Below are positions 1 through 64,000 of a stretch of DNA of 64,000 nt, piece by piece. The notes below the pieces were generated by a model. That model made no database searches and had not been told where the DNA came from. It saw nothing but the letters and a program-made list of their open reading frames with translations. Position 1 is the stretch's first letter. Each line of letters starts with the position of its first letter. The DNA lies in assembly GCA_903813345.2 (NCBI GenBank), contig CAIIXF020000006.1, positions 12,406,348 to 12,470,347 on the forward strand, written 5' to 3'. Source of the stretch: Owenia fusiformis. Lineage: Eukaryota > Annelida > Polychaeta > Sabellida > Oweniidae. A program made the translations under genes and the position numbers.

Positions 1-69
1 GCTACATGTTTTGTGATGTAAATGCGTATCACATGACAAGTAAGATATTTCTTAAATTTTCTGTTTCAG

Positions 70-3000
70 TTGCCAGTAAAACCAACACCCACTTGAAAAA
101 CAAGTACCAAACAAATCCCTACTATCAACCAATCAACAGCAACGACCCACTTCGCGGAGAGAGATCAAACGAGTACATGATAAAGAGAAAGATATTTGTT
201 GGATACGACAAATCTAGTCGACCTGTAAGATATGATAACAATACGATTGAGACGAACATAGCAATGTCATTGTACCATATATTGGATACGGTGAGTAAAT
301 TAAGAAGTGCCTCAGATTATATAGATGACAATTATATTATGCATGATAACTTCGAACATATTAGAAATATCGGAAATTACCAAAGCACGCGTCCTTCGTG
401 TAAGACCAGAATTATAAAGAGACAAATAGAAGTAGCATAAATTGTAATTGTATGTACATTAAACAAAATACAACTGTTGGGCAAGTTCCAGTATGTCCCC
501 TGACCACAGAGATTAAATTACAGAAAGAGCCGTAGCTTGAATTCGTGAATGCAACTTTCGGCTGTCGGCTAACGGATTAACCTACTATTTGACCAACTCA
601 TTTAAATATGAAAGGAATAATGGCAGATAGTATTCATATTTAAATGAATTGCTCATAAAATAGTAGGTTAATCCGACAGCCGAAAGTTGTATTTGCTAAT
701 ACGAGCTAAGTCAAACAAATGCGAAAGGTAGCCAGTTTGCAAGTTTCCCAACTCGATCTACATGTACCTTAATTGTAATATACGAGAGAGTAGTAAGAGT
801 TCGGGATGGGAATGTGATTGGAGGGTGTGGGATTCACTTAGCAAAATGCATTAATTTATAAAGGAAGATGTAGGGTAATGATAAATTGCAAAATATCCCA
901 GAGCATGATAAAGGGGTAACAAAGACTAGAGACCAGATAGGAATGGGTTTTCAAAAACATTCAAAAGTTATTTTGTCTCTGCATTCCATATTATGCTTAT
1001 TTTATGAAAAAAGTTTGATGTAATGATTTAAGTTCAGAATAATCCTTTTATTTTTTTAAGTTATCTGGTAAAAGAGTTGACTCCCTTTTCAAACCTCATG
1101 AACTTTGGATATCATAGTATCAAAAGTCTTCGGTAAGTTCTATTTTTGATCAAATGTCAAATTATAACTTCTCGGAAAGTTTTGACATTGCAATAAAAAT
1201 ATTAATGTCCAATCTTTTACGCTCTCTAGTCTTTCATGCCACTTTAACCCAACCATAGAATACCACAACGACAGCTTGTCAATAAAGTGTGCTGCTATAT
1301 AAACAAAATCAAAAGACTAATTAACAATTTAATTTAAATACAAGTACTTTGTAGAGGTCACAACATATATCATATGTTAATTTAAGAATTTTCCTCAATC
1401 GTTAAGTACAGTGATTTTACCCGTTTGATATTTTTAACATTTAAATGTTTTTGCCTATGTGCCAGGCCGCACAATTACTCGCAGAAAGTTTCGTAAATTG
1501 GCAAATTCTAAGGAAGTCGTGCTTTCTTGATGATGAATGTCCAAAGATGAGTATAATAAATTGATGCATTTCGTAAAGGTTGTCTCTTTGGGGCCATTGC
1601 TTTTTGATTGATCGGGAAGTAAGATGCTCCTAAACTCTTCGTACATCCACACCGTTGCATCTTGGCACTCAAAGTCATAAGGTTTTACCAGTCTGGTTTA
1701 TACCAGTCGTCTGGCTAAAATATACATTATCCAATAGTTGAAAATATTGAAAAATTGAGTTTTGTAACAAGAAGGATAGCGTGCAAAATCTGTATTCATT
1801 TTAAGTCACCATTCGTGGATTAGAGGTAAAGGTCGACACAAAATTTTAGAAACATACTGGACTAACCATGTCGCTAGAGCGCTGTTAAATGCACTACACG
1901 GTATTGGCTTTTTATTCAAATGTATTCTGTAGCTGTCATTGATAGATTTGTCGTATTCTGACACATCGGAAGTAGAATGGCATGAAGTTTCATAAGTAAT
2001 TTTACGACATGTTCGATTTATTCAAAGTGTGGGGAATTGGCTTGGAGAAATTGATTCATGCAAACGTTCGTAAATAGCAAAAACCTTTCCTGCTATCCGT
2101 CACCCGGGACATTTGATGTACTTAATGAAAACCTCCTACAACACGTTTATCTAATTAATATCCTATAGCCTAATGCAGTTTTATTTGTATTGCGTTTATT
2201 TGAGAAAAGGTCGATGGCAGATATGCAAAGCCACATTTTAAAGTCGGCTTTTAAAGATCCGGCTTCTGTGGTACATTTGAAGCCAGTTTTGAGAAGTCAT
2301 GTAAAGCTGGCTTCTAGAAAATTTAAGCTTGCATATAAAATCGAAACATCAACCTGTACGTATGACCAATTGCCCATACAAATGCATCTCTTAAATATTT
2401 TCCGTCCACATTTAGGTTTTGAAAAACATTACAATCTTGAATTCATCCTATTTTTTTTCGAGTTCGCCAATTATTTGTAAAACTATAAGGTTAGACCAAC
2501 TTGTTAGATGTGAATACCATTCTGATGATAAACATTCACAGATCAGTTCTGAACTGATTATACAACGTATTTCCGGTTCCGTAAGGCGGATCGCTCCTAT
2601 TTCAAAATTGGTTCCAAGTTGGAATCAGTTTATTAATTGGAAAGATTCATTTACAACAAGCCAGCTAGGCACGATTTACCTACTTAGAATGATTAAATTA
2701 CGTTAACGTTATTTACGTGTTACGGTGTGAATATCTTTGACGCGTTAATAATCTACTTTTTACGCGTCTTGAAATGTGTAGAAGTATAACAATACATTTC
2801 TCCAGATAGCCATCCACAGAAGCCAGCTTCTTATGCATACTACAGAAGTCGGCTTTGAAAGCCAGTTTTTAATGTGGTAGAATTGCCTTCGAGTACCTCT
2901 GGTTTATTTATTAGCACATTTTTATTGATAAGCTATCAAAGTAATTGTTTACATTTTTTAAAACAGTTTAAGAATATGATACGAAAATGCATGCGCTCAC

Positions 3001-6000
3001 TAAAATGTAGTCAAGATACGATACATGCTCTTCACGTGCAGCTATTTCAATATTTTGTAAATGGTACTATACTGATTTCGATGTATGTCTTATGCAAAGC
3101 CACATCATTTTAAGTTTGTGGAGAATACGTATATGTTTGGTCACTTTCACTTGTAATCGTTTAATGACAATGATGGACGCGTAAGCTTCACATTTGCTCT
3201 ACGGCTGGCGTACGGCGACCGTAGCTTCACAAAATCGATATAGAAAATCAACATCGTTCTGCTTAACCCTACACTTTATGCTGCATATTTCTTTTGGGAA
3301 GCTACGGTCGCCATACGGTTGTCTTGTGACTAAGGAATTATGTAAATGTACTATTTATTTCTTACAGAATGAGAAGTTTCAAACGCTGTCTGCCCTTGTC
3401 TCATTGCGTCTGGTAAGAATTCGTTTTACTTTTTTATTAGAGTTGGGATTAAACTCCTTGTTCAATTTTCCCAAATGACTCACAGTTTATGCTTTTTAGT
3501 GTTCGATCGAATAAATTAACGTCTGTATATGATTATAATCAGTAATAATAAGTAACTTCTAAATGTCACACGGTATTAAATGTCTCGTTCAAATGGTTTA
3601 AAGTTGTTAATTGATTCACCAAAAGGCCTATTATGGTTTTGTTCCGAAAGTTTTACAACGGCGTATGGTAACATATTGACATAAATATACCCTGTGGGAA
3701 GCTTCAGACCCACTCCTGATCCTAATGCTTCCGATATATAGGGATCACATAGATATAAAAACTTGAATTATACAAGGATTTGTTGATTCACTTCCGATCG
3801 AAATGTCATAATGACATAACAGCGGACACTCCATCTTGGGCTAAACTGCACTTTTCCTTTGGAGATGTATCTGATTTGCGACATTTGATGACTTTTTACT
3901 TTGGCGATTTTTAGATTTTTTCCAGAATAGGGCCATGTTTTGTATCGAATTGTAATTCTATTGATTTCAACATTAGCCGCCATGATGTTAGGAATATGTT
4001 CCTTTTTTGTTCCTCAAAATTTTAAGCAACGAATTTTTGGCTTTGTTGTCAAGCGAAAATGTTGTTTTGACGGTACGTCAAAGTCACTACACTGTAGCTG
4101 GGGTCAGTGATGTAGTCTAGTCAGTGAGCTTGACCATTTTACGACGAGGTCTGGATAGGATTAGTCGTCCATTTTGACCAGTTTATCAGAAGGTTTGAGT
4201 AGGCCTAGACATCCATTTTGACAAGTTTACCACAAGCCTATACATCCATTTTGACTACTTTATCACAAGGTCTGAGTACGTCAATACATGCACTTTGACA
4301 AATTAAGCCACGAGGTCTGAGTTGGCCTAGACATCCATTTCGACAAGTTTGTCACAAGGTCTGAGTAGATCTAGACACCCATTTGACAAGTTTAAAATTT
4401 ATCACAAGGTTTGACAAGTTTATCACACGGTCTGAGTAGGCCTATACATCCATTTTGACCAGTTTATCACAATGTCTGAATAGGTCTAACGCTACATGTA
4501 GTTACTGAGTTGGTCAGATTAACACAGACACTGTGTATGTCTATTCACAGTATTTAGTTCACAATGAAATGTATAGACAGTTTAGAATCAAAAGCTGAAA
4601 AATCGTCTGTCAGGATCTGCCATGATTCCAATACTTAATTTTATGCTTGTGTGAATCCATCAAATCCCTTCACTACATCACAGCGACGTTTATGTTCGTA
4701 TTTCATTAGGTATGAAACTGACTCAATGATGTATGGGATCAGACATGCTGTTTATATGATCAGAGAACATGTCCATGTAATCTTTTTATATTCAGTTGCA
4801 ACCCAGGGGTCGGTCCCACCGTTTGTCTCATCCTATTGTTCTATTAGAAACCCATTTCCACAAACCTCGTTGTTTCTCTAAATCAAACTACTCAGAAGAA
4901 CAGAAGTTTTGTATCCATGTATACAAATAGTACTTTGTATTAAATGAAATTATTCCATATTTTAGTAATCGCATGGTACACTGAACGTATAAATCAAATG
5001 GACCGATATTTACAAATGAAATAGTTAGTGACAACTGGTTTTACTAATGGACATCAAGAATACATTCCTGTTTTAGATTCACGACTGATTAGATAGCACA
5101 AAGAACATTAATTGCATGCGCTGACATGACATCGTAGTGACTTCCATTTCACTAGTATCTGATAAAGTATCAAACTTCAAAATAATGATTTAAGTCTTGG
5201 ACTCAGTGCAATGTGGAATGACCATTCATTGAGGTGTTGCTTTTCAAAATTTGCACGGGATGCGCCATCATCGAGTGTTAGTTTTAGAAAACAACGCCTG
5301 AAAGGAATGGTCATATTACAATGCATTGAGTGTCTTGGGCTTAGATACTTTTCACACATTGCAAAATATTTTCGACAGAATCATCTCAAAGAAACAAAAT
5401 CCCTAAAAGAACTTATTTACAATGAACATTCTCCCGTCCATCTGCTCTTTGATAGTAAATACAAGATGGAGTGAATGGAATAGCCAACTTAACAACGAGA
5501 CATCTTGCTATTGTTGCAATTGTTACAGGCAGGTTACATGAAATAGCGTGTTCTGATTGGCTCGAAACAAATCATTTGAAAATAAATCTCTGAAAGATGA
5601 TGTCCCGTATAATCCGTGTAAGATTATCACTGGTGATCCACTCGATTACGCTGGTTACCAAAACGAACCGTTTTGGTAACAAAATGTCGGAACGTCGAAG
5701 GTACGATTTTTCTTTTTTCCTTATATCACGCGTTGTAGGCGCATTCCCCACGACTTTTTTTTTCACAAACGTATATCAGTATCATATGTTATAGAAAATG
5801 TACATGTTTGCGAAAAAATAGCCCAGAAGACAACAGAATCGTCAATTTAATTACTCACTTAAGTTACATAAACGGTTTTTCGAAAAACGGTTAAGATCTG
5901 CACTTTTAACCCAAACCGTTTATGTAACTTAAGTGACGAATTAAATCGACGATTCTGTTGTCTTCTGAGCTATTTTTTCGCAAACATGTACATTTTCTAT

Positions 6001-9000
6001 AACATATGATACTGACATACGTTTGTGAGAAAAAACGTCGTGGGGATTCTGCCTACAACGCGTGATATAAGGAAAAAAGAAAAATCGTACCTTCGACGTT
6101 CCGACATTTTGTTACCAAAACGGTTCGTTTTGGTAACCAGCGTAATCGAGTGGATCACCAGTGATTATACTATTAAATATCCAGTAAAATTTGATTACAT
6201 GAAGGATATCTCATTCAATCTACCCTAATAAATGTAGTATATAAAGCCATTAGTTGTTCAAAACTCATTAAAGTTCTTAACATAAAAGAACTTTATGGCT
6301 GCCATAGTATCTAATTTTCCTAGGTAGAATGGGGTATTTGGATTTGACAGTATAATTTCCACGACGTTGATTTGATTTCAAGGATACATCGCAGAGTCGC
6401 ATTGAACTTTTTAACAATATATTAATTACATATTATTGCAGTGTCTCCTAGTCTCTATTTTAAATTTTTATCAATTCTCGTTCAAAATTTGAAACCGTAA
6501 TGTAAAGGTGAAAATGAAACTTGCCACTGCAGCAGCATGTGCCATCATAAAAGTATTGTTTGAGAATAAGTGCGATTGTTTGATTGCATATATCCAGTGC
6601 ATTTTTATACTATTTTCATTATATATATTGTAATTGATTAAATAAAATATTTTCAGCGATGGCGAGATGACTATCTGCATTGGAACGAAACGGAGTTTGG
6701 AGGAACTAAAACAATTTGGGTTAAAGCAAACAGAATCTGGACCCCTGATATTTTCATTTTCAATTTGTAAGTTCGGCAGACAAATGTAGCCTATGTATAA
6801 GCATTTACAAATAAATGGTAATGTAAATTGTAAAAGCTCAGTCAATGTTACAATATACAACAAGTTTATAATATTATAAACGTTTGTATATTCTTATGTT
6901 TCAGTGCAGACGATAGCTTTGACGACTTTATGAATACAAACGCCATTATTTCATCCAACGGCCATATACTATGGATGTTCCCGGCGGTCATCAAAATATA
7001 CTGTACCTTGAATGTACAATATTTTCCTTTCGATCACCAGAAATGCAGTATAGTATTCATATCCTGGACATATAGTGGATTTGAACTGAATCTCATAAAG
7101 GATAAAGATTTCAAAAATATGGTCTACTACAACTCTGAGAATCAAGAATGGTATGTTGATAGGATATCTGTTGAACGTCACGAGAAATTCTACGCATGTT
7201 GTGAGGAGCCATACCCGGATGTTACGTTTACTATACACATGCGCAGAAGGAGTTTATTCTACATTGTAAATTTGATATTTCCATGTGTGCTCATATATGG
7301 AACTTCATTTCTCGGATTTTTCCTACCAGTTGAATCAGGGGAGAAGGTGAATTTGGAAATTACAATCCTGCTAGCCCTCGTTGTGTTTCTTCTGTTGGTC
7401 GGGGAAACCCTTCCACCAACACCCGATGCTATACCCGTTCTCGGTAGGTATTCGTCCTACTTGAAAGCATTTTTGTCAAGTGTTAAAACTCTTCACTACA
7501 CCTTTATTTCACTGACTTCACATTTCATATTGAATACTGTTAACACTGTTTCGTTTGCGAGTTGTCGTTCAATAGTGTTATCATACACACATGTAGAATC
7601 TCCTAACACACTTGTTGCAACCGACTTAGGCACATCATCAGTTATTTTTGTGTCATTTGCATGTTTTTGTGTGTATATTGTGTTTGTTTCTATGAACACC
7701 AGTCTTGGCATTATGCTGGGAATCTATGACGTATTTCTGCGTTCTGACCACCTTCCCATTAACCTATAGTAATACTATGCATGTTAAAGACAGTCCAATT
7801 AGGTAACAGTTATGGTGGACACACTAATGCCACGTGCAAATGAGATAAAAAGTTACTCTGCTTTGGCCTCCTTAACTAATGCTTTCACTAAATGCCTTGT
7901 CACGGGGATAAATGCTGATGAATACTGATGGAAAGCTTGAACTTAACGCAGATTGCACGCATGTCTTTCTTCATTAGGAGTGCAAACCTTTTCGTTGCTG
8001 TTTGTTGTTGCCGCTGTACAGTGTTAATGATATGCATAAATGTTGCGATTTTAGCAAGTACTTTTTAGAAGTCGTGCAAGGAGGATTAGGAGTGCAACAC
8101 CGATATTCATGCCATATATAGTGTTATGACCTTGACCTTATCATCGCGTTGTCATGTCGTGAATACAAAATTCAAAATCAAAACGTCCGCTATTATTCAT
8201 TTCAAAAAGACCACGTGCACTATGGCAAGTGATTTTAGACAGTCATGTCTAAAAGAAGATCATCTTTTGAGTAAATAGGTTCAATATTTTGAATTTTTTT
8301 TGAATTTTGCGAATTGTTTGATTTATATTTTTATCATCATGGGTACTTCACTTAAAAGAAAATATATTGTTTTAATAAAAACCACTGTATTTATGCCCAG
8401 AAAGTACTCATGGTGAAAGATATGACCGTCTAAAATCACTTGCTATACTTCACGTGGTCTTTTGAATTGCGAGATCTTATTTCCCAACAAAAAATTCAAA
8501 ACACACAATTACAAAAAGTGATCAAGATCTTAGTTCAAATCTTTTGGATCACTGATTAATGAATTGATTGTCAGTAATTATAAAAAATAACGACATTTTC
8601 AATGTTGTCATCGATTAAGGTCAAGGTCAAATATCGAGTTGAGACCCTTGGAGCCAATCCTCCTTGGAAGTCGTGGTAATAGTCGATTAGTGCTTAGCTC
8701 GTTTGCATTAGTTTTGTTTAGTTATCTTTTCGTTGTTTTAGCCGCGTCGTTTGATGGTATAAGTACTCGATGTTTCAACGTTGGTGCAATATAGCCTGAT
8801 TGTGAGCACAATTTCGAGTTAGTCAAATATCAAAGTTTGATTTATATTTTAATAATAAATATTTGTCAATGAATGTTCAATGTGTGATAGGTGGCTTGCA
8901 TTAGCAACTCATTTTTGTTTTAGGAGCTCTTTATGCGGCGACTATATTCATGGCTTCTGTTGGCCTTTTCCTTGCTGTAGTCAGTACTAACAGATACTAT

Positions 9001-9933
9001 AAAACAGTGCGCATGCGTAATGGCAAACCCAAGAAAGTGACACAAAATGATGCATCTTCAACGGCATTAGTCAATGGTGTAAAACATGGAGAAAAATGCT
9101 ATCGCCTATTAAATGCAGTTACCAGTTGCTTGTGCGGATTTAAATCAAAATGTCCGTCATGCCCGAAACCTTCAGGTTTAAATGGGCTGCTAGAAAAATG
9201 CTCATGTTGTGGGAGCACTAAAAATACATTATCAGGAAAATATAAGCATAGCTACCAGAGGGCACCGTGTGTTACGGAAATTGAAGACATCCATCATAGC
9301 ACGCCATCTTTAAATAGCTCACAAAACACAGTTTGTTCATGTAGATTAGTTTTACGTTATTCCAAAAATGAGAAGGTGGTCAGTGTCAGGGAAACACGTG
9401 TTTAAGTTTAAATAGTTTTTAATCATTTGGGATATGTGATTTACCTTGCAGGGATTTTATATGGTACTACGATGCTGATGGTGTCTGTTGCTTTAGTGAT
9501 GGCTGTCATAGTAACAAATATCTACTTGCGAAAAGATTCCGGGAGAAAAGTCCCGCGCTTTATCATGCGCCTCCTAGTTGGAAGGGCACGTACCTCATTA
9601 GACATTAAGATCAGAAATGAGAACAACCTCCGTAACCTTGAGAACCATAATGACACTAAACTCGGATGTGAATCTCACAGAGCAGACTTTGAAGTTGATA
9701 CTTTATCAGATACTAGTGAAATGGATGCTTTAACATGCTCCTGTACGTGCGCTGGAAGATGTTGTCCAGAGGCAGATAAAATGAAAAAGGAGCCAGACCC
9801 CAGGACTATGTATGAATGGGAGCTTTTGGCAAAGTGTGTAGATAGAATCTTTTTCTGGGTATTTTTACTGTCAAGTATAACAGCTTTATTGGCAATGTTT
9901 TGTAGGATACCATTCGGACCAGAAATACCATGA
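70..9933 (+). CDS. Nicotinic acetylcholine receptor alpha-type subunit (Cys-loop channel), 5' end outside the window
   Basis: This is a subunit of a pentameric ligand-gated cation channel of the plasma membrane. Predicted exons are 70-290, 3368-3412 (45 nt), 6657-6766 (110 nt), 6905-7443, then one of two last exons (8924-9405 or 9452-9933). All have GT-AG borders and matching phases, and the 45-nt and 110-nt exons match the classic nAChR exon sizes. Seen in order: RPVR and SLYHILDT in the first beta strands; WTPDIF; a 13-residue Cys loop (CTLNVQYFPFDHQKC); a vicinal pair ACCEEPYPD, the alpha-subunit hallmark of loop C; M1 starting YIVNLIFPCVLI; M2 starting GEKVNLEITILL. In M2, position 2' is Asn and 4' is Glu, where Ser/Thr and Cys/Gly are usual; the -1' and 20' Glu are kept. 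The signal peptide and first exons lie upstream of the window. The family call is firm; the ligand and subtype are not known. Confidence 0.88.
546..696. repeat. Foldback element, about 40-bp arms
   Basis: The arms at about 546-590 and 655-695 are inverted copies sharing caactttcggctgtcgg and ttaacctactattt. The centre is AT-rich. It lies in the first receptor intron in the window and has no coding capacity. Confidence 0.7.
2222..2880. repeat. Imperfect foldback element with GAAGCCAGCTTCT-type arms
   Basis: The left end (about 2222-2320) and right end (about 2808-2880) are imperfect inverted copies built from agccacatt, agtcggctt and ggcttctgtgg. A short related piece (atgcaaagccacat) recurs near 3092. 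The element lies in the 3.1-kb receptor intron between 290 and 3368, where I see no other feature apart from foldbacks. Confidence 0.5.
3187..3331. repeat. Short foldback of the CACATTTG/ACGGCGACCGTA family
   Basis: The left arm contains cgtacggcgaccgtagcttc and the right arm gaagctacggtcgccatacg. The same end motif, with a flanking tcacattt, occurs at 40946-41738, and a related foldback lies at 47228-47336. It ends 36 bp before the 45-nt receptor exon. Confidence 0.6.
4130..4495. repeat. Minisatellite, about 40-50 bp period
   Basis: About seven diverged copies of a unit built from acatccattttgac, aagtttatcacaaggtctga and gtaggccta. It lies in the receptor intron between 3412 and 6657, is not coding, and varies in unit length. 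Confidence 0.7.
5188..5345. repeat. Foldback element, about 65-bp arms
   Basis: The sequence reads nearly the same on both strands. The left arm starts taagtcttggactcagtgca and the right arm ends tgcattgagtgtcttgggctta. Overlapping open frames on both strands here are products of the palindrome, not genes. Confidence 0.65.
5625..6167. repeat. Long foldback transposon-like hairpin, about 250-bp arms
   Basis: The arms at about 5625-5878 and 5913-6166 are inverted near-copies, from tatcactggtgatccactcg at the outside to taagttacataaacggtt next to the loop. The loop of about 35 bp has its own small palindrome (gtttttcgaaaaac). No transposase is encoded. The transcript of this receptor intron could fold into an unusually long hairpin. 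Confidence 0.85.
7444..8923 (+). other. Receptor intron before the alternative last exons
   Basis: The intron begins gtaggtatt directly after the M2-coding exon and ends ttttgttttag before exon A (or runs to 9451 if exon B is used). Its main content is the Mutator-like element at 8077-8666. An open frame runs from M2 into the intron to about 7769 but does not look like protein. Confidence 0.7.
8077..8666. mobile_element. Non-autonomous Mutator-like element with a 9-bp target duplication
   Basis: The element is bounded by terminal inverted repeats (caaggaggattaggag on the left, ctcctnggattgg-type complement ending aatcctccttg on the right). It is flanked on both sides by the direct 9-mer gaagtcgtg (8068-8076 and 8667-8675). 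Inside are nested inverted segments: gaccttgacctt against aaggtcaaggtc, and a strong pair aaaagaccacgtg...gcaagtgatttta (8205-8245) against its complement (8428-8465). A 9-bp duplication is typical of the Mutator superfamily. No transposase is present. Confidence 0.72.
8924..9405 (+). CDS. Alternative last exon A of the receptor: M3 with a Cys-rich tail and no M4
   Basis: The acceptor (tttttgttttag) joins in phase 1 to the donor at 7443, giving VLG-ALYAATIFMASVGLF, a third transmembrane segment. A hydrophilic, Cys-rich tail follows (CLCGFKSKCPSCP, CSCCGS) and ends in a TAA at 9403-9405. No hydrophobic M4 is encoded. A protein made with this exon would have three membrane segments and would lack the extracellular C-terminus of normal subunits. 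It may be a regulatory or dominant-negative isoform, or a decaying exon copy. An internal donor that leads to a further exon is possible (a gtggtcagt near 9374), but I see no target for it. Confidence 0.6.
9452..9933 (+). CDS. Alternative last exon B of the receptor: M3, cytoplasmic loop and M4
   Basis: The acceptor (ttaccttgcag) lies only 46 bp after the stop codon of exon A and has the same phase. It gives VLG-ILYGTTMLMVSVALVM for M3. A variable M3-M4 loop follows, with a Cys-rich patch CSCTCAGRCC. The conserved pre-M4 helix and M4 come next (YEWELLAKCVDRIFFWVFLL...) and the stop is TGA at 9931-9933. This exon makes a complete four-TM subunit and is probably the default one. Its M3 is clearly homologous to that of exon A, so the two arose by exon duplication. 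Confidence 0.75.
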
Positions 9934-12400
9934 TTTGACATCCTGACGATTTTGGGATGTATCTTACAGTGGATAATGTTCCGCTGTTCTTTGCGATCAT
10001 CGTGGATGATTTTGCGATGTTGATGGAAACACTTCGCAGAAGCGAAGATAGCAAAATTTCGGATGTTATTATTTATCCAAAGATTGTTTGTATTACATTG
10101 AGAGATCCCATCCACGTTATGTAGTCTCTCAAATCTAGTAGAATTGAAATAATCAGCATAGGATGAACAGGGTTGTAGTTGTCACGAGTGTGAGTTCTTA
10201 TTGTAAGGAACAATCTCGACATCTATAATAATGTACTGGATGTACAGCGAGTGGGTTATTTTGGACTTATAGATCATGGTATTGTCAAGAAGAATACAGA
10301 ATGTAATATTGATGCTTGTTGCCAATTCATGATTGAAGAGAAAATCATGAAAATACATGAGGATATTTAGCCGTATAACAGGAAGGAGTTCGCCAATTAT
10401 TGAGAGCCGATTATTAAAGAATCACGTATCATTCTATATTGAAATATAAACGCATGAGTGTATGTACTAACCAATCTACATAATGCACGAAGGCGAAAAG
10501 GCGAAGCCTGGGTGCTTTATCACACAAATGTTTTTATATTTCCAATATAGAAAAATACATGATTCTTTATTGCAATTCAAACATGACTCTCGTCAATGAT
10601 GAAGTAGAACAGTTTACCATTTACATCTACACGATTGTTGTCTTTGAAAAAATTAAATTTTAGGTGTCTTTGGACAAGTTTATTCTTCAGAAATACTAAA
10701 TAGGGGTATTCGGTTACAATTGATATCCGTATGAAAACTATTGAGAAGGGTTTCTTTGTCGAAAAATTAATTTGATGCAGAAAAATTATAAAAAACTGAG
10801 TTTGAAAATTATTGCATTGACTAAAATGAACACACGGATGATATGCTGTCACCCCTTTTTAAAGAATAGAACTGCTCAGTCGGTGCATTTATCAAAAATT
10901 AAATGCACAGGAAAATCATTTTCATGCATACATCAATAAATTAACACAATGAAATGCTTTAAACTGATTGGTTGAGACACACTTGGCGTGTTTGAATCTG
11001 TCATATTGCACTGGTAACTTACCAAATTATATGATTGGTTGAGAGTTTGTGCATTGGTCTGTCTAGCAATACTAAATGTGGGCAAAGATATTGAAATGAC
11101 CTACGGCAGTCACAACTATCGTATTTTTATATATCAATACGTAAGTGTAAATAAAAATAAATATAGACAATGACATATGTACCACATCACTTTTCATATA
11201 TTCAATGTATATACACCATGCATATTTTGTATTGTTGGACTGTGCTTTAGTATTTTATTCTACGAAATACATGACTGTTAATATAGTATGTTCTGTTAAA
11301 AGTTTACTGCTTCTGTAAATGTTGGCCCGTCCCAAAAGTATTAGGTGTGGACAAATTGAAATTTATTTTTTCTTTTCGTTTTCCGTTTTTGACCCTGAAA
11401 AGAAAAAGGTTTAAAGCGTCGTTGAATTACTCATTCAGTTTATCTCAGTCATAATAATAATTTTTGAGATTTTTTTAAAACTGATTCTGCAATAGTATGC
11501 AAAGTTTCATTTGTCTGTCACTCATGGTTTTCTGGAAACCACAATCGTTGATGAAAATCCATAATTTTGGTAAAACCTGTACATGTGCATGATATATAAT
11601 GTGGATTATTTAACAATCCAACAAATATTAAAATTATAAAGAAGTAATTTCAATTTGTTCACAAACCAATAAACATTTGGGTGCAAGCTTACTACCTAAA
11701 TGTATACTTCTAAAAGCAAAATAGCCAGTAAAGGCATAAATGTTTCCTGTCGAGCATTGTTTATGGTGTATTTTTTTGTATCAAAATTCGATACAATATT
11801 AGGCCTATATGCGAAAATCGAATATATTTTTACGTAAATCGAGTACTAGATATTTTCAAAAAATCACATTTGACAAAAAATATTCAATTTAAAATCAAAT
11901 TCACTTATTCAAATAAAATAGAAATGTTAAGGCGAATATTATTGAACCTTGAATCAAACATATGGAGTATAGTGCATCAAATATATTTAAATCCAAATCA
12001 CACAAATATATTTCACATCGCATATACTGTGTTACGCGGTAAACACGATACAAAAATATGTCATATTCCGCAACGAATATGGCATATTCACTTGCGGTGT
12101 ATGACAGATTCACCTGCAGTATATGGCATACAAACTAACCAATGAGAACGTGATACGGAAGTACGCAATTGGCAATTGCATCGATTGAACGAAATAGTAA
12201 AACGTTATTAATTATTGTAATGATTACTGAATCAACAGTACTCTGTGTATCGAATATATTAACTTAGCAGAAGTATCAGTCACCAATCTCGCGTAATAAA
12301 CTTACTCAATCACTCCAGGATTCATATATTAGTACTCGACGCACTAACTATAATGGTAATACAGCGTAGTTTTACATTTAGAGTCGATTCTCGCAACCAA
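9934..12400. other. Intergenic sequence downstream of the receptor gene
   Basis: AT-rich DNA with no open frame that looks like protein. The receptor 3' UTR should occupy its start, but I cannot place a poly(A) site. A partial copy of the tgcggtatatggcatattc repeat lies at about 12050-12130. Confidence 0.6.
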
Positions 12401-12419
12401 TCAAATCAAGGCTTTCTGT

Positions 12420-12660
12420 ATCACGTTTTCACCTGCGGTATATGTCATATTCACCTGCGGTATATGGCATATTCCGCAAGTGAGTATGACATATTCCGCA
12501 GGTGAGTATCGGGTATTCACTGAAATCAATGTATCGCATATTCACTGCGGAATATCGCATACTCACCTGCGGAATATGCCATATACCGCAGGTGAGTATG
12601 GCATATTCACCCGTATCACAAATACCGCGCAACCATGAATGTATGCCATATACCGCGTAA
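12420..12660. repeat. Palindromic tandem repeat, CACCTGCGGTATATGGCATATTC units
   Basis: Units of about 22 bp built from tcacctgcggtatatggcat occur in direct and inverted orientation, so the block folds on itself. A partial copy is at about 12050-12130 and a related copy at 46806-46945 in a peroxidase 2 intron. The 46.8-kb copy also shares the flank cacccgtatcacaaatacc...aaccatgaatg, so this is a dispersed element and not just local slippage. Confidence 0.7.
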
Positions 12661-13259
12661 CATACTGCACTTGCTTGTACTTTCGATTTCCAAACTTTCA
12701 CATTCGATATAGCATTGTTTATATTCGATTCGATGCCCTGATTGCATTCTTGCTCCTGGCGCCAAAATTCAGATTTCTTCTTTTTCCTCATATTCAAGGA
12801 CACATTTTCAAGAATAACAGAATAAATAATCGTGAACATTTTTAGAGCAAACGGTTCGGAACTTTTGGATCAACCCTCGTATATCAGCCATGTATGACAT
12901 GCAAACTCTGGAGTATGATCATTTGTTCATATACCATCCGTAGACAGCACGGTTTAACGATACCTTCCACCGCTTAAGGTGGCCTAAAACCCTGTTTATT
13001 TTTCGTGAAGCAACTCAGTAAAATTACGAATTCTCTGAACCCTGATGTCCAATCAAGATCATCCGAGTATCTATGTGTTCCTGACACATTTCCCTTCGGT
13101 CCCCCGGAAAGATTTCAATACATCCCTCAGGATATACCCTATTTCGAAAACCTCTCAGTACAAAACCCTTATGTATATCCGTCCGAAAATATCTACTCAG
13201 GGAAATATAGCTACTATAGCTCATCGAACTTATATTTCTGAATAATAATGTAGGGACAA

Positions 13260-15300
13260 TAATTCCAAGGTTCTAAGAAACGTTACGAACGGTAGATTGC
13301 ATTTACTACAACATTGTAAGATGTCCATCCATTTTAGATACGAACGGTGACATTTGGGTATCCCCCTATCACACTAAACTGGTTCTCAACCGTTCAGTCG
13401 TAAAACGGGCTAAATCTGGCTATGGTCGGGGAATATGTCTTAAAAATTAGCTTAAACAGTCTTAATACGTCTATCTCATTCGAAGTTCGTTCAGCTCGCA
13501 CCATTTGGGTGTACTGACGTCCTGCGATTGCACAACGTCGTTAACGCGTCCCTAGTAGGGTCGAAGTACAGTCATTACGTTCCTAGTCTAGCAGGCCATT
13601 TCGTTTAAGTACGTTACCACGCGATCTAATTACTCTTAACCCTACTATCACACCAAACTAATTCTCACTACGATCTCGAAAACGGGCTTCAACTGTGTAC
13701 GAACGGACTGGACCTTCTAAGAACCGTTTGGGATCTATTTACAAACTTCATCGAACGTACTCGAACGGGTAGGTCCTCTAGAACTTAGACAATGCTCAAA
13801 AAGTTCTCTATGTCGTCACGTTCTACAATTAGAACGAGAGACAACGTACTAACGACGAGCTCGACGTACTACAAACGAAACCCTTGTACTTCAATCCTAC
13901 TAGGGACGTTTTAACAACGAGTTGAACTGTCTGAGGACGTGTTGAGAGCGAGGTAGAACTAATTGCAAACGGGTTTAAACTGATTAAGAACGTATTCAAC
14001 ACTGCTTATGAACGAGTTAGCAAAAATATAGCTATCACACCAAACAAGTTGCCACTGCGTTCTTCAAAACTGGTTTTAAACTGTATGCGAACGGAATGAA
14101 CGTAGCTGCAACTTTCTAAGGTCTATTTACGAACTTTATGAACGTTCTTAGACGGGAATGTGATTTTAGAATTTTGAATCGATTCAAAATTCGATGGCGA
14201 CCCTACCGTTCTGTAATCATGTCATGTTGACCTTCTAGACTAAGGGACGCGTTCTACTACGTTGCACACCGACGTGGTGCGACCTGAACGAACTGCGAAC
14301 GAGATGGACGTATTGAAGACTGTTTAAGAACGAAGCAGCTAATTATTTCAGACATATTTCCCGACCACAGCCAGATTGGGCCCGTCTTACGACGTTTTCG
14401 TAGGACTGGCAAGAACGGGTAAGAACTAGTTTGGTGTGATAGGGGGGGGGGGGGGTAATGGCGGTCGCCATCAAATTTTGAAAATCACCTTCCCGTCTGA
14501 GCACGTCCATGAAGTTCGCAAATAGACCGTAGAAAGTTGCAGATACGTTCATTCCGTTCGCACACAGTTTAAAACCAGTTTGGCAATGTTTTTAAGAACC
14601 CAGTGCCACCTAGTTTGGTGTGATAGCTATATTTTTACTAGATCGTTCATACTTGCGGTTTAACATTGTGGTTAAAAACAGTTCAAAACCGTTACTTCTA
14701 CCTCGTTCTCAATGCATCTTCAGACACCTCAACTGATTCTAAAAACCTCCCTGCTAGGATTGAAGTGCGACAGTTCCGTTCGTTAAGTACAGGGTGACAC
14801 AAAAAGTGCCACCCACATCATGTTGAATAACTTTTTCGTCTACACGATTCCTGGCTTTCTTTTTTTGCAAAGTAAAACTAAACCTCACGGAGCAACTCTA
14901 CAAGAAGTTTCAGATGACATGATCAATCAACAAGATGTGATATAGATGTCGTCCATTCCATTGCAGGTACACTACTGGATTCTACTGGCAAAGTTATTGA
15001 CCACCTTCGCTTGGCATAAACCCGCAAGATTTTTATTTCTTGGGGTACTTGAAGGATCATTTGTATATAATAAAAGAAGAAGTCAGGAATCATATAGACA
15101 AAAACGTTGTTCAACTTGAGGTGGGTGGCACTTTTTTTGTGTCACCCTGTACGTTGTTACTCTTCTAATTGCAAAACGTGACGACCATCAGAAAATTTTG
15201 AGCATGCTCTATGACGAAGTTAGTAAATAGACCTTAGACGATCCTAAGTACGTCCAAGAGAACGTAATGAGAACTTGTGATGGTAGGGTGAGCATTAAAT
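13260..15300. mobile_element. Nested cluster of non-autonomous DNA transposons with CTATCACACCAAACTAGTTCTCAC ends
   Basis: The end sequence ctatcacaccaaactagttc (or complement) recurs near 13366, 13648, 14035, 14422 and 14616. Internal blocks such as cgttcattccgttcgcacac, tttaaaaccagttt and gggctaaatctggctatggtcgggaa also repeat in both orientations. The pattern fits several related elements inserted into one another. A cleaner single copy is at 54712-55263. No transposase is encoded. Confidence 0.7.
14790..15149. mobile_element. Mariner-type MITE, 360 bp, TA target site
   Basis: Terminal inverted repeats of about 38 bp start cagggtgacac and share agtgccaccca. The element is flanked by TA on both sides, as expected for Tc1/mariner insertion. 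It sits inside the older transposon cluster, so it is the younger insertion. It is not coding. Confidence 0.8.
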
Positions 15301-15316
15301 GCACACGGCGGAAGTA

Positions 15317-16582
15317 CTACGTCATCGGGATCCATTGTGGTAAGTAATGATCTTCCTTTTTATATGTGGACCATAGTGCACTATTTGGTCTGGGGTGGTT
15401 GCCATAATATATCACATCTCCTCCAGTTAAGAATGCTCCCCACCATCCAAAGGTAGATGCACCGAATATGGAATGGTGACACGAGGAAAGGATGCCCATA
15501 TCGACCCAAGGGTTAGTATGCTTAGGGCACATTATTCCATCATGCGGTAAGACGTGCATGCGTGCCCACAACTGATCATCGCTGCATATGATAAACTTTA
15601 CCTTTTTATGGCGTTTTCGAAAATGCTCCATAGCTTTCTCAAAGAAGTCAGCTGGAGGAGATACATACCCGATCTTTATATTGTTTTTATTGACCGTATC
15701 ACCTCTACGGACATGGACACCGATGAGGATCAAACCAGTTTCATTATTTAAAGCAGTCTTTATAAAGGCATCAACCTTAGTCTGAATGTGAGAACGGAAT
15801 TTGAATTCGTTTCGTATTTCCTTTTCAATATCTATAAAGTATTTGAATGATTGTAAGTAGCCTCTCAATGTTGTATGTTTATGTGGTAAAGCCATCAGTG
15901 ATGATTTGAATTGTTTATCTTTGTTATCGCGATGTTTGTTTTTTAATGCAATCTTGAGTGGGAATGCAAGATCTCTTACATTATATCCTGTAACTTTGAA
16001 ATTGTTACTCAGGTCAAACCTTCCGTCAACCGCAAAAGTCATATTATTCGCTTTGGCTATGCCGAACCCAGAGGCATATTCGAACATGCCATTACCCAAA
16101 CGTCCTTTCGGACGCCACAAAACCAAGACAGGGGTATGTGGAATTATTCGATGCTTTAGATTACTCTCGTTGCTTCGTTTTAAGATTTGTTCTCCATTTT
16201 TGTCTGATTCTAAGACTTGAGATGGATAAAATGTAGACGTCTCAGAAAAATTATTTATACGCGTCTTTGTTATTCCGAAAGCTTTACTCTGATTGGATTT
16301 TGTGGACCCAATATTGAAGCCAAGTGTGTGATTACTGAATGCTCTGTCTTCATCAGAATGAAACTGTCGGGGGCCTAATGAATCCACCAAACGTTCCTCA
16401 CTGTGGTTTGAGTTCTGCTGAACTTTGGGAAATAGTTTCATTATATGTTTCATGTCTTTGAAACTATCCATGATATGTGTTTCTAAGAATATCAAAACAA
16501 ATAGTGATATACAGATACAAATAAATAGAAAAGGGCGGTTAGATTTAATGCTGTATTCCAATTTTCCATCGGGTAGTTTCAT
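15317..16582 (-). CDS. Alpha-1,2-fucosyltransferase-like glycosyltransferase (GT11), single exon
   Basis: The gene encodes a 421-residue type II Golgi enzyme predicted to transfer fucose from GDP-fucose to galactose in alpha-1,2 linkage. The start is the ATG at 16582; the open frame begins earlier, but with a non-ATG codon. A membrane anchor spans about residues 17-33 and is followed by a stem rich in N-glycosylation sequons (NHS, NHT, NQS, NFS, NES). GT11 motifs follow in order: RLGNGMFEYAS (about 161-171), LRGYLQSFKYF (about 239-249), HVRRGD (290-295; the donor-binding HxRRxD motif), FIICSDD (about 330-336) and STFGWWGAFL (376-385). The gene is intronless, uses TAG as stop, and is oriented opposite to its neighbours. 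Invertebrate GT11 families are often expanded, so the exact acceptor is not known. Confidence 0.9.
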   Translation of the reverse strand: MKLPDGKLEYSIKSNRPFLFICICISLFVLIFLETHIMDSFKDMKHIMKLFPKVQQNSNHSEERLVDSLGPRQFHSDEDRAFSNHTLGFNIGSTKSNQSKAFGITKTRINNFSETSTFYPSQVLESDKNGEQILKRSNESNLKHRIIPHTPVLVLWRPKGRLGNGMFEYASGFGIAKANNMTFAVDGRFDLSNNFKVTGYNVRDLAFPLKIALKNKHRDNKDKQFKSSLMALPHKHTTLRGYLQSFKYFIDIEKEIRNEFKFRSHIQTKVDAFIKTALNNETGLILIGVHVRRGDTVNKNNIKIGYVSPPADFFEKAMEHFRKRHKKVKFIICSDDQLWARMHVLPHDGIMCPKHTNPWVDMGILSSCHHSIFGASTFGWWGAFLTGGDVIYYGNHPRPNSALWSTYKKEDHYLPQWIPMT

Positions 16583-17249
16583 TTTATCCGGTATTCCTTT
16601 CAACCTATACTATCAATGCTTTTACATATTGACCTGTAGTAATTAAAATATATTTAGCAACGCATGTTTGAGTTTTCATCGTATATGAAAGCTGCTTTAT
16701 TGTCATCAACATGTCCCTTAGTTGATGTGTCCAACAAGATAAAAGTGCCAATACATAAGAAGTGTCATAAACATGTGTACACGGTCGGATGCTGTGAAAC
16801 AGCTAGAACAAAAATCTATTTTTCATTAAAACTAGCCTATAATGCCATTAAGGCGATTGGCACACAGTTAAGTGACGAAAAATGGCTATCTATAAAATAA
16901 ATCTATAAAACCATAAATGTATTTGTCTTTATCCGCAAGATAATACGAGGAGATCCAGTCTCTTACAAACGAAGGGTGTTCCAAAACATATATTGCACAA
17001 CATACTGTAGCTAATTCGATATTTCACTGTGTCTAAGCCGTTGATCTTGGTTTAAGAAAGGAACAATCTACTTGTGATGTATCTTCCAAACAAACCATTG
17101 AGTCCAGTGATGAAAACCGTAATCATTTAATAAATATTACAATTGTAAGTAGACACGATTTTGCTTGATTTTATCTCAAAACTGCCTATTCTTGAAAAGG
17201 TTCAAGGTAGACCAGAACTTAAGTTTATGATCGTGTAAAGCGTTTATTA

Positions 17250-17337
17250 TACGTCAATGTACTTTCACTTTCACAAGGTGATATTCCACTTGCCCTTCGG
17301 GCTTCGTGGAATATCACTTGTGAAAGATGACGTACAG
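17250..17337. repeat. Short perfect-looking hairpin
   Basis: Arms tttcacaaggtgatattccac and gtggaatatcacttgtgaaa flank a loop rich in GC (ttgcccttcgggcttc), with an outer tacgtca/tgacgta pair. It resembles the hairpins at 27592-27776 and 45250-45400 in style, with a ccgagggc-like core. Confidence 0.6.
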
Positions 17338-17689
17338 GTATTCACCTCAATAGAGTGAAATATTTGTTCAGTATTCACAGACAGGTGATCAACAAAAGTG
17401 TCGACTGTAAACCCTCACAATGAATGACAAATCATGTAGTCTCCATTTGTTAATTTATTTTCACCCATCCAGTGCCTTTATTCGAAAAAGGATTGGTAGT
17501 GATATGGTGAACTTTTTGAACACACGTTTCTCTTAAACCAGTCATCAATAAATTTTACACATCGTCAATTTAATTGTCATCTTTTGAATGGTAACAATAG
17601 TAATTTGAAACATGTATATATATATTTCTCTCTATATTGTTTTAGAAAACACACCAGACACTTCTTTTGTTCTCGGTATCATATGTCCG

Positions 17690-17928
17690 GAATGAAATGA
17701 AACACATTTCCGAACCTCATTGGAACAAAATGACAGAATTACATTGTAATTGTAAAAAGGAAAGTTTGGTTGATTTAAAAAACTATTTTGTCATCTAATT
17801 GTTTTTTTAAATTTTGAATACTTTTTGTTAAATCAACTTTCCTTTGTATAACTATAATATTGAGAAAATGTTGTATATGCTATTTTGTTCCAATAAGGTT
17901 CGGAAAGATATTTCATTTCATTCTCAAG
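17690..17928. repeat. MITE with about 40-bp terminal inverted repeats
   Basis: The ends aatgaaatgaaacacatttccgaacc and ggttcggaaagatatttcatttcatt are inverted copies. The shared attttgttccaatna and an inner aaaggaaagtttgnttgatttaa pair extend the stem. Confidence 0.65.
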
Positions 17929-18430
17929 AATTGGTTTTAATAATTGGTTGAATTCAGTTCAGCATATCGATACCAATCCTTTTAAGTTTAACCAAGCTTA
18001 TCATTTTTCTCGGTTTACAATAATATGTCAAACTCCTACTTCCAAGGTCTTGTACTTTGTCCTTTTAGAGTATCTTACAGGAATCACGTTTGTTTATTTG
18101 TCTTTAAAGTCAATAATGTACTGATTAAGATTGATAAATGATAGACGATGACAGTGTATCAATTTATATTCTTCTAATCATCGCACTACGAATTTATTTT
18201 ATGTTTCACATTGACCATTTGGCATAAGCATTTTAAGAATATATCATTACTACCATCATGCATGTCTGAAAGATCTTATATTTATAGTAATAATAAGAAA
18301 GTGACAGAAATCGTTACAATTACAGATGTTTTAATCGCAATGATATCAAAGCATACTTAAGAAAATAAATGACGTTGGATATTGAAATAATATATATTTC
18401 AAACTATACTTTAGATTGTTCAATAACATG

Positions 18431-18437
18431 TATATAA
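18431..18437 (+). promoter_or_regulatory. Possible TATA box of peroxidase 1
   Basis: tatataa lies 47 bp upstream of the peroxidase 1 ATG. Peroxidase 2 has tataaaa at a similar distance (54 bp). In AT-rich DNA such a match is weak evidence by itself. Confidence 0.3.
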
Positions 18438-18477
18438 CTAATACTACATTGATACATCTGTCATTTGTCATTTAAAC

Positions 18478-21400
18478 ATGTCTCATGTTATTATCTTTTT
18501 TGTCTTGATTGCAGTGAATGCTGGATTTATCAGAGGTAAGTGCTTTGAATTAAATTGTTTGAAAATAAAATGTGCATGAATTCAATTACGAATGCTAATG
18601 ACTTTTATTCAGTGGATATTACATAATTCGTGTGTTTGTCATGATAGAAAATGGAACATTAGAAAATCCCGTTTAATCGTTGTTTCCCTGAAATATAATT
18701 GTATTCCTCTTTGAGTACTAAAATATTTTAGTTTCAATTATTAATAATCTTACAATAGTCCTTCTACATAAAATTGATAATTTTTTGAAATTTTTTAATC
18801 ATCAAATATTTCTTAATGCATTTCAAAAAAGATTATTTTTTTAACACCAATGCAAAGATTGAAGAAAAGACACACTATTTCAATAATAAAATGCCATATT
18901 TAATGGGCCACTTCAATGTTTTAGCATATCAAAAATATTTTGAAACATAAGTGATGTCACTAAGGTAGCAAAATCTTTTTGAAAAAAATTGAAATCTTTT
19001 TTCGATGTCAATCTTTTCTACATATGCTAGACTTCAATAATAAACCAATGTTGATTCTCTAACCAGGTTAAAAGGAAGAATATGTTTTAGATATCATTGT
19101 ACCATTGGTTTCAATCAGAACTAAAAATTTGAAATGCATTTTTCTCGGAACCATTTTCATGCACTGATAAGTTCATTTCTCGCTTATTTATGAACCGATT
19201 TTGTTCATTTTTCGGCAAAAAACATGGGAGGATGATGAATGCTATGCATTTGGTATGAATTGTGGCTTATAAAAATATGTGTGTGACCTCTTAAATAAAT
19301 TCACAAATTTTGGAACAAAAAGTCTATCAAAAACCACTTTTTGAAAATTGAAAAAAAAGTTTCACATGTCACACTTTGATAACATTGGGTAAGACTACAA
19401 TATAAGCCAAAGTGATTTAAACTTTATATGGGGACTTTAAAGAAAGTGCATATAGTGCATCACTTTCGGGACAGCCCTCGTATATAATATAAATGACAGA
19501 TCAGTGTTAACATTGCTATTGTTATTAATGTTTTTTTATTAAAGCTATTTTGAACCCTCAAGTGGATCCAGGAGCAAGAGGACAAAATGGGTTTGAAGAG
19601 AATGGAAAGGAATTCGTCGATGAGTTTATATTTGGTACGTATCTCAACGATCTGACACAATCGATGAGCAATAACAGCGATCTCATCCAAATGTACTTAT
19701 CGATCTCATCTATATGAATACATTTCACACTGAATTGAAATTGTGAATAAAATTAGGATTTGGATACACCTGAACGTTAAACAAACAAACCGATATAACT
19801 ATTGTTCAAAGAATTACGAAAAAGGCGTCCGAAATCATGTGAATTTGAATCTGATTTAAACAAGTCTTCTGACCCCAAACACTTTTTCTATCAAACGCTA
19901 AATGTTAGGCCATTTTCTCTGAATTATCAAAACGTCTCCATACGATTTGTTCCCACGGTTGTGGAAACTTGAAACTTGAAATTATGATTTTCATTGATAA
20001 GAAAATTATGAAAACAATTTACAGAAAAAGGTATGCTTTAGGCAAGGTGCATTTACCTGAGTTGTACTGTTTAGTACAAATGGAATGTTCGTCCTATTCG
20101 TACTCAGTTCTACAATTTAGGTAACGTTGTTCAAATGCCATAAAGGACTATTCTCGGTTTGGAGAACGTTACCCCTGATGATCAAAATCGAGACAAGTAT
20201 TTTATTTAATCGTTTTTCTGCACGTTACCCCTGCTTCTGACAATTGTGATATCTTTACATCTTGTAAAGTAGATTTAAATATCCTCTTTTGAATATTTAT
20301 GATTTAATTTGGGTGATATTTCTAAATTTAATTTTCATGAAAAATTAGCCCATGAGACAGTTCTCCAAACCGAGACTTGTCCTATAATTTTTTGGGTGAG
20401 TAAAACTTTAATTGATATAATTGTACAGGGTGATTCATAATAACCGCCCCCCCCATCAGTCACCAATCCTAGATAGTATACCTCAATGTGTTATTTATCA
20501 TATGAAAGCTCGCGATCGTTCTTTTCTTGACTCTATTGAAACAACTGTGATTAAGCTCAGTCGTTTTTACTACTCGCTAAATATCACTACAAAATGTCTC
20601 AATTTGATCTATGACAAACTATCGAGCAGCCATATATTTTAAAACAAATTATACCATTTGATGGGTGCTGAGGATGAATTTCAACGATTTTCGAAAGAAA
20701 TTCTTTTGTCCATGGGTCCAGAATTGGAAAGCTTAAAGTCCCCGTCTAAAGTTTGAAAATATTTTTTTATCATTCATTTACTATTTGTCAGGACTTAAAA
20801 AGTGATTTTAGAGATTTTTGAACAAAAAAGATTTTTTGAAAAAAAGTTGTGAGCATTTCATTTCTCAAATATTCAAATTTCCCGCCATTTTTCAAAAAAA
20901 GTTGAAATTTCTTAATCATCAAATATTTCTTAATGCATTTCAAAAAAGATTATCTTTTTAACACCAATGCAAAGATTGAACAAAAGACACACTATTTCAA
21001 TAATAAAATGTCATATTTAATGGGCCACTTCAATGTTTTAGCTTATCAAAAATATTTTGAAACATTAGTGATGTCACTAAGGTAACAAAAACTTTTTGAA
21101 AAAAATTGAATTTTTTTTTCGATGTCAATCTTTTCTAAATATGCTAGACTTTCATAAAAAAACAATGTTGATTGTCTAACCAGGTTAAAAAGAAGAATAA
21201 ATTATGTTTTAGATATCATTGTACCATTGGTTTCTATGAGAACTAAAATTTTGAAATGCATTTTTCTCAGAACCATTTTCATGCACTGATAAGTTCATTT
21301 CTCGCTTGTGGCTAATTAGAAGATATGAGTGACCTCTAAAAGTTGGTTTTAAATAAATTCACAAATTTTGGAACAAAAAGTCTATCAAAAACCACTTTTT

Positions 21401-24400
21401 GAAATTTAAAAAAAAAGTTTCACATATCACACTTTGATAACATTGGGTAAGACTACAATATAAGCCAAAGTGGTTTAAACTTTACACGGGGCCTTTAATA
21501 ACGATTTATAGATTAAGGATTACATGTGAGGAAAGAGTGAATAGCCTTTTCAACCTTATTACAAATTGAAAATAATTATATTTCTCAAGAGATTATTCGA
21601 AAAAAGTTGACAAAATATCCAATATTATTCTTAAATATGGATAATCCCAGGGTAAATCTCCATATACAGGGTGTGCCAAAAAATAATTATGTTGAATCAA
21701 AGAAAAATAAATTAATGTTGAAGAATTTAAAATGAAAATCTGTGTTTAGGAATTTATGTATTATCTAATATACCGAGGTAGCCTAGAAATTAGTTTCGAT
21801 TCCTTTTAATCATAACTTCTTTCAAGTTAAGTTGAGTGTATTTAGATCAAATTATTTCCAATTCTTTCATCCTTACATCTAAACACACACATCCGGGCAC
21901 ACATCCTGTTTAGTTTTCTCATTATATTTGTCAAACTGCAAAAACGACCCATTTAAACCATGAAAAAGTATCATTTAACATTTATGTCAAATGTTTTAAT
22001 CCTTTAGACATTTAGACTCGGACTTAACTTGTTAATTGATTACGTCTCTTTGGTTGGAGTACTCCAGGAGATTAGATATGAATATCTTATCACTTCTCCG
22101 ACAGAATATTCTATGTTTAATTATCTTTTTTACTGCTTAAGATGCCGAGTTACAAGACCATCTTAATGCAGTGAGAAGAGCAGAACAAATTGCGACGAAA
22201 AAGATTTTACGTGAACTTGATGAGGAATCAGCAGCTGCTCTGAAAAACAGAGGTAAGTGTACATAAACGTATACATTTAACGCGGAACCCCCCCCCACCC
22301 TCCACTATTCGTTACAGCTTAGTCAAGAACATACTTCATTACAGCCTAGTCCGTTGGACCGAAACAACCCCATCCCCTGTGTTAAGGCTTAGTCTATTTG
22401 ACCGAGAATGCACCTCACTATTGGTCAAGGCAATTTCCGAAAGTAAAACACCATTGATTCTTGTATTATCATTTCACAAATCTAGCAATACCACAATTAA
22501 ATAATAGAATGTCCTCGATAACTCAGAATTTGTAAGTTAAACGCTAAAGATAAACATATTTTGACATGCATAATTTTTATTTGAATAATTGTAAACAGAA
22601 TTTATATAAGTATATAGTATTGATTGATCTGTAACAGCTTTATAGTGCAAATATTTAACAATCCATATTTAGAATATTGCAGTTGATTCAATCATAGGAT
22701 ATAATCCTGTAATCGTAATTAAAGAGATAATCCGCTAACTCCCCTGTGATGATCTTTCTTTATTCATTAATTAATATTCTGAGTGATTGGCTATTTATCT
22801 TAAGAGATTCTAGAGGGTTACCCAAAGTATTCAGGTTAATATCTTGAAAAAAACACAAAATTGCACACATCACAAAGCACTAAATATATTGCACATTGCT
22901 TTTACAGAAAATGGCGAAGAGCCTTACAGATTCATAGCGAAATTCTCCGGCTCTACACAATACGCTAAAGCCATGTCACTCCCATACATGAAAGTCATAG
23001 AAATATTGAAAGAGATAAAACGAAGGTACGAGGTGCATATGTATTCCTAAATACCGTCATCTGGTAATATGCAGCATTAGGAATTTAAATTACATCAAAT
23101 ATCATTTTCTCATCATGAACACAGTCCCATTAGGCATGCCAAGTGCACTTTAAATTATATATTCACTTTCTAGCAACCGACTTAGCAAATCTGAGATGAA
23201 TAGATGGTTAAATCAAATGGGACAAATTCTAGCGTACAACAGCACGCAGGTCGATTCAGATGATGAGGATAATGGCTCAAACGCCTCCCCTGATGTGTGC
23301 CCCTTCAATCCAAATATTCAGTGTAATTTTGTGTCAAAGTACAGAACATATGATGGCAGTTGTAACAATATGAAGCATCCTCTTTGGGGACGCGCCAACA
23401 CACCGTTTCTAAGATGGCTTGATAGTGATTATGCGGATGGTAAAAACATTATTATACAGAAAGTCTTTGGTTTGTCTTTCAGTTGCTAGCTTGGGATAAA
23501 GGTCTGTTATTTTAGTATTATCATACTGCTACCAATTATAATACTTGATAAATAATATGCTATAGTATACAATGATCTTAATTTTGTATCTTATACGTGT
23601 GTCTATTCTAATCTGAATTTCACAGATCTTGAATTACCAAGGGTAAGCAGGGACCGGACGCAACTTCCGAGTGCAAGATTAGTCTCTAGGAGTATTCATA
23701 AAGACAAAGACAGGCCAAGTGCAGTGCATACTATTGCACTCATGACATTTGGTCAGCTTCTAGACCATGACGTTGACAAAACTGCACAGTCTAAGCTCAT
23801 GGATAATTCAGGTAAACTCAAACAAGATACAAATATAATTTAAGCCTTTGGTATCAAAATTATATCAAAATGACACGAGTACGAGGGTTGTCCCATAAGT
23901 CTTGAAATTTTTATTCTAATTCAAAAATATTTTAATGAATTTGGCTGAAAATTGGTATGTATTAAGATCAATCAATTATCTTCAACATGTGATAATCTCA
24001 TAACAAAATTATGAGATTGAGTAACTATTATGGTTACTATGGTAACCAGGGGGGTCGAGGGGTGGGGCAGTAATGAAATATAGTAAAAATGTAAAATGGA
24101 ACCATGGGTGTATTACGGATTTTAAAGGATGGTATACATCTTAAATAGCAAAGCACTTGTCAAGATTGACAGAAACACTATATTCTTGGTAAAACCTTGT
24201 GAAATACCTCTGTGATGTCATAATAAACTAGAACAATTGCTCAATTTTGGTACAGAGACACAGCATTTTGAAAATCAAAATGGCAGGGATTTTGTCACCA
24301 GATGTTAAATCTTTGCGTGCAGTTGTGCAATACCACGCCTCTTTAGGGCATACACCTACACAAACAAGAACAGCCATGGAAAAAGTATATAGACAGTATA

Positions 24401-27400
24401 CTCCGAGTGCACCTACAATATGGAGGTGGCAGAAGAAGTTAAAATCTGGAGATACCAGCCTGGAGGATGCTCCTAGAAGTGGAAGGCCAAAATACAGTGA
24501 CGATCTCATTCCACATATTGCAGAGAGTATAAGGGCTGAAAGGAGAACTACTTGTAGGAAGCTCGCCCTAGACTTTGATATTAGTAAGAGTACTGCCTAC
24601 AGAGTGATGAAGAAAGACCTTGGGATGTCAAAAGTAGCCCCTAGATTCGTCCCACATATTCTGACAGAGGAGCAGAAAAGGCAACGTGTTGAGCTGAGCC
24701 AGGGGTTCCTAAAGCGCTACACAGCAGAAGGAATGGGATTCCTGGGAAGAATAGTCACAACTGATGAGACATGGGCTCATTATTATGAACCTGAAACAAA
24801 GATGCACTCCATGGTATGGAAAACTCCAGGCTCACCACAACCCACAAAGGCCAGACGTGCAAAGAGTCTCAAGAAGGTGATGCTAGTTGTATTCTGGGAT
24901 TGCGAAGGCATCATTCTCACCCACTATGTACCCCATGGACAAACCATTAACAAGGAGTATTATTGCAAGGTGAGTCACATGCATGTTAAAGCAGTGACCA
25001 TGATTCGTATCTAAAATAAAAAAATAAAAATATAAACTAAATGGGAGAAGTATTATTCAAAACCATGCAGGGTATATTGATTTCGACACGACACCTATTG
25101 ATCATATTTTCAGGTTCTCAGGCGTGATCTGTTACGTGCGTTGCAGAAGAAGAGGGGCTTGATGTTAGAAAACGGCATTATCTTCCACCAGGACAATGCT
25201 CCAGCGCACGCATCAGAGGCTGTACAGGATCTGCTTGCCATCATAGAATTTGAAGTACTTCCACATGCCCCGTACTCCCCTGATAAAGCTCCAAGTGATT
25301 TTTATTTATTCAAAGGGTTGAAAGAACAGCTGCGTGGAACACGTTTTGATGACTTCGATGAACTCAAGAATGCTGTTACGCAACATTTCCTAAGTTTGGA
25401 GAAAGAGGACTTCATGGGAGCCTATCTAGACTGGGTGAAGCGACACAAGAAATGTGTTAAACACAATGGAGAATATTTTGAAAAATTATAAGAACTTGAA
25501 AATAAAAAGTGCACTAGTCAATAAAGTACCTAGGGTGTGCCCCTGGTGTTATATAGTATGTCAAAAACATTTTATTGGAAAAATAAAATACAACTTGGGA
25601 TGTGCTCCCAAATCCATAATTTTTACGTCATATTTTGTATATCTATTTATCCTGTTTTCTGCCCCGGGTACCCCCGACATGCCATTTTAAAGCATCTGTA
25701 ACATTGCCAAATGATCTTATTTTGCTATGAAACTTACAGAAATAGTAGAAATATATCTAAGTTACAAAGTGTAAAATTTTTATCATTATATCTCAAACAT
25801 TCTATGAATTAGAATAGAAATTTCAAGACTTATGGGACAACCCTCGTAGAAACAAACTGGTATTTTACACCGTAAAATTGTTTTGGGAACGATCTACATA
25901 TAAATGAATTATGACATTGCAGATCCTAACCAACCTAAGCTGGTTGATATTAATTGCGGCGATGATAACTGTGACCAAGATGAGTTTGCCATGAGAGAAT
26001 GTTTCTCAATACCAGTACCCGATAATGACTCATGTTTCAAAAAGACGAAATGTTTAAAGGTGGTCAGAAGCCAACCTGTACCCGATTTAGAATGTGGTAA
26101 AAATGGTAAGATACAATTCGTTCCATTTGAATAGTCATTAAATAACTGCAATTTTCATGCTATCAATTGCTTACTGTTCATTATGTTTTTTCGAGGAAAT
26201 TTTGCAAGGCAGCAGTTGAACCAAATAACAGCATATTTGGATGCCTCATTCAATTATGGGAGTTCAAAGAGAGAGGCGCTGTCACTACGAGCGGGTAAGT
26301 AATATCCGTTATCATAATATGAATAGGAGTTTCATTAGCTTCATCATTATTGATAAAAATCGTCAGATATTCCCATAATCATTAAGCATTACATAATGAG
26401 TCGATATGTCAATGAATATTTATGTGGTAATTAAGGAATTCTGGAAGATGCGACAGACATCCTCATGACTTTTAAAAAGAAAACAGCAACAAGAAAATGT
26501 TTGTTTGATACGCTGATGTAATTTAATGCTGTAGCTAGGCAGTCCAAGCGTCATATATTGAAATATTCTAAAAAAAATCCTGATGTAATTTCAAATCATT
26601 CATTGGACTAGTACTGATATTGAATTTTGATATGTATAGATGTCAGGTCACATTGAGTTGTTTGGTTCTTATTTTTCATGACATAGATGTAGATGTATAA
26701 CTCAATGAGACTTAGTTTAGTCGAAATCATTTTAGTTTCTTAAACATTAAAAAATAATTAAAAATCATGTCACTTCCAGCCTCACCGTTAGTGACCGACG
26801 ACTCATTTAGGTTATGTTTCAATTCTTTTCATTGGATTTTTTTAATTCTTCGATCTCTCCCGTTAGGGTATCTAGATTTCTAAGGACGGTCTAAGTAACA
26901 ATCAAAGATCTTAATCAATTTTAGAAATGGGCAAACTCCGCCTGAACAGAAATCCCCTGCACCATGGTATGATGGAATTACTACCGACAACAGACAATCC
27001 AGCTTGTAAGGAACCATTTGTCAACGAGACTGTAAAATGTGTCACAGCAGGTACAACCAACGTTATTAAAATGAATAGTGAATAATAAAAAATATTAGGT
27101 GCATTCAATTAAACATTTAATCTTTAATTACTAGTAAGATACGTATTATTAAATAATTTCGGAAAATTAAACGCATTCCATGATATATATGATGAATTAA
27201 TAAAGGGGATGGGCGAGTGAATGAATGGATTGGTTTAGCTACGTTCCACACAATATTTGCAAGGGAGCACAATAGAATTGTTGAGCAGTTGGAGAAAATA
27301 AATCCAAGTTGGACTGATGAAAAACTATACAAGGTGTGGTTGCACGATTTTATTATATTGATATATATCAACATATTAATTAATGAACCGAAACTGTTGA

Positions 27401-30400
27401 CGAAACAATAAGATGGATGGAAGCTTTCCAACGGTACCAAATTCGAGAATATGTTGCATCTGTACATTAAAAAGTACTTTCCTGGTACTTTTGAGCCATC
27501 ATTCTGACTACCTAAATGGGATCTTGTTTTGCCATTGAATGAAAGAAGTCCTGCTTTTTCTAGAGCAGTTTGGAAATAATAAATATAAATAGAGGTTATT
27601 TAATGGGAGGGATGGAATATGGATTTTATTCCGAGGGAAAATATGATATTGGCCAAGGAAAATATCATATTGACCGAGGGCGATAGCCCGAGTGTCAATA
27701 TGATATTTTCTGAGGCCAATATCATATTTTCTCAAGGAATAAATCCATATTCCATCACGACCATCAATAACCTATTTATTTCATAATATTTTTTTTCAAT
27801 TTTTGTATGTCATCATCCAATGATTGTGACATAAAATTATACAATTTATCATATAATAATTTCAATAATTTCAATTTTCCAAACGATTTTTTTACTTCAT
27901 GTAGAGATGTGCTAGACGAAAAGCGTAAAACTCAAGAGAAATTACCGGGAATATTTCTGATACGGGATTTTTGCTGATACGGGATCCAATACGGGATCTG
28001 ATACGGGATTTTGGCTGATACGGGATCTGATACGGGATTTTTCAAATAACACTTTTATTCCCTGTTATTTTCCCAGGGAAAACATGTTATTATGGAATAA
28101 TGATTAATATATTGCCTCACAACATTATGATAAGGGAATATTTCAATAGATAAATCTTTATTAAAATTGTTAGCCCTCAAATATGTTTAAATGTAAAATT
28201 TCATTCGGCACAGAAAATAAAGTACCACTGTGTGTGATTTTACGGGCAAATTAACTCTCTTCCCCATCTTTCATGAATGAATAGCTACAGGTAGCACGTT
28301 CTAAAACGGAAGGACCATTCATCTATGTTGAAGTCATTAGAATATATGTTGAAGAACAAATTGAACGTTTTTTCGTTACAACCACCTGACATAGAAAATT
28401 GTTGTAGCGCTACACGTGGCACTAATGCAATATGGATCATTAGGTCTTTAATAATGTGGAATACCATTGCTCATAAAACACAATATTTCAAAACGGCCAT
28501 TAGTATAGAACAATGGTTTCGTTCCGAATCCATTCCTTTGGTGTCTTTCACTTTAGGAAGCCAGGCGTATCCTAATAGCAGTATGGCAGCGAATCACATA
28601 CAAGGAATACCTTCCGATCGTATTAGGGGAAGAGTTTGAAAACTATGATTTGAAATTGAGAAGTGCCCACAGAAAGTATTACACAGGTGGAATAGTTTAT
28701 ACCTTGCATGCTTGTGTGTCTTTTATTAACAAACTAAATAAGTTCGAGTATCTCAAATTATCAAGCATCTCTCCATAACACTTGTAAAAAGTACATGAAT
28801 CAGATCCATGAAAATAGGAACAATAGTTTACAACTCTCACAATTTCATCTTTCAACTAGATGTCATAATGATGACACAATTACAATTATTGTTATAGTCT
28901 CAAACGTTTTTGTGGATGGCGGTATATCATGTAATTTGTACTTTTAGGATATGATGAGAATGTGAACGCACAGCCCGCAAATGTTTTTCAAGGAGCTGCC
29001 TTTAGGTTTGGACACTCACAAATAGATGCCTTCATTCGGTTCATTAGTGACAACAAGTTTCATTACTACCACGACGAACATTTAACATCAGTAGGATTTT
29101 ATTTTCACTTTAATCTAAATCTAATATATTATTTGGTCCAGTTGTGTTTACTTCATCAAGAATTTTGTTTAGACCGCCGGTTATTATTATCCATTTTTGT
29201 CTGGGCCTAGTTGGGTAATTTTTTACAGATCATTCCTTCCTTAGTTTTGTGTAAAGATGTTTTTTTATTATTCCTTTTTTATTCATAGAAAACATTTGAA
29301 AGCAGTTACATTAACATTTACAATATACATAATATCATAGAAATCACACAATTTTCCATCATATTCTTTTTTAAGGCATCTAACCACACTAGTCTAATCT
29401 AATCTAGTACCCATAATTTCCCACCTTTTTTCTCTGCATATTTGCTTATCAATATTACAATAAGATATTACATTTACTTTAAATCCTTTTTAAAGATGTG
29501 TAAAGATGTTTTCTCGTTTACTGTTGTTTAAGCCATGGGCATTGATATTTGTTCATTCTGCTTTCCTTGTAATAGCATCAGAATAGACCGTCGGCTATGT
29601 ATGAGGACGGAGATAAAGGTGGTATAGATACTATTCTGAGAGGACACGTCCATTTGCCTTCACAGAACACAGATGCTTTTTTCACAAAACAAATGTCGTG
29701 TCACATGTTTACGAGTAACCCTCCATTTGGGGAAGGCACTGACTTACCAGCCATCAACATCCAAAGAGGAAGGGACCATGGTCTACCTGGTAAGAGTGGT
29801 TCGACTGGGACGGCCATTTTGGAAACTTAAAGTCTGGTTATTTACATTATTTTTAATGGCCAAGCCTCCAATATTGTGCCAAAAAGTTTATTTGGTTATT
29901 TGCTATTTGTGCTACAATTTGAGCTGTTCCAGATGATATGCCGATTTGGAAGGCACGTATCAATTAAAATAGATCATACACAGTAGTTTACAGAACATGA
30001 ACATTAATTTCACAATTTTTCTCTTAATAGGATACAATGAATGGAGGCGTTTTTGTGGACTTAGCAAAATACGAAGCTGGAATCAAAAACCCAGAGAGTT
30101 CTCAAAGACCGTATGGAATTCTTTCAAAAAAGTTTACAAGTAATTACAACAAATATTTAAAGTTAAATGATAATTTGTCTGCGTAGAATTGAAGGCGCAA
30201 ATGAATTGCTAATCCCATAGGTCTTTGCTTTGAACTGTGATCGTATAGCACAGGGTAGGCCAATAAAAATGGAATATTTTTCTACTCATGCACTTGCCTT
30301 TACTATTCAATCGACAAAAGTCAGATAACGTTAAAAAATGATAATTTGTGAAAATTTTGAAAATAGAAATATGTATGGATTATTTCTTTGGCTTATCATG

Positions 30401-32284
30401 GTCATGATCTGTATACAGCATGTTACGATATCCTCCGGTTATTCATTTTGCCAATAAAGATCAAATCTATTTTTTAATGTTATTATACATTTAGTACACT
30501 AAGTGTAGGATAATAAGATGTATGTCTCCAACATGTCCAATGGCAGGCATTGACAATCACAATCACTTAATACTTTTAGACATGTAGATGATATTGATAT
30601 ATTTACTGGTGGAATATCTGAGACACGAGTGGCGTATGGGGCAGTTGGACCTACATTTGCTTGTTTACTTGGTAAACAGTTTGAAAACCTTAGGAAAGGT
30701 GATCGGTATTGGCATGAAAATATGGGTCCAGGAATGTTTACACCAGGTAAGTGGAAATCCGGGAAAATTTTGTTTTGTATAAAAAAAACTCTACCTAGCT
30801 CGCACCCACCTACCCACCTACTTGGGACATGATACAGTCTTTGAAGGGTTCGATTTTATCAAGATTATTAAGAAGATTATTAGAATTATTATTAGATTAT
30901 TAGAAGTTATTAAATCTTAGTTTATGTTGAATTATAGATGAATCAATGCACCCATATGCCTTTATTTATGGATCTGTCAACTGTCTAGCCATAAAATAAA
31001 ACCGGAATTGCAAAAATGTAAAGGAATTCCGGGAGAGACAAGTGACAAAATATTGCTTCTTGGACGAGATCAAGCGACTTTGACATATTCTTTAACCTAC
31101 CTATTTTGCAATTTAACAATCAACGCAAGTATACATTCATAAAAATGTTTTTACTATGATTTCTATTAGTAATGTTTTGACTTCCCCGCTTCATAAAAAG
31201 ATCATTATCACCATTTACTCTATAATAAAGCATAAACTGAGAATGAATAATGATCTTTATAAAATGCACCCTTCAAAAACTGTGTCAAGACCCACGTACG
31301 CGGGTACGAGTTTTTTTTATACAAAGCTAGACTGCCCGACCAACAAAAATCATTTCGAGAAATCAAAAGCAGACGTGAAATCAAAATATTAAAAAAAATT
31401 ATTAACATTTCTGCAATTTTGGCTTTATTTTATTACTAGACAGATCCATAAATAAAGGCACATGGGTGCATTAATATATTTATAATTCATCATAAACTAA
31501 GATTTAATAACTTTTTTTAATATTGAACCCTTCAAAGACTGTATCATGTGCCACATACGTGAGTAGGTGGGTATGAGGTTGGAGTTTTTTTATACAAAGC
31601 CGGAAAAATTGATGATTATTGCAAAACTCAAATCTATAGGCTTTCAACAATGCGATTTTGTCTGCAATTAAAATTTACCAGGTCTGGCACAGAAATATAT
31701 CATTGAATGAGAGGACATATTTAATCAGAACCCTGGCCATATTTACACCTTTCCTCATGTTAAAGTGTCAATCATGATTACAGATCAGCTACACTCATTG
31801 GAGACTTCGTCAACTTTATCAAGAATAATATGTGACAATAGTGACGAGATACAATACATTCAACCCAACGTTCTTCTCCTTCCCTACAGTGAGATACCTT
31901 TTAGAACTAGGTAGGTGAACTAAGCTTTATCATGCGGACTCTATAAGTTTTTCATTGATCTTGATTGTAATGTTTTTTTTCATTAAATATTGTATAAAAT
32001 ATATTCGCTACATGTATGTTGTCTGATACCAGTTGAATGAGTGTAGAAAAGTAACATGCATGTGGGAGACCCTTACCCTAATAAAATTACTATTGACCCT
32101 AATTAGGTTAACTCTATTTTATTTTTCCAGGATGACCAAGTACCTCAGAAAAGAATTTAAGTATCTTTATGGTGTTTCTAAAAGTAAATCCTCCTCGAAA
32201 AAGTCCGGATTTATCAACAGGAATGAAAGGGTGCGATGTAGTGAGATCAGAAAACTCGATCTAACGCCATGGAAAGAACTTTAA
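18478..32284 (+). CDS. Secreted animal haem peroxidase 1 (17 exons)
   Basis: This is a member of the animal haem peroxidase (myeloperoxidase/peroxidasin) superfamily, predicted to be secreted and to oxidise substrates with H2O2. Exons: 18478-18535, 19545-19634, 22142-22252, 22908-23025, 23174-23439, 23626-23811, 25923-26105, 26196-26294, 26925-27050, 27206-27333, 28557-28686, 28948-29090, 29576-29789, 30031-30139, 30580-30746, 31784-31910, 32131-32284. They total 2409 nt (802 aa) and every junction keeps frame. There is a signal peptide (MSHVIIFFVLIAVNAGF), then a charged helical propeptide. The catalytic domain shows YDGSCNN, GQLLDHD (Asp261 haem link, distal His262), calcium-loop-like TAYLDAS, GDGRVNEW (catalytic Arg416, Glu419 haem link), FRFGHSQ (proximal His521) and QRGRDHGLPG. 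No Ig or LRR domains are seen, so it is not a peroxidasin. The stop is TAA; aataaa follows near 32327. Confidence 0.9.
18785..19445. repeat. Dispersed repeat, copy 1 (peroxidase 1, introns 1-2)
   Basis: About 650 bp is repeated in direct orientation at 20905-21500 with roughly 90% identity by eye, for example aatcatcaaatatttcttaatgcatttc and atgggccacttcaatgtttta. Copy 1 ends close to gggacagccctcgta, which resembles a mariner terminal repeat, so both may be parts of a larger element. The copies flank exon 2. Confidence 0.7.
20424..21500. repeat. Dispersed repeat, copy 2, with a mariner-like end
   Basis: tacagggtgattcataataaccgcc at 20424 looks like a Tc1/mariner terminus. The 20905-21500 part matches 18785-19445. 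No transposase frame remains. Another possible end (tacagggtgtgccaaaaa) is at about 21665. Confidence 0.5.
23882..25846 (+). mobile_element. Complete mariner transposon, 1965 bp, in peroxidase 1 intron 6
   Basis: Terminal inverted repeats of 42 bp begin cgagggttgtcccataagtc and differ at one position. The insertion is flanked by TA on both sides. The element carries one transposase gene in the same direction as the host gene, with a possible aataaa after it (25500). It splits the intron between exons 23626-23811 and 25923-26105 without touching them. The near-identical ends and open frames suggest a young insertion. Confidence 0.92.
24280..25491 (+). CDS. Mariner transposase (DD34D) with an apparent intron
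   Basis: Exons 24280-24969 and 25114-25491 encode 355 residues, the usual length for mariner. The start is the ATG of MAGILSPDV. Seen in order: an N-terminal helix-turn-helix region with GRPKYS, a second helix-turn-helix (ISKSTAYRVMKKDLG), RFVPHILTEEQKRQR (the WVPHEL-type motif), first Asp in TTDETWAHYY, second Asp in HQDNAPAH, and third Asp in YSPDKAPSDFYLF. Exactly 34 residues separate the second and third Asp. The halves are interrupted by 144 bp with a strong donor (aag/gtgagt) and acceptor (ttttcag/gt). Reading through would hit a stop, so removal keeps the protein whole. Mariner genes are normally intronless, which makes this unusual. Confidence 0.88.
27592..27776. repeat. Foldback element with GAGGNNAATATCATATT arms
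   Basis: The arms, from ggttatttaatgg / aataacct inward, share ggaatatggattt, gaaaatatgatattggcc and aaaatatcatattgac. The loop is gagggcgatagcccgag. Partial copies occur at 40425-40507, so it is a dispersed family. It lies in peroxidase 1 intron 10, where tandem ctgatacgggat copies (27958-28042) are the only other structure I see. Confidence 0.75.
30772..31605. repeat. Large imperfect inverted repeat in peroxidase 1 intron 15
   Basis: The left arm (about 30772-30990: tttgtataaaaaaaactc ... tcttagtttatg ... atttatggatctgtc) is mirrored by the right arm (about 31438-31605: gacagatccataaat ... cataaactaaga ... gagtttttttatacaaa). A further partial copy lies between them at about 31262-31335. 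Confidence 0.65.
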
Positions 32285-35200
32285 TGAAAACAATGTTTAA
32301 TAATATGTTTTAATAATAATACTATTTAATAAACGACTGATAAAACAAGATCTTTTAATGATTTGGAAGCAGTTTGGAAATATAACAGTTAACATTTTAA
32401 AATATCTTTATATCGAATTCTTATTTTCACGAGTTCTTTGGTTGTATGATCGATCAGTACTTTCTTTTTTAATTTAACTGTTTATGTTTATTGGTATATC
32501 ATGATCTGCACAACGTCGATAAAAGAACTGTGTAAATAAATTGAAGGCTGTTGTGGCATGTAATGAGATGGTCATGGGAAAACTATTCAAAATAACCACA
32601 AACGTAAACGTTTGTAGCATTTCATTGTTTCTGGCCTTATTAATTTTTCCAAATGCGAAAAGTACTAAATCACATATTCATCAACTAGAACGGAATTCAA
32701 TTTACGATATGCAATACATTATATAGCTCCATACTTCTCAAAAATCTGGTCTCGGATTTCATTTTTCACCAAACTTCGATATCATGGTACTGGCTTCATG
32801 ATTCAATGTTTTCCGTTAAATTTTTGCATGTAGCAATCCCAGGGCCGTCAGATGGGGGGGGGGGGGTGCGATGGGTGCGACCGCACCCCCCTTTGTCAAC
32901 CCCCAAAATATTTTTTTGTAATTTTTTTTCATGGACTCATACACTTTGAAAGTACCCAGAAAGCACCAAATAGCAACTTAAAATTGTAAAATTTTCTAGG
33001 GGTATTGGCCACCCCTCACACCCCCCCCACAAAACAATGGAAAAGTTCTAAATTTATTTTAGTGTTTTGTCTCAGACACTTTTAAAGTGCCCAGACATCA
33101 TCAAATCATGGGACATCAGACATCATGCGATTATCCCATCTGAATTCTCTTTTCATAACGCCAAATAAAAGTTTCTCATTGATGCCTTTATCTCTGCTTC
33201 AACAATTCATCAGCGATAAAATACGAATACACTTTACAAGTGAAGACCAGACACGAAATGGGCTTATTTTGCAGCTCTGGACATGAAGCTGCTATTCCAA
33301 AGCATGGTTAAAAAAATCCAAGACTGTTGGAATAATGAAAATGACAAAAACAAGTTTTGTATGCTGTCAGATAGATCATGCAAAAGCTCCTTTGTTTAAT
33401 GGGATCATCAAAATTGTTGAGAGCAATTTAGTTTAACATTGATAGTAATTGGTACGCTATATATAAGATTTATGTTCTTACAATAGACAATACATCTGCC
33501 CTTGCATTGTTTCACCTGGAAGTTCTCATAAATGAAGTATGACGTATTTCACTTGATATTGGAACCATAAGCTCTGGTCGAAAATGGTTGATATTGCGAA
33601 TGATTTGCCTTGATGGTCTTTGAAACACTATATGGGAGCTGTTTATTGTTTTTGAAACAGGTGATACATATTTACATCTGGAAGCTTGTCATTTTATTTG
33701 ATATTAGATTCATGAGCTCTTGTTTTACCTCTACGAGGGGTGATCAGAAATTTCTGTACCCTTGGCTCTTTTTTGCCTTTATTATCCTTTCTTAGTGATT
33801 TTTCACACAATGTAACCAAAATATATAGGAACACACCATAAAGATTCCATTGTTCTATGACATTTATTTTATAAATTCAGCAAAGACATTAATTTAGTTA
33901 TGATAACATCACTTACAAGTATTTATTACAGGTCGTGTAGTCCATTGTTGCTTGATTTATAGCAAAAACTTTGACTTTTGCACGTTGGTTGCGTTGCGCC
34001 TTTTTTAATAGATCTTATATCTTAAAAGAGTATCGGTTGAAAAATAATCCTAGAATACCTAACATATTTTATCATACCGTGCGCTTATTCAATTTGCAAT
34101 TCAATCGTAAACTCTGTCTTGAAAAAATAATTTTACCAGATTTGTTGAATTTTCTAGCGGAAATTGCCTGCTCCCCCCCCCCTCCGTCCCATTTTCACGA
34201 TCACCGGGCGTGTACATGTGTCTGAGTAAATAAGAAAATGTGTGGTTTTATTCTATTTCCAATTTTGAATGGAATCAACTAAATTCCAATATTCAACAGT
34301 CGAATTTTTACCGTATAGTTTACTGAAAGTGACCAACATGGAGGTTTATTACTAAATTGTGTATTACTAAATAGAATGCTTACGTTACCGGAAACTGTAA
34401 GAAACTCCAGCAGCAGTTCATGCTAATCATATACGTAAAATATGCCACAAATCTACAAACATTGAATTTACAATTAGGGCTCCAACATAGCAACATTACT
34501 TGATTTTGTTTTCTAATATCTATTGAAGGGCATATGTACGGTAATTGATATGTGTGCTATCGTGATGTCAACACAACTGTTTACCCTGACTATGCAATAT
34601 ATATTGAAAATATTGCTTATTATTTCTTTAAAACAGCTTTAATGGTGATTTTTTTACAAAACCAATTTTGCTTGGAAACTCGGACAACATAACAAATAAT
34701 GCATCGATTCCGTCGATAATTTCTAACTGGTTAGTGTAAATTGTTTCCGACCAGCTCTCAAAAGTTTTTTTTTGATTACATTTTCATCAAAAATAACACG
34801 TTTTATAATGTCCATATGTTTTGTATTCCCAACACATGCTCAACATATTCAATTTATTTACAATAGATATTTATCTATATTTATTTATTTATTTATTGAG
34901 ACTCTACACTATTTGTATCAGTGGCACTATCGCTGGGTGCGTCTACAGTCCATGGATTTCTATGATTAACATGGTATAAGGGTAATACAGTATGACTAAA
35001 ATCATGTTTAAAACATTCATTGTGCATTATAAAAAGGTGATAAAAAATTCTTCAGAAGTAATTTGCTTAACCTTTCAACTATGACACTAATATCATGTCC
35101 ACCTAGATTCCTAGCCTCATCGCCTATTATCCATTTTGATTTATCGCTTGTTTCTGAATTAAGATATGCTTCTAGAATTTGACTAGGGACTTGATTTTCC

Positions 35201-37334
35201 ATTGCCAAATTAAAGCTGTTTCTAGCTGTTCATATGTGGGGCATTAAACCACTCTGTGCTCTATAGTTTCGGTTTTATCTGGACACCAATTACAATGAGG
35301 TGAGATGGATGTATTAAGATGTTTCCATTTACTTTTTCCGCATTTAGATTAAACTTACCAGCCCGTGCTAAAAACTTAATGCGTGAGTATTGAAAATCAT
35401 AGTCATTTTACAGGTAAGGCGCTCTCCCGTTTTGTGGGTTAAGATTTAGCTGGTGGTATTTTTCAAGGCTATTCTTTCCTTAAAATACCCTCAGTAATAA
35501 ACCATTTTGAGAATCCAGAATCTCTTTGGGGTAACTGTACAAAATATTATCAGCTGATATGATTGAGAATTTATATAACAATCATTTAAATACTAAATTA
35601 GATAAGTATCATTTCTAAAAATAACTCTTTGAAATCATTTATGTTTATTGATGAAATCTTAATGTTTGGAGGATACAAACTATTGGACAGAAAAAACTAA
35701 ATCCGCCACAAAAATAACTATATTTTGTCTGATGTTTTCATGGTCTGTCATTTAAGAGGTAACCCTTAAGGGCGAAATCTTAAACAAATGATGCTTGAGC
35801 AATGTTAATTTAAACAGTGTGTTGGAGGATACAAAATATTATATATTGTATTTTTGACAAAAAATCATTATTTAAGCTGTTTTTGAAAAATAATAAGTAA
35901 TATTTTCAGTATACATCGCATGATTATGAGAGCCAGTTGTGATGACTTTAAAATAGCACAAATCAAATGGCACTGGTATCAACACACACGACACAGGCTT
36001 TAGTAGAACAACTGATTTTGAAAATATCAATTATCTGCCCTGAAATACATTTTATCCATTGCGTAATGAACCGGTCTTTGAAAATTTTACACACTAACAT
36101 TCATAACATATTTTTTTAAATTCAACTCATCATTTTCCGTATCCTTAAGTATCAAAGTTGTAGTCAGTCCCTTACCCTGAAAAATTGAAAGACAGTTCAA
36201 AATTTAGTTGCATTTTTCAAGTAATGAAACTTCTAATTGTTGTAATTGTAATTCCAATGCATAATTTGATTGGATAACTTGGTACATAGGAAAATAAGAA
36301 TATTTAAAAGGACAATTTGTGACACTAAAAATGAAGATTTTGGTCATGGGAGATGTTGTGGAATATCACAGAATTAAAGATGATCTGACAAATATAAGGT
36401 AAACTCTGGAAGCCATTTCGTATTCTTTATTCAAACATGACTGTATTCATGCCTTCTATAAACTGTAAACAAAGTCAATGCTTCAGCTGGGTTATATTCG
36501 AGATCAATAACCCAGTTAATACGTGTAATGTTTGACGTCATAACGGTGGGTCGTAGTAATGGCGGACCATGATGAATATTTGAAACACTTGGTGAGTTTT
36601 CCTGTTCGAATCGTAATACAGACCTCAGAGCAGGGTTACTAGTTTCGAATAACACCCCGCTGGTCTCGGCACAAAAGTTTTCGAACCCCTCACTCCCTTC
36701 GGTCGTTCTTTGGTCTATATTTCTTAATTATAGCACCTATATATCATATTCCTATATAGGCGACCTTTACACCTGTGTCAACGAAATACGTTTAAGTAAG
36801 CTCTTTATACTTTTTGTTTTAATCACTTCAATATTAATTCCCATTCATTTTTTGTGAAAGGATTCATGTACATACTGGCGACACTGTGTCATGATACAAC
36901 TAATATTTTACATTCATATCATGAAACGTCCGTTTAATCGGTTCTTGTATTTATTTTTATGCATCTGGCGCATTAAAAAATTTATATTGCTTACTTCTGT
37001 TTATTGATCATGTCAACATTAATACTTGAACGTTACCTCGTGTTTATTAGTGATGAGAAATAATTGGTATGATTGGTTAATATATATACGCATTTATAAT
37101 TGTACACCCATCCATAAGTCTTGCATCCGGAGGTTTTCATTGCATAAGAATCAGAGGCTCTCAACGTTCGAATCAAACATTTCATCCTTAAATACGATAC
37201 TTCGGAAATTTATGACATAGATTGTTTTTTAAAACACCAAAAATAAACAGGTTTTAATATGTGATTGACAAGTGGAATTGTGGAAACATATGGAAGGAAG
37301 TGTACGTTTAATATCAGTTAGATAAACACCTCGT
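32285..37334. other. Intergenic region between the two peroxidase genes
   Basis: About 5 kb of AT-rich DNA without a supportable gene. It holds a G-tract/C-tract pair (about 32858-32890), a possible orphan mariner end (tacgaggggtgatcagaaat at 33732) and a short C-run at about 34171-34185. Confidence 0.55.
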
Positions 37335-37341
37335 TATAAAA
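37335..37341 (+). promoter_or_regulatory. Candidate TATA box of peroxidase 2
   Basis: tataaaa lies 54 bp before the ATG, and an initiator-like tcagt (37359-37363) follows it by about 25 bp. Spacing is slightly short but plausible for a core promoter with a short leader. Confidence 0.45.
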
Positions 37342-37388
37342 CGATGCTTGGTAGTTTTTCAGTGACAAATCGCAGAGGAGACACAAAG

Positions 37389-40300
37389 ATGGGTCGCTTC
37401 ATGATGTTTGTGATAGTAGGCCTTATGTCGTGTACGGTCGAATCACTCGATGAAACAGATACAGGTAGCTATACGAATTAAATTAAGCTTTTTAGAGGAA
37501 GGCACAGTTCTTATCAAGTTGAATCAAAAATATTCTTTGTGGGAATATATTAACGAGGGGCATTTGAAAAGTTCGTTTCTTTTTTCTTTATATTTTTTTA
37601 TTTTTACAGATTTATGTGAAACTTTCAGCGTATGTTTCATATACATAATATCTTGAGTATACATCAATATAACTATAATTCCTTACAAGTGAATTTTTGG
37701 TTGCCATGACAACAGCGAGACTTGGTTCCATGGAGCACCTTAAAAATTCAATAAATGAAACATGCATTTAATGAAAAAACTGAATATGTTTTTTTGAAAA
37801 TGACAGTTATTTGTTTAAAATGTGTTGCCATAGCAACAAGCTAGTGAGGTAATAGTGTCTACAGGTGAATGGACTCACTGTGCCCTCAGTGTAATGCCAT
37901 GATCCTCCGTCAAAAAAGACTCACTCTCCTCACTAAAATTTGAGTGGAGCAGGTGTTTCAAAACAGTGGAGCAAAATGGTGAATGAACTAATCAAAGAGC
38001 AGAGACTTGACAAAATAAAAAATGCATGTCAAAATCCAATATCAGAGCTGCGCAATGAGCCTAAGAGCATTTGTGCCTGCTATCAGGTGATTGAATCTGT
38101 CAATCAGTTTCAGTCTCAAAACAGCTTGTCCGTCAGGTTTATTGATTTGTTTCATTGTTCTCTGTTTCCAAAATATGTTCTGTCCCAAAATTTAGTTTTG
38201 AGGGATAAACATACCTTTAAGTTATAAGCGATAAGGCTAAGTTTTTTTCTTTTTATTTAGCAGTAATATTACATACATTAATACAGTATACTAATTAGCT
38301 TGATATCCTCCTGGATATATAAAACATTTAATGACAATAAAATAAAATAATGGCTTATTCATTACATTACTTCTTGCTGAATCTTATGATTTGAAAAAAC
38401 TAAATTAATTGAATACACTAAGGAAAGAAAAATGGAAAAATGAGTAATGTAGGTATCATATTACATTCAGCATTTTCTACATTATATGATACTATCTTGA
38501 TTTTACTATATTTTTATGTTATAACATACACTCTCCTTCATAAGATTGGCAACCAAAGCTCCGCCATTGAAGTACGTGTTAAAGCCTCTTTATATTTGAA
38601 TTTTTACTTACTTACCCTGCAATGAAATTACTTATGATATTAATGGAGACGTTACTTGACTTTTTTCAATACCTCCAAAAAAGTTCACAATTTCTTCCTC
38701 AATTACAAAAGGTCGAAAATTGATGATAAATTTGATGAATTTTTAAAAATCTTCGTTGCCATGTAAACCAATGGGAACTGGTGGGTTCGGGGCAAATCAG
38801 ATATCAGGATATCGATTCAGTAAAATAGTCAGCAAAAATATTTTTATATAGAAAATTGAATTTGTCTAACTTTTTTGTACACTAATATAAGTGATAAAAT
38901 TTACTTGATGAATACTAAAGTTACAGAGCTTCAAAGTCATTTTTTAGTCACAGTTCTCTTGTGTTATTTCAATGGGAGAGGTTTTTTGAAAAACAATTTT
39001 GACTTTAAAACCTGAAACGTTGTTGAACCTGTAGAAACGTATTGATTCTTTGTTAAATGAAATTTGCAAATTCAATTGCTAACCTAATTTGTATTTTTTG
39101 CAAGGACTCGGATGGATGGATATTCTGTCGAGTGACTTGCGGCAAACCTACCATTTGGTGGAAGACCAATCATAAAGAAATTCAGGGCAAGAGTTAGAGT
39201 GGTGTTACTGTCAATAAACTTATGAGCAAAAATCTCTTTTATATTTTTACAACTTTCTAATGATAGCCTGGGGATTTTCAATGAATTTAAGTTATCAATT
39301 GCTGAGAAAACACTTGTCAAAAAGGGATTCATTTTTGGGACACCCGGTATATAAAGAGTTACAAATATTGGAAAATGATTGAAATTTCTCGTTTGAAAAT
39401 CTTCCGCAAATACTTAGGAGAAAAAACACAAAGGAGGATTGTGTATTATCAGTTGAAACATTATTCTTTCATTTACTAATTTAAAAATGATTTTGATGGC
39501 TATACTCAATAACTAAGCGATACAGCATCTCAATGTTTTGGATTTTATCTATCCCACATCATTTGAGACTGAATGCTCTATCTTGTATGAGTACTTATAT
39601 CTACAACAATTTTTGAGGTTATGAGTATTGGATATCAATTGGCTATCAATTTCTAATTTTCTCTTCAACATGTATTGTAATGACTTCAGTATGAATGAAA
39701 TGTCCCTTGGTCTTCTAGTCTTGGATTGTGATATTGATTCTTGAATGGTGGAGGGAAAGGGGGTATTAGACATTGTTTCTTTTCACGTTAGATCATGGTT
39801 TTGGGCTATATGGGGTTTGTTTTTCTTGACTGGTATGCACTTAGAGTTTGCTTTTTCTTGCTAAGTTCCATTACAACTTTTGGTCCTTTCCCTTTGGCAC
39901 TAGTGCTTATATATTTTCACCGAACCAAATTACCAATAAAAATGTACAGATTTTATATTCTATTTTGTTCATCTTATGTGTTTATAATTTTTCAAAAATT
40001 ACGACAAAATGATTTGGTTTACTTAAAATATTTGACTTTCGGTGATGGTGGTCTTGTGTACTTGGAATCTATTGAAAATTGTTAAAAACTCAAATAAATT
40101 GCCTTTTTATGCAAAATATTTTTCTAGTTTTAGGGAGACATATTGAACTATCCTAAAGTATTTGGGGCTAAGTGCCGAAGATCTTCTTTTTCACAGATCG
40201 AAGCTGATTTCAATGTTTCTCAAACGGCCTACAGTATTTACTGTGAAATACTTTTTAAACGACTAAACGGCCATTTTGAGAGCAAATTCCGTCAAACTTC

Positions 40301-43300
40301 GGACACGGCGTGACGTCATGTCTTATGATTTAAAAGCCTTATTCAATTCATGGTTTAGTGAGAATTTGCTAAAGATATGATTTTTTCCACTTGTTACATT
40401 GAGGTTATTTAGGAATATGATTTTTAGGGAAAATGTGATATTGGCCGAGGAAAATATCATATTGACCGAGGGGGACACCCCGATTGTCAATATGATGTTT
40501 TCTGAGGCAGGATCCGCCAGTGAGCAGTGTATAAGTATCTTCTTTGTGTTTCCCCCGTGTCATTACAGAAGATCTTGACACCCTCAAACAGGCTGCAAAG
40601 AAAGCACTCGAAGAAATAAAAAATGAAAGAATAGCTGCCTTATTTAGTAAAATTGGTTCACAACAAGGACGCTCTGGGATGTTTGGTACGTAAAAAGGTT
40701 GTAAAAAGTTACCCTCACAAGTATCTATTTGTCTAATCATTGTGATACTATTAAAATGTTTATACAATTTTAACACAATATCAATATTTCCCTTATTTCT
40801 GTTTTAATTATCAACTATTCATCTGCTAAAAACTAGTGACAATATTCTCTTGCCAGAAAGCAATATACTGTGCCTAGGTACGTGTGAATGTAAATTATGA
40901 ATGGAGGATTTAGATATGTAATTCAAATTTGATTAAAAAAGACTGCTTAAAACCCAAGTCACATTTGTCGTACGGCGACCGTACGTCGACCGCAGGTCAA
41001 TTAAATCATTCAGTGAATTTCAGTGAAGCGTAGAAAAACTACGGTCGCCTTGTGGCCTCTGCTCAGTGTATCCAGTTTCTTAACGGTCGCAGGGCAGCCG
41101 TAGAAATTATAACTCTACTTGGAGTTATAATAATTGTTCATTTCTGCGGTATCCGTAGCAATCGCCAGACTATTGCAGCCGTAGAAATTATATCTCTAAT
41201 TGGAGTTATAATATTTGTTCATTTCTGTGGTATTCGTAGAAATCGCCAGACTATTGCCAGACTGCAGAACGGTTCAACGGTTGCTACATATTGGGCTTAC
41301 GTTGATTTGCGTCTGCCGTACTGTTTTGATGGGTTAATTATGTACCTTGGAAACAGTTTTTAGGCCAGGTTTTACTGCCATATCTTTGATGTGATCACAA
41401 CGCAATGGGTATACTGTTTGATGTAAGGTCACTGATAACATGTAGCAACATATATTACAAAAGATTAAACAATTGGTCAATCAACACTTTTTTATTCTTC
41501 GATATTATCCTAGCACAATAAATAACATTTATAAATTGTACTGATATAAATAAAATACAAATAAACATTAACGTTTATCAACAGTAATTTCAAAATTCGC
41601 TGTGCGGCTGCCGTAGGAAATGTGACTGCAAAAGTACATGTATCCAACTGCAGAAATTCTACGGCGAGCGTAGAAATGTTACTGACCACAGAAATGATAG
41701 ACCGTACGGTCGCTGTAGGAAATGTGACTGGGGTATTAGATCCTTAATTTGTCCACCACGAGTTAGTGTACGATCTTATATCACAAAATGGCCACTTAGT
41801 TTTAGATTTTAGATCCAGAGTACTGATATGTTTTAGCAATGGGAGGTGGAAAAGAGTTTGTAGAAGCAGTCACGTTACCGTACTTGGAGGTGTTAGAAAT
41901 CATAAAAGAAATTAAAAAAAGGTAAATATTTTATTTTGTTTTGAAAATTTGTTTCACTCACTTTTAATCCAGATTCTGTTATATGTACGTTACCAGAATT
42001 ACAGGGTGTACGTCTGTCCCAATGTCCATCGTCCAGTTTCCGAATACCACACTCCGATGTGATGTTTTAATCGATGTAAAAAAAACTCCTCACACCCTTG
42101 TTTATTTTAATGCGAAATAACAAGCTATAACATTGGTTAACACGCCAGGAATTAACATCTAATTCGATTCCAAGAAGATTTTGAATCCACCATCATGTTT
42201 TCGTCATTTGACCAATCAGAGACGATGTTCATCTCTATATTACAGGGTACGTTCCAAATTAAGCGTTACAGTTGAACGCGTGGGGTACGGTACAACACGA
42301 GGGTTATAAAATGTGAGCAAATATATGTTTTCATCGTTTCAGAAAGGTGTGGTCTAGTTTTTAGATATTTTACATGTAAATGTCTGTAACAACATCCTGG
42401 ACAGTGATCATGAACTTGACGGTGAATTTCACAGCGATGTTTCTGAAACGATGAAAACATCAGTTTGCTAAGATTACATCACCCTCGTGTTGTACCGTAC
42501 ACTGCTCGTTCGACTGTCACGCTTAACTAGCAATATTTTCAATATTATACCAACATTCGCTCACAACATAATTTTATTTTATGAAAAAGTACTGAGATAT
42601 CAAATATAGAAGTTAGAAATTTAAAAATGACCAAATTCATTGGAAATTAAATCAAGGAGGTGTAGGGGGCATGTTATTCAAGTTTTGTCACATAACCCAA
42701 AAACGATTATCAGAACAGTTGAAATTAAGAAAAGAGGAATGATATACAGAAGAATGATGCGAGCAAAAATATATATTCTATTGTCCCTTTACCCCATTTA
42801 ATTATTCAAACAGGTATGCACTCACCAAACCTAGACTAATCGAATGGTTGAGACACATGGGAAGACTCCTGGCGTTTAACAATACCCAAATCACGGATGG
42901 TTTACCCCACGTGACCACCCCCGAGTGTCTCGAGTCATTCAATCCGAACATTGAATGCAATCTTTTTGCAAAGTTCAGAACATTTGACGGAAGCTGTAAC
43001 AACGCCAGGAATCCACTCTGGGGACGGGCCAAAACACCTTTTATAAGATTTCTGACGAATGCCTATGCCGATGGTAGGTTTATTTTCTAAAGCCAAGGAA
43101 GATAATTTATATTTCAAATGTCACCTAATGTATCACTATCAGTTATTTATAAGCAGTGTTGAACAGCTCTATACATGGATTGATTTGTAACACAGGTAAA
43201 AAGGAGCCCAGGGTCGCCAGAGACCGTACACCTCTTCCAAGCGCACGGCTTGTGAGCAGAACCATCCACCAAGAAGCGAACAAGCCCAGTGCTGTACAAT

Positions 43301-46300
43301 CTATGACGGTTATGACACTAGGCCAGCTTCTAGATCACGACATAGACAAAACGGCCCAGTCCAAATTGCCCAATCCACAAGGTTCGAAGTTCAGATCATG
43401 TGCTCATTGTAATATCATTAGTAGCTTTCTTTTTAGATATTTTCTCATTTTTAATTTTGATACTTGAGAATTTTAAATCCGTTTCTGACTATATGGTTTT
43501 GCTTTCTTCTCAAAGATCTTGTGTGCTACCATGTGCTTTCTTATAATCAGAACTAATCTAGTATCATTAACAGTAGCCACCAAGGAGAGTTGAAATATTG
43601 TTTGTTGCATCCATCGTTTTTGTGCGGGGTTCTGTGAGCGAGGGCATCAACGTTTGTATTCAGCATCCGTAAAACCGGTAAAACATAGTTACACTTGGAT
43701 TATTGCAACCAGACAGAGACATGTATGCTAATAGGATAGTTTCTAGATAGCAGAAAAATCAATGAAATCTAGTGCTGCCATCTTTTATTCAGCTTTTAAC
43801 TTGGGCTAGAGTTCCATTCACTTACATGCTAAAATCTTGGAAAAATGGCTTAATTTCATGATTTATCAAAGAGTGTTGGTTGAATCTGTATAAAACTTAA
43901 ATGATATACCATATGGTGACCCTATTTATGTACATGTTGTGATTAAACATGCAAATGTTGGTTGACATACAAATGATCCAAGGTTTTAAAGAATTTTAGC
44001 ATTGCATCTATGGACATTTGGCCCAAGCTTTTTTAAATTGTCACAGAAAATTATTCAAATTAGATAACTGAGTAAATCAAAGCTATTATAGGAGAAAGCA
44101 TTTCACTGAATTCAAATATGCCATTTAAAAGAAGGTAATGTAAGTCATTAGAGGTTTAATATGCAAATCTCTTAAAATCTCACGAAAAACGAGGTTTAAC
44201 GAGATTTCAAAAGCTATATGGAAACTATACTATTGTGTGAGACGCATATCGAACTAACCACTTGAACAAACGCACTTGTGTTAAATATTTTTCAGATCCT
44301 AGTAAACCGATTGACATTACATGTGGCGAGGATAATTGCGGTCACGATTATTCGAACATGGAAGAATGTTTACCAATAAAGGTACCCGAAGGAGACTCGT
44401 GCTTCAAGAAGACAAAATGTTTAAAGTTCATTAGAAGTCAACCTGTACTAGAATTAAATTGCCTTGGTGATTTGAGTAAGTGCGATCCCGAGAAATAGGA
44501 ATATACATGTAATACATATATTTAATAATTCTTGGTCTACCCAATCAGATTGAATATGCTTCAATTTTTTGGAAAAATCTGGAAACAATTATTACTATAT
44601 CGACAAGGATTTCTAATGTTTTTCAGAGACGATGCCCCGTCAACATTTGAATACGATATCATCATATTTGGATTGCTCTTTTGTGTATGGAAACTCTGAA
44701 AAAGAAGTAATGTCATTGAGAGAAGGTGAATACATATTGCTTTATTTAATAGTCATACTTTTTAGGCCTATCATTATTATGAGAGTAGGCCTACATATGT
44801 TAAATATATAGGGGTTATGCACTGGGAGGTTTTGGTCCCTTCGGTCCCTCGGGAAGATATATTGTATATCCCAAGGGATATTCCATGTATCCAAACCGAC
44901 CGTGCATAACTGGTGTATCTCATACTTGAGTGGGTTTAGGGTAGATATAACCTTTTCCACCTTTTTCAAATGACAAGATATTTATATATATTTAACATTT
45001 TCGTAATATTCTTTTTGTTCAATACAATGAAATTGTAACATTTAAACTTAAAAAATTTAAATTTTAAAATTAAAAAATTAAAACTTTTGATATTTAAACT
45101 TTTGAAAATTTCCCGGGAGCGGGATGGATATATTATATCTGCCCGCATTTGGCCTGGAGCGGGACATATACAATATATCCTGCCCGCTCCTCAGATATGA
45201 TATATATTCCCGAGTGGTATCTACCCCAAACCCACTTAAGTATGAGATACATAGAGATTATCCTATATGAGGTTCAGGATATTGGGATTATCCCGAGGCA
45301 AATATAATATATTTGCCCGAGGGCCGCAGGTCCCGAGGGAAAATATATTATATTGGCCAAGGGATCATCCCAATATCCTGAACCGACTATAGGATAATAT
45401 GTTTATCCCATACCAATCCTGGTCATCTGGTTCACATTGTTCAATCGTGGAAATATTCTAGAATATTCATGTCCAGTTTTGTTTTCTTGGCCGTGGGCGG
45501 ATTTTTTGTTCTCTCAAATATTCCCACATTTATTTTCTCGAATTTTTTAAGTGAATGCTCCTTCCATTTTTTAAACCATCAACAGATCGCCGTTGTCGTT
45601 TACAGTCATTACGCGAACGTTACAAATTATGAACAAATATGCGAGCGGCGATTATGACGTAGCGGGCAGATAAACTATATCTGCCCGCTCGGAGCGGGAC
45701 GTAAAGCTATATCTGCCCGCTGATGAAAATATAAGTTTTTACAAACTGGCTTTATGTACCTGTAACACGTCCAAGTATGGGATAAATAGGTTTATTTCTA
45801 TTCAAGAAGTGTTGACATATTGTTTTCGCCAACTTTTGCATTCGAAGTCTGCAGGTGGCGATTGGCGTCCAAAACAAATTGCTAGACTTCTTAAAAAACT
45901 ATTTTCAAACATAACTTGGTATGTCAACACATAATCAGCATTGTTTGACTGTTGCTGACATGTATTTTTGCGACAAAGCATGAATTCAAGGAGTAATGAG
46001 GTATACGTGAGTCCTTATTGTTAGATTGATTTCGAAATGCAATACCCTACACAGAGGGTATCAAATCAAATAGAGGTAGTATTCAAGTTAATCACCTATA
46101 TGCCAGCTATAGCCCCCCCCCCCCTCCCATTTGTCTTTATCCTTCCAAACGGTAAGCGGAGATAAGAGTCTGGCACACCAAAATGCATTTTTATAAAGAG
46201 ACTTATAAATCGGGTGTTGCATGAAGAATGCATCGTCAGATTGTGGGGGTAAAAAATATCGATGAAACGATTTATTGACTATAGGATTACTATACTATTG

Positions 46301-49300
46301 ATGAAATTGCCATTAACAATAATTTAGACTGTTCATACTGCCTAAAAATATTCATTAAAATTGTCATATCACTCATAACATTAGCCGTCATTTTGATCTC
46401 CCACACACATGATTTCAAAATGTTATTTTTTATGAACTTTTCTAGTTTGGAAGTTATAAATAAAATACCATTCAAAGTAATGTGACCCCCTTTTGTATGA
46501 AGTTTAGAGAGGCATGGTTAAAAGTAATACATATCATATATGCGGTTATGACTTCAGATAACAACAGTGGCAGAATGCTGATGTCTACCAACCCATTACA
46601 TCACGACCTTAAGCCATTGCTTCCTCCCTTTGATTCTAAAGATTGCGTAAAACCGAACGTAAATGATAGCGTCAAATGCATGAGAACAGGTAAGAGTATG
46701 TTCATACAGGTGCATCAAAATTGTGGTAGCAGGTTGGCCTGGGAAGGCATCGTTAGAATTTATCCAATCCATTGTATAGAAAATAGCGTGCCTTCGGAAG
46801 GAAGGAGAGTATGACATATTCCACAGTGAGTATCGTGTATTCACTGTACTCACCTCTGGGATATGTCATATACCGCAGGTGAGTATGGCATTTTCACCCG
46901 TATCACAAATACCGACAACCATGAATGAATGCCATATTCTGCGTAACAGATAGATGACTATATGTTTGTGTCGTATGATACTTCTTCTGTAAACAGAGTA
47001 TTAGTTTAATTTGTTTAATTCCCTGAACTTTAAACAGTCTTACAAACTTATCTCCATTTAGGAGATGGACGGGCGAACGAGTGGATTGGATTAACTTCAT
47101 TCCACGTTATATTTGCAAGGCAACACAACAGAATCGCAGATGAGCTGGCGAGGATCAATCCTGACTGGTCAAATGAAAGCAACAGGTTGTTTTTGGTACG
47201 TTATGTATAAATCCCAACATTATGCCCGGTCACATTTGCTGCGATTCATCGGCCGGCGCCCGGCTGATTTCTGATCAAAATACTCAATTGGCCGGGCGCC
47301 GTAGTGAAAATCGGAGCAAATGTGACCAAGGCATAAGTTGCAACCATGTGTCCCAACTGAATACCACTTTAAGGGCTGCTATTGTTTGAATCTACTGGGC
47401 TATTTGCTGAGTTTGTTAAAATCGTAAATATTAAAAGGCCTTGTTACATGATCATAAAGGTTTTTACCGGTTACTGAACTTTTTCGGGGAGTGTACATTA
47501 TTGCAACAAATAGTGTAAACTAATGTGGTTCGAATTTTGTTTCCGATCGATTATCCTTCGTGATATGGTTGCTCTGTTATGAAGAATGTCAAACGTACGC
47601 TCTCTAGAAGTACGAACAAACGACTGATAACCAATTTGCGGTTCCCTGGATAATGCACCCACCCATTCCATATCTTGAAATCTTGAACATACCCGAATGA
47701 GAAAAAGGTTGCAATCAGGTCAATACACAGGGTGTTCGTAAAGTATCTTTGCAAAGTATGTGAAAGTGTAACTTTATAGACACCATGTAATTCCAGATAC
47801 TTTCGCACTTTGAGCGGTTTAGTGTGTTAGAATACCAATGACTTTACTTTTAGGAGGCAAGGCGTATTTTGATAGCATTGTGGCAAAGAATTATATATGG
47901 AGAATACCTTCCTGTTGTTATGGGATCGCACTATAAAAGATACGACCTGGCTTTGTTAAAAAAGTTCAAAAAGGGGTACTTCTCAGGTGACATTGAATTT
48001 TTATAAAACTATACTACTATGAAAAAAACATATGGTCTCTAGAAAAAAAACTATAACATTGATAAGTTAGTTGTGAAGCAGCACTTCCGTCAGATTGTAA
48101 TTATGAAGCATTGGCAAATTCACATATTCATCTGCTATGATGAATAACTTAGTTTGCATGTGTCCCGTCTACTCCACCCCCTTGTTTATGGTGAGGTGAG
48201 ATGAACAAAAGTTATTTCAATTATTTTATTTCAAGAATACGACGAATGGACGAATGCTCAAGCATCCAATGTCTTCCAAGGTGCAGCCTTTAGATTTGGT
48301 CACTCCCAAATAGATACATTCATACGGTTCATAAGTGATAACAGATTCAAGAAGTATATAGACGATCATATAACATCAGTAAGTATGGTCAGAAATAATG
48401 AACATAATATGTTATCTTGTACATGTAGTTTTTTCTTTGATTTTTTTATTCTTATTTTTAGGCAAATCGCTTAGAGTATTTTGAAGTTTGAAGGGGCGAT
48501 TTTCTAGAGGTATCTAGGTTTCACATAAAATACATTATTCAAGAACCTTACAAATCCAAAGATAGCAGCGTAGTAAATTGTGTAGTTGCCTCAAAGAGAG
48601 TATGAATCAAGGGCTCTTCTGTACTGACTGAATCAATTATAAATTGGATTTTTATCGTACCTAACAAAAGGTACGATATTGTAGACAGCTTGACGGGCGG
48701 CGGGCGGGCGGGCGGGCGGGCGGGCGGGCGGCGTCTCACTTTTCAGCTTGTCTACAGGTTTCCAGCCAAACCATTTAAGGGATTCATCTGAAATTTTCAT
48801 GGATGTTTCTACATATCAACGTCAAGAACTGATTAGTTTTTGGGCATTCTGGGTAAATCTTAAGGTGGCCATTTTGGATTTTCCCTCCTAAAATCTTCAC
48901 TTTCAAGACTTGTCTACAGGTTTCCAGCCAAACCGTTTGAGGGATTCATCTGAAATTTTCAGGGATGTTTCTACATATCAACGTCAAGAACTGATTAGTT
49001 TTTGGGCATTCTTGGTAAATCTTAAGGTGGCCATTTTGGATTTTCCCTCCTAAAATCTTCACTTTCAAGACTTGTCTACAGGTTTCCAGCCAAACCATTT
49101 GAGGGATTCATCTGAAATTTTCAGGGATGTTTCTACATATCAACGTCAAGAACTGATTAGTTTTTAGGGCATGCTGGGTAAATCTTAAGGTGGCCATTTT
49201 GGATTTTCCCTCCTAAAATCTTCACTTTCAAGACTTGTCTACAGGTTTCCAGCCAAACCGTTTGAGGGATTCATCTGAAATTTTCAGGGATGTTTCTACA

Positions 49301-52300
49301 TATCAACGTCAAGAACTGATTAGTTTTTGGGCATTCTTGGTAAATCTTAAGGTGGCCATTTTGGATTTTCCCTCCTAAAATCTTCACTTTCAAGACTTGT
49401 CTACAGGTTTCCAGCCAAACCATTTGAGGGATTCATCTGAAATTTTCAGGGATGTTTCTACATATCAACGTCAAGAACTGATTAGTTTTTAGGGCATGCT
49501 GGGTAAATCTTAAGGTGGCCATTTTGGATTTTCCCTCCTAAAATCTTCACTTTCAAGACTTGTCTACAGGTTTCCAGCCAAACCATTTGAGGGATTCATC
49601 TGAAATTTTCAGGTATGTTTCTACATATCAACGTCAAGAACTGGTTAGTTTTTGGGCATTCTAGGTAAATCTTAAGGTGGCCATTTTGGATTTTCTGTCC
49701 TAAAATTTTCACTTTCAAGACTTGTCTACAGATTTTCAGCCAAACCATTTGAGGGATTCATCTGAAATTTTCAGGGATGTTTCTACATATCAACGTCAAG
49801 TACTGATTGGTTTTTGGGCATTCTGGGTAAATTTTAAGGTGGCCATTTTGGATTTTCACTTTTAAGACTTTTCTTCACTTTTAAGACTTGTCTATAGGTT
49901 TCCAGCCAAACCGTTCAAATTTTTACATATGTTACACAGTGATAAGTTCTAGAGCTGATTAACTCTTCTGCGGCCATCTTGCTTTCTTGGTCAACAAGAC
50001 CACAATGCTGTGTTTTAGGTACGATATTGTTCACGTCTGTACCTTGTTCCTAGGAGTTTTGCTCATAAAAGAACCCCTGATTAACTCCGCTTTAATCAAC
50101 TCCAAGGGATTGCAAAAAATGGCCTGTACTGTTTCGAAGTTTTGAAAACAGGGGTTCTGCAACAGGACATAAAACCCAATTACTATAGAAACTCATTTAA
50201 CACTAATATGTCACCATGGCGATCTTTTAGGCACGTACATGTTAAAATGATTTGTATAACTACATGTACCTAGACTTCGACTCTCCTCAACTGGTGAACT
50301 TAGTTCTGATGATTCTACCTTGTTACTTTTCCAACAGCATCAGTTTAGACCATCGGCAATGTATGGGAAGGGCGATAAAGGAGGGGTAGATACAATCGTT
50401 AGAGGACACGTACATCTACCTTCCCAAAACACAGATGCCTATTTCACCGAACAAATGTCTTGTCACATGTTTACAAAAGACCCACCCTTTGGCGAGGGAA
50501 CTGATCTACCAGCACTTAATATACAAAGAGGAAGAGAGCATGGACTACCAGGTAAAACATACACTCCCCTCCAAAAGTTTGGAAATTATTAACACGTTAG
50601 CTATTCCATGGGATTTCCCGTTACTAGATTTGTAGAAGGCAGTGTATATATAGCACATGCATTGGTATTTTGGTTGAAATGATCTCATAAATTGAAGCTG
50701 ATTATAATTGCCTGTTGTATCAGTTCATATTGATAAAATCATAGTTGACCCAATTTAAAAGGAAATATAATATGTAAATTAAAGTAGAACAAGTGTCTTA
50801 ACATCTGGTACATTGTCGTTGTTTGTTTTAGGGTACAATAAATGGAGAGAATATTGCAATCTCCCAAAAATAAAAAACTGGAAAAAGAAACCAGCTGAGA
50901 TACCAGAAGCTATCTGGGGAAAACTACCTTCTATTTACACGTATGTATATAGTTTTGTTTGAACTTCACCAGGGACAGAAACGCGTTGGGTTTTTGTTCG
51001 TTCGAAAATCGGGTAGGTACGGTTAGGTGAATATTTTGTAGTGTTTCCTTACCTACATTATTAAAAACGCTCATCGTGTTCCCAGTACATCGGGAAAGCA
51101 TCCAGTTATTATAAATCGACAGCAATATCTAGTTCTTTTAGAATGTGGGGTTAACATTATTTTGATTTTAAACAAGATTCTGTGGTCAATCCCATTGAGT
51201 TTAAGGTTTAGAGAGGTCAACCCCACAGAGTTAGAGTTTAAGGTGTCAATTTGTAACAACTGCATGTTTCCCCGATGTATATGGGAACGCAATGAACACA
51301 TTCGCAGGTGAAGAAGTACTAGAAGACGTTCCAAGACGACGAAATGTAATTACCTACCTAATCTTTTTGAATAAAATGCAGTTTTGGTAATCCATTTCCT
51401 TTTGTACTCGAAAAAATACTCTAAGCGTACACCACTTGACATAACCTGATTAAAACACAGAGAAAGATTTATGGAGTTATGGCACTCCCGTTAGGAACAT
51501 GCATATGCATCTTCTTCCATGCCACTATATCTTTCCAGGCATGTCGATGACATAGATATATTTACCGGTGGTATATCTGAAGTCCTTGTGCCATATGGGG
51601 CAGTTGGTCCAACATTTGCTTGTTTACTCGGCAAACAATTCGAGAACTTGAGGAAAGGAGATCGTTATTGGCATGAGAATATGGGCCCGGGCATGTTTTC
51701 TCAAGGTATTTCAAAAACTGATTTAATCACCGGTACCATTTATCTGCTGTTATGAGTATGTCTGTTGTGCGTCCCTTAAGTACCCCAACTAACCAACTAA
51801 CCGTGAACCTTATTTCTCTCAAAATGAGAGAGTTTGACACTTAGTCAAGCTTCAAATAAACAAGCCTCTATTACATTCTAGACCAATTAACTGCCCTTGA
51901 CAAAGGATCCTCTCTGGCGAGAATTATGTGTGAAACCAGCGATGACATTCAATTCATGCAGCCAAAGGCTCTCCTTCTACCGTATAGCGAGATCCCAAAA
52001 GATTTGAGGTACGTCGTGTCGTATGCATGAACGTCGTACCATGTAAAATAAGAGGTCATACTTTTGTTTTAAAGTCGTTCATCTTCATACCTTGCATTTC
52101 ATAAATGCACAATCCAGTTAGTCATACCATGTTTATTCGTCTATTTCTCTATGATTTTCGATATCAGCGGGTTTTGTTACTTCTTTCCCATTGTGAAGAT
52201 TATGAAAATTGTTAAAACTCTGCATAATCCTGATTTGTGAGACTAACAATTATGAGGGATTAAACAAAAATATTCAGGTAGGAAATCTTAAAGTAATGTA

Positions 52301-52439
52301 AATGTTATTGTGTTCTTTCAGAAATTCATATCATGTCAAAAGGGAAATTAGATTCCTCTATGGTAAGTCAAAGAATGAAAGAGTGGACTGCAGAAAATTA
52401 CCAAAACTGGATTTGTCAGCATGGAAGCAAATGGATTAA
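37389..52439 (+). CDS. Secreted animal haem peroxidase 2, tandem paralogue (16 exons found)
   Basis: Exons: 37389-37464, 40569-40685, 41837-41921, 42814-43073, 43196-43381, 44296-44475, 44627-44725, 46558-46689, 47062-47195, 47854-47986, 48236-48378, 50338-50551, 50832-50940, 51539-51705, 51882-52008, 52322-52439. They total 2280 nt (759 aa), in frame throughout. The signal peptide is [19 protein letters not shown]. Catalytic motifs match peroxidase 1: GQLLDHD (Asp226, distal His227), [16 protein letters not shown] (Arg382, Glu385), FRFGHSQ (proximal His490) and [10 protein letters not shown]. Boundaries and phases match peroxidase 1 exon by exon, and several exons have identical length (186, 99, 143, 214, 109, 167 and 127 nt). 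I could not find a counterpart of peroxidase 1 exon 2 (90 nt); since it is a phase 1-1 exon, its absence does not shift the frame. ARQHNR replaces AREHNR. A possible aataaa follows at about 52489. Confidence 0.9.
40425..40507. repeat. Partial copy of the AATATCATATT foldback
   Basis: gaaaatgtgatattggccgaggaaaatatcat and the inverted half tgtcaatatgatgttttctgaggc match the hairpin at 27592-27776. It lies 60 bp upstream of a peroxidase 2 exon. Confidence 0.6.
40946..41738. repeat. Inverted-repeat element with TCACATTTGTCGTACGGCGACCGTAC ends and an internal 81-bp duplication
   Basis: The left end gtcacatttgtcgtacggcg and the right end (ccgtacggtcgctgtaggaaatgtgac) are inverted copies. Inside, an 81-bp unit starting gcagccgtagaaatta at 41094 is repeated at 41175. 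The duplication makes a short open frame with a repeated VHFCGIR motif that I do not regard as a gene. Related ends are at 3187-3331. Confidence 0.7.
42258..42530. repeat. Foldback element in a peroxidase 2 intron
   Basis: The outer arms share aagcgttacagt...ggtacggtacaacacgagggt with its complement at 42482-42530. An inner pair, tgttttcatcgtttcagaaa against tttctgaaacgatgaaaaca, continues the stem. Confidence 0.7.
44815..45400. repeat. Cluster of GGGACCGAGGG / GCGGGATAT palindromes
   Basis: Three adjacent hairpin-like units: ggtcccttcggtccctcggg with atccaaaccgaccg (44830-44900); gagcgggatggatatatta with tatcctgcccgctcc (45115-45190); and ggttcaggatattgggat with atcccaatatcctgaacc (45252-45385). 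gcccgctnggagcgggac recurs near 45680-45720. They fill most of the 44726-46557 intron. Confidence 0.6.
46806..46945. repeat. Second copy of the TGCGGTATATGGCATATTC palindromic repeat
   Basis: It contains atgacatattccaca, gatatgtcatataccgcagg and cacccgtatcacaaatacc, matching 12460-12650. It lies in peroxidase 2 about 120 bp upstream of the exon beginning at 47062. Confidence 0.65.
47228..47336. repeat. Short foldback, GTCACATTTGCTCCGAT ends
   Basis: ggtcacatttgctgcgatt and aatcggagcaaatgtgacc are inverted; the inner pair is ggccggcgccc/gccgggcgccg. It is GC-rich compared with its surroundings. Confidence 0.65.
48603..50093. repeat. Element containing about eight 162-bp tandem repeats and a (CGGG)n tract
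   Basis: A unit starting tctacaggtttccagccaaa repeats at 48751, 48913, 49075, 49238, 49400, 49563, 49725 and 49891, a period of 162-163 bp. Neighbouring units alternate between cattcttggtaaatc and agggcatgctgggtaaatc, which gives a two-unit (about 325-bp) higher-order repeat. A (cggg)n tract lies at about 48692-48730. The block is bordered by gtacgatattgt on both sides and, further out, by imperfect inverted ends (aatcaagggctctt / aagaacccctgatt). It fills the peroxidase 2 intron 48379-50337. Confidence 0.85.
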
Positions 52440-52770
52440 CCCAATTAACCAACTGCTATACACATGTACTATTTTATGATGAGAATGTAATAAAGCAATC
52501 ATTGAATTGAACATGGATTTTATAGTTGTTCGATCATTATTAATATTTAATATATTATATTAATATTTGTCTAAATTGCCCATGTCAATATTTCACGAAA
52601 CTTGTCTGTTTTTTTAAAAACGTGTTCAATCATGTTAAAACTTGTTAGAATTTTTTCGGGCTTGATCAAAGTAACAAAGTTAATTTTCATTTTTGGAGTT
52701 TTTTCAGTAAATCTGAAAATGGGTTGAATAAACGTGATCGCATGAGCATATTGTAGCTTACTATTTTGTT

Positions 52771-55534
52771 TTATTTCGTAAACTGGATAGAAACTGGTAA
52801 ATTATATAATGACCCATATGTTTTGGTGTACATTACAATACTCTTAAGGAACACCGAACTAAGATCGTTCATATCCAACCACGTTTTACACTTGTTTTTA
52901 CCTTGTACCTTTTTCCAGAATCGCAGGTCAAATTGCAAGAGGTTCCTAATGTCGTTCATAGGTGGCGGCACATGTACATATAAGTTCAATGACTTGACGT
53001 GAACTATCTTGACTAATTCTAAAACGTTAATATGCGATTCTATATCGGATTTTACAAATCCAACTGGGTCTGTGATTCCCCTGTTAGCATGAATGAGGTG
53101 AATGTGTACTGTTTGTCCTTCCACATAATTCATCAGAGAAATTTCCTTTGTAAGTTGCCCCCTTTCCCAATGGGAATTGAGTATCAATATTTCTCTATTT
53201 ATTAGTTTGGTGTATGTTTCTGAAAAGTTACGTATGTTTTCTTCGTGTATCTGTCCAATAAAATTTAGCAATATAGGAACATTCGTATTTGTATTCTGAA
53301 GGCCATTCAGAACTGACGTCCATAATTTTAGTGGAGCATTTCCAAATACAAAAACCATATGTTGTGCATCAGACGAATGTTGTCTACCAGAGAGGGAAAC
53401 ATTGTGCAGGCACACTTCATGCGAGGTAGCTGTAACAAGAAAATGGGCAAAGTGTAAGCGATTTGACTGAACCGAGTTTACAAACATATTGATAATCGAA
53501 GGCAACCGTGCAGAGATCTATGGAATTTATTTTGTATCAAACGATATATGTGAAAAGTCGAACCATATGATGCGACACTCGAACTATATGATTCGAAATT
53601 CGCATCATAAGATGCGAAATACACATCATCATATGCGAAACTCGCATCATCGTATGCGATTTTCAATCCATGTTATACCAACAGTTAATTTTCTTACATA
53701 ACTTATTTTCATTCACACACACACTGGTTCTATCAAGTGTCACACAAAAAGTTACACTTTACTTGAATCACTTTGCAAAAGTCCAATGCAATGTTGAAAT
53801 GTCACACGGATCGTGCTATAAGTAGCATACTAAAATAATAAAAAGTAAATTTCGAACGAACGTGTCAATTGTACACACCCATTGAGTTCAAACTCCAATA
53901 GGATCTGGTTCCCGCTCGCATTGGCAGTCACAAATAAGTTGTACCTCATACATACAGGATGCGAGATTTGAAGTCGCATGTCATTTACATCCTGGTTTCT
54001 ACAATACTGCGCCCTCCATAGAAAGTCAAAAGTCACACGAGATTTTGAAAAAATCGCGAACAAAATGTCGAGTGTCTCTAGAAACCAACCTATGTTACAT
54101 CAAGGTGTGTGATTTTCATATCATGGTTTGTGAATGGAAAAACGTTTGTGCGAGACGTATAAACATTTGTTCGACTTGTGTACTATCAGTTCGATGCCAT
54201 TTTTAAACAGTGCATACACAAATACGCATGTACAGGGTGTGATTTTACTTACACAGTGTGTGCAAACTCGAACAAACCATGTATCGCTGGTACTCACCTA
54301 GTTACGCTGACGATACGTCAGCGTAACACGATGGAAGAACTTCTGTGCCTCGTTTTCGGTAAGATATTTTTATTTCTCGATTCTACACCACTTATAAGTC
54401 AAGTTCTGGACAATAACTTGGCTCAAAGTTAAGGAAGATGATCTTGTTTGAGAATATCCAGGCGGTTCTATGTTTGGTACATTAACGAAGATGCAATTCA
54501 CATAGTCCCTCGCTTTTGTTACGTTGACGATCTTCGTGAATATTGCCAATGTGAAAATATTCATGAAGATCGTCAACGTAACAAAAGCGAGGGACTCAAT
54601 ATGTGAATTGCGTCAAAATGTAAGGTTCACTACGTTTGAATTAAAATGATTTGTATGTTGCATTCTACACTTCAGACCAAAGGACTCATTTTGATTTGTG
54701 ATATTACCCCCCTATATCACACCAAAATAGTTCTTACCCGTTCTTGCCAGTCCTTCGAAAACGTCGTAAAACGGGCTCAATCTAGCTGTGGTCGGGAAAT
54801 ATGTCTAAAATAATAATTAGCTACTTCGTTCATAAACAGTCTTCAATACGTCCATCTCATTCGCAGTTCGTTCAGGTCGCACCGCGTCGGTGTGCAACGT
54901 CGTTTAATGCGTCCATTAGTCTAGAAGGTCAGCATGACCTGATTACAGAACGGTAAGGTCGCCATCGAATTTTGAATCGATTCAAAATTCTAAATCACAT
55001 TCCCCGTCCGGGAAAGTCCATGAAGTTCGTAAACAGACGTAGAACATTGTAGCTACGTTCATTCCGTTCGCACACACTTTAAAACCAGTTTTGAAGAAAG
55101 TAGTGGCAACTTGCTTGGCGTCAATCTAGAGGACCTACCCGTTCGGGTACGTTCTATGAAGTTTTGTAAATAGACCCCAACCGGTTCTAAGTACGTCCAG
55201 TCCGTTCGTACACAGTTGAAGACCGTTTTCGAGAACGTAGTGAGAACTAGTTTGGTGTGATAGTAGTCCCAGGGTTATCATTTTATTTTACAGTGATATA
55301 CCGATATATATATATACGTTTCTTGTTACTTACTTTGTTATAGTATACATAACAAAACAAATAAGAGGACAAAACGAAATATTTATTCTCACCTTTCATA
55401 GATTTATGTGATGACTGACCCCGAAGAAGAACGACGCATAGTAAAATGCCAACAGACATGGACGCTCGGCGCCATTTAACATCTTGTTTTGTGCTCCTCT
55501 TGAATTGTTTTCTCATTGTTAACATTGAATACAT
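52771..55534 (-). CDS. Membrane-anchored, degenerate epimerase-like (extended SDR) protein, two exons
   Basis: Exon 1 (55534-55393) starts at ATG and encodes a basic N-terminus plus one hydrophobic segment (SVGILLCVVLLRG), typical of a type II Golgi anchor or an uncleaved signal. Exon 2 (53429-52771) joins in phase 1 (donor g/gtgag, acceptor ttgttacag) and ends in TAA. The sum is 801 nt, 266 residues. The body resembles NDP-sugar/UDP-glucuronate epimerases: VFVFGN at the nucleotide-fold start, VHIHLIHANRGITDPVGF, SDIESHINVLELVK, and TYGSLYNLPVSIQF. The glycine-rich GxxGxxG loop is lost, and the positions of the catalytic YxxxK hold Ser and Leu. The protein stops right after that region, so the C-terminal substrate lobe is missing. 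It converges with peroxidase 2, whose stop is 332 bp away. The gene model is good; the family link is by eye and only moderate. Confidence 0.55.
53560..53662. repeat. Short tandem repeat with CGCATCATATGCGA units
   Basis: About five imperfect copies of tatgcgaaactcgcatcatc, a unit that is partly palindromic. It lies in the intron of the epimerase-like gene. Confidence 0.6.
54488..54612. repeat. Foldback element, about 55-bp arms
   Basis: Arms contain gcaattcacata, gtccctcgcttttgttacg and ttgacgatcttcgtgaatat, each with its complement. The loop is only a few bases. It lies in the intron of the epimerase-like gene. Confidence 0.75.
54712..55263. mobile_element. Non-autonomous DNA transposon with CTATCACACCAAACTAGTTCTCAC ends
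   Basis: The left end ctatatcacaccaaaatagttctta and right end gagaactagtttggtgtgatag are inverted copies, 552 bp apart. Interior blocks (gggctcaatctagctgtggtcgggaa, cgttcattccgttcgcacac) match the cluster at 13260-15300. No transposase is encoded. Flanking target duplication is not clear. Confidence 0.75.
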
Positions 55535-56964
55535 AACGAATTTGTAACTACAATATCAATATACTGCTGAACATGTTCATGCAACTGAAAATTAAGGACT
55601 TTGGATAATTTCAAACACCGTTGTCGCTTAGAATGATTGACATTTGTATGAGATATGGTACAGCTGGTATGACAGTATATGTAGGCAAATTCAATAAATC
55701 AAAATTACACTGAACATCAACACGTTGTTGTTACATTCTGATACTCATAGCATCTCTGCTATTATGAGGCATATTCTGTGATCTGAGCAAATCAGATGGG
55801 TAAAGTTATAACTGTCAAAAGTGTGATTGTTATCATGTAACCATCTACCTATCTCAGGGCTGAGAAGATTTGAGATGTCATGGTTTATCATGATGACGTT
55901 GTTAAAGCTTATTTTGATTTCAATTACTTACAGTTTCATCCTAAGATACATACTATACTAGCTTACATACTAAATTCTTAATTTATTTGTCAGAATTGAT
56001 TCCCCTCATCATATGTCATAAATCGTACTATCATAATTTGTTTTCAATGCTGTGTCAGATGAATAGAAAGAGATAACGCGCAATGCATTTTGACGTACAG
56101 AAAAATTAACTTCCGAGACTTGAGAATTTACATTAGATGTCACAAAATTGAAACTTCTGATGAGGTTTGGAGGCGAAGTCTCGTGAGTTGCCCGGATGTA
56201 ACCGAGCAACGGCCTTAATTCAGGTGTGAGTACCGTAATCCAACACCAAATTCGAAAATTCAGAACAATACTTTGCACATATGACATTCGTGATCAACTA
56301 TAAAACGCTTACCCCCCCCATAGTTTTACATATTAAAATGTATATCAAAAAACGCAACAAGTAGTTATCTCGTAAAATCACAAAACTAGTGATGACTACA
56401 ATTTCATTCAATGTACTATAACGCCACGCCATTTACACGGTGGGTCAAAATCGGCTCTGGACCAAGTTTCAGAAATTGCAAAAATCAGTGCAAGAGCTAA
56501 GTGCCAATGGAAGTTCTCCTGGCTGTTTTTGTTATGACTAAGTTACTAGATTACTTACATGTATAAGAATAAGACTGATTTTTTATTAATGACAGTATAC
56601 CCGGGCCTCAGGCTTGGCTTATAAATACCTCATATCATTGTATTAATAAGAAAGATATCGTTCTAAATATAATATTTGAATTTTGAATGATTACTTGTAC
56701 ACTCTTTATACCCGATAAATGATAGATGGATAGTATTCACAACAATGGGGAGAGATCAGAGATAGTACATATCTCCACAAGGAGGTCAAGCTCACTTCTG
56801 TTGACAGTCAACAATGTTAGCCTCATAATCTCATATTATAAGTACACATGTAGACCACATAACTATGTATAGGGTCAAAGCACGTGTGTACCTACGTTCT
56901 TTTCATTAAAACGGCACTAAGACTATGTAATGTTGCACACAATTGGTACTGAAAGAAACGTAAG
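55535..56964. other. Intergenic region between the epimerase-like gene and the SLC49A4-like gene
   Basis: The flanking genes diverge, so both promoters should be here. I see no further open frame or repeat that I can support, and no clear TATA box. Confidence 0.5.
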
Positions 56965-59900
56965 ATGACTAAAGATTACATATCCGAAGAAAATGACAAA
57001 CAACCACTTCTTAACAAGTACAATATCAATATCGGCACAGGCAATGAGGATCCAAACACCACAAACAAAACAGAAACGGTATATGGCAGGCGGTGGTATA
57101 TTTTATTGTTGTTTTCGGTCGTGTCGGCTACACAAGCAGCAGTATGGAACACATTTGGACCTGTAGCAGATTCTGCTAAGATTGTATTTCAATGGGAAGA
57201 TTCTGTATTGGCATTGTTGCCTGCACTTGGTAATATAGCTTATATTCTCACTGTGGCGTTTGGAGCATGGATCATGGACGTAAAAGGTAAGTTTCTTTAC
57301 TTCATCCCAGGTTTTATCATTCTTTGAATTTATGCACATCAGGCCGGGGGGGGGGGGGTCGCAGGGTCCCCCCCCCCTGGCCAAAGATTCTTTCAAAATC
57401 ATGCAGTTTTCACCATTTTGGGCACTTCTCAAGTGATTTTAGCCATATATTTGGGCTAAAATTGTCAAATGTGAACCCCTCCTGGAAATTTTTGAAAACT
57501 GAAAAATCCTTGGCAAATCCTGCCTACGGGCCTGCACATACAGCTGTAAACCATGGCGACACTTTAGTTGTTTAAACGTAATTAAACAACAGAGTAGTAT
57601 TCCGGAATATGAAGAATCCATAGCACAATATAGCGCTGTGACATGAAAGGAGGTCCCTATGTTTTGGTTCTTTTAAAATACCGTTTGCTGAAAAACTTCG
57701 GGCTTTTTGGTCGAAATATGTCTCTCATTACAAGTGGTAAAAAAAGTTAAAATTTTCATTCGAATTTTTACACATTTTATAAGACCTAAGACGTTAAGGT
57801 CCGTGTGTACTTTGATGAAATTTCATGACCATGTGCTATTTTCAGATAAACATAACTCATTCCACACATCATCTATTCTATATCTTTCATTTCTGCACAA
57901 AAAATGCATTAGTGTACTTTAGACTATAATTGGGGTTTGATAATTCTTCAGAATGTTTGAATAACTACATATAATCAGTAGTTTACTTTTCAAAATTGCA
58001 AAAAATCCAAAGTGCACTCTGGCCTTAAACTAAGCATATTTCCAATAAAATAATTATAACCTCAATGTAATTTTCAGTGGTTAATTAGTGAAATTACATA
58101 AATGTGCTTATTAATTTTTTTGGCTATCATCAAATTTTTGGGGAAAATCTAAACAATTTTTTTAAAGCTTCGTGAATTCGACCAGGTCTTTCTTTGTAGT
58201 TGTTTTATAAACAGCTGAGCAATATCTAACTCGGGCAAAATCAGTTTAGCCGTATAGCCACATTCAGTCGAGGATGCGCAATAAGACCCCATTTATATAG
58301 TTGACCCCTGACGATGACACTCCATTTCTATAAACACATTAAGACTCATTTTTTCCAAAATATACCATAATTGTAGCATATGTCATTCTTATATGAAAAT
58401 AATTATCTTCAATGTCTGATGCATGCTCAACAGGCTAAAAAGTCTCCTCTTAAAAGCAAGTCACAAAGTCACAAAATAAAGTCAAAATGATGAAGGAATT
58501 GTTGAGTTTGTAGAAATCAATGCTTCGTATATTTCCTAGGAATGCGAGTGGCAATGGTTGGTGCAACAGGACTGTTATTTCTTGGGACTCTCTTCAGATG
58601 TTTTACAACTGACCCTATTGCTGCAACATGGTAACGTATATGCTTATTGGGCTTTTATGCAACTGATTTTAATTGAAGCTTTTCAAAAGTCTTTCGTCCT
58701 CTACTTCCAAGGAAGTTATAACATACTAGTTTGCAGTTGGAGCGGTAAAATGGGAACAACTGAAACCTTGTGAATCAAGATGGAGGGCTATAACATGGTT
58801 TCATTATTAAGGTATGTCAAGTTGACCAATTCATTTGGAACTTTAAACGTTTGAAGATGGACACAACAACATATCTAAATTGCAGCTGTTGATGCTAACG
58901 GGGAAATATATTAAATGATAATTAAGTTCTATATAGGAAGAGGAAAGGGTGTAATGTTTCACTTTTTGAAGGATAGAGATAACGTCTTCAAACATTGGCC
59001 AATTTATATCCTTAATTTGTGATGGCCATGATGACAAGATGATAATCGTAATGATTTTTACAGAGAAAAATAGACGAACTTCCCCGTCATGACAATTATT
59101 AATCAGTACAATGTTTCCTTATTACAAGTTATATAATGTTCGTATTTATTCCACAGTTAGCATGATATTCATAGGAAAACATGTCAAAATAAAAAAGGTG
59201 TTTTTGTAATCAGTGGTAAAATATGATATTTTGACAAATTTTCACTTAACCATAGCATGTTTAAGCCATGACACACAGCGCCATATGCTATGAATTATGG
59301 ATTTTTGCTACTTCAGACTCAAAACGAGGTTAAGCGTCAACATCGCCCGATCGTTTGGAAAATTCGAATTAAATCACTTAATTTCCGACGATTCTGATGA
59401 TGACTTTAACAATGGAATAAAAAGAACATCCTATGATTTACTCGTGATATAATTTTAATCCACTCATGGATATTGATATCTGCACTCTCTCGCTACGCTC
59501 GTATCCATTCGTGGATAAAAATCATATCACTCATTAATCATAGGATATCTTCTATTTATCACACGTGGGCAAATTAGATAAATCTCTATGCTCAATATGT
59601 AAGCTCGTCTAGCTGAAATACACTACCCTACCTCGATCGAGCATGCGCGAGATTTTTTATTTTCGTCCAGGGCGCTTTTGAGTAAATCGACTGCAACTTA
59701 GAAAGCTTAGAACGTGTTGCTTAAGGAATTAGTCAATATTGTTATTCACTCAATTGGCCAATGGTAAATTAGTGTAGTATAACTTATTCAAAACGATATG
59801 TCTGTACAAAGAAACTAATATAAATAATTTCGTTTTATAAATATCAAATATTTGATATGCCTCAATACAAGGGCACAAAATTTAAAGTTCGATCAAAACA

Positions 59901-62900
59901 GGCACAGCTAATGAAAATTGTTCAATAGTACAGGGCGCGGGAAAGTAAGCTGATATAAACAGAACAATTTGCTGGTTTTATACCAAAACCAATTCTAAGA
60001 TAGTCAGTAGTATACTAGCTGCGAGTACAATAGTGCAATGGTATATTTGTGAACTGCTTAATGTAACTGATGTAATCTTTATTTTCAGACAAATACAATA
60101 ACAGCGTACATATTATGCCAATCATTTTTTTTTTCTAATACGCTTGATATCCAGTGGTATATGGAGCTGTATTTGACATTCTAAACCAGAATATAATGAA
60201 TGATAGAAGGAATGATACGTTTCATTGGATTACATACGAATGCTTACAGGGGGGGGGCGTCATTAGAATATTTCAAATGCTATATGGAAATGCTTGCCAA
60301 AAACTGCGAAAACTGTGTGTACATGGTATAGGTCACTGTAACAATGAATTCAAATTAAAAAAATGAGCACATGGGTATTGCTGGCGTTTTGAATCCTGAC
60401 TAGACAAGTGCTACATATAATTAGTGTATTTGTAGAAAGTGGATTCATAATATTATAACTATGCTAAATCCATACTTTTAACTCTGAAAAAAACACCAGG
60501 TTGATGTAGTCTTACATGACATATTGAATGTCAGATGTTTTTGGATTATATTTGCTCCAGTGATTTTTCATTCAATAATGAAACGCTCATCACCAGACAC
60601 CGCAAAACAAAAGCCTTTGTGATAACACCCTTGGTATACGCAGCTAACGAAAATTGACCGGTACGGGTCAAAAGCTGGACCGGTACGGGTTAACGGTTTT
60701 ATTTGAATTTAAAACAGCCATAACTTGCTCAATATTGACTTCCTCGTGTCTAATTTGAAATATATGATGCCTCCAGATGCTTTTAAGTACCCCAATTTTT
60801 TACAGATTTTTAAACGGACCAAAACTCTCTAAATGCGCATTTATGCTCTTTTCTCTCGAGAACGACTGTCTCATTTTCACGATAACTTTTATTTAGTACT
60901 TCTAACATATAAGATCTATTTTTCTCCATCAAGGTATGATGTAAATGACATGCTATTTACATCTTGTGAGTTTCAATGACGCGCGTTTGATTTTATAAAA
61001 AATGCCAAACTTTGTGACAAAGAATATCCTCAGTGCTTGCAGCGAGAAGACGGACCGGTTCTGGGCAATCTGCTTGCAACGAGAAGACGGACCGGTTCGG
61101 GGCAATAGCTGATGAAATTCTTTGTCACAAAGTTTGGCATTTTTTATAAAATCAAACGCGCGTCATTGAAATGCGCATTTAGAGAGTTTTGGTCCGTTTA
61201 AAAATCTGTAAAAATTGGGGTACTTAAAAGCATCGGGAGGCATCATATATTTCAAATTAGACACGAGGAAATTAATATTGAGCAAGTTATGGCTATTTTA
61301 AATTCAAATAAAACAGTTAACCCGTACCGGTCCAGCTTTCGACCCGTACCGGTCAATTTTCGTTAGCTGCGTATACCAAGGGTGGATAAGAGGAAAAATG
61401 TTTTGCAATATGTTCTGCTTAACGGCAAAGTAAAGATACATTTCTGGCACTTTTTATTCATCTTAAGATTTTAGAAAAACAATCAATTTACAAAAAAAAA
61501 ACATTTAAATAACATACTAGAAAATGTATCTGCATATAACACAATGGTCCCTTATCTTAGGCTGCATAAGAAATGTCTTCCTGTCTTCATTGTGCTTAGG
61601 TTGGTCCTGATTGGCAGTGTCTTCAATGGAATAGCCGGAACTGTGCCATTCGGGGGACCGCCTTTGCTCTCAGCTCTGTGGTTCCCTGCCAACCAAAGGG
61701 CCAGTGCTACAGCTATATCCACCGTCATGAACTACCTCGGCATGGCCTTCTCCTTCATTGTAGGTCAGTCAGATCATTGCATGCACAGAGAAATCGGGAA
61801 GACACAAACTACGCTTTATCGTTCCATATTAGTTGTCATATAGTTATTTTCCACCTCCATCTAATTTTATCCCGTCCCTCTTCGAATTATCCTGGATGGG
61901 TAGCTCCTTTATTTATGCACATCAGAATCAGACATAGGTAATTATCCACCTAGTCTTTTCAATCATTTAATGCCAAGATATATATCTTCAGGCTTGCTAT
62001 CGTTAACAGCATTTTGAGCGGCATCTCTGCTTGTACTGGTTCCGCCGCACCACCTCTAATATCTTCCCTGTGGTTCCCAACCTCACAACGCGCGACAGCA
62101 ACAGCTATTGCAACCATATTTGCATACCTTGGAGTAGCATTTTCATTCATAATAGGTACGAAAAATCCAAAATTCAACTTCACCTGCCTAATTTTTCTTT
62201 TCTGATTATTCTCTGTTCAACGTATGTCGAAATGAAGATGTTGCCTGTACATGTAGTTGTGATTATTTACGTATTCCAAATGTTTTATTTTCATTTAGGG
62301 CCTCAACTTGTAACCCAACCACCAAAAAATTGCAACTCCACATTTATAAACAAGTAAGTACTATACCTAAAACAATCTTAGTTTTAAAACGTGCTTACTT
62401 TTACTGTGACAATATTACATTTTAATAATGTCTAAGGGGCAATCTTTATCGTTTTGCAGTACGTTGGTGAGAAATAATTCCTATTGCCGGATGAACGGGA
62501 CTAGCATTATATGGGGTAAGTCAAGTGGTGTTTACTTATAATCATGGGCTATTATCCAATATATTTCAATTAGTGAGACTTTGAATGAAAAAGATAAAAA
62601 ATAAATTGACGTGACCTCACACCGATATTCAAGCATGTTCTAGTTCCCCTTTGGAATGCCATTCCCATTCCTCAGTCAAATATGTCATGTAGCTTCGCAT
62701 TATCGATGTATTACAAATGAATGTATATTCTTTGATTGTAAAGACTTGACATTTCTTTGTAGAAGAGTCATTTCTAATAAAAGAACGGAGTGAGATGATG
62801 CGCCTGATGTATGTAGGTGAGAATATCACTGAAAATTCCCAAAATTCCATCAATCACTGTTCCACAGCTGGATGACTCTAACTGCAGTTAGGTTCATTCA

Positions 62901-63810
62901 AGATGGTTACAGAAATTCTTTCGTATTCGATAAACCTCCGATAAAAATGAATGCTTAAACAACCGCGATATTGGAGAATTTTAAAGAAATGGATTCACTT
63001 AGAATAACTCTAACTGAAGTTGATGATGACGTAATTATGTAGATCAACACTTAGAGTCATTCTTATTAAGTGAAGCCGTTTTCTTTAAAATTCTGTGGAA
63101 CAGTGATCAATGATATTGAAACTTGAACATCAGTTACACCATAACATTTCACAATATTAATTATAATCATCGCATGTATTGCTTCAACATCTGACGTTTC
63201 AGTTCGAGAGAAATCCCATTTCCCACAAAACCATATGGGATCTATATATCGAAGGTCACAATTTGTTTTTAGAGTGTGGATTTTCTTGCTTCTTGTTCCT
63301 TCTTGTGATTATATATTTCCCATCAAAGCCCCCGAGCCCACCTAGTGCTAGTGCTGGCGTAGAAAGACTGGACTTTAAAGATGGTCTTCTACATTTGGTC
63401 AGGTATGACGATCTCACAAATCAAGGTGCAAACAAACATAAGAAAATAAATATTTAAAATACCATATACCTATAAACCAAACAATAAAATCAGGTTTGTA
63501 TTAATATATTGTACATGGAGGCCATCACATGTACAACAACTTCAGCAAAAGGTGATTTCAAAGCTCCAATTAAATTTCAAATAATTAGTATCCAGAATTG
63601 AATGAACACTGTCCGATTGGAACTGACAAATGGTATTTATAACGTTAAATGCCAAGTACTGTTAAATTGCTGTCATATTAAAAACATATTTTGTTTTGTA
63701 GAATGAAACAATTCTGGTTGATATTGATGGCATACGCTCTTCCGGTAGGCGTGTTCGCGGTATGGGGAAGCGTTCTTGATATTAATCTGAATCCAATCGG
63801 GGTTGGACAG
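56965..63810 (+). CDS. SLC49A4 (DIRC2)-like MFS transporter, 3' end outside the window
   Basis: This is a multi-pass major-facilitator protein; the vertebrate relative is a lysosomal membrane transporter. Exons: 56965-57286, 58540-58630, 61600-61763 or 61992-62155 (alternatives), 62299-62353, 62460-62515, 62763-62816, 63273-63402, 63702-63810, then beyond the window. All junctions agree in phase. The N-terminus has a DKQPLL dileucine motif (residues 11-16), like the lysosomal sorting signal of human DIRC2. Then follow GRRWYILLLFSVVS (TM1), VWNTFGPVADSA, WFPANQRASATAI (the DERATATAI-type loop), IYFPSKPPSPPS (the DIRC2 YFPxRPPxPPS segment) and YALPVGVFAVWGSVLDI (next TM). The DIRC2/SLC49A4 subgroup fits better than FLVCR because of WNTxGP and PxxPPS. 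The exon at 63273 was chosen because only that acceptor gives the required phase. Confidence 0.82.
57335..57400. repeat. G-tract / C-tract hairpin
   Basis: ggccgggggg and ccccccctggcc are inverted around tcgcagggt. It lies in the first intron of the SLC49A4-like gene. Confidence 0.6.
59425..59556. repeat. Foldback element, about 50-bp arms
   Basis: catcctatgattnactcgtgatat and its complement near 59525-59551 enclose inner arms tccactcatgga and tccattcgtgga. It is in the long SLC49A4-like intron 58631-61599. Confidence 0.65.
60626..61384. repeat. Long foldback element, 759 bp, arms over 200 bp
   Basis: Ends cacccttggtatacgcagct and agctgcgtataccaagggtg are perfect inverted copies. The arms continue through gacccgtaccggt, aatataatatgatgcctcc-type and caaagtttggcatttttta segments. 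The left arm has about 118 bp (near 60847-60968) missing from the right arm. The centre holds two tandem copies of a 36-bp unit, gcttgcagcgagaagacgg. No protein is encoded. Confidence 0.85.
61600..61763 (+). CDS. Mutually exclusive exon A of the SLC49A4-like transporter
   Basis: 164 nt, entered in phase 2 and left in phase 1. It encodes LVLIGSVFNGIAGTVPFG, LLSALWFPANQRASATAI and the next membrane segment MNYLGMAFSFIVG. The acceptor is ttgtgcttag and the donor g/gtcagt. It covers one TM helix, the cytoplasmic loop with ALWFPANQRA, and the following helix. It joins to 58630 upstream and 62299 downstream. Confidence 0.78.
61992..62155 (+). CDS. Mutually exclusive exon B of the SLC49A4-like transporter
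   Basis: 164 nt, exactly the length and phases of exon A. It encodes LAIVNSILSGISACTGSA, LISSLWFPTSQRATATAI and FAYLGVAFSFIIG. The acceptor is tatcttcag and the donor g/gtacg. The intron between A and B is 228 bp. Including both A and B shifts the frame and hits a TGA eight codons into exon B, so only one can be used. The helix-loop-helix it replaces would change the pore region while keeping the SLWFPxxQRA loop. Confidence 0.75.
62847..63114. repeat. MITE-like element with 20-bp inverted ends
   Basis: atcaatcactgttccacag and ctgtggaacagtgatcaatgat bound the element; inner arms gaattttaaagaaa and tttctttaaaattc continue the stem. It lies in the SLC49A4-like intron 62817-63272. Confidence 0.7.
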
Positions 63811-64000
63811 GTAACTCTGTGTTTTTGCAGTCTTCCTGCCAAAGTGATACCCTGTATCAAGTAATTATATCTTAATGAGTCAATTCCAGCTAATGTATTA
63901 GTTTTTGTATTAGTCAATATTGTGGTATACCTTCAGACTGTGACCAACCACCAGGCACAGTATGATCACAATGGCACATGAATGCAAACTACAAATTATT

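Follow-up and report, generated by a model that had tools for sequence, protein, structure and literature searches.

Mutually exclusive exons are already known in solute carriers. In the cation-chloride cotransporter NKCC2 (SLC12A1), exon 4 exists in three mutually exclusive versions that encode a membrane helix and a loop and change ion affinity. Competing RNA structures, with docking and selector sites, occur in some mutually exclusive clusters only, and RNA docking is known from clusters of the Dscam type. ZIP14 (SLC39A14) carries mutually exclusive exons 4A and 4B, and cadmium affinity is eightfold higher with 4B (PMC10761908). The mitochondrial phosphate carrier SLC25A3 has a mutually exclusive exon pair whose use depends on tissue, and large arthropod clusters such as Dscam hold more than two tandem homologous exons from which one is chosen (PMC5740500). 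Tandem exon substitution is also frequent in ion channels and arises repeatedly (PMC9741552).

In a window of 64,000 nucleotides from the annelid Owenia fusiformis, the whole stretch of DNA analysed here, we describe a gene that we judge from its sequence, with a probability of roughly 0.75, to be an SLC49A4-like transporter with two mutually exclusive cassettes for transmembrane helices TM4-TM5, a paralogue on contig C1 having five. The locus resembles ZIP14 as a solute carrier gene with a tandem pair of exons, where the choice alters transport in the one and would do so in the other; ZIP14, however, has another transporter fold and family and only two copies, and no common origin is suggested. 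SLC25A3 differs as a mitochondrial carrier outside the major facilitators, also with two exons. The nearest functional analogue is NKCC2, although it is a cation-chloride cotransporter and, to our knowledge, unrelated to the window gene in sequence. Dscam has far more copies, and these encode extracellular Ig parts. What is unusual here is the five-copy array and the recurrence in two paralogues at one and the same exon. The preliminary description of this DNA was aware of no such exon pair in the SLC49A4 family, and we likewise found no paper combining slc49 with mutually exclusive exons in a search of open-access papers. DIRC2 appears 0 times in the excerpts of two surveys of mutually exclusive exons (PMC5740500 and PMC9741552), as do the words 'splice' and 'isoform' in those of a paper on DIRC2 itself (PMC9719028).

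The gene model of the window gene is complete, with 12 exon positions, eight within the window and four beyond its end. The features are as follows.

56965..57286, + strand: exon E1 (gene model), with the start codon, the cytosolic N-terminus and the TM1-TM2 region; donor GTAAGT
56995..57012, + strand: DKQPLL acidic dileucine motif (translation), at the place of human DIRC2 ERQPLL
58540..58630, + strand: exon E2 (gene model), the last common exon before the choice, ending in phase 2
60626..61384, + strand: foldback repeat element within the intron from E2 to A; its 175-nt arms are 97% complementary, and it stops about 215 nt short of exon A
61600..61763, + strand: exon 3A, 164 nt, version A of TM4-loop-TM5 and the copy with fewer changes
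61764..61991, + strand: A-B intron, 228 nt
61992..62155, + strand: exon 3B, 164 nt, TM4-loop-TM5, version B, with a longer branch and an altered cavity stretch of TM4
62299..62353, + strand: exon E4 (gene model), luminal loop, the first common exon after the choice
62460..62515, + strand: exon E5 (gene model), luminal loop
62763..62816, + strand: exon E6 (gene model)
63273..63402, + strand: exon E7 (gene model)
63702..63810, + strand: exon E8 (gene model)
past the window end: exons E9-E12 of the window gene (gene model)

Exons A and B lie at the stated positions, have equal length and phase and are 228 nt apart, as the preliminary description had it; each is preceded by AG and followed by GT. 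A whole-genome search agrees: the exon B peptide retrieves exon A with an E value of 3.9e-14, so the likeness between them is not a product of chance. The flanking junctions given earlier, at 58630 and 62299, fit the complete gene model. The shared core had been read as SLWFPxxQRA, which is true of exon B (SLWFPTSQRA) but not of exon A (ALWFPANQRA); the core common to both is [SA]LWFPxxQRA. Overall the exons are identical at 93 of 164 bases, differ at 71 of 162 codon bases and share 52% of their amino acids.

With exon A or with exon B, the full frame runs without a stop for 487 amino acids. Joining A to B produces the frameshift and early stop that had been claimed for joint use, the stop falling eight residues past the last full codon of A, and skipping both shifts the frame, with a stop after 23 residues. 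Two other introns of the same gene, of 106 and 143 nt, are shorter than the A-B intron, whose length is therefore no bar in itself to splicing A to B, and lack of room does not explain exclusion. The splice sites of both exons score within the leave-one-out range of 20 constitutive sites drawn from the window gene and its five-copy paralogue. The foldback element before exon A was considered as a splicing structure and set aside because it is a multicopy repeat, with at least 166 genome matches, many of them near-identical (the best 40 of 744 candidates were scored); it is probably incidental.

By sequence the protein has a major facilitator fold, with MFS_1 as its only Pfam match (E 3.8e-18), and all five PDB sequences matched at E values up to 0.001 are FLVCR1 or FLVCR2. 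In a tree of TM1-TM5 with nine rows, the window gene and four paralogues stand apart from FLVCR1 and three segments of contig C11 (100/100); against FLVCR1, over the same segment, the window gene scores 2e-6 and one C11 gene 6.5e-39. The tree split and these scores mark the window gene as a non-FLVCR relative within SLC49. DIRC2 (SLC49A4) is a lysosomal, H+-driven pyridoxine exporter, and its ERQPLL is a lysosomal sorting motif, changes to which have been used to bring the protein to the plasma membrane (PMC9719028). The window gene resembles DIRC2 in carrying its dileucine motif at that place, and the two are SLC49 relatives; the five-copy paralogue reads EKRPLL there. This N-terminal motif suggests SLC49A4, and beyond it the choice of SLC49A4 over SLC49A3 is presumptive. 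The earlier SLC49A4-like label thus draws support from the PDB matches, the separation from FLVCR in the tree and the motif, and the product is probably a lysosomal transporter. A predicted structure of exon 1 alone was uninformative (mean pLDDT 62.5).

Residues 202-255 of FLVCR1 align to exon 3 without gaps, and by this homology exon 3 is the TM4-loop-TM5 unit, which walls the substrate cavity. TM4 and TM5 are among the helices around choline; in FLVCR2, TM4b holds S199, R200 and S203, the loop holds N209 and TM5 holds S212, and FLVCR1 numbers equal those of FLVCR2 plus 23, as residue pairs in the same paper indicate (PMC11168923). All five of these FLVCR2 residues fall within the exon 3 stretch. 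In FLVCR1, Q214A abolishes ethanolamine transport and affects choline transport only partly (PMC11168923). Of 54 positions, 26 distinguish exon A from exon B, among them all eight aligned to FLVCR1 213-220. At the place of Q214, nine of the ten intact copies found in the genome have G and exon B has A; the absence of glutamine from all ten implies that the pocket chemistry differs from that of FLVCR. At the place of N245, exon A has N and exon B has A, and the five copies of the paralogue read N, N, G, G and G in order. That exon choice would tune the substrate path, as the preliminary description proposed, fits the homology to FLVCR1, since the exchanged stretch corresponds to one holding residues that set the use of choline and ethanolamine. 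As a separate observation, contig C11 holds three FLVCR-like segments, and by eye the glutamine at the Q214 place is kept in two of them and not in the third.

Genome searches covered 498,259,871 bases in 525 contigs, with the window protein, the exon peptides and a paralogue protein as queries; only the best candidates were scored, so distant copies of exon 3 may exist elsewhere. The paralogue P3 (C1:17837398-17858200, + strand) shares the exon layout of the window gene and carries exon 3 in five tandem copies.

C1:17838915-17839072, + strand: P3a, exon 3 copy, 158 nt
C1:17839309-17839472, + strand: P3b, exon 3 copy, 164 nt
C1:17840177-17840340, + strand: P3c, exon 3 copy, 164 nt
C1:17840703-17840869, + strand: P3d, exon 3 copy, 167 nt
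C1:17841308-17841474, + strand: P3e, exon 3 copy, 167 nt

All five lengths are a multiple of three plus two, and all five copies have AG and GT borders and share one phase. Read with the exon phases of the window gene, P3 has a full frame of 492-495 amino acids with any single copy, and the other 27 combinations in genomic order (none, or two to five copies) all stop, at residues 155-211. Four of the five copies have splice scores within the leave-one-out range of the 20 constitutive sites. In P3a the donor (1.6, range minimum 3.4) and the acceptor (-0.9, range minimum 0.6) both score under that range; this copy also lacks two residues, and on these grounds may be decaying.

Both genes therefore show the anatomy of mutually exclusive tandem exons: homologous exons stand adjacent between the same constant exons, their phase is equal at both ends, and their lengths are equal or differ by threes (164/164 in the window gene, 158/164/164/167/167 in P3). 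Joint use breaks the frame for A+B and for the 27 other P3 combinations, and frame disruption of this kind is a criterion for mutually exclusive exons in PMC5740500. We also looked for RNA docking in the P3 introns with a rough test, based on a crude dinucleotide-block shuffle and only 20 shuffles. Shuffled docks equalled the observed ones in 4 and 14 of 20 trials in one layout and in 10 and 2 of 20 in the other, the first three values showing nothing beyond the shuffles and the last being a weak signal, and no docking site common to the five introns stood out. Competing RNA structures, a suggestion of the preliminary description, drew no support from this rough test on P3.

Of these genes, the window gene and P3 have full models, and P2, P5 and P6 were read from matched exons. 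P2 (C1, about 15.94 Mb), P5 (C3, about 32.01 Mb) and P6 (C2, about 33.57 Mb) each carry exon 3 once. In P2 (C1:15939500-15949400, minus strand), exon 3 continues into E4 with no intron between them, so a choice of exon downstream would be ruled out there. A profile built from the ten intact copies and run against all six-frame open stretches in the six loci recovers these ten copies and one relic at E values of 1.4e-11 or better; the next match there, on the opposite strand, has an E value of 0.013 and is not significant. The relic lies in P4 (C1, about 8.256 Mb; C1:8250500-8260400, minus strand), a decayed copy of the whole window locus, introns included. It is a broken exon B with 82% DNA identity to the B stretch and, in contrast to the intact copies, it has indels of -3, -1 and +4 nt, a shifted frame and no GT donor. 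P4 contains nothing that matches the exon A part of the window locus and so is uninformative on whether A existed at the time of copying.

The intact copies bear the marks of age and constraint. Comparison of A with B gives a pS of 0.79 and a pN of 0.31, a ratio of 0.40, and the differences by codon position (21/13/37) depart from an even split (p 0.0018). Among P3b-e the ratio is 0.27-0.37 across the six pairs and for pairs with P3a 0.41-0.51; the 45 pairs that the ten copies form span 0.27 to 0.82, with the highest values involving P5 or P6. With synonymous sites near saturation and amino-acid change held down, the copies appear old and constrained. An open frame is by itself weak evidence, since neutral simulations often keep one: a simulated copy with 71 changes retained it in 797 of 4000 runs, and copies with 35 changes in 1675 and 1644 of 4000.

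A gene tree without exon 3 groups the window gene (P1) with its paralogues as ((P1,P2),P3), apart from (P5,P6), with both inner branches starred; the rows for P2, P5 and P6 are composites of matched exons, and some columns of P5 and P6 are missing. In the exon tree, A joins B (86/83, not starred), A+B+P2 follow at 75/88, and P3a is added at 69/84. P3a-e are not one clade in the best tree, and neither a single P3 clade (p 0.32) nor a grouping of A with P2 (p 0.14) is rejected. The exon is too short for a firm tree, and the copies may come from two separate multiplications, in the window gene and in P3, or from one old array later trimmed. Exon B has the longer branch (0.60 against 0.15 for A) and departs where the nine other copies agree, for example at G206 and G214 in FLVCR1 numbering. 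By this comparison A is the ancestral-like version and B the more changed.

These differences bear on the explanations that compete with a choice between two functional exons. One is that a single exon, most likely A, is used, and that the other is an old duplicate giving poison or negligible transcripts. The long branch of B and its changes at positions kept in all other copies would be expected of such a remnant, and the weak splice sites of P3a indicate that copies can fade. B itself, however, retains its frame, its exact length and splice sites in the constitutive range; its pN/pS is well under 1 while synonymous sites are near saturation, and the P4 relic, whose DNA is still 82% identical, has already lost donor and frame. 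We regard this explanation as improbable. A further view is that the exons are alternative and not strictly exclusive, joint use or omission being a regulated off switch and protein diversity secondary. The early stop from any number of copies but one would serve such a switch, and the 228-nt intron is long enough for splicing A to B; a plain switch, though, needs one poison exon, and not two or five copies held under amino-acid constraint, which leaves this view somewhat less credible still than the first. That the copies are remnants of a tandem duplication of the whole gene, or an assembly artefact, gains a little from the history of the family, which has duplicated, and from the decayed whole-locus copy of the window gene on C1. 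Against this, none of the other matched exons recurs between the copies or around them, each occurring once in the window gene and once in P3; the direct repeats of 65-67 nt in the P3 array belong to the exons, while its introns show short pairs only; and A and B are too different for an assembly error. On these three grounds we reject both forms, which we consider very improbable.

Mutually exclusive use of the cassettes is thus the reading that we prefer, and the design had been proposed in the preliminary description; its anatomical support is strong, with equal length and phase, a frame guard, old age under constraint and a five-copy array in a paralogue, all features read from DNA. Each mature mRNA would retain one cassette. 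Regulated splicing would remove the others, with the frame guard as a safety net, and transcripts with none or several cassettes would be lost through early stops by nonsense-mediated decay or avoided by the regulated splicing. The choice would swap part of the cavity wall and the inner gate and leave unchanged the sorting motif at the N-terminus and the remaining ten helices. Because the cassette is TM4-loop-TM5 and the rest does not change, the isoforms should reach the same membrane and diverge in substrate preference, affinity or rate.

Since every version alters the same pair of membrane helices, a single gene could yield transporters that differ in their substrate path, and because more than one gene holds several cassettes, two genes could encode seven transporter versions. 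That the TM4-TM5 exon is in fact an exchangeable selectivity cassette, giving by splicing seven lysosomal transporters with different pockets, is a tentative proposal to which we give somewhat less than an even chance. Were it true, a single gene would act as a small transporter family. The physiological substrates of SLC49 transporters are still being worked out, and the cassettes offer ready-made, naturally occurring swaps for identifying the residues that determine substrate choice in this family.

Elsewhere in the window, open stretches matching animal haem peroxidase (PF03098) lie at 42758-43087, 47034-47207 and 50260-50589, and the three are probably exons of one gene. Between two of these matches is a tandem array at 48736-49915, with a period of 162 nt (also read as 325 nt) and about seven copies.
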